A stretch of DNA of 24,804 nt. Origin: a virus. The notes under the pieces were generated by a model. That model worked only from the letters and a program-made list of their open reading frames with translations. It did not search any database and had not been told where the DNA came from. Each line of letters starts with the position of its first letter. Within the stretch, counting starts at the first letter, position 1. This document shows, one piece after another, positions 1-24,804 of the stretch. The position numbers and the translations under genes were made by a program. The DNA lies in the IMG/VR virus record IMGVR_UViG_3300041403_000450, positions 1-24,804 of that record; one strand, given 5' to 3'.

Positions 1-720
1 AATCTCGCTGGACTGGTCACTGCCAACAGTGCTTAGATTGTTGACACAAACAATCTCGACAACATCACCAGCAGTCAGGGCTGTATTGAAAGTAACCGTG
101 ATACCATCTGTTGCAGTGTAATCTACATCACGTTGCTGTAGAACACCGTTAGCATAGACATTCTCCCTACCTGTGGAGTATTGAAGAGTACCACCCGATT
201 CACCAGAACCAGAGAATACAGTCTGACTAGCGGTAGCAGTAGTTCTCCATCGGGTGTATCCAGGAATATCTGTATCGCTAAGTCGGTTATCTACATACTG
301 TTTGGTGACTGCATCAGAGTCGTTATTAGGGATACCAAGATTAGTGACTTGGTTACCTCCCATATTGAGATCACCAGCAAATGGATTGCTACCATCCGTT
401 AGGACTGCATTGTTGGAAATCTCCTGTGTTACATATAGAGTTTGCAGATAGTTAGCGTTTAGGTCCTGAGCACGAATGCTGGAGCCTGGAGAGAATACTA
501 CCTCCTGATCATCAATGTTAGTCGATCGGTAGATGCGGATTTCGGCCCCAGAAGCAGGGGCAGAATCCATTTGTATTTGAGTATCTGTAGCAAAAGAGAA
601 GGCAGTGGTATTTGTGTCATCCAAAGACACTAGTACGTCAGACTGCTCTAAGTATGGAAATGTGATAGAAAAGAGGACGGTAGATCCGTCCCCTACGTAG
701 TTGTTCTCAGTTACCGCCAT
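1..720 (-). CDS. Tail fibre protein, N-terminal part (T7 gp17-like; cut by window edge)
   Basis: The ATG is at 720 and the frame stays open to base 1, giving 240 residues; the rest lies outside the window. The start, MAVTENNYVGDGSTVLFSIT, and the later NPFAGDLNMGGNQVTNLG and DAVTKQYVDNRL segments match the N-terminal particle-binding domain of T7 gp17-type fibres and the short collar repeat that follows it. In this family the N-terminus docks the trimeric fibre on the tail and the distal part binds the host receptor. It overlaps the 3' end of the gp16-like gene by 14 nt, so translation is probably coupled; no strong Shine-Dalgarno is visible. Its last-gene position matches T7. The receptor-binding part is not visible, so nothing can be said about host range. 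Confidence 0.9.
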   Translation of the reverse strand, partial: MAVTENNYVGDGSTVLFSITFPYLEQSDVLVSLDDTNTTAFSFATDTQIQMDSAPASGAEIRIYRSTNIDDQEVVFSPGSSIRAQDLNANYLQTLYVTQEISNNAVLTDGSNPFAGDLNMGGNQVTNLGIPNNDSDAVTKQYVDNRLSDTDIPGYTRWRTTATASQTVFSGSGESGGTLQYSTGRENVYANGVLQQRDVDYTATDGITVTFNTALTAGDVVEIVCVNNLSTVGSDQSSEI

Positions 721-3700
721 TAGCGTATGTCATGAATGAGGTACGTTGCTGCTCATTGCGTAGCTTCTGCATCTCAGCCTGCTTGGCCTGGTGATCCCGC
801 ATGCGCTTAGCGAATGTGGTACCGGGGTTGGCTAGCTTGTTAGCTGCATAGTTGTTTTGAGCATAGTTGTAGTAAGCCTTGAAGACCTTCTCGTAGAACT
901 CCTGCTGAGGTACCTTGATGTTCTCAGCTGCTCCCTGTTCAAACATAAGAGTAGCCGTTTCATCATCTCCCCCTTTACGCAGGTTAGGTCCGTTCTCACT
1001 GTAGAAGTAATCTTTCAGGACCTGCTCCATAGTGCGGTTACGATATAGTGGCAGCTTAACGGATGTTGCAATCTTTGTGATTGAATTCCGATCCTCCCAA
1101 GTCAAAGGCATTCCTTGGAAGTGCTCTGGTGGTTGCTTTGGTTCAATCCCATACTTCTCAAACGCCTTGTTGATTGGTGTACGTGATTGCTTGCTAAGCC
1201 GGATCGGCTGAGCGAAGTTAAACATGCGAACACCGACGCTAAAGGGGGACTTATCGAAGCCATCAAAGGTCAGCGCTTCACCAGTGGTTGTGTCCAGCTT
1301 CATGGGCGCAGCTCCAGGCATTACGCCAGATGCCATCTTACGCATCAGTCCACCAAGACCTTGACCACTCATTCCCCATAGATCATCCATCAAACCTCGG
1401 GTCTGACGGGCTTCAGGGGAGATAATCTTAGCGGCCTGGTCCACAGCAATTGGGATAGGAAGTAGACCACGGGTGACCATACCACGTAGGTACCTCTCAC
1501 CAGTAGCTCCAAACTTCTGATCACCTGTAGCAGCGGCCATAAGAGCCTTCATATTGTCCCACATACCCAGGGTTGTCTCGAACACGGAGTTCTTGACTAC
1601 ACTGTTCACAGCGATGGCTGCAGTTTGGGTCCAGGGGTTGAAGTTGCGCTTCTGAGGTTCACCCATCTCACGGAACAAGTGGCCAAGCTCCATGCCCATA
1701 CCGAGGGCTTGAGCAAAGGGCTGTGCCCATGCATAGGAGATACGGTGCTCACCAAACCCAAGTGTGTAGGGCTTGCGCTGCTGATTGCTTTGGAAGAAGT
1801 CTCTACGACGATCAGGAGACATAGGACCAGCACCGTTACCCATGTCGAAGTAGCCCGCCAGCATCGCTGGGAGCATCATGATGTAACCAATGCGGAACTT
1901 ACCACGCTTGTACGCCAGCTTGTGTATCTGAGCAGGGGTTAGTGCTTCCACGCCCTTCTGCTTGACCAGATCCTCCAATCCCTTCCACTCTTGATCGAAC
2001 TGACGCAGAGCAATGTTGATACCAGGGGTAGCCCCAATGGCCTCGTCAAAGATCTTAGCGGGAGTCTTGAGGAATATCATACCGGTGAGCCCCTTGATGC
2101 CCGGTGCATCCGCAACTTTGTTGAGAGCTCTGAAGAATGGGCTATTGTTCAGCTTGCCACTACGGAAGTTGAAGTAGTCACCATAGTCCTTGATCTCCTT
2201 GTAGAGAGGATGATCCTTGTTGACGGCACCTAGTTCATCGAACATGGAATCCATCAGCTTCTGCTTCTTCTCCATAATCTCAGCAGAACGCTTAGCGATG
2301 GACTTAGATGTCCAGGGCTCATAGAAGCCCTCCAGGACCTCTGCAGCAGCTTCGCGGGTAGCAATGCTGTTGGCTGCCATGTACTGACCGATGTTCTCGG
2401 TCTTACCGATCCAGTCAGTAGGCTTACGGAGAATACCAAGCTGTGCAGCACGGCTGAAGTAGTCAGAGATAGACAGCATCATACTGCCCACAGGACCGAG
2501 GTTACCGGCCATCTTCTCACCACGGACAGCCTCTACCATCTCGAACTCTTCCGGCTTCATGGAGAGCTTAAGTGGCATGGTATCAGGCATCTTCCAGATC
2601 TTGCCCATGACATCGTTCATGTGCATGATGGTCTCCTGCACAGACATCATCTCTGCAGCAGCCATTGCGCGCATCTTGCGGTCCAAGCGGCCAAAGCCGA
2701 TACCGCCTACGCCCTTCATCACTGGCTCAACGGTTGTCCGCATTGTCAGGTTGACGAAGTTCTCAGCGATGGTCTTAGGATTAGCCAGGACTGTACGAGT
2801 GTGCAAGGCATCCACACCACGACCAAGAGCGGTGAGCAGGGTGGAGAATATCGGAGTAGCCTTGGCGATGTCATCAGCAGCTTCAAGAGCATTGAAGGCT
2901 TGATCCATCTGGCGCATCATGGTGCCAGTCACATCCTTGCCATTGCGGATCTGTTCGATCACTTCATCGACTGCCTTGTACAAAGCCTCTGACGATTTGT
3001 CAGACTTAACGATGTTATCAGCAACCTCTTGTGTGAACGTAGCAGCGTTCTTGGCCTGCATCTTGTGGCCGATGAACGACCAGGTACGGGCAGCATCCCG
3101 CTTGAGCCGCATCATGGACTTCATAACCTGCCACTGACGATCAAACTGATCAGCAGTACTTAGACCGTTGAATGCAGCTTCACGACGTACGGCTCCAAGA
3201 TCCTTGAAGTTCTTACGACCATTGGTGAGATAGTTATCGATCAGCGTAAGGGCTGAGCCGATCTTGGGGTTCTCACGGAGGATAACACCCTTACCTTGAA
3301 GGGTCTCGATCTCTTCACCAAGCTGAAGGCGTAGACCGTTCTCGAAGGCTTCGTAGTCACCACCACCCTTGATGTAGGCTTCAATGGAAGGGAGTGTACG
3401 TAGATTGCTCTTGGCTAGGATAGCCTTGTACTCAGCACTACGTGGATCAAGCTTCTCGATTCCCTTGAACGCATCTATCTCAGCAAAGATCTCATTGGTC
3501 TTGCCTTGGATGTAGTTACGGGCTGCTTCAGGGCTCTTCGCGTGGTAGAGGAACTCGTTCTGAGATACTGGATAAGGATCACGCTCCAGGGTTCCCTTGA
3601 CGGAGGCTCCCTGATCTACACCAAGCTCCTTGCGGGGCTTGACTGTGACCAGCTCATCCATCTCGTAGCCCATCTTGGTGGCCATCTTACGAGTAGTGGC

Positions 3701-6007
3701 CTCGGGTACCATGAAGTTCGCCTTGCTCAAAGCCTCTGATACACCCTTAGGATCGGAGAGAAGTTCAGCTGCATTCTTAGCCTGGAAGTCATTTAGGGTA
3801 CCCTTGAAGAACTTCTCCGACAATGCTTCGTGGCTCATCTGACGACGACGTAGCGCCTCCGTCATTTCAGCCCACTCATTGGACATCCCCTTTGAAGCCC
3901 CTAGAATATCCAAGCCACCAGTATCAATGACTTCCCCAGCATCAACATCAAAGACGGCTTTCTGATCGAAGGCAGAAGCCAGCTCCTCTGCCGTCTTAGA
4001 GTCAGGCACATTGCGGCTGATCTCCATTTGGAGCTTACCGGTTTCAGGATCGATCCATCCACCAAGGTAGGTATCATCACGGCTGAGGATCTTCTGGTTG
4101 CGCTGCATCCACTCACCAAGCTGCTGGGTAATTGCTTGGCGGTTCTTGCTGAGCTGAGCACCTCCTTCACCGAATCCCACACCACGCATGGTGGGTATGT
4201 CCAGTTCGATCTCTTCAGCATCAATGCTAACCATGAAGCCAGACTTGGGCGACTCAAGGTTGTAGGGGTTGACACTGAATCCCTCTGGGTTCTCAGCAAT
4301 AAGCTTGGGCAGGTCCTTGTGAGGCACCGTAGAAGATGCCTTGACTTGGGTAGGCTCAGGAGTAGCAGTGAAATCATAGGGCTCCAGCTTACCGCCTTCA
4401 CCTACAACTGCGTACTGATAACCATCAATCTCTTCGGAGAAGCCAGCACGTTGATATAGACGGGCTCTGGTGTTGCCACCACGACGCTCAGCAGCTTTGC
4501 TGATCTGAAGGTCTTCAGCAGTGTCTGTAAGGGGCTTAGCACGTACTACCGTGCCAGGCTCCATATCAGCTGCGATGTTCTTGAACTGAGTGCGAAGCTC
4601 AGCCAGCTCAGGAACATTCTTGGAACCGTTCTCTACATCCCAGACGATATCGTAGACATCTCTACCAAGGTTCTTGTCTGCTTCAGGTGTGGCGTACCAA
4701 GTGATAGGTGTGCCCTTGGAAGTACTGAGGTTGAACTCCAGCTCTTCAGTGGGAAGCTTAGGGAACTCCGTGGGAGAACCCATATGTGGGACAAAGCGGT
4801 TACCAGGGGTAAACAGCTCAGGATAGTCAAGGGCTACTTCATCCCAGGTAGCGTCATAGCCCGCCTCGCTGGCGGCTTTACGGTACATGTAGATGTCGAA
4901 CTCCTTCTGCTCCAGGGCAGATTGAAGCTCCGTGATGTCCTTCTCGTTTTTGATGATCTCATCAGTGATCTGCTTGGCCTGTCCCATGGACATGTGGTCA
5001 GAAGCACGCACGAGCTCTTCAGGATCACCCCCGTATGCAGCAGTGTTAGCGTAGTCGTCAACCGTCTTGATGGCCTCGTTACGGGCCTGGATGGTCTCAG
5101 GGTAGGCAGCTTTCGGCCCATCCACTTCAGGGGCAATCTTGGGGCCACCTGGTTTAAGGGAACGGAAGAACGGGTTGGAATCCAGAATAGTCTTGACTGC
5201 TGGCTCAAGTGCATTGGCTACACCACGCACAGCAGAGCCCATAAGGGCGCCTTCAATACCCGCCATAGTACGGGCACCGAGTGGGTTGTCCTCGATACTC
5301 GAGATGAGCTGTGATATGGTTGTGGTGGGACCAGATAGGCCTTCAGGGGCATTCTCTGCCACCCACTGGGCGAGTTGGTTGGTAAGGGATTCTTCATCAC
5401 CATGTGTAGCTACGAAGTCCTCGAGGAAGTCTCCACCCATCGTAGCGACCACTCCAGCGCCCTTAATGGGGTTATGACGTGCTGCTACCAGATAACGTAC
5501 CAGAGTGCGGGCGACAGCGCCTACTGTGGTATCGTTCTCTGCGATAAGGTTTGTACGGGCTGTGTATAGGTCTTTGCCAGTGACACCTTCTATGATATCA
5601 GCTGGTAGGTTGACCACACCCTCCACAAGGTCTTCCACACCGCCAAGGGTGGCACGGAGGCCTTCTTTCAGGACAGTACCAGCAGGACCGGTTTCAGGTA
5701 ATTGGATCTTCTCCGACTTCTTCCGGTTCTCCTCTCCCATACCCCATAGGTTTGTGCCGAGCATTTTGTCAACACCCTGGACACCGGACTTAACCCAGCC
5801 AGGAGGCTCATCAAACCTATTGTCTTCCTGTTGTTGTTGCTGTTGCGGTTGTTCTGGCTGAGGAGTTGGTTCGGCTGGGGCTACTGATGTGTCACCATAG
5901 GCGGCTTTCAGAGCCTCCAGCCTTTTTTCTTCAGCCTTTGGATCATAATATGAGGGATCAGCAGGCACCGAACCGGTGTACTGTTTCCCGTCTCCATTCA
6001 AAGGCAT
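707..6007 (-). CDS. Giant internal virion/ejection protein (T7 gp16-like position)
   Basis: This 1766-residue protein sits between the gp15-like protein and the tail fibre, the place of T7 gp16 (about 1318 aa), which forms part of the inner core and is ejected to help DNA cross the envelope. The N-terminus is proline/glutamine-rich with a six-Gln run (residues 55-60). No transglycosylase motif is seen at the N-terminus, unlike T7 gp16; that domain is in the neighbouring protein. Residues about 430-540 contain MEPGTVVRAKPLTD and RARLYQRAGF, resembling a GNAT or LPD-type domain. Residues about 640-700 contain YLGGWIDPETGKLQMEIS and DQKAVFDVDAGEVIDTGG, the style of large polyvalent protein-associated domains. 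Residues about 1070 to the end are Met/Ala-rich and amphipathic, beginning TVLANPKTIAENFVNL. The ATG at 6007 follows the previous stop by one base. Assignment by position is firm; domain calls are inference. Confidence 0.85.
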   Translation of the reverse strand: MPLNGDGKQYTGSVPADPSYYDPKAEEKRLEALKAAYGDTSVAPAEPTPQPEQPQQQQQQEDNRFDEPPGWVKSGVQGVDKMLGTNLWGMGEENRKKSEKIQLPETGPAGTVLKEGLRATLGGVEDLVEGVVNLPADIIEGVTGKDLYTARTNLIAENDTTVGAVARTLVRYLVAARHNPIKGAGVVATMGGDFLEDFVATHGDEESLTNQLAQWVAENAPEGLSGPTTTISQLISSIEDNPLGARTMAGIEGALMGSAVRGVANALEPAVKTILDSNPFFRSLKPGGPKIAPEVDGPKAAYPETIQARNEAIKTVDDYANTAAYGGDPEELVRASDHMSMGQAKQITDEIIKNEKDITELQSALEQKEFDIYMYRKAASEAGYDATWDEVALDYPELFTPGNRFVPHMGSPTEFPKLPTEELEFNLSTSKGTPITWYATPEADKNLGRDVYDIVWDVENGSKNVPELAELRTQFKNIAADMEPGTVVRAKPLTDTAEDLQISKAAERRGGNTRARLYQRAGFSEEIDGYQYAVVGEGGKLEPYDFTATPEPTQVKASSTVPHKDLPKLIAENPEGFSVNPYNLESPKSGFMVSIDAEEIELDIPTMRGVGFGEGGAQLSKNRQAITQQLGEWMQRNQKILSRDDTYLGGWIDPETGKLQMEISRNVPDSKTAEELASAFDQKAVFDVDAGEVIDTGGLDILGASKGMSNEWAEMTEALRRRQMSHEALSEKFFKGTLNDFQAKNAAELLSDPKGVSEALSKANFMVPEATTRKMATKMGYEMDELVTVKPRKELGVDQGASVKGTLERDPYPVSQNEFLYHAKSPEAARNYIQGKTNEIFAEIDAFKGIEKLDPRSAEYKAILAKSNLRTLPSIEAYIKGGGDYEAFENGLRLQLGEEIETLQGKGVILRENPKIGSALTLIDNYLTNGRKNFKDLGAVRREAAFNGLSTADQFDRQWQVMKSMMRLKRDAARTWSFIGHKMQAKNAATFTQEVADNIVKSDKSSEALYKAVDEVIEQIRNGKDVTGTMMRQMDQAFNALEAADDIAKATPIFSTLLTALGRGVDALHTRTVLANPKTIAENFVNLTMRTTVEPVMKGVGGIGFGRLDRKMRAMAAAEMMSVQETIMHMNDVMGKIWKMPDTMPLKLSMKPEEFEMVEAVRGEKMAGNLGPVGSMMLSISDYFSRAAQLGILRKPTDWIGKTENIGQYMAANSIATREAAAEVLEGFYEPWTSKSIAKRSAEIMEKKQKLMDSMFDELGAVNKDHPLYKEIKDYGDYFNFRSGKLNNSPFFRALNKVADAPGIKGLTGMIFLKTPAKIFDEAIGATPGINIALRQFDQEWKGLEDLVKQKGVEALTPAQIHKLAYKRGKFRIGYIMMLPAMLAGYFDMGNGAGPMSPDRRRDFFQSNQQRKPYTLGFGEHRISYAWAQPFAQALGMGMELGHLFREMGEPQKRNFNPWTQTAAIAVNSVVKNSVFETTLGMWDNMKALMAAATGDQKFGATGERYLRGMVTRGLLPIPIAVDQAAKIISPEARQTRGLMDDLWGMSGQGLGGLMRKMASGVMPGAAPMKLDTTTGEALTFDGFDKSPFSVGVRMFNFAQPIRLSKQSRTPINKAFEKYGIEPKQPPEHFQGMPLTWEDRNSITKIATSVKLPLYRNRTMEQVLKDYFYSENGPNLRKGGDDETATLMFEQGAAENIKVPQQEFYEKVFKAYYNYAQNNYAANKLANPGTTFAKRMRDHQAKQAEMQKLRNEQQRTSFMTYANGGN

Positions 6008-6008
6008 G

Positions 6009-9000
6009 TCATCGAATTCCTAGGATGTTACGGATACGTTGTGACCACTCGCGCTCAGCTTGAGGGGTCCAGGGTAGATCGTGTGGCATTGGGATATCAA
6101 CTGCAAGCCCGCCATCAGGAGAAGCAGACTTATAATGGTAGCTGGTGGCAGAGTGCTCCCCATCTTCCACTGAGCCAACTTTAATCCCTTGAGCTTCAAG
6201 CATAGCGATAGCTTGATCACGCTGCGGTGTAGTGGCAAAGGCGATGTGCTCATGGTAGTTTACTCCACCATGATCATCGCGGAACCCACCATGGGAGCGA
6301 TCACCAGTCAAATACTCAATTACTTGTAAATTCTGCTTGCCACCCATAGCCTGTTGGTCATGTGGGTTGCTAGTTTTACCAGTCCTATTCAGATAGTCAT
6401 TGACTACCTTGCGAGCCTTGGACATGTGCCGCTGGTACGACTTGTTATTGTAGGCTCCCCAGGCACCAAGGCCTTGGCTATCAAGGATCGACTTAGCTGC
6501 ACGGACATTGTTGCCGAGATCATAGAGATCCTCGTTGCTCTGCAGTCCAAACTGACGTAGACGCTGTGGTCCCATACCACCGATCATGTTGATCTGGAAG
6601 GCACCATAGCTTAGGTCTCCTGTGTCTGGGTTGTCATTGAGAGCCCTGGGACTACCCATACCTTCTCCCATGGCAATGGCCAGCATTTGCACCAGCTTGT
6701 CCTCTGGTACTCCTGCAGCAACCATCTGACTCACAACGTGCTCAGGGTTGGTGGGATCAGTGGCACCTTGGGCTGCACCCATTTGGAGGTGCTGTGGATC
6801 AGGTCCCACTTGAAGCCGCTGGAGATCTCGCCTTGCGGCGGCCTTCTGTGCGGTTGTAGCGTTACGTGACTTCAGAACATTCCAGGTTGTAGGTGCCTGC
6901 TGCTTGACGATCTGAGCAAAGCGAGCATACTTCTCAGCAGCTGTACCATAGTTGCTCAGCTTACCGAACTCCTTCTCGACACCCGCTGTGAACATCTGAG
7001 CACTCTCGTGGGTCATGCCCATGGAGCGAGCCCAGATTGCTGCTGTACCGTAGCTGAAGTCAGGGGAATCAGATCCAGGAGGATTCCACTTGAAGCTGCC
7101 AGAATCGCCAAGGAGGCGGATCTGTGCACGGATGATGCTGGGCACTGTGCGGCCTGTAGCATCGGCCACAGCGAGGACTGAAGGGGGAATATAGTTGGGT
7201 TCCGTCTCCATCCGGTTGATCTCTGCTGCTGCCTGGGATCCACTCTCAAAGACGGCAATGCTGTCAACATCACCAGCCTTGATACCAAGCTTGCGCATCT
7301 GTAGGGAGCTCAGGTCACCAACGTAGTCAGTGTTATCCAGCTCAGGGATCTTACGCTGCTTGGCTGTGATCTGGTTCCACTCCAGCTCTACCTTGTCCTG
7401 ACTACGCAGACCTTCAGCGGCGCCTGCAACGTTACCAGTGAGGTAGCGCTTAGGAGCTTCACCAGATAGGTGTGTCCTGGACCATTCGCTGAAGAGGTTG
7501 GGGATATCTGCAGCGTCTTCGGTGATGTCAATGTTTGGATTGGACCGAAGGTAGTTGACGAAGTCTCGCATCGCTGCAGATTTGGCAAGCTTGAGACGCT
7601 CATCTGGGTTGATGAAGTTCTCTGCCTGTATCTCCGGTGTGAGCACACGCTCGAGCTCGAGATCAATGTTCTCGAAGACAACGGCGTGCTTCTCCTTGAT
7701 AGCCTTGCCGAAGTCAGCATACTTCATCAGGTCAGCACGCTGAGCCTCGGGGATGTTGGTATCAGCCAGAAGCTGCTCAGCCGTCTCTGCTGCATCCATG
7801 GGATCCATCAGCTCCAACTTGCCCTTGAGCTCCTTGAAGCGGTTCTGGGCTATCGTTGGGTTGTACAGCTTGGTCAGCATCTTACTGCGCAAGACAGCAT
7901 TCTCTGGACCGGGGAACATCATCTCCACCTCGTCTCTAGCACCGGCTAGGCGCTCCTGAGCATCTTCATAGGTCATATTGCCGTTGACAATATCAGCTAT
8001 GACAGAGTCTGTGAACTGGGTGGCTGTTGTGTCCTTCTGCTCCTGGTACTGCTTGTGAGCCTTCTCCTCGTAGGCTTCCAGCTTGGCATCCAGATACATC
8101 AGAGGTCTGGCCTGGCCCTGGAATAGGGTGCGCAGGTCTTGCTCTAGGGCTGTAGCTCTATCAAGCTGGTCAAAGGGTGTAGCCAGGATCTTGGAGGCAC
8201 CTAGCTTGGCCAGCTGCATGGAGGCTTCAACTAGGTCACCACCACGAGATGCTGTCATCTCACGGAGCTGCAGTCCTAGCTCTTCAACACGCTCGGTTGG
8301 GAGCATTCCTTCAAGGGAATCAAATGCACCGTAGGCATCGTTATCGGCCTTGTTCTCCAGTTGTTGCTTGTACTGCTGGGTGCGCTCCTGTGTGCCACGA
8401 GCACGGATTCCCATGTCAGCAGCATTAGCTTGACGATGGAAGTACTTGTGGACTACAGCAGGGTTGATAGCTACAAGACCTTTCTCCTTGAAAAAGTCAC
8501 GGCGAGCTTCGCGTAGGGCGTCAGCTTCGACGAGTGCAGGGTCAGCACCAGGCGGCATATTAGCCAGTGCTTCCACCACCTTGCGGTTAGCATAATCTGG
8601 ATAGTCAGATGCTGCAGCTTGAGCCAGTCCCTCTTGGACCCCGTATAGGTAGAACTTGTTGCTATTACGGATGTGGTTAGCATCGTTCTGAAGCCCCGCT
8701 TTTTCGAAGGCATCTGCGGTAGCCATAGTCCGCTCAAGGCCAGAGACCTTGGCGTTGTTGATGGCTCCCATGTTGTCCAGAACATGCTGGAACTGGGTTG
8801 GGTCGGCCTGTGCGGCCATCATACCTTCAACTTGGAGGTTGTAGTTCTCCTCGTTGATGCGGTTGGCTTCAGCCTCCCAAAGGGATTTACTGAAGCTCAG
8901 TGCAGTCTTACCAAGTTCAGTCACAGCACGGACATCGTCCTGCTGCATCTGCATTTGCATGCGACCTACTTGGTCTTTATTCTGCAGCTCAACGTTAGCG

Positions 9001-9311
9001 TTGTTGATACGCTGTTCGTTAAGACGGCGAGCATTATCCAGCTTGGCCTGGCCACGTTGATCCTTGAGTCTGTTCTTCCACTCAGCTGCACGAGCTTGTT
9101 GCTCGAACATCAGCTGTTGGTTCGCCATTGTCTGGCGCTGGTTCTCAAGTGTATTCTGGTTGCTCAGCTCGTTGTTACGGTTGACCTGCTGCTGGACTGC
9201 TGCAGCATTCTCTTGGTAGTTGGAGTAGATCTTATTGACTGCTCCAGACATATCTACGGCACGGCCTTGCACACCGCCGCGCTTGGCCTGCCTGCCTCTG
9301 TACTGTGTCAT
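6009..9311 (-). CDS. Internal virion protein (gp15-like) with C-terminal lytic transglycosylase and DD-peptidase-like domains
   Basis: The protein has 1100 residues; T7 gp15 has about 747. Residues 25-130 are Gln/Asn-rich and coiled-coil-like, and 130-850 are mostly helical, as expected of an ejected core protein. Residues about 858-965 look like an SLT-type lytic transglycosylase: a probable catalytic Glu883 in AMGEGMGSPRA, then SYGAFQIN (901-908) and GAWGAY (949-954). Residues about 1003-1100 hold a second, histidine-rich domain with YHEH (1019-1022), SYHYKS (His1059) and GGLAVDIP (Asp1072), resembling metal-binding M15/VanY-type peptidase folds, though the His-Asp spacing is longer than the classical motif. 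The likely role is local opening of peptidoglycan during DNA ejection. Start and upstream stop overlap as ATGA. The core role is well supported by position and size; the exact specificity of the last domain is uncertain. Confidence 0.87.
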   Translation of the reverse strand: MTQYRGRQAKRGGVQGRAVDMSGAVNKIYSNYQENAAAVQQQVNRNNELSNQNTLENQRQTMANQQLMFEQQARAAEWKNRLKDQRGQAKLDNARRLNEQRINNANVELQNKDQVGRMQMQMQQDDVRAVTELGKTALSFSKSLWEAEANRINEENYNLQVEGMMAAQADPTQFQHVLDNMGAINNAKVSGLERTMATADAFEKAGLQNDANHIRNSNKFYLYGVQEGLAQAAASDYPDYANRKVVEALANMPPGADPALVEADALREARRDFFKEKGLVAINPAVVHKYFHRQANAADMGIRARGTQERTQQYKQQLENKADNDAYGAFDSLEGMLPTERVEELGLQLREMTASRGGDLVEASMQLAKLGASKILATPFDQLDRATALEQDLRTLFQGQARPLMYLDAKLEAYEEKAHKQYQEQKDTTATQFTDSVIADIVNGNMTYEDAQERLAGARDEVEMMFPGPENAVLRSKMLTKLYNPTIAQNRFKELKGKLELMDPMDAAETAEQLLADTNIPEAQRADLMKYADFGKAIKEKHAVVFENIDLELERVLTPEIQAENFINPDERLKLAKSAAMRDFVNYLRSNPNIDITEDAADIPNLFSEWSRTHLSGEAPKRYLTGNVAGAAEGLRSQDKVELEWNQITAKQRKIPELDNTDYVGDLSSLQMRKLGIKAGDVDSIAVFESGSQAAAEINRMETEPNYIPPSVLAVADATGRTVPSIIRAQIRLLGDSGSFKWNPPGSDSPDFSYGTAAIWARSMGMTHESAQMFTAGVEKEFGKLSNYGTAAEKYARFAQIVKQQAPTTWNVLKSRNATTAQKAAARRDLQRLQVGPDPQHLQMGAAQGATDPTNPEHVVSQMVAAGVPEDKLVQMLAIAMGEGMGSPRALNDNPDTGDLSYGAFQINMIGGMGPQRLRQFGLQSNEDLYDLGNNVRAAKSILDSQGLGAWGAYNNKSYQRHMSKARKVVNDYLNRTGKTSNPHDQQAMGGKQNLQVIEYLTGDRSHGGFRDDHGGVNYHEHIAFATTPQRDQAIAMLEAQGIKVGSVEDGEHSATSYHYKSASPDGGLAVDIPMPHDLPWTPQAEREWSQRIRNILGIR

Positions 9312-10288
9312 GGACCGTTACTTCCTGGTTGTTTGATCAATGCATTGGCCTGCATGCCTGTCTGAATGCCTCCCAGGACAGCTCCACCAAGACCCGATAC
9401 AAGGCCAAGGCCACTAGGTCCAGGAGCGGAAATAGGCTTGCTCTGCCATGCGGTAGCACCCATAGGTGGCAGCTTGGTCTGCAGATCAGCTAGGATTGGG
9501 GCATCAGGGAAGGGGCTGTAGATAGGGGCTTGCGGAGAGGGGCCTAGGATAGGCCGCATGGGCATTGGAGTCAGCTGGCTTATTGCCGCTGCTTCCTGTG
9601 CTCCACGCTCAATGAAGGCGTTTGTAGCCTGCGTATAGTAGTCCTCTGTAGCTGCCTCCAGGTTGGCGTTAAGCAGTGTTGCTTCACGTCCGTAGCTAGC
9701 AAGAGTATCCATCTCGAGGATACCGATAGTCTGGCCTTGTTGACCACGAGCAAGAACAGCGCCCTGAGCTTTCAGGGTTGTCCCCATCAGCTTCTCGCCT
9801 TCGAAAGCCGCACGACGTGCTTCATCTTCGAGAGCTGACTGTGCATCAAGGAGCTTACCGCTAAGCCCCATGTCCATGAACTTCTTCTGGAGAGAGAAGG
9901 CGTCACGCTGGAGATGGTATTGCGCCAGGTCATTGCTGTACTTGCTAGCTTGCTGAAGGTTGTTGAAATTGGATTGTACAACAGACTGGTAGAATGCCTG
10001 GCTTTGTCTGATGTTACTAAAGTTGACTTGTTGCGTCTGCATCAGCGATTGCTGAACCATACGCTTATTGTCCAGAGTGATCGCTCTATTGTTTGAGCGC
10101 ATCTGGAACTGCATCTGTTGCAGCTGCAGCTGGTTGGCATTGATCTGAGCTTGGCTCTGATTCATCCATTGCTGGCGGGCCATCGCATTCTGATGGGCCA
10201 CTGCGTTGGATTGTGCTTGGTACTGGCCAATTGCGCCAATACCGCCAACAACGGCAGATGCAACGCCTAGTGCTACTGGTGCGCACAT
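9308..10288 (-). CDS. Internal virion protein (T7 gp14-like)
   Basis: A 326-residue protein in the T7 gp14 slot (T7 gp14 is about 196 aa). Residues 6-22 are a Gly/Ala/Val-rich hydrophobic stretch (VALGVASAVVGGIGAIG). Residues 23-130 are extremely Gln/Asn-rich and likely coiled coil. Residues about 293-312 form a second Gly-rich hydrophobic segment (GLGLVSGLGGAVLGGIQTG), after a proline-rich linker from about 240. In T7, gp14 leaves the virion first and forms the outer-membrane pore; the two hydrophobic segments fit such a role. It overlaps the gp13-like gene by 16 nt and its stop overlaps the next start as ATGA. A GGAG lies 11 nt upstream of the ATG, farther than ideal. Sequence identity to T7 gp14 is not obvious, so the name rests on order, composition and hydrophobic ends. 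Confidence 0.8.
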   Translation of the reverse strand: MCAPVALGVASAVVGGIGAIGQYQAQSNAVAHQNAMARQQWMNQSQAQINANQLQLQQMQFQMRSNNRAITLDNKRMVQQSLMQTQQVNFSNIRQSQAFYQSVVQSNFNNLQQASKYSNDLAQYHLQRDAFSLQKKFMDMGLSGKLLDAQSALEDEARRAAFEGEKLMGTTLKAQGAVLARGQQGQTIGILEMDTLASYGREATLLNANLEAATEDYYTQATNAFIERGAQEAAAISQLTPMPMRPILGPSPQAPIYSPFPDAPILADLQTKLPPMGATAWQSKPISAPGPSGLGLVSGLGGAVLGGIQTGMQANALIKQPGSNGP

Positions 10289-10761
10289 AGCTTTGCGAAC
10301 TCCACGAAGGTTACATTTGAGGGTGCTTTGAAACAGGCTAGCTTCTTGAACCCAAGCAAATGCAGGAGCTTCAAGTGTAGTTTGTTTCTGGTGTCTGCTG
10401 AGTTGTACAGCATAACGTATGGTAGAGCATTGAGATACTCTTTAGCGGTGCGAAGGAATGGTCTAGGGTTCTCCCCCTTTAGCGCCTCTAGAGTCAACAT
10501 CCAGATCCGGCCAATGCCATCACTCTCAGGGATCACTCCACCGAAGCCTAGGAGCGTCCCTGAGGCGGTTTCAAAGGCCACTGGGTGTGGTGTTATCTCC
10601 ACGGAAAAAGGGAGGCCTTCCAGGGGATTTAACCCACTAGCAATGAGCTCACGCTTATCTTCAAACGTGAGAAAGGGGGAGGCCAAAGCGGCCTCCTTGA
10701 CTGTAGTGGGACGGACGATCAACTTAGAACGTCTTGATCCCTCTGTCGGTGTAGATACCAT
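10273..10761 (-). CDS. GNAT-fold protein of the T7 gp13 type
   Basis: The gene lies between tail tubular B and the gp14-like gene, as gene 13 does in T7. The protein begins its conserved part with LIVRPTTVKEAALAS, the usual first strand of T7 gp13/DUF2833 proteins, and ends with LHLKLLHLLGFKKL, the ' Y..LGF' segment typical of acetyltransferase (GNAT) folds. FGGVIPESDGIGRIWMLTLE in the middle fits the central strands. T7 gp13 is needed for correct core assembly but is not abundant in virions; an acetyl-CoA-dependent activity here is unproven. I chose the ATG at 10761 (162 aa), which overlaps tail tubular B by 38 nt. A TTG at 10722, directly after the tail tubular B stop, would give a protein starting at the conserved strand and is equally plausible. 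A GTG/TTG-extended longer frame to 10818 is unlikely. Confidence 0.78.
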   Translation of the reverse strand: MVSTPTEGSRRSKLIVRPTTVKEAALASPFLTFEDKRELIASGLNPLEGLPFSVEITPHPVAFETASGTLLGFGGVIPESDGIGRIWMLTLEALKGENPRPFLRTAKEYLNALPYVMLYNSADTRNKLHLKLLHLLGFKKLACFKAPSNVTFVEFAKLCAHQ

Positions 10762-13393
10762 ACCAGGTGGCTGTGACAAAGGATATAGGGAATGGGGTTG
10801 CTGTGTACAGAGACACACCTACTTCAGTACCCTTACCCATAACTGGTATGGTGTTGAGTTGTACAGAAGGTAGAGGTGGTGTGTTCAAATTGTACTGGTT
10901 AGCAATAACCTGCGGAATGTCAATCGAACGATCTGGCCTACCAGCATTGCTAACAGTGGCTGTGTAGGGACCAGAGTCGGTTGACTCGATCTCAATGCGG
11001 GTCACACGGGGAATGTTCACCGTATCAGAACGCACTGTACCGGGCTGTGGGGTTTGCTTAACATAGAAACGGGGAAGCGTAATTCTACTCTCGAATTGAT
11101 ACCCGATCGTGACTGCGTCAGCTCCGGTAAAATCTCCAGGCACGAGAACGAAGTCCCCGCCGCCATCGGTCTGAACGTCAGCATCAGTAAAATAGTAAAC
11201 TCGCCCACGGTCAAGATCGTCTACGTCAACAACTACAACAGGATTCAGTCCAGCGATATGGGATATACTGAGATATACCTTGGTGTCATCCGATACTGAT
11301 CTGTAGGTCACAGTATCCTGTGTATCCAGGAAGTCCAGACGGTAGTTCCAAGGAGCACCAAGGCTGTTGGTCTGGGTACCAGAGGTGTCGGAGTCCAGGG
11401 CAAACACACCTGCAACATAGTTGTTGTTGCAATTGGATACCACGTAAAGGTCAGAGTGGTGGAAGAAGAAGTGCTCCACTTCGCAGGGCATGTCCCAGGT
11501 GAACCAGGATGCCAGGACCCTGTTACCCCCGTTTGAGAAGTACTTGAATAGGTACATCTTCTTAGGATCTGATGCACTCAGGAAGATGATCAAGTGGGCA
11601 TCAGGGGAACAATCGACCAAGCGGAGGTCAGAGGGGATCAGGTTAGGATTGGTCTTACTGAGATCAGCTGTCTGAGGCTTACGGTTGGCAGACGGGATAG
11701 ACATCTCCGTTACCGTTGAGAAGCTCTGGTTCAGATCACAGAAGACAATAGACTCACCTGTATCGACTGGCTCGATGTTCGGGTTTGTGCTGAAGGTACT
11801 GTAGCGCTTCACCGATGCAGAGCTAGCTGAGAATTCAGCAGCACCTGTCTCCACATTCAGGATGAACTGAGCATGCTCGGAGAAGATAACCAGACCACCT
11901 TGGTCAGGGATAGCGTACTTCAGCTTCACAGGACGTAGTGAGCCACAGGCCAGGTCCACAGCATCAGCATCTGTAGCAACCAGGGCAGAATTCCTGAAGA
12001 AATTGAAGAAACTACCTGGCTGAGAGGCTAGTACATTACCCTCTGAAAGTAGAATCAATCTATTTTTGAAGAAAGTAATGCCAGAGATTGTGTAGCCATT
12101 GAAGCTGGGCCAGGGGTTTGTCTCCAGGTCACCCACACGACGCTCCACCCAGTAGAGATCCTCTCCAGCTTTGTCAGCTTCGTTCAGGGATCTGAAGGTG
12201 AAGGTATCGTTGGCTTCATGGATCACCACGTGTGGCATGGTGTCAGGATCCAGGTAGACCAGTTCGCCTGGCTTTACTGTTTCCTCCCATACACCAGCAC
12301 CGTACTTCTCGTCACCGTCCACGATGAACTTGACGTAGTAGTCATCAACGATGTCACCTTCCAGGTTGGCCACCTTGAACACGAAACCGTCTTCACAGCG
12401 GACAGGGAGGCGAGACACGTTAGGCACTGAGCCTTTGTATGCTGTGATGGCTGATCCAGAAACACCACCGTCAGCATCGACAGTGAAGTTACGAATCTCT
12501 GTACCGACAGTGGCTACATCAATAGTGAAGCCAGAGCCTGTACCACCGATCTCAGTGTTGGCAATGGTCAGCAGGGTGTCTGTAGCTGCATAGCCATACC
12601 CAGCATCTACGATCGTTACAGTGGTTACTACACCTCCAGCTACTGTGATGTCAACCTTGTTCAGTGATCCAGAACCACCAGTAAGGGCTACGTCCTCGTA
12701 GGTCCCATCTGTGTAGCCAGAGCCACCTACAAGGTTGTTGAAGGTCAGGATACCACCAGCCTTGGGGCGTAGGGTGAATCCATTACCAACGGCTGCTCCA
12801 GTCCATCCTTGTGGCAGTGAGGTGATGATCCCCGTTATGGTCCCTTGGATCGAGATGTTACCCGTTGCAGGGGTTGTGTATGTGTAGGCGTTGTTGTTGA
12901 TGTAGACGTTGTACTTGGTATCGTAGCCAACACCATTCACTTGGATGAAGGCTTCAGGGTCCCGAACAGTAGAGGTGGTGCTCAGGGTTCCCGTAACCTT
13001 GGTACGGTTAAGTACGAAGTTGTAATCGTTAACCTGTAGAACGTCAAAGTCCGACCGTGCTACACCAGCGATGTATGCTTTAGCTTGGGTTGTTGGTACG
13101 TTGACTGTCTTCTCTACACCAGTCTGGGCATCCCATACTCTGAGTTCCCCTGTTGCTGAGAACTGACCGAAGAACTTCTCATCGGTAGTCTCTACGATGT
13201 TGAACCAAACGCCATCACTGGCAGCGTTAGTCAGCTGATCCACCAACTGCATTCCTGGCCTGCGCTTCAAGCCGAAGGTAATGTCAGGCAGGTAGTTATT
13301 GCACAGTACTGCCTGGCCTGGCTGCTTCAGTGAATCTGGCTGTTGGCTAACACCTCCAAGAAACGATGGAATTCGTTGAGCAATAGCTCCCAT
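10724..13393 (-). CDS. Tail tubular protein B / nozzle (T7 gp12-like)
   Basis: The N-terminus MGAIAQRIPSFLGGVSQQPD followed by LPDITFGLKRRPGMQLVD is diagnostic of T7 gp12, the hexameric nozzle that closes the tail and anchors fibres. The protein has 889 residues against about 794 in T7. Much of the excess is explained by a Gly/Thr/Val-rich block at about residues 222-298 (GGSGYTDGTYEDVALTGGSG ... TVTIVDAGYGYAATDTL), which has the pattern of a beta-repeat module common in marine phage structural proteins. A clear AGGAGA ribosome-binding site lies within the last codons of tail tubular A, 5 nt upstream of the ATG. The C-terminus (TWYGIYTDRGIKTF) overlaps the following gp13-like gene. Identification is firm; the role of the insertion is unknown. 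Confidence 0.97.
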   Translation of the reverse strand: MGAIAQRIPSFLGGVSQQPDSLKQPGQAVLCNNYLPDITFGLKRRPGMQLVDQLTNAASDGVWFNIVETTDEKFFGQFSATGELRVWDAQTGVEKTVNVPTTQAKAYIAGVARSDFDVLQVNDYNFVLNRTKVTGTLSTTSTVRDPEAFIQVNGVGYDTKYNVYINNNAYTYTTPATGNISIQGTITGIITSLPQGWTGAAVGNGFTLRPKAGGILTFNNLVGGSGYTDGTYEDVALTGGSGSLNKVDITVAGGVVTTVTIVDAGYGYAATDTLLTIANTEIGGTGSGFTIDVATVGTEIRNFTVDADGGVSGSAITAYKGSVPNVSRLPVRCEDGFVFKVANLEGDIVDDYYVKFIVDGDEKYGAGVWEETVKPGELVYLDPDTMPHVVIHEANDTFTFRSLNEADKAGEDLYWVERRVGDLETNPWPSFNGYTISGITFFKNRLILLSEGNVLASQPGSFFNFFRNSALVATDADAVDLACGSLRPVKLKYAIPDQGGLVIFSEHAQFILNVETGAAEFSASSASVKRYSTFSTNPNIEPVDTGESIVFCDLNQSFSTVTEMSIPSANRKPQTADLSKTNPNLIPSDLRLVDCSPDAHLIIFLSASDPKKMYLFKYFSNGGNRVLASWFTWDMPCEVEHFFFHHSDLYVVSNCNNNYVAGVFALDSDTSGTQTNSLGAPWNYRLDFLDTQDTVTYRSVSDDTKVYLSISHIAGLNPVVVVDVDDLDRGRVYYFTDADVQTDGGGDFVLVPGDFTGADAVTIGYQFESRITLPRFYVKQTPQPGTVRSDTVNIPRVTRIEIESTDSGPYTATVSNAGRPDRSIDIPQVIANQYNLNTPPLPSVQLNTIPVMGKGTEVGVSLYTATPFPISFVTATWYGIYTDRGIKTF

Positions 13394-13395
13394 TT

Positions 13396-13992
13396 CTATC
13401 TCCTGAGTGTTTGATAAGGCATGTATGTGTAGACAGGGTTCTGGCCATCTCTCGTTCCGAGTACGTTCGGGTTAGAGGTGCGCGTATCATACTCAATACA
13501 GGCTGCACGTAGCAGCTGTTCATCCTGTACGATAAGCTCATAGGTCTCCTTGGACCCCACATAGCGCGCTTGGAAGTTACGTCCAGCACGAGCTGTCACG
13601 TACTCCTTGAATGGTTGTGGCATATCCTCGAAGTCAACAAGCCACACTACATCGCACTTGAGCTGCTCATCAAACTGATACACGTGGTACCGCTTGTCGT
13701 AGATCTTACCTTCACGTACCACCAGCTGGTAGTCGTTACCGTGCTCCTCGAGGTTGGCCTCGAAGTAGATCAGGTTGCTTGGGATGCTTATCTCTTTAGT
13801 AACTGAGTCAGGAGTAAACGGATACTTCTGCTCTGAGTTGAAGTCCCAGCCTTCAGACAGGACACTACGTGTCACCTCATCTAGGATGGCGATGGCACTG
13901 TAGATCTCTGGGTTGTCATTATCGATAGTGTTTACTGCTGAGGCACCGATGTAAGACAACATCTGGTTGACAGCATCAAGCTTGGTTGTCAT
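13396..13992 (-). CDS. Tail tubular protein A / gatekeeper adaptor (T7 gp11-like)
   Basis: A 198-residue protein, against 196 in T7 gp11, located directly before tail tubular B. The start MTTKLDAVNQMLSYIGASAV, followed by DNDNPEIYSAIAILDEVTRSVLSEGWDFN, and the later PFKEYVTARAGRNFQARYVGS are typical of the gp11 family, which forms the dodecameric ring between portal and nozzle. The gene is the first after the capsid terminator. It has no obvious Shine-Dalgarno; a GC-rich hairpin (14008-14025) ends 15 nt before its ATG. Only two bases separate its stop from the next ATG. Confidence 0.96.
   Translation of the reverse strand: MTTKLDAVNQMLSYIGASAVNTIDNDNPEIYSAIAILDEVTRSVLSEGWDFNSEQKYPFTPDSVTKEISIPSNLIYFEANLEEHGNDYQLVVREGKIYDKRYHVYQFDEQLKCDVVWLVDFEDMPQPFKEYVTARAGRNFQARYVGSKETYELIVQDEQLLRAACIEYDTRTSNPNVLGTRDGQNPVYTYMPYQTLRR
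13399..13404 (-). promoter_or_regulatory. Strong Shine-Dalgarno of tail tubular B
   Basis: AGGAGA, encoded inside the last two sense codons of tail tubular A, sits 5 nt before the tail tubular B ATG (AGGAGATAGAAATG). It is one of few clear ribosome-binding sites in the window. Most other starts rely on overlap with the upstream stop, which suggests this gene needs efficient independent initiation. Confidence 0.8.
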
Positions 13993-14007
13993 GTGCTTAA
14001 GGGAGTA

Positions 14008-14025
14008 TGCCCCGGTCTGGGGGCA
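14008..14025 (-). other. Hairpin in the leader of tail tubular A
   Basis: On the minus strand TGCCCC-CAGACC-GGGGCA forms a perfect 6-bp GC-rich stem with a 6-nt loop. It lies between the capsid terminator and the tail tubular A start. No U-run follows it, so it is not a second terminator; a processed 5' end or a transcript-stabilising stem are possible roles. The structure is visible, the role is inferred. Confidence 0.55.
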
Positions 14026-14030
14026 AGCGT

Positions 14031-14063
14031 AAAAAAAAAGGGGGCAGCCGAAGCCACCCCCTT
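14031..14063 (-). terminator. Intrinsic terminator after the major capsid gene
   Basis: Read on the minus strand, AAGGGGGTGGC-TTCG-GCTGCCCCCTT makes an 11-bp stem (two G-U pairs) with a UUCG tetraloop, followed by an unbroken run of nine T. It begins four bases after the capsid stop. The position equals T7 T-phi, downstream of gene 10. It would give abundant capsid mRNA with partial read-through into tail genes. Confidence 0.95.
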
Positions 14064-14067
14064 AGGA

Positions 14068-15078
14068 TCAGGCCAGGTTACGAAGAGCGCCAGCAACGGA
14101 CACGCGGACAGAACCGCAACCCATTGCAAGACGACCCACGATCATGGAGCCTTGGTATTGAACGTTGAAGTCACCGCTGGTGGTCTGCACGCTGGGGCCG
14201 ATGGCCTCGACGGTAGCAGCAGCATCACGGTGGAAGATGAGACCACAAGCGTTGGAGAAGTCGGTGGCGTCACCGTATCCATTCTTCTCGTTGGTGTCAT
14301 CATTGTCCTCGATGGTAGTACCAGTGGAGGTACCATACTTGCCGAGGAACGGAATGTTGTTGGACTTGTAGATCTTGATACCGGCGATCTCATACAGACC
14401 TTCACCGGAGTTCAGCGAACCCTGGGTGGAAGTACCGATGTCACGGTTCAGGATGTTGGTGTCCACGCTGGAGATCAGGCTGTAGTACTGGCGAGGCGAC
14501 AGCACTGCAACACGACCTTCCTGAGGAGCAGAACGCTCGTCAAGCACAGCAGCAGCTTCGAAGAAGCCGTCCACGATGGCCTGTGCGTTGTACTCGTTAC
14601 CCACACCGATGTTGACTCGGAAGCCACCGGGCTCACCAGTCACAGCAGCGCTCTCGCCCGAAGCCAGATCGAGGGTGCGGAACACACGACGATCATAGTG
14701 CTGAGCAAGTTGGTAACCGATCTGACGGCTGATGGGGCCACGCAGATCGTAGTGGGAGAGAACTTCTTCCAGGTCATACAGGAAGGCGCTCGACACCAGG
14801 AGCTGGTCCATGGTGATCGTGGTCTCTGCCACTGGGGGCTCACCCGCAGTACCCAGAATGGGGGTACCAGGAGTGTGGTAGCCAGAGCTCATGGCTCCGG
14901 TGTGAATGAACTGAGTCTCCTTCTGTCCACGCAGGGTGCGGTTCATCACCAGACCCTTGGAGATCAGGTTGTTACGAAAGGACTCATACACTTCGCCACT
15001 GAACAGCTTAAGGAACAGAGCCCTTTCATCACCGGCACCATTTACCTGGCCGGGAGACGTAATGTTGACGTTGGTCAT
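14068..15078 (-). CDS. Major capsid protein (T7 gp10-like)
   Basis: The 336-residue protein starts MTNVNITSPGQVNGAGDERA and continues LFLKLFSGEVYESFRNNLIS, then TLRGQKETQFIHTGAMSSGY, all typical of the T7 gp10A HK97-fold capsid (T7 345 aa). FFEAAAVLDERSAPQEGRVAVLSPRQYYSL and the C-terminal MGCGSVRVSVAGALRNLA are also family-like. It assembles with scaffold and portal into the prohead. The terminator directly follows the stop and no slippery site or extended frame like T7 gp10B is seen. Codon use is strongly biased: TTA, CTA and TCA codons are absent, leaving a long open antisense frame, consistent with high expression. No Shine-Dalgarno is evident before the ATG despite a 211-nt leader region. 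Confidence 0.97.
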   Translation of the reverse strand: MTNVNITSPGQVNGAGDERALFLKLFSGEVYESFRNNLISKGLVMNRTLRGQKETQFIHTGAMSSGYHTPGTPILGTAGEPPVAETTITMDQLLVSSAFLYDLEEVLSHYDLRGPISRQIGYQLAQHYDRRVFRTLDLASGESAAVTGEPGGFRVNIGVGNEYNAQAIVDGFFEAAAVLDERSAPQEGRVAVLSPRQYYSLISSVDTNILNRDIGTSTQGSLNSGEGLYEIAGIKIYKSNNIPFLGKYGTSTGTTIEDNDDTNEKNGYGDATDFSNACGLIFHRDAAATVEAIGPSVQTTSGDFNVQYQGSMIVGRLAMGCGSVRVSVAGALRNLA

Positions 15079-15117
15079 TGGTCTAGATTAAAGACAAGGT
15101 TTACGTTTGAGGCAAAG

Positions 15118-15146
15118 ACTTGTCCCTAGGGGTCACTATTTGGAAA
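15118..15146 (-). promoter_or_regulatory. Candidate phage promoter before the capsid gene
   Basis: The minus strand reads TTTCCAAATAGTGACCCC then TAGGGACAAG. The TAGGGA core resembles the +1 region of T7-type promoters (TATAGGGAGA), and it lies 46-53 nt upstream of the capsid ATG, where T7 has phi10. A second CCCTAGGGA on the same strand occurs at 19297-19304 upstream of the head genes. Two copies of an 8-bp palindrome could be chance, so the support is weak. Confidence 0.3.
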
Positions 15147-15166
15147 CGTTTCGTTGGTCAGTCAGG

Positions 15167-15244
15167 TTATTCAATTGTAAGGTAAAACCTTTCATTGAGG
15201 GTATCCTCTCGGGCCTCTTGCAAGGGCCAGTTTTTAACGAGCAT
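15167..15244 (-). CDS. Possible 25-residue ORF in the capsid leader
   Basis: An ATG at 15244 opens a 25-codon frame ending TAA (MLVKNWPLQEAREDTLNERF then YLTIE). Its composition is protein-like, but it has no Shine-Dalgarno, and a hairpin falls inside it. It could be a leader peptide or chance. I recognise no family. Confidence 0.15.
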   Translation of the reverse strand: MLVKNWPLQEAREDTLNERFYLTIE

Positions 15245-15261
15245 GGCGGCTCAATAACAAG

Positions 15262-15281
15262 AGGGGGAATCGAATCCCCCT
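15262..15281 (-). other. Hairpin directly after the scaffold gene
   Basis: On the minus strand AGGGGGA-TTCGAT-TCCCCCT forms a 7-bp stem nine bases after the scaffold stop. The following bases CTTGTTATTG are not a U-run, so termination would be weak. An attenuator or RNase cleavage site is an alternative. The loop looks like a tRNA T-loop, but no tRNA is present around it. Confidence 0.5.
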
Positions 15282-15289
15282 TTGACCAT

Positions 15290-16126
15290 TTAGATCAAGT
15301 CACCAGACCTTGCTAGCTTTGCTTCTACATCCATCCGGTATGCTGGATCCTCGTTGTAGCGTGGATCACGGATAGCTGCTGCCAGTTCAGCGTGCGAGCG
15401 GAAGCCCGGTTGAGGTGCAGGCGCACGTCCTCCAGAATACCGCTTACCTTGGCTGCCATTAGCTTCGGCGTACTTGGACTTGAGTCCTTGTACTGCCCAG
15501 TATGCGGCGTCAAGGTTGCCGCTGTTGACGACTGAATCGTAAGCTCCAATTTCTTCTGCAGAGAGATTCTCAGCAGCCCATTGGGTCATCTCTACGTAGG
15601 ATTGCTGACCACCTACCGATTGGTAAATACGCTGAACCTCGGCGTTTGACACCTGTGCTTGTTCAGCTTGACCGCGGGACTCTGAGATGTACTTTGCCCA
15701 GGTCTCAACGAGCGTGCGGGAGTCAAGCTCCGACAGCGCGTCAAGAGTCTCAGGGGAAATGCTTCCACCTTCATCGAACTCCTGAGCAGCTTTCTCCAGA
15801 CCACGACGGACTAGATCTACTTCTACCTCTTCAGCCTGCTCTTCAGCGGGCTCAACGGGGGCTTCTTCTTCAGCGGGTGCTTCAGTCTTCTCACCAAGCT
15901 TCTTCTCCAGCTCCTTGTAGGCACGCTCCAGCTCTTCAGCTGACTTGTACTTACCGGCATACCGGACCTGCTCTTCCTGCTCTGCACGAGCTTGCTGGAA
16001 GCGACGTTGTGAATCGTCCTCTTCAGCTTGTGCTAGGCGCTCACCCTCGGCCAATGCTCGGGCTTCAGCTGCCTTCACCGCCTGGTCATCTTCAGACGGA
16101 TCGTAGAATGTGGATGTGTTTGACAT
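15290..16126 (-). CDS. Capsid assembly scaffolding protein (T7 gp9-like)
   Basis: A 278-residue, very acidic, helical protein between portal and capsid, where T7 gp9 (307 aa) lies. Visible family features are AGKYKSAEELERAYKELEKK (about residues 57-76), an Ala/Glu/Pro-rich acidic linker (about 81-105), and the C-terminal capsid-interaction helices with RSHAELAAAIRDPRYNEDPA then YRMDVEAKLARSGDLI. Such scaffolds guide prohead assembly and leave before DNA packaging. The ATG is three bases after the stop of the 57-aa gene, without a clear Shine-Dalgarno, implying coupled translation. Confidence 0.93.
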   Translation of the reverse strand: MSNTSTFYDPSEDDQAVKAAEARALAEGERLAQAEEDDSQRRFQQARAEQEEQVRYAGKYKSAEELERAYKELEKKLGEKTEAPAEEEAPVEPAEEQAEEVEVDLVRRGLEKAAQEFDEGGSISPETLDALSELDSRTLVETWAKYISESRGQAEQAQVSNAEVQRIYQSVGGQQSYVEMTQWAAENLSAEEIGAYDSVVNSGNLDAAYWAVQGLKSKYAEANGSQGKRYSGGRAPAPQPGFRSHAELAAAIRDPRYNEDPAYRMDVEAKLARSGDLI

Positions 16127-16128
16127 GT

Positions 16129-16302
16129 TCAGTGGGTTACGGTGCGAACGCCGCCAAAGGTTGGCTTGACCTTGTCGGCTGGCTTGTACTTACGCTGCTT
16201 AGGGGTAAGCACTTCTGGCTTCTTCTCCTCCTTCACCTCTGGTTCCGGGAGGTTAGCCGGCTGCTCCACCTTGAGGGGGGGCTTCTTGCGGGGTGCTGTC
16301 AT
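16129..16302 (-). CDS. Small basic proline-rich protein between portal and scaffold
   Basis: The ATG at 16302 opens a 57-codon frame ending TGA at 16129-16131. The protein begins MTAPRKKPPLKVEQPANLPE and ends VKPTFGGVRTVTH; it has 11 Lys and 10 Pro with almost no aromatic residues, so it is probably unstructured. The first 50 nt overlap the portal 3' end in another frame, and the stop lies two bases before the scaffold ATG, filling what would otherwise be a 126-nt hole in a tightly packed operon. No good Shine-Dalgarno is seen. I recognise no family; a head-assembly or nucleic-acid-binding role would be a guess. Confidence 0.7.
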   Translation of the reverse strand: MTAPRKKPPLKVEQPANLPEPEVKEEKKPEVLTPKQRKYKPADKVKPTFGGVRTVTH

Positions 16303-17908
16303 TTATCTGATCGAGAATTCCTGGGTTCTTAGAGGGGTCCATGACTGGTGTGCCTGCCAGCTGTCCAGCTTGATCCATAAGGGACTGCTGCTGTGCTGCT
16401 TGCTGGGCTGCCTGCTGCTCCTGCTGACGCTCTTCTGCAGTCTTGATCAGGTTTAGCTGATCGATACCTGCGGAGGTAGCAAGGCGCTTGGTGAACTCCT
16501 CGAGGTTTACAAAGGTTGGGATCTTGTCAGGACCAATGGTCTGGCCCAGAGTCTGGATGAATCCAGTCAGGGCTTGCAGGTCCTGGCCACGGCCAACACC
16601 GGACAGGCCGGCTACGACAGTGGGGAACACGAGATCCTTGGGCAGCTTCGGTAGTTCCTTCTTGCGTTGGAGTTCCGAGAGCTTACGGTTGAGATAAGGT
16701 GTAAGCAGCTCAATGGTGAGGCTGCTGTAGATACCACCCAGCTGCTCATCCAGCTCAGACTTGGTAGAGCGGATCTCTTCTGCGGTAGTCCGCTCAGAGT
16801 CACGCACGTTCAGGCTGAGGAATGCATCGCTGAGGCGTTGCGTCAACATGTTGATCATGTCGTACGCTGTCTTGAAGTCAGCCGTCTTACCGACTTGTAC
16901 AACTCCGACTTCATCAGGGCGGCCCTGAATGACGGAGCCGTTGTGGGCTTCGGCCAGCTGCTTCGGCTTGGTTGTGGAGCTGGGGCTAACGAGGAAGACG
17001 ACCTTGGATGCAGCACTGCTGCCCTCCACGATCGACTGCATCAAGCTATCCAGGGAGCGGAGATCACCAAGGAACTCCTCCACACGTCCACGTCCATAGC
17101 TCTCACCGTCTACCATCTGGAACCGCAGGGGGATCCAGGGTGAGGTGTTCTTGGGAGCACTGCTCTCTGTATCGGGTAGTGGCTTGCCATCTACCTCTTG
17201 GTACCAGGACCAGCGCCCATTCTCGAGAGTCACCCAGGTGTACAGGGCTGCCTCGTCAAGGTCTGGGTTGATGACAAGATCACCAGTGATGTTACCACCA
17301 CCACCTTCGCCGACATGGTTGCCGGGCATCATGTCACCGCCACGCTGAAACTCTTCAGGCAGGGTTTCACGGGGCACAGCCTCGAGTGTAACGATCTCAA
17401 TGACGTTACCATCGCCATCTCTGTTCACTACATAGCGGTCAAGCGGGTACATCTTGAGACCCTTTGAGCCCATGAAAAGCAGGGCATTGCCGCATGTGAC
17501 CAGATGACGCATGGCCTGTGAGATGATCACACGGTCAGCTGTCTCTGCAATGTTCTGCATGACCACGCGCTCCATCTTGGAGAGCACTTGATCGATCTCA
17601 GAACGTGCCTTCATATCCAGCTCAGGATCCTTGGCCAGTTGGCCGTCGTTGATCTGTAGCTTGAAGAAGGTTTGGTTGATTGGGAACAAGGCCAGCATCA
17701 GTTTGCTAGCCATTACGTTTACGCCTTTGGCGCCCACTGATTGCCACGGTGTTGGGAGGTAAACTCCGTTCGAGTGGCCTGAAGGGGGCAGTAGATATGG
17801 AAGCGTTAGCTTCGAGCAGTCACGGGCGATGTCCAGAAACTGTTGGCGTGTGGAGCTGAGGCGTACATACCGCTGCTCAGCTGATAGTCTCTCTTTACGA
17901 TCGTCCAT
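16253..17908 (-). CDS. Portal / head-tail connector protein (T7 gp8-like)
   Basis: The 551-residue protein (T7 gp8 536 aa) starts MDDRKERLSAEQRYVRLSST and shows the gp8 hallmarks ARDCSKLTLPYLLPPSGHSN, then LPTPWQSVGAKGVNVMASKL and MLALFPINQTFFKLQI. LDSLMQSIVEGSSAASKVVF and RDSERTTAEEIRSTKSELDE are further conserved portal segments. It forms the dodecameric DNA-entry channel that nucleates the prohead and later binds tail tubular A. The C-terminus is Gln-rich then Pro/Gly-rich. A GGAG lies 8 nt before the ATG, encoded by the end of the preceding gene (GGAGTATGATAAATG). Confidence 0.97.
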   Translation of the reverse strand: MDDRKERLSAEQRYVRLSSTRQQFLDIARDCSKLTLPYLLPPSGHSNGVYLPTPWQSVGAKGVNVMASKLMLALFPINQTFFKLQINDGQLAKDPELDMKARSEIDQVLSKMERVVMQNIAETADRVIISQAMRHLVTCGNALLFMGSKGLKMYPLDRYVVNRDGDGNVIEIVTLEAVPRETLPEEFQRGGDMMPGNHVGEGGGGNITGDLVINPDLDEAALYTWVTLENGRWSWYQEVDGKPLPDTESSAPKNTSPWIPLRFQMVDGESYGRGRVEEFLGDLRSLDSLMQSIVEGSSAASKVVFLVSPSSTTKPKQLAEAHNGSVIQGRPDEVGVVQVGKTADFKTAYDMINMLTQRLSDAFLSLNVRDSERTTAEEIRSTKSELDEQLGGIYSSLTIELLTPYLNRKLSELQRKKELPKLPKDLVFPTVVAGLSGVGRGQDLQALTGFIQTLGQTIGPDKIPTFVNLEEFTKRLATSAGIDQLNLIKTAEERQQEQQAAQQAAQQQSLMDQAGQLAGTPVMDPSKNPGILDQINDSTPQEAPPQGGAAG

Positions 17909-17911
17909 TTA

Positions 17912-18739
17912 TCATACTCCGATAGCGAGGCCACTAGATGTGGTCACATCGTCAGGAGTAGCAAGGCCAGTAGGACCTGTAGCGTCACCAATAGCGAGGC
18001 CTGTATCATTTGATGTGTCGAGTACTTCATCTGTGCCTTGACCATTAACGTCAGGTACTGAGGTTGCTGAGTCTTGTGCGCCAGTCTCGAACTCACCACG
18101 GATGGTGTCGGTAGGCTCAGCTGTGGATACATCTGTATCGCCAGCAATTCCAGCCATGATTTCACCCATGGATTCCTCCATACCGGTCAGTACCGAGTCC
18201 ATAGCTGTAGCGAAGTCTTCTGCCCAAGCATTCTGCTGGGCTGCCATCTCATTGAAGAATGACTCAAAGTCAATGGCGTAGGGATCTTCAACTGCTGGCT
18301 CTGTAGACTCAACAGCTACATCTTGTACAGGATCTGCGACATCACCTACGGTACCACCAGCACTGATAAGACTATCTAAGGTCTTGTCATTCTTGCTGAT
18401 CTGATCATAGAATCCGCCACTCTTGTTGTAACCAAAGGCTTGATTCTTTCCTGGGGTAGCACCCTGGATAGCCTTCTGCGTCTTGGATAGATTGGAGATC
18501 CCAAGATCACCAAGAGCTTGGCCAAGGAAGGCCTCCTTCTGGTAAGCCGATTCGTTCTGATTCTGATAGTATTTAGTAGCGCTCTGCTCCAGGCCTACAC
18601 CCTGCTTGTTAGCTTGAGAGTAAACCTTGTCCAGACTAGCGCCTGTGCTCTTCTTAATCTGCTTGGCTTCCTTCCTAGACAGGGTGGAGCCTGCATTCTT
18701 GAGAGCCTTACGTACTCCTTGATTGTTCTTCTTTGCCAT
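17912..18739 (-). CDS. Unrecognised 275-residue protein upstream of portal
   Basis: I do not recognise a family. The first 50 residues are strongly basic (MAKKNNQGVRKALKNAGSTL), the middle (about 50-125) is Gln/Asn/Gly-rich, and residues 130-275 are very acidic and low in basic residues. The last 30 residues carry three short repeats: GLAIGD, GLATPD and GLAIGV. Charge segregation suggests a flexible linker-like virion or assembly protein rather than an enzyme. The ATG overlaps the previous stop as TAATG, and the gene is followed at once by the portal gene, so it belongs to the head operon. Confidence 0.85.
   Translation of the reverse strand: MAKKNNQGVRKALKNAGSTLSRKEAKQIKKSTGASLDKVYSQANKQGVGLEQSATKYYQNQNESAYQKEAFLGQALGDLGISNLSKTQKAIQGATPGKNQAFGYNKSGGFYDQISKNDKTLDSLISAGGTVGDVADPVQDVAVESTEPAVEDPYAIDFESFFNEMAAQQNAWAEDFATAMDSVLTGMEESMGEIMAGIAGDTDVSTAEPTDTIRGEFETGAQDSATSVPDVNGQGTDEVLDTSNDTGLAIGDATGPTGLATPDDVTTSSGLAIGV
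17922..18001 (-). repeat. Three imperfect 11-bp direct repeats at the end of the 275-aa gene
   Basis: ATAGCGAGGCC occurs at 17922-17932 and 17991-18001, with GTAGCAAGGCC at 17958-17968 between them (plus-strand reading), at 36 and 33 bp spacing. They encode the GLAIG/GLATP repeats. In-frame duplication is the simplest cause. Confidence 0.6.
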
Positions 18740-19230
18740 TAGCCTGCGATTGATAGTCCTGGGTTAGATTTAGCTACTAGTTGTCCGGTACCCATCGACC
18801 TGTTCTGGTTCCGGTCCCGTGGTTTGATACGACGTGCTTCGTTCTCATTCACGGTGGGTTGAAGTCCCTGAGCTTTCAGGGCTGCCATCTCAGACTCCTT
18901 GGCTAGCCGACGATTCTCCATCATCTGTGCTGCCATCTGTTGCTGTGCCATCTTCTGGCTAGCAGCAAACTGCATCATCTGAGATTGCATCTGCATAGCC
19001 GCTTGCTGCGACTGCTGCGATTGTGATAGTTTGAATTGTTGGAATGCGTTGTACTGGCCTTCCTTGAATGTACGCTCATTCTGCGCCACCATTTCGTTGT
19101 GACGTTTCTGAGCCTTCCTCTCGGTGCGCTTGTACTGGCGCTTCATCTGCTTTTCGGAGCGCTTCTGAGCCTGCTCCTGCTTCTTCATGTCAGAAGAAGA
19201 AGGTCCCGAAGGACCTCCACCACTACACAT
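18739..19230 (-). CDS. Unrecognised Gln/Met-rich 163-residue protein
   Basis: A start at ATG 19230 is chosen because GGAG lies 9 nt upstream; a longer frame begins only at a TTG (19266). The protein opens MCSGGGPSGPSSSDMKKQEQ, then a Lys/Arg/Gln-rich helix, then a long Gln/Met/Ala-rich coiled-coil-like stretch (about residues 75-115), and ends with a basic tail. The composition and MC start resemble the gp14-like protein of this phage, but no clear homology can be shown by eye. It overlaps the 60-aa gene by 8 nt and the next gene by 1 nt. It is the first gene of the head block with a good ribosome-binding site; a minor structural or assembly role is a guess. Confidence 0.82.
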   Translation of the reverse strand: MCSGGGPSGPSSSDMKKQEQAQKRSEKQMKRQYKRTERKAQKRHNEMVAQNERTFKEGQYNAFQQFKLSQSQQSQQAAMQMQSQMMQFAASQKMAQQQMAAQMMENRRLAKESEMAALKAQGLQPTVNENEARRIKPRDRNQNRSMGTGQLVAKSNPGLSIAG

Positions 19231-19405
19231 GGGGTTTCTCCAGTTCTTGTTTGAGGTGTCGAACAACAGAAACTTGACCAGCCCGGTAGGCTACCTCCCT
19301 AGGGTCCAGCATGTGGTCCGGGTAGGTGTCCGGGTAGAGCTGCTCAAGTTTGTTGATGAGGCGCTTGAGTTGAGCTGAGCTGAACTCTAAGGTGGGGTCA
19401 ATCAT
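19223..19405 (-). CDS. Small 60-residue conserved-looking protein after RNR
   Basis: The ATG overlaps the RNR stop as ATGA, so translation is probably coupled. The 60-residue product (MIDPTLEFSSAQLKRLINKL...AYRAGQVSVVRHLKQELE) is predicted helical with a YPDTYPD loop. I do not recognise a function. A CCCTAGGGA sequence resembling that before the capsid gene lies inside it (19297-19304), so the region may also carry a promoter for the head genes. Confidence 0.75.
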   Translation of the reverse strand: MIDPTLEFSSAQLKRLINKLEQLYPDTYPDHMLDPREVAYRAGQVSVVRHLKQELEKPHV

Positions 19406-21642
19406 TGAGGTTTCTTCTCAGAGAAGAGGCACTTATCCCCGTCGCAAGCCGCTGGGCCACTGGCCTCGTGGGCAGTTCCATAAACTGACATAGCCAGAGC
19501 AAAGTCGTCAGTGATACGACGCTCCAGTACATCACGTTCCAGCTGCTCGTATGTCTCCCGATCAATAGGTTCAAACGGGAGGCGAGGGAATGTTTCATTG
19601 GCATCGAAACGAGCCAGCAAGGCGGCAGAGATGTATCCTTCATCAGCTTGGATAGCCTTGTGGATGAGGGTAGACAACTCTTCGATCTCGTGCTCGCGAT
19701 ACTCCAGCGTTGCTGAAGTGTTGTGGGTTGTGTAATACTTCTGCACTTGCATGTAGAAGTCCCACTGTGCGTTGATTCCAAAGCCGTTAATGTTGTACTG
19801 GTCGCAGCCAGGAAGATCAGCCCAGGGTGTCTGGACAGGGATCTCTACAAGCCACTCAGTGCAGCGGGGATCACGAGGATCGTCCAGCAGAGCACCTGTC
19901 TCGTCACGATCTGACTGAGACGGAATGATCTTGTAGCCGTAAGCCTCACAAGCCAGAGCGACAGGATCGTTCTTGGCAAAGGTGATGCGACGGATAAACC
20001 GTGCTGCCTTGGGCGGGTGCCAGCCAGGAGCAGCCCCGGTGAGAAGGGACTTGGTTCCGGCAGGTTGTACGGTGGTGAAACGGTTGGGGATGCGCAGTCC
20101 GTGGCGGTTGCAGTACTCAGTGACTGTCTCCTCTACGGTACGACGCCAGAAGTCAAGGTAGTTGCTCTCGACAATGCGATAGCCAAGACCTTCAGGACCA
20201 TTGGGGCGGCCCTTCTCCCACCAATCAAGCCAGCCTGCTCCGAATGCCTTCACGAAGAAGTCGAAGAGACCAGTGAAGCTGACACCAATGATGGGATCGA
20301 CTTCACGGCTGAACTGATAGCGGGGAACTTTGAACTCATGATGGAGCAACGCTGCGGCTGCAATTGCTCCTGCCTTGAACGCACGATGCTGGGCATCCCA
20401 GTCATTGGGATCCAGCTGGTTCAAGTGGATCTCAGCAAGGTTACAGTGGAAGTCCTTGCCAAGTATTTCACCACAGGGGTTCAAGCCGTAGCGACCCATG
20501 CGGTGTTCAATGTGGTCAGCACCTAGATCCTCGAGGTATCCTGCTGCGAGATCTGGGGATGCCTCGTAGAGATAGAGGAACTGGCGCTTCTTGTCGTCAG
20601 TATCCAGGAAGTCAACGCTACTCCGAGCAATAGCCTCGGGGGCGTACTGGATAGCACCTTCTCCTGAATAGAATTGCTTGGTAACACTAGCTTTAACCTC
20701 GTCAAACGTAGGCTTGGCGTGGAATACCCGAGTGTGATTAGCCATGCGTAGCGCATCACGCTCAGGATCAATCCGCCACTTACCATCTTCGCCCTGTTGC
20801 CAGAGATTGTCTTTTGCTACTGCTGCTGCTTCATCGTCACCGTGGAACTGGCGCATGCCAGCAGAACGGCGAACGTTACCTGCCACAACGGCGAGGCTCG
20901 ATTCATCTAGCAGTAGGCAGCACTCAACAGAAGTGAGCTTACGACCGTGTGCCTTGGAGAGAATTTCTCCAGCACGTCGATAGAAATGGGCGAGCTTAAC
21001 TGGGTTGGCCACCCCACCGAAGCCGGCAATGGGTGAGCCAGGAGCCCGGACATGTGATAGATCGATTACTACCTTTTCGATCTTGTCCGGGCCACAAGCT
21101 AGATTAAGGAGTGAGAGGAAGGCGTCACACCAACCTTCTCGTGAATCGCCAACGGTAACAATGGCTTCTTCCTTGCTAATGGCCGCAATCGTGTGCTCAA
21201 CTGGGTTTTCTTCTTCCCCAATTTTCTCCAGGATATCTAATGTAAAGTTTTGTCTCACTACTGGGAGCTTCTCAAAGGTGCGGGGCTCAATGATTGCTCC
21301 GGTACCAGAGCCCATCATCAGGAGCTCCATCTGCAGGCTGAAGGCCTCGAGATCTTCCAGGTCAGTGTTGGTGCAGTTGTAGGCACCACTGAAGTTCTTC
21401 TGCTGCTCAATCCAGGGGGTGCCACCTACCCACAGCCATCGGCCAGAGGGTAGAGCCTTGAGCTCAGACATCTGCTCACGGATCAGAGCAGCTTCATCTT
21501 CTTCCAGGTGTCCCACACGGGTAAGGCCAGATACACACCGCTCAACGGTGTCTTGCCATGTCTCTTTACCGTTCTCTGTGCGGCGTGAGTAGGTGCGGAA
21601 GTAGACGGGATTAGCGCAGGGTGCTTGCTTGGGAAACGACAT
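19402..21642 (-). CDS. nrdJ: Class II (adenosylcobalamin-dependent) ribonucleotide reductase
   Basis: The 746-residue protein matches monomeric class II reductases such as Lactobacillus leichmannii RTPR (739 aa), which reduce ribonucleoside triphosphates using a cobalamin-derived thiyl radical. Visible features are SGRWLWVGGT then FSGAYNC (Cys90, first redox cysteine), MMGSGTGAII (109-118), the NPCGE active site with radical Cys390 and Glu392, the partner Cys400, and a C-terminal C-x4-C pair (Cys733, Cys738) that relays reducing equivalents. QPAGTKSLLTGAAPGWHP is the phosphate-binding loop region. Use of vitamin B12 chemistry is common in cyanophages because their hosts make or use cobalamin-type cofactors. 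The gene sits after thyX/mazG and before the head genes and supplies dNTPs for replication. Confidence 0.97.
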   Translation of the reverse strand: MSFPKQAPCANPVYFRTYSRRTENGKETWQDTVERCVSGLTRVGHLEEDEAALIREQMSELKALPSGRWLWVGGTPWIEQQKNFSGAYNCTNTDLEDLEAFSLQMELLMMGSGTGAIIEPRTFEKLPVVRQNFTLDILEKIGEEENPVEHTIAAISKEEAIVTVGDSREGWCDAFLSLLNLACGPDKIEKVVIDLSHVRAPGSPIAGFGGVANPVKLAHFYRRAGEILSKAHGRKLTSVECCLLLDESSLAVVAGNVRRSAGMRQFHGDDEAAAVAKDNLWQQGEDGKWRIDPERDALRMANHTRVFHAKPTFDEVKASVTKQFYSGEGAIQYAPEAIARSSVDFLDTDDKKRQFLYLYEASPDLAAGYLEDLGADHIEHRMGRYGLNPCGEILGKDFHCNLAEIHLNQLDPNDWDAQHRAFKAGAIAAAALLHHEFKVPRYQFSREVDPIIGVSFTGLFDFFVKAFGAGWLDWWEKGRPNGPEGLGYRIVESNYLDFWRRTVEETVTEYCNRHGLRIPNRFTTVQPAGTKSLLTGAAPGWHPPKAARFIRRITFAKNDPVALACEAYGYKIIPSQSDRDETGALLDDPRDPRCTEWLVEIPVQTPWADLPGCDQYNINGFGINAQWDFYMQVQKYYTTHNTSATLEYREHEIEELSTLIHKAIQADEGYISAALLARFDANETFPRLPFEPIDRETYEQLERDVLERRITDDFALAMSVYGTAHEASGPAACDGDKCLFSEKKPQ

Positions 21643-21805
21643 ATGCTTGGTTGAGTTGGTTGACTTTGGGATCGACTAGGTGAAAGGAAGAGACCCAGCC
21701 GATCTCTTCCCCGACATGTATTTCTACACAGTCTTCATGGGTAATTATTTCCGGTTGCGGCGGCAACAGCTGGGTAGACTCCAACGAAGATTCTACGGAT
21801 TGCAT
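21611..21805 (-). CDS. Possible small overlapping protein between thyX and RNR
   Basis: A 64-residue frame (starting MQSVESSLESTQLLPPQPEI, with DCVEIHVGEEIGWVSSFHLV in the centre) spans the 92-nt gap between thyX and the RNR gene, overlapping thyX by 71 nt and RNR by 32 nt. AGAGAAG lies 6 nt upstream of the ATG. The acidic, protein-like composition of the non-overlapping part supports a real gene, but the long overlaps are a caution. I recognise no family. Confidence 0.4.
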   Translation of the reverse strand: MQSVESSLESTQLLPPQPEIITHEDCVEIHVGEEIGWVSSFHLVDPKVNQLNQAYVVSQASTLR

Positions 21806-22367
21806 CAGCTACTTCTCTATGTTCTAGTTGGGTTGCGGGGTCACAGCGGACCTTGAAGTAATGGATCCACGAGCGGACTGTACCTGACATGTACATCCGA
21901 GTGGGTGTTGATAGTGGAAGCACGCGGCGTGCGCACTCCTTGGCCACACCAGCATCCAGCATGGACTGGTAGAGGTCGTAGCCTGCCAGGTTGTGGCGTG
22001 CGATAGCCTCCTGGTAGCGCTCTACGAGCTGCTCTGGGAGGTCGTCTGTGCTGTTCTGCCTGTTCTTAAGGTCTTGTCTACGCAGAGCAGGCACGACGGG
22101 CAGTGGGGCCTGAGCATAGCGTTGGCTGAACTCTTGGAAGGAGAAGCTCCGGTGGCGTAGTATTTGGGCTGCGACATCACGTTCGGTTTCAATTTCAACG
22201 CACAGCGAGGCCATCTCAAATGGTGACCAATGCGCGTGGTTGATTAGGTACTTGATGAGTTTGGGGGCTGTGGCATCGTTGTTCTCGTTAGCTGGGTTCG
22301 AGACACGTGCCATCTTGGCGATCAACTGGTCGCCTTCAGGGGTAGCCCATACAAGCTTTACGTTCAT
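21735..22367 (-). CDS. thyX: Flavin-dependent thymidylate synthase ThyX
   Basis: The 210-residue protein carries the ThyX signature RHRSFSFQEFS (residues 71-81, RHRx7S) followed by QRY, preceded by HAHWSPFEM (45-52), and the C-terminal substrate-binding region SGTVRSWIHYFKVRCDPATQ then QLEHREVADAI. ThyX makes dTMP from dUMP using FAD, NADPH and methylene-tetrahydrofolate and does not consume folate as ThyA does. It overlaps mazG as ATGA and works with RNR to feed dNTP synthesis. Confidence 0.97.
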   Translation of the reverse strand: MNVKLVWATPEGDQLIAKMARVSNPANENNDATAPKLIKYLINHAHWSPFEMASLCVEIETERDVAAQILRHRSFSFQEFSQRYAQAPLPVVPALRRQDLKNRQNSTDDLPEQLVERYQEAIARHNLAGYDLYQSMLDAGVAKECARRVLPLSTPTRMYMSGTVRSWIHYFKVRCDPATQLEHREVADAIRRIFVGVYPAVAAATGNNYP

Positions 22368-22744
22368 ACGAGATCAATCAGGGTAGGGGGTTGGTAGTTG
22401 GGGCCTTTCAGAACCTTACCGTCTTCACGGCGGATTGGCTTACCGTCAACAAGCTTGGACATGTTGGAAGCTTGAACCCGATCAAGGGCCTCATCCAAGT
22501 CCCAGCCTACTGCAGCAGCAAGCTGGTAGCAGACGTAAACGAGGTCTGCCAGCTCCTTGAGGGCCTCCTCTCGTGCGCGCTTGTTGCGCAGGTCGTCTGA
22601 TGCGAGATACAGGGCTTCAATGAGCTCCTGGAACTCTTCTGAGATCAAGGTGCGTTGGAACTTCACCACATCCCTACTGAAGAGGTTGAGTGTCTGGCCC
22701 ATTGCCAAACGGAAGTCAACGGCTTGCTGCTGGTGGCTCGACAT
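22364..22744 (-). CDS. mazG: MazG-like nucleotide pyrophosphohydrolase
   Basis: This 126-residue helical protein has the metal-binding motif EExxE (Glu36, Glu37, Glu40 in ISEEFQELIEA) and the second motif ExxD (Glu64, Asp67 in LKELADLVYVCYQ), as in single-domain MazG/dUTPase-like all-alpha NTP pyrophosphatases. The C-terminal RVQASNMSKLVDGKPI and DGKVLKGPNY are typical of phage members. Such enzymes hydrolyse (d)NTPs to monophosphates; cyanophage MazG has been proposed to act on nucleotides or on ppGpp, but this is unsettled. A role in dUTP or dCTP supply to ThyX fits its location. It overlaps the DUF3310 gene by 29 nt. Confidence 0.9.
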   Translation of the reverse strand: MSSHQQQAVDFRLAMGQTLNLFSRDVVKFQRTLISEEFQELIEALYLASDDLRNKRAREEALKELADLVYVCYQLAAAVGWDLDEALDRVQASNMSKLVDGKPIRREDGKVLKGPNYQPPTLIDLV

Positions 22745-22970
22745 GTTGTGTGATGGAAACGAGTTTGTTGATGTACGCCTGTGCCTTAAGCAGGTCGTCT
22801 AGGCTGCTCTCGTGGGCCTTGTGGCCTGCTCTGCAGATGTACTTGATAACATTGCCTTCCAGGTAGCCAAGCTGCTGGTCAGCAATGAAATCCCATACTT
22901 GAATCTTGCCACGTTGGTAGTGGGCTGGTGAATACTTACACATTTGGGATGGTGGTGGAAAATCATTCAT
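22716..22970 (-). CDS. DUF3310 protein (related to T7 gp1.7 nucleotide kinase region)
   Basis: The core SPAHYQRGKIQVWDFI and YLEGNVIKYICRAGHK, then LDDLLKAQAYINKLV, is the DUF3310 signature found in many phages and in T7 gene 1.7, a nucleotide kinase. I start at ATG 22970 (84 residues, MNDFPPPSQMCKYS), which overlaps the upstream stop by 8 nt; the frame is open to 23012 and a shorter start at the internal Met (22942) is also possible. The protein is much shorter than gp1.7 (about 196 aa), so kinase activity should not be assumed. Its place among dNTP enzymes supports a nucleotide-related job. Confidence 0.85.
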   Translation of the reverse strand: MNDFPPPSQMCKYSPAHYQRGKIQVWDFIADQQLGYLEGNVIKYICRAGHKAHESSLDDLLKAQAYINKLVSITQHVEPPAASR

Positions 22971-23208
22971 CTTCGAGTCCAAGATCTTTGCGGATTTCTG
23001 AAGCCATGTCATAGTACTTCTTGGGTACGTACCCGATCTTCATGTAGAACCTCTCTAGATATATTTCAGCCAGAAGCTTCACCTTTAAGACTTTAGACTC
23101 CACAAGGTGCTCAAAGCGGATGACTTGCAACTGAACCCAGCGCATAAAGTGGGGTTCAAGGGCAATAGCTACAATGATGATTGTGAACAGGAAGTAGTAG
23201 ACGTTCAT
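22963..23208 (-). CDS. Small predicted membrane protein
   Basis: An 81-residue protein with one N-terminal hydrophobic segment at residues 4-18 (YYFLFTIIIVAIALE), followed by a helical, mixed-charge C-terminal part (FYMKIGYVPKKYYDMASEIR). A type of small inner-membrane protein with its tail in the cytoplasm is likely. The ATG overlaps the exonuclease stop as ATGA. No known family is recognised; phage proteins of this kind can alter host envelope or superinfection, but nothing here shows that. Confidence 0.75.
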   Translation of the reverse strand: MNVYYFLFTIIIVAIALEPHFMRWVQLQVIRFEHLVESKVLKVKLLAEIYLERFYMKIGYVPKKYYDMASEIRKDLGLEDE

Positions 23209-23927
23209 GGGGTAAAGAGAATAGGTTTACCAGCTGCATCAATCATGTCAGCTGTGAGGATTGTTGCTAGGCGGACGGAAGTGATAGCATCTTCCTCGGT
23301 GTGGCCGGCGTCAAGAAAGGCGTCACGGACTACTGGCCAGTAGTCCCCATCCTTGACTTGACTGAGCAGCTGGTGGGCGCGCTTAGGGCCGATGCCACGA
23401 GCACCGGGGTAACCATCTGTCTGGTCACCGGTCAGCGCTTGCTCCCAGCGTTTGTAGATAGCAGCTTCTTTAGTTTGCTGAAAGAGTTCTTTGTTGTTCC
23501 AGATTTTGACTGGGAACTGTTGGAGGTCTTTATCTGGAGAGCAGAGGATGAAGTCGGGGTGTTTCCCGCTTGTGCAAGCGACTCCAAGAAGGTCGTCAGC
23601 TTCGAGCCCTTCCCTTTCGTAGGTAGGCCAGGTGTCTTTGGCCCATTTCTTGAGCTTAAGATACCCAGAAGGTTTCCGCTTGACTCGGTTTCCTTTGTAG
23701 TCTGGGAAGACTGTTTTCCTGAAGTTAATTGGGCTAGTTGTGAAGCAGAGCACATGTGTAGAATCGAAACGGGTCATGAGTTCCCGCATCAGCTGCTTGA
23801 CGATCTGTTTGCCGCGCTTGAAGTCCCCGATGACAACAGTACATTCGGGGTTAAACTCCAGCTCGGTCTCAGATGTTGAGGCAGCTCGATACAGGATAGG
23901 GTCGAAGTCAATCAGTAGGAGGGTCAT
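23205..23927 (-). CDS. 5'-3' exonuclease (T7 gp6-like, FEN family)
   Basis: The 240-residue protein shows the metal-binding acidic residues of the FEN fold in order: DFD (7-9), EADD (109-112), DKD (132-134, in CSPDKDLQQFP) and GDQTDGYPG (167-175), then the helix-hairpin-helix-like GIGPKRA (178-184). FPDYKGNR (74-81) is the basic DNA-binding loop. T7 gp6 degrades host DNA and removes RNA primers; it is about 300 aa, so this is a compact version. It overlaps the HNH gene by 20 nt and the membrane protein gene by 4 nt. Confidence 0.95.
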   Translation of the reverse strand: MTLLLIDFDPILYRAASTSETELEFNPECTVVIGDFKRGKQIVKQLMRELMTRFDSTHVLCFTTSPINFRKTVFPDYKGNRVKRKPSGYLKLKKWAKDTWPTYEREGLEADDLLGVACTSGKHPDFILCSPDKDLQQFPVKIWNNKELFQQTKEAAIYKRWEQALTGDQTDGYPGARGIGPKRAHQLLSQVKDGDYWPVVRDAFLDAGHTEEDAITSVRLATILTADMIDAAGKPILFTP

Positions 23928-24339
23928 TGTGTTTGGTGAGGTATACGATGGCTTTAGCGAGCCTGAACACTTCCTCGTTCAGTAGCCCGATGGAGGTGTT
24001 GCAGTTGCTGCATAGGTAGCCGCGTATCTTGTTGGTGGCGTGACAATGATCTATGTGTAGCTTATCGGTTGCCTGGCAAATACCGCAGTAGGGCTCAGCG
24101 TTTAGTATTGCCCTATCCTCGTGGGTTAGATTGAAGCCATACTTGTGTTTGAAGTCTCTACAAGCCTGACACTCAGATGTGTGCCTCCATCTTTTTTCTC
24201 TGACAGACCACCTAGATGGGGCAGTCTCATACCCACAGTGCCTGCAGTTCAGGTACCTCTTAGTGGGTGTCTCCCCAATTTGCTCCGCTAACGACTTCGC
24301 ACTCAAGAGCGATTCGGAAGTTGAATTTGGTTTGGACAT
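23908..24339 (-). CDS. HNH / endonuclease VII-like nuclease overlapping DNA polymerase
   Basis: The 143-residue protein has the recombination endonuclease VII pattern: zinc cysteines 85/88 (YCGIC) and 110/113 (CSNCN), the catalytic LHIDHCHATNKIRGYLC segment (94-110), and the helix SIGLLNEE. Two more CxxC pairs, 32/35 and 57/60, suggest a second zinc site. Such genes are often free-standing homing endonucleases, but phages also use relatives as Holliday-junction resolvases. The only ATG in frame is at 24339, giving an 80-nt overlap with DNA polymerase; the first 25 residues, encoded in that overlap, look unconserved, and no Shine-Dalgarno is visible, so a later non-ATG start is possible. Confidence 0.88.
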   Translation of the reverse strand: MSKPNSTSESLLSAKSLAEQIGETPTKRYLNCRHCGYETAPSRWSVREKRWRHTSECQACRDFKHKYGFNLTHEDRAILNAEPYCGICQATDKLHIDHCHATNKIRGYLCSNCNTSIGLLNEEVFRLAKAIVYLTKHNDPPTD

Positions 24340-24804
24340 CAGTCATTGATTGGTGTAGGTACTTGGTGACATCTTCGAGATCCTTGGGGTCAACCGACAA
24401 CTGCACCTCGTCATGTACGAAAGCCATGTGCTGGACATCCATACCCTTGAAGTATCCGTTCATGTTGACCACCCAGTTCTTGCAGATGACAGCTCCAGCG
24501 CTTTGCAGTAGATAGTTCAGTGCAGCGTGTGGCTTCTTGATCCTGATGATGCGGCCATCCAGGCCCTTGAGTTGTCCGCTCTCAGCCTTACTGGACACAG
24601 CGTCCATCAGTTCCTTGAAACCTGTAAGACCGTCCATAACAGCCTTTCGGATAGCCTTACCACGAGAGACAGCCTTGGCCTTACTAGCGCCTGCTGCCAG
24701 GCCCAGCTTGGCGTTACCGCCGCCGTAGATCATGCAGTAGGTTACGGTCTTACCGTTCTTCCGATCGGTGCCGTAGATCTCTGCAAGCTTTGTGTGGATG
24801 TCTC
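24260..24804 (-). CDS. DNA polymerase, C-terminal 180 residues (family A, T7 gp5-like; cut by window edge)
   Basis: The frame is open through the window edge, so the exonuclease and most of the polymerase domain lie outside. The visible part begins DIHTKLAEIYGTDRKNGKTV then TYCMIYGGG, the O-helix: Arg14, Lys18 and Tyr22 of this fragment align with T7 Arg518, Lys522 and Tyr526 (E. coli Phe762 position is Tyr here). GLDGRIIRIKKPHAALN, LLQSAGAVICKNW and motif C FVHDEVQLS follow, and the C-terminus GANWGDTH matches T7 GPNWAICH, so the end is complete. A Tyr at position 762 is usually linked with strictly lytic phages. Confidence 0.97.
   Translation of the reverse strand, partial: DIHTKLAEIYGTDRKNGKTVTYCMIYGGGNAKLGLAAGASKAKAVSRGKAIRKAVMDGLTGFKELMDAVSSKAESGQLKGLDGRIIRIKKPHAALNYLLQSAGAVICKNWVVNMNGYFKGMDVQHMAFVHDEVQLSVDPKDLEDVTKYLHQSMTDVQTKFNFRIALECEVVSGANWGDTH

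Follow-up and report, generated by a model that had tools for sequence, protein, structure and literature searches.

A phage-specific domain and an optional GNAT-like cassette in a gp16-like ejection protein: a possible cargo zone

Work on the ejection proteins of podoviruses usually treats them as channels. Could one of them also carry modules for delivery into the host? The question arises from the IMG/VR viral record IMGVR_UViG_3300041403_000450, whose 24,804 nucleotides are here called the window. It encodes a gp16-like protein of 1766 amino acids. The first-pass annotation had proposed that this protein contains domains of large polyvalent proteins (LPD) and of GNAT acetyltransferases, and that it may act in the host cytoplasm. 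If enzyme-like modules come and go between sister phages at a single zone of such a protein, the delivery of cargo by short-tailed phages would become open to direct tests. In the full text of open-licence papers, we found no description of such gain and loss in an ejection protein.

Results

The ORF lies at 707-6007 on the minus strand, as do all the features given here with coordinates. The gene order is T7-like. More precisely, a gene for a gp14-like internal virion protein (9308-10288; phrog_15746, E 2.1e-12; phrog_805, E 1.5e-4) is followed by a gp15-like gene (6009-9311), the 1766-aa ORF, and a T7-type tail fibre N-terminal domain. The N-terminal transglycosylase domain of T7 gp16 was not found on the gp16-like protein. 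Instead, the gp15-like protein has a lysozyme-like SLT_3 domain at residues 864-951 (Pfam, E 2.1e-7).

A phmmer search of the 1766-aa protein against PDB chains, where T7 gp16 has the entry 7EYB (PMC8954989), returned only KIF20A (E 1.7). Because no T7 gp16 match was found among these chains, the label gp16-like comes from gene order and from cyanophage relatives annotated as "internal virion protein". A hydropathy scan gave no stretch of 19 residues averaging 1.2 or more and therefore no position in this protein for the membrane segments that are assumed in T7 gp16. Its length had been noted as about 450 residues beyond T7 gp16, and the difference is indeed 448 (1766 against 1318, the latter from the available text of PMC8954989). 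Taken together, gene order and annotated relatives suggest a large multidomain phage protein carried in the virion.

The middle part of this protein has two discrete modules, as had been proposed, and not an extended helical core. The first is a phage-specific alpha/beta domain at residues 566-709 (3881-4312), supported by tblastn, a profile, an AlphaFold2 model and BFVD matches. We call it the GGW domain after its YLGGW motif (residues 647-651; 4055-4069), which occupies conserved columns in alignments A1 and A10. A profile built without the window sequence recovers it with 97.9 bits (E 6.6e-31). The AlphaFold2 model shows a confident independent fold (pLDDT 79, pTM 0.73), with 10-residue core blocks at 82-95. 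The domain is common to cyanophages Syn5, P60, S-CBP42 and SS120-1 and to actinophage proteins. Its matches are all phage proteins; 23 in BFVD lie at E<=0.001. In the PDB, the structure search yielded no match with E under 0.3 and a VIA-align Z of 2.9 at best, and the GGW profile matched no PDB sequence. Since no solved fold matches the domain, we offer no function for it.

No Pfam LPD model matches the whole protein or the GGW domain, where the only Pfam hits were Dak2 (E 0.067) and DUF5880, both below cut-offs. Dak2 and similar stray matches were dropped as noise. In the strict sense, the LPD assignment is not supported; what stands is a phage-specific domain of the kind found in large multidomain proteins.

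The second module is an optional cassette of about residues 406-560 (4328-4793), present in the window and absent from the relatives L007 and L008. DNA similarity to both relatives ends at 4327 and restarts at 4794, and the gap in the protein alignment agrees. The cassette, at about residues 408-556, is cleanly missing from the closest relative, which is 84.6% identical. The interval first marked for the two modules (3900-4720, residues 430-702) is real, although slightly short of both. The strings pointed out there are all in the ORF: RARLYQRAGF (514-523), MEPGTVVRAKPLTD (482-495), YLGGW and FDQ (680-682). The same 10,720 bases occur with zero differences in two other IMG/VR contigs, which may share a site or a virus with the window, and an assembly artefact was set aside. 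The cassette flanks have no repeats, which we sought as a sign of recombination. The cassette has nearly the same G+C content as the entire gene (51.8% against 52.4%).

Homologous modules occur in five other phage groups. The window cassette scores 32.7 bits with a profile of the modules of four other phages, whereas the best of 2000 shuffles of the same protein reaches 6.5. Among 22 family proteins, of which all but the window protein lack the module, the window protein reaches 35.0 bits and no other exceeds 1.6. The four other-phage modules score 63-96 bits when each is left out in turn, and the fifth, L060 (module at residues 447-705), scores 91.7. The L060 and window GNAT-like modules, and the L058 module described below as ADP-ribosyltransferase-like (ART-like), were found by profiles that do not contain them; the four others were recovered by leave-one-out. 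Both the GNAT-like and the ART-like profiles were built from members of the 22-protein set used below. At the level of sequence, these comparisons establish that the modules exist, that they are homologous, and that sister phages differ in having them. A scan of 84,980 bacterial and archaeal species genomes found no relative of either the GGW or the GNAT-like module; it depends on conserved short peptides and might overlook distant copies in prophages.

In GNATs, the acyl-CoA loop consists of Q/R-x-x-G-x-G/A where the long helix starts, and motif B reads N..A..LYxxxGF. The modules of the five other phage groups resemble the C-terminal part of these acetyltransferases. In the window, the GNAT-like core spans residues 447-545 (4373-4669), as delimited by the predicted model and by the five-module profile from other phages, which matches 447-499 and 509-545. 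In the module alignment, RARLYQRAGF (4439-4468) resembles motif B with its helix and next strand. The window motif reads NTRARLYQRAGF, and [LI]Y.R.G is kept in 6/6 aligned modules. At this stretch, the module profile aligns to RimI, YhhY, SpeG and YjaB of E. coli.

The predicted cassette has the order expected for GNATs, strand-strand-helix-strand-helices-strand (E-E-H-E-H-H-E), in a weak model (pLDDT 53, pTM 0.49). Alignments that combined the two modules (A6, A8) were kept out of folding, as MAFFT misaligned them. With this model, GNATs top the VIA-align list, with Z up to 6.4 (2fl4, rmsd 3.3, 94 aligned), which is below the safe level of the tool. The rows at Z>=5 are mostly acetyltransferases matched across their C-terminal part. 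Foldseek gave no match below E 0.1.

On the other hand, the cassette might be another small alpha/beta domain unrelated to GNATs, with an LYxRAGF helix that looks like motif B by convergence. The weak model is compatible with this reading, and so are the profile searches. Pfam returned no acetyltransferase family at E up to 10 for the modules tested, and PF00583 was found in 0/4 records carrying longer GNAT-like modules. The GNAT-like profile matched no PDB sequence, and the best hhalign probability was 8%, confined to the short LY.RAGF stretch. Against this, the strand and helix order and the motif position agree with GNATs, and GNATs dominate the VIA-align list. Moreover, when the module profile was compared with 47 proteins, six E. 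coli GNATs ranked 1-4, 8 and 10, each above at least 37 of the 41 controls. We consider convergence unlikely.

The window copy is truncated on its N-terminal side relative to GNATs. It also lacks the acyl-CoA loop and reads NGSKNVPELAEL at that position. The site corresponds to the loop GSKNVPELA (residues 461-469; 4601-4627), where the other five modules have G-x-x-G or a glycine-richer loop before the long helix. The absence of this loop makes a partner binder or a weakened enzyme more likely in the window. The proposed GNAT likeness has support in the predicted fold and in the motif; it does not extend to an acetyltransferase profile match or to the glycine-rich loop. At that level, the window cassette would be a compact GNAT-fold module, with longer GNAT-like modules in its relatives. 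When the window modules were scanned with Pfam, PHROGs and PADLOC, nothing passed the thresholds, neither LPD nor GNAT in the case of Pfam.

We compared the zone beside the GGW domain in 22 dereplicated relatives, in which this zone is readable and near-copies were merged at 95% identity. The set excludes L017, whose sequence breaks off ahead of the zone, the L035-L039 proteins, which are free-standing, the proteins of mycobacteriophages and Rhodococcus phages, and those of the S-CBP2, L047 and L049 kind, which lack the GGW domain. A GNAT-like cassette is present in 6/22 and an ART-like cassette in 4/22. One protein (L040) has both, adjacent, and 13/22 have neither. The cassette is thus not needed for infection in general. 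The GNAT-like module lies before the TWDD motif in SS120-1, L025, L040 and L060, between PELF and GGW in the window, and after GGW in L030. Three sister pairs differ in their cassette (window/L007, L060/L021 and L058/L022), each with 100/100 on the tree. The minimum number of changes is 5 for GNAT-like and 4 for ART-like modules, on a tree with long branches at L025, L030 and L027.

The ART-like cassettes are in L027, L028, L040 and L058, and the window protein itself has none. The L058 module matches PARP (1.6e-4) and ART-PolyVal (2.8e-4), both below Pfam cut-offs. PARP also matches the three other ART-like modules (best E 0.099, below cut-off). Against PDB sequences, the ART-like profile gave exotoxin A and PARP15 at E 0.3-1, amid unrelated proteins. 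That relatives carry ART-like modules in this same zone strengthens the analogy with polyvalent proteins.

In the S-CBP2, L047 and L049 proteins, an M23 cell-wall peptidase is in the middle part, near a segment shared with window residues 652-818. This could mean that cassettes act in the periplasm or the inner membrane at entry, where they might modify envelope proteins or aid channel formation, for instance. However, the NAD or acyl-CoA required for ART and GNAT chemistry is found in the cytoplasm, and residues 411-1118 of T7 gp16 have been modelled in the cytoplasm (available text of PMC8954989). We regard an action in the envelope as quite improbable.

Discussion

We propose that the GGW domain and the optional cassette form a cargo zone with exchangeable content, in a gp16-type protein that T7-like phages eject from the virion, akin to polyvalent proteins. 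Our confidence in this reading is slightly above even (about 0.55). That the modules are active, and that they work in the host cytoplasm, is inferred. The gp16-like protein would be packed in the head core and would unfold through the portal. Its middle part could then refold on the inner membrane's cytoplasmic face, in line with the model for T7 gp16-C. In that position, the modules would target host proteins during the first minutes after infection begins, ahead of any phage gene expression. ART-like modules might ADP-ribosylate host proteins, and GNAT-like modules with glycine loops might acylate them. For the window copy, partner binding or weakened catalysis would be more probable.

The modules might instead be structural only. 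They would adjust head-core packing, contacts with gp15 or DNA, or refolding in the envelope, and a tolerant surface loop would accept insertions. Several observations are consistent with this explanation, namely the many relatives without a cassette, the missing glycine loop in the window, and a GGW domain without a known catalytic fold. In addition, the size of gp16 homologues varies widely, according to the available text of PMC8954989. Nevertheless, the alternatives found in the zone resemble protein-modifying (ART-like) or cell-wall (M23) enzymes, unlike neutral filler. A purely structural role seems rather unlikely.

The cargo zone could be part of a more general delivery chassis, an extension that we put forward tentatively. 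In it, a fixed channel core would be combined with a hot spot beside the GGW domain. Close phages would exchange first-strike effectors there (acyltransferase-like, ADP-ribosyltransferase-like and others), acting before phage expression. Cargo passing the portal would use the GGW domain as its partner for docking or refolding. The three sister pairs are matched and would provide natural experiments.

Relation to known proteins

Compared with GNATs such as RimI and SpeG, the window cassette shares the strand and helix order, the LYxRAGF motif and the VIA-align matches. It differs in its truncated N-terminal side, the missing glycine loop and the missing Pfam match.

The cyanophage internal virion proteins Syn5 gp45, P60 gp34, S-CBP42 gp11 and that of SS120-1 (PHROG 6651) share the GGW domain at 34-36% identity (alignment A1) and, weakly, parts of the core. 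They present the same variable zone, where they have different cassettes or lack one. Among these phages, which are cultured and have laboratory hosts, Syn5 is without a cassette and P60 has an ART-like one. However, they match PHROG 6651 and the window protein does not. Its cassette is on the opposite side of the TWDD/PELF segment, and its core is far diverged.

The window protein is comparable with T7 gp16 in its place after the gp14- and gp15-like genes, in size class and as an internal virion protein. Unlike T7 gp16, it has 448 additional residues, the GGW domain and the cassette, and its lysozyme-like domain is on gp15.

T4 Alt is an ADP-ribosyltransferase packed in the head and injected (available text of PMC9503650). 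The likeness would be in the way of working, as a modifying enzyme that enters from the head, and no homology is claimed. In the present family, it is the ejection protein that contains the modules as domains, and no ART-like module is in the window itself.

Finally, polyvalent proteins of phages and conjugative elements differ in their scaffold, which here is a gp16-type ejection protein in which neither an MPTase nor a named LPD was found. Neither gp16 nor internal virion occurs as a term in the available text of Iyer et al. 2017 (PMC5512222), which describes the co-occurrence of ARTs and GNATs in polyvalent phage proteins. In common with them, the family studied here presents large multidomain phage proteins thought to be delivered with DNA. 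It also presents ART-like and GNAT-like modules, which lie next to each other in L040, and phage-specific domains of unknown function.

Gene context of the ejection protein

The window is a virus record of 24,804 bases. The whole finding lies in a single ORF on the minus strand (707-6007), which encodes a gp16-like ejection protein of 1766 aa. Ahead of it are a gp14-like gene (9308-10288, minus), with a PHROG internal virion protein match, and a gp15-like gene (6009-9311, minus). After it comes a gene with a T7 tail-fibre N-terminal domain. The 1766-aa protein has no family match above noise in Pfam and PHROG. Using tblastn on 50,697 phage records, it matched 10 records (five cyanophages, each represented twice). 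The matches cover parts of its length, with identities of 23-34%. All ten are annotated as 'internal virion protein'.

An SLT_3 lysozyme-like domain (Pfam, residues 864-951) is found not on gp16 but on the gp15-like protein, at its C-terminal end. The same gp15-side location is given for phages K1E and K1-5 in the review PMC8954989.

A cassette that is present or absent

Other contigs of the same virus aside, the closest relative is the phage contig L007. Its protein has 1624 aa and is 84.6% identical (1370/1620 aligned residues). One large gap is the sole big difference: residues from about 406 to 560 of the window protein are missing in L007. The DNA likeness ends at 4327 and restarts at 4794. 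The segment is also missing, at that position, from a further contig, L008. Two other IMG/VR contigs equal the window over 10,720 bases with 0 mismatches, so a single faulty assembly does not explain the segment, although these contigs may share the site or virus of origin. Repeats flanking the cassette were looked for and none were found.

Longer modules, with their motifs in the same order, are present in cyanophage SS120-1 and in contigs L025, L040/L026, and L030. The order is LPNG..I.W, YxIxWD, F..I....PGT.V..E, R.KLY.RAGF, and a final strand. Against the profile of these four modules, the window protein scored 32.7 bits (best of 2000 shuffles, 6.5), and the modules themselves 63.1-96.4 bits when left out one at a time. 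A fifth module, that of L060 (near-copies: L061 and L064), reached 91.7 bits with the four-module profile. Among 22 family proteins, the window obtained 35.0 bits, whereas none of the other 21, which have no module, exceeded 1.6. The window copy is compact: the long insertion that separates the third strand from the RAGF helix in the others is absent from it. It is also the only aligned module missing the G..G-type loop ahead of the long helix.

Fold of the cassette

The AlphaFold2 model of the cassette, made from a four-row alignment (pLDDT 53, pTM 0.49), presents the order strand-strand-helix-strand-helix-helix-strand. Foldseek gave no match below E 0.1 with this model; a spermine/spermidine acetyltransferase was within the top four (all E at least 0.1). 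VIA-align on 999 of the Foldseek chains gave Z up to 6.4, and the tool warns that Z below 8 may mean a common arrangement only. Among the 28 entries listed at Z of at least 5.0, three are N-terminal parts of NUDIX proteins and three have titles naming no acetyltransferase (2qml, 1wk4, 7byy). The remaining entries are named acetyltransferases or toxins of the GNAT class. Except for the three NUDIX rows, the alignments cover the C-terminal part of the matched proteins. With hhalign, the module profile was compared with six E. coli GNATs and 41 controls from the same loci. The GNATs ranked 1-4, 8, and 10 of 47, over a short stretch; the top probability was 8%, against the six-GNAT alignment.

The cassette is probably a truncated GNAT fold, and the window copy is probably not an ordinary acetyltransferase. 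The first-pass annotation had proposed LPD-type and GNAT-like modules in this part of the protein. The dominance of GNATs among the VIA-align entries favors a GNAT fold; however, no acetyltransferase Pfam model matched the modules (PF00583 in 0/4 records with the longer modules).

The GGW domain

Residues 566-709 form what we call the GGW domain, after its motif. Its structure is predicted with confidence (pLDDT 79, pTM 0.73), which bears out the earlier suggestion of a discrete domain. An LPD identity in the strict sense is not supported, as the domain has no match in Pfam. It compares with cyanophages Syn5, P60, S-CBP42, and SS120-1 at 25-34% (tblastn) and 34-36% (alignment). A profile built without the window and L007 matched the window at E 6.6e-31, a free-standing 154-aa protein of contig L038 at E 1.2e-13, Rhodococcus phage E3 gp68 at E 1.7e-10, and mycobacteriophage LinStu gp105 at E 7.3e-8. 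No solved structure matched the domain. BFVD gave 23 matches at E of at most 0.001, phage proteins wherever they are named. They include short proteins (104-139 residues) and parts of large ones; of the large ones, one has a zeta toxin domain in its name and another XkdF. GGW is a phage-specific domain.

The stand-alone 154-aa form occurs in five phage contigs, L035-L039 (in L038, on which the profile was run, at 5929-6393). In LinStu gp105 (L041 4212-5513) and E3 gp68 (L042 4053-5627), the domain is in the C-terminal part.

The variable zone among relatives

Merging proteins at 95% identity left 23 with the GGW domain, and the zone beside it was readable in 22. A GNAT-like module is present in 6/22 (window, SS120-1, L025, L030, L040/L026, and L060) and an ART-like module in 4/22 (P60, S-CBP42, L058, and L040/L026). 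Both occur in one (L040/L026) and neither in 13. The GNAT-like module is ahead of the TWDD motif in four proteins, in the PELF-to-GGW interval in the window, and past GGW in L030. The L040 ejection protein (1951 aa) carries the two modules in tandem, at residues 393-852.

We made a tree of the 22 cores, from GGW to the C-terminus, by a single search; it has long branches. The sister pairs window/L007, L060/L021, and L058/L022 each have 100/100 support, and their members differ in the cassette. The fewest changes on this tree are five for the GNAT-like module and four for the ART-like one.

Related proteins of Synechococcus phage S-CBP2 and contigs L047 and L049 have no GGW domain and present a mid-protein Peptidase_M23 (E 3.5e-8, 1.6e-9, and 2e-7, respectively). 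The S-CBP2 protein (L003 2780-8256) is annotated as two ORFs of 1051 and 773 aa, which reflects either a genuine split of the gene or a frameshift introduced in sequencing. In L047 (1819-7245), there is one gp16-like ORF of 1809 aa.

The ART-like modules match Pfam models below the cut-offs. In L058, these are PARP (E 1.6e-4) and ART-PolyVal (E 2.8e-4, over nearly its whole length). The other three match PARP (3/3, best E 0.099), exotoxin A (1/3, E 0.079), and ART-PolyVal (1/3, E 0.11), besides weaker strays. Because of these matches, the variable zone can be tied to polyvalent proteins as described by Iyer et al. 2017 (PMC5512222). Among the protein-modifying domains of those proteins, ARTs occur most often, and there is one GNAT family that typically neighbours an ART.

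Proposed action and comparison with known systems

Sections of PMC8954989 describe T7 gp16 as packed in the head core and unfolding to be ejected, with residues 411-1118 modelled as a cytoplasmic hub. By analogy, the middle zone of the window protein would reach the cytoplasm. No membrane segments could be placed in the window protein, and no sequence likeness to T7 gp16 was found using PDB chains, so the topology proposed here is by analogy. NAD and acyl-CoA are available in the cytoplasm. The zone modules would modify or bind host proteins, prior to any phage gene expression.

Injected phage proteins that carry ART and GNAT domains are already known. In open-licence papers, we found no description of a gp16-type ejection protein having a zone where a cassette is present in some phages and absent from others. 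As for T4 Alt, PMC9503650 reports that host proteins are modified ahead of phage gene expression. The likeness is in this early action on host proteins, which for the zone modules would apply by analogy.

Follow-up and report, generated by a model that had tools for sequence, protein, structure and literature searches.

The LAS zinc peptidases, among them lysostaphin, the D-Ala-D-Ala peptidases and the hedgehog proteins, form a major class of wall hydrolases, and to our knowledge no circularly permuted branch of them has been recognized. In phage T7, the glycan-cutting domain borne by the virion is located at the N-terminus of gp16, whereas in the virus considered here it is located on the protein occupying the gp15 position. 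An SLT domain on a gp15-like protein is known from gp35 of phages K1E/K1-5 (PMC8954989), and this placement is hence not new in principle; the word "peptidase" appears nowhere in the text of that review. The open-access literature searched mentions circularly permuted wall peptidases of the NlpC/P60 type (PMC6403190), and no description of a circularly permuted LAS branch was found in it.

The window analyzed here is the full 24,804 nucleotides of a 24.8-kb viral contig with a T7-type gene order, in which genes for the portal, the capsid assembly protein, the capsid, the tube, the nozzle (gp12) and gp13-like and gp14-like proteins are followed by an ORF of 1100 aa in the gp15 position and one of 1766 aa in the gp16 position. 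Upstream of these lie genes for ThyX, ribonucleotide reductase and a 5'-3' exonuclease, in a layout like that of cyanopodoviruses, and the relatives of the proteins encoded by the contig are chiefly from cyanophages. The ribonucleotide reductase (19402-22367, minus strand) bears a B12-dependent class insertion domain and, being adjacent to ThyX, belongs to a cyanopodovirus-like nucleotide cassette. The best explanation of these features is a podovirus akin to the cyanopodoviruses.

The 1100-aa ORF (6009..9311, minus strand) encodes a putative internal virion (ejection) protein, located between gp14 and gp16 as is gp15 of T7. Over residues 59-333 it matches its gp15-position counterpart in Synechococcus phage S-CBP2, and its residues 1-849 returned no match to the PDB up to an E-value of 1, so that homology to solved gp15 structures was not found. 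Following the T7 model, and with gene order as the one line of support, the protein is probably ejected into the host. The neighboring gp16-position protein (707..6007, minus strand) yielded no transglycosylase domain in Pfam, PHROGs or PDB searches, in line with a first-pass annotation that had seen none in it.

The same annotation had placed an SLT-like domain at the end of the gp15-like protein, and this assignment is upheld. Residues 864-951 (6459..6722, minus strand) match the Pfam SLT_3 family (PF18896) with an E-value of 2e-7 when the whole protein is queried and of 8e-9 when only its C-terminal part is, the scores being 31.7 and 36.3 bits against a curated cut-off of 27. All the motifs originally quoted for this domain are present, with Glu883 within GEGMGS (882-887), SYGAFQIN at 901-908 and GAWGAY at 949-954. 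The region also matches C-type lysozymes in the PDB, aligning Glu883 (6663..6665) with the catalytic Glu of the lysozyme WES motif, and this putative catalytic acid is an invariant column (E34 of alignment A9), unchanged in 10 out of 10 relatives that include P-SCSP1, S-CBP3 (L073) and the tectivirus WheeHeim. The second catalytic Asp of C-type lysozymes was not found, since SYGAFQIN has Ser901 where lysozyme TDYGIFQIN has Asp, which fits a putative lytic transglycosylase-type active site with Glu883 as its predicted acid. Gene 26 of the Streptomyces tectivirus WheeHeim (L104:1456-2124) is annotated as a glycosyltransferase, yet it shares 39.8% identity with the SLT_3 domain of the window and, judging from this similarity, is probably a virion transglycosylase.

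Beyond the SLT_3 domain, residues from about 997 to 1100 (6012..6323, minus strand) make up a second domain that matched no Pfam family, M15 included. The motifs YHEH (1019-1022), SYHYKS (1057-1062) and GGLAVDIP (1067-1074), on which the first-pass annotation had based a zinc DD-peptidase reading, are each present, but the order of the metal motifs had been missed. A first scan located relatives of the domain at 32 loci; in a second scan of viral contigs 157 of 220 pattern matches were relatives, of which the best 80 were retained. Public viral contigs contain, in all, about 75 distinct cores that preserve TGD, N[YA]H[ED]H, SxH and AxD[VI]P, indicating that the motif set is not due to chance. 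T-G-D, N-x-H-x-H, S-x-H, A-x-D, P and E are invariant in the family. In 52 aligned members, a His/Asp set is invariant or nearly so: both His of H1020-E1021-H1022 (6246..6254), a putative catalytic His plus third zinc ligand, His1053 (6153..6155; conserved in over 90% of alignment A5), which aligns with the His of hedgehog G-H-H-A, and the putative zinc ligands His1059 of SYH (6135..6137) and Asp1072 of AVDIP (6096..6098), both invariant, which align with the two ends of hedgehog H-x6-D. The domain closes gp15-type proteins and is also present in tape-measure-like proteins (with Tape_meas_lam_C in L044) and tail lysozyme proteins (S-SKS1), and a scan of bacterial genomes with a strict HxH pattern returned no relative of it.

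The profile of the C-terminal half of this domain matches hedgehog N-domains in the PDB with an E-value of 1e-5 across the zinc motif G-x-H-A-x-x-S-x-H-Y-x-x-x-A-x-D, and it scores 34 against M15_3 (represented by E. coli MepK and by sequences taken from viral contigs), 10 standard deviations above shuffled sequences (10.4 ± 2.3). On these profile comparisons, hedgehog/M15-type LAS zinc peptidases are homologues of the half that carries H-x6-D, even if no Pfam M15 or hedgehog model scores above cut-off for the family (the best among members being HH_signal, at 0.012). LAS enzymes, however, have HxH or ExxH downstream of H-x6-D, whereas HxH lies upstream of it in every member of the family. No conserved His is found downstream, where gp15-type members stop about 25-30 residues past the Asp, and the third ligand is therefore most plausibly supplied by the upstream HxH. 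The simplest reading of this arrangement is a circular permutation that shifted HxH to the N-terminal side, and a circularly permuted LAS peptidase, with a predicted activity, is our preferred reading of the domain.

A circular permutant should have both of its halves related by homology to a canonical protein, but with their order exchanged. Because the N-terminal half found no match among M15_3 tails in profile comparison, a more closely related family in canonical order was looked for. Searching with the C-terminal half identified one in L221 (GRHAPGSYHYSGRALDI ... KPVELITGRTDPAGHGDHVHVAY), and further sisters were then found in gp13 of Synechococcus phage Bellamy and in about 50 contigs (26 distinct). 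The Bellamy gene (gene 13; L226:1099-3495) is listed as hypothetical, encodes a canonical LAS-like domain with no Pfam match and lies three genes ahead of a baseplate hub/lysozyme gene. The C-terminal half of the permuted domain matches the sister profile with a P-value of 1e-9, and the N-terminal half gives a suboptimal match to the sister C-terminal tail; against a doubled sister profile, a single alignment spans the permuted N-terminal half, the join and the C-terminal half. With a broader family profile and permissive gaps, the best place for the N-terminal half in the full sister profile is the C-terminal DHVHVAY tail (p 0.0025 for the tail and 0.007 for the full profile), and under stricter gap costs these values become 0.015 and 0.027. 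In hhalign, 12 of 200 shuffles aligned as well with the sister tail (about p 0.06), which is suggestive. Both halves thus find their counterparts in the canonical relative with their order swapped, with support from these alignments that is good for the C-terminal half and moderate, and dependent on settings, for the N-terminal half.

A bacterial scan with the pattern of the C-terminal half returned only two homologues, both in canonical order and both from Bacteriovoracaceae. In these proteins, a helix-like stretch after the Asp, similar to the C-terminal helix of the permuted form, precedes EATHIHVSY, on which basis the permutation cut appears to sit between the C-terminal-type helix and the HxH strand pair. 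The two homologues (L277 and L278, from metagenome-assembled genomes) are putative lipoproteins, with VWGCETT and VFGCETP near their starts, that carry a canonical-order hedgehog-like zinc domain; the Bacteriovoracaceae are a predatory group, and a wall peptidase there would be of interest.

The copy of the domain in the window departs from its family in one respect. His and Asp are 6 residues apart in 75 of 78 cores, and two of the remaining cores are regular-expression artefacts with a true spacing of 6 (SLHYSNQAFD and SYHYSNRAFD). The window copy, with 12 residues, is the sole true exception, owing to an insert in the interval from His1059 to Asp1072 (about 6 residues; 6111..6128, minus strand). 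The insert is also present in the identical contigs L001 and L002, making an assembly error unlikely, and no obvious duplication was seen by eye in the surrounding DNA. The family could be one of permuted LAS peptidases in which the window copy has lost or changed its metal binding through the insert, leaving SLT to work alone. This reading draws on the uniqueness of the spacing and on the lower confidence at which the loop is modelled, near 72 in an AF2 model of the window tandem in which most of the second domain exceeds 90. It must be set against the retention of every ligand residue in the window copy and against a dN/dS of about 0.14 for the second domain, no different from the SLT and N-terminal parts, in a single pairwise comparison with L003 where dS (1.5) is near saturation. 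Furthermore, the His-Asp spacing varies across LAS enzymes, being short in M23 and of six residues in M15. A loss or change of metal binding is rather unlikely, although this is the alternative that retains most weight, and it is possible that the insert alters the activity of the window copy.

Structure prediction bears on a second and more doubtful alternative, in which the domain would share the H-x6-D half with LAS enzymes without being a permuted enzyme, acting as a wall-binding or structural zinc domain with HxH serving another purpose. The AF2 model of the second domain of a relative (L015) reaches a pLDDT of 95.4 and a pTM of 0.87 and describes a short fold of 99 aa with few predicted strands, which speaks for this alternative. 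Sequential Foldseek searches of the PDB matched no LAS structure, a result to be expected of a permutant and equally of a non-LAS fold, and the weakness and setting-dependence of the N-terminal match also leave room for this reading. On the other hand, HxH is conserved as strongly as H-x-D, sits within a predicted strand and lines up with the sister DHVHVAY in the register that a permutation predicts, all of which make a non-enzymatic role rather improbable. The matches in the PDB search, mostly aminotransferase-like, were dismissed as chance, with E-values above 0.08, and against BFVD only S-CBP3, S-SKS1 and MedDCM-S28-C3 were matched with E-values below 0.001. Lastly, a canonical-order M15 DD-peptidase of the ordinary kind, for which the identical residue types and the weak MepK, M15_4 and HH_signal matches of some members might speak, is rejected as highly improbable on the reversed motif order, the early end of gp15-type members with no conserved downstream His, and the lack of a Pfam M15 match in the window copy; the zinc DD-peptidase proposal hence holds at the superfamily level, through the LAS homology of the C-terminal half, but fails as an ordinary M15 assignment, with the missing sequential LAS fold match as a further point against it.

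A clue to the function of the putatively permuted LAS domain comes from its fusion partners, which vary among phages and comprise SLT_3, SLT, Phage_lysozyme2, Glucosaminidase and GH19 domains, and this recurrent fusion to glycan hydrolases argues for a role as their wall-cutting partner. Among the S-SKS1-like tail lysozyme proteins (L027-L037), near-identical permuted domains lie behind differing catalytic segments, with Phage_lysozyme2 in L027, SLT in L028 and no Pfam hydrolase match in L029, L031 and L035, a pattern that would fit an exchange of the glycan-cutting module among close relatives. In the mechanism that we propose, the ejected gp15-position protein would reach the periplasm, where the SLT_3 transglycosylase/muramidase would cut glycan strands via Glu883 and the LAS zinc peptidase, with its chain permuted so that the HxH strand pair (H1020, H1022) comes first and H-x(n)-D (H1059, D1072) second, would act alongside it, the two domains together opening a hole through glycan and stem peptides. 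Taken as a whole, the interpretation of this gene product as an internal virion protein in the gp15 position, equipped with an SLT_3 domain and a permuted LAS zinc peptidase, is one that we regard with reasonable confidence as correct. The sequence analysis supports the domain identities, the residue conservation, the LAS homology of the C-terminal half, the sister family in canonical order and the repeated hydrolase fusions; zinc binding, catalysis, bond specificity and ejection are the predicted components.

The broader proposition, of a virus-borne, circularly permuted branch of hedgehog/M15 LAS zinc peptidases that is widespread in aquatic phages, has been combined on virion proteins with glycan hydrolases of at least five kinds and goes unnoticed in standard sequence and sequential fold searches, also appears likely. 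If true, the coexistence of a permuted branch and a canonical sister in related phages would allow the survival of an active site after relocation of the chain ends to be studied, and many "hypothetical" domains in tape-measure and ejection proteins of aquatic phages would acquire a function, as peptidases partnering glycan cutters. It would also constitute an example of a domain overlooked by sequential fold search.

Several known systems frame this proposal. The tandem is not unique to the window, as on sequence comparison it also sits, unrecognised, in the gp15-position protein of Synechococcus phage S-CBP3 (S-CBP3_0051, AGK86606.1), which shares the gene position and the C-terminal SLT/permuted arrangement, with 36% identity over residues 859-1099, but is annotated as hypothetical and has the normal H-x6-D spacing. 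In the Prochlorococcus phages P-SCSP1, the gp15-position protein likewise carries a C-terminal SLT but, unlike that of the window, ends there with no second domain. The converse is seen in L061 and L040, gp15-position proteins with the permuted domain in which SLT was not detected, and MedDCM-S28-C3 likewise yielded the second domain but no SLT. The P-SCSP1 phages, with SLT and no second domain, together with L061 and MedDCM-S28-C3, leave unsupported an initial suggestion that the pairing is specially suited to thick cyanobacterial walls. With the LAS superfamily at large (hedgehog N-domain, M15 MepK/YcbK, M15_3), the permuted family has in common the H-x6-D zinc motif and its preceding [G]H-A..S context, and it differs in carrying HxH before rather than after this motif and in having no curated M15 match. 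Its closest canonical-order relatives, the Bellamy gp13 family (GRHA..SYHYSGRALDI ... PVELI..GHGDHVHVAY), have HxH downstream of H-x6-D and occur in another protein context.
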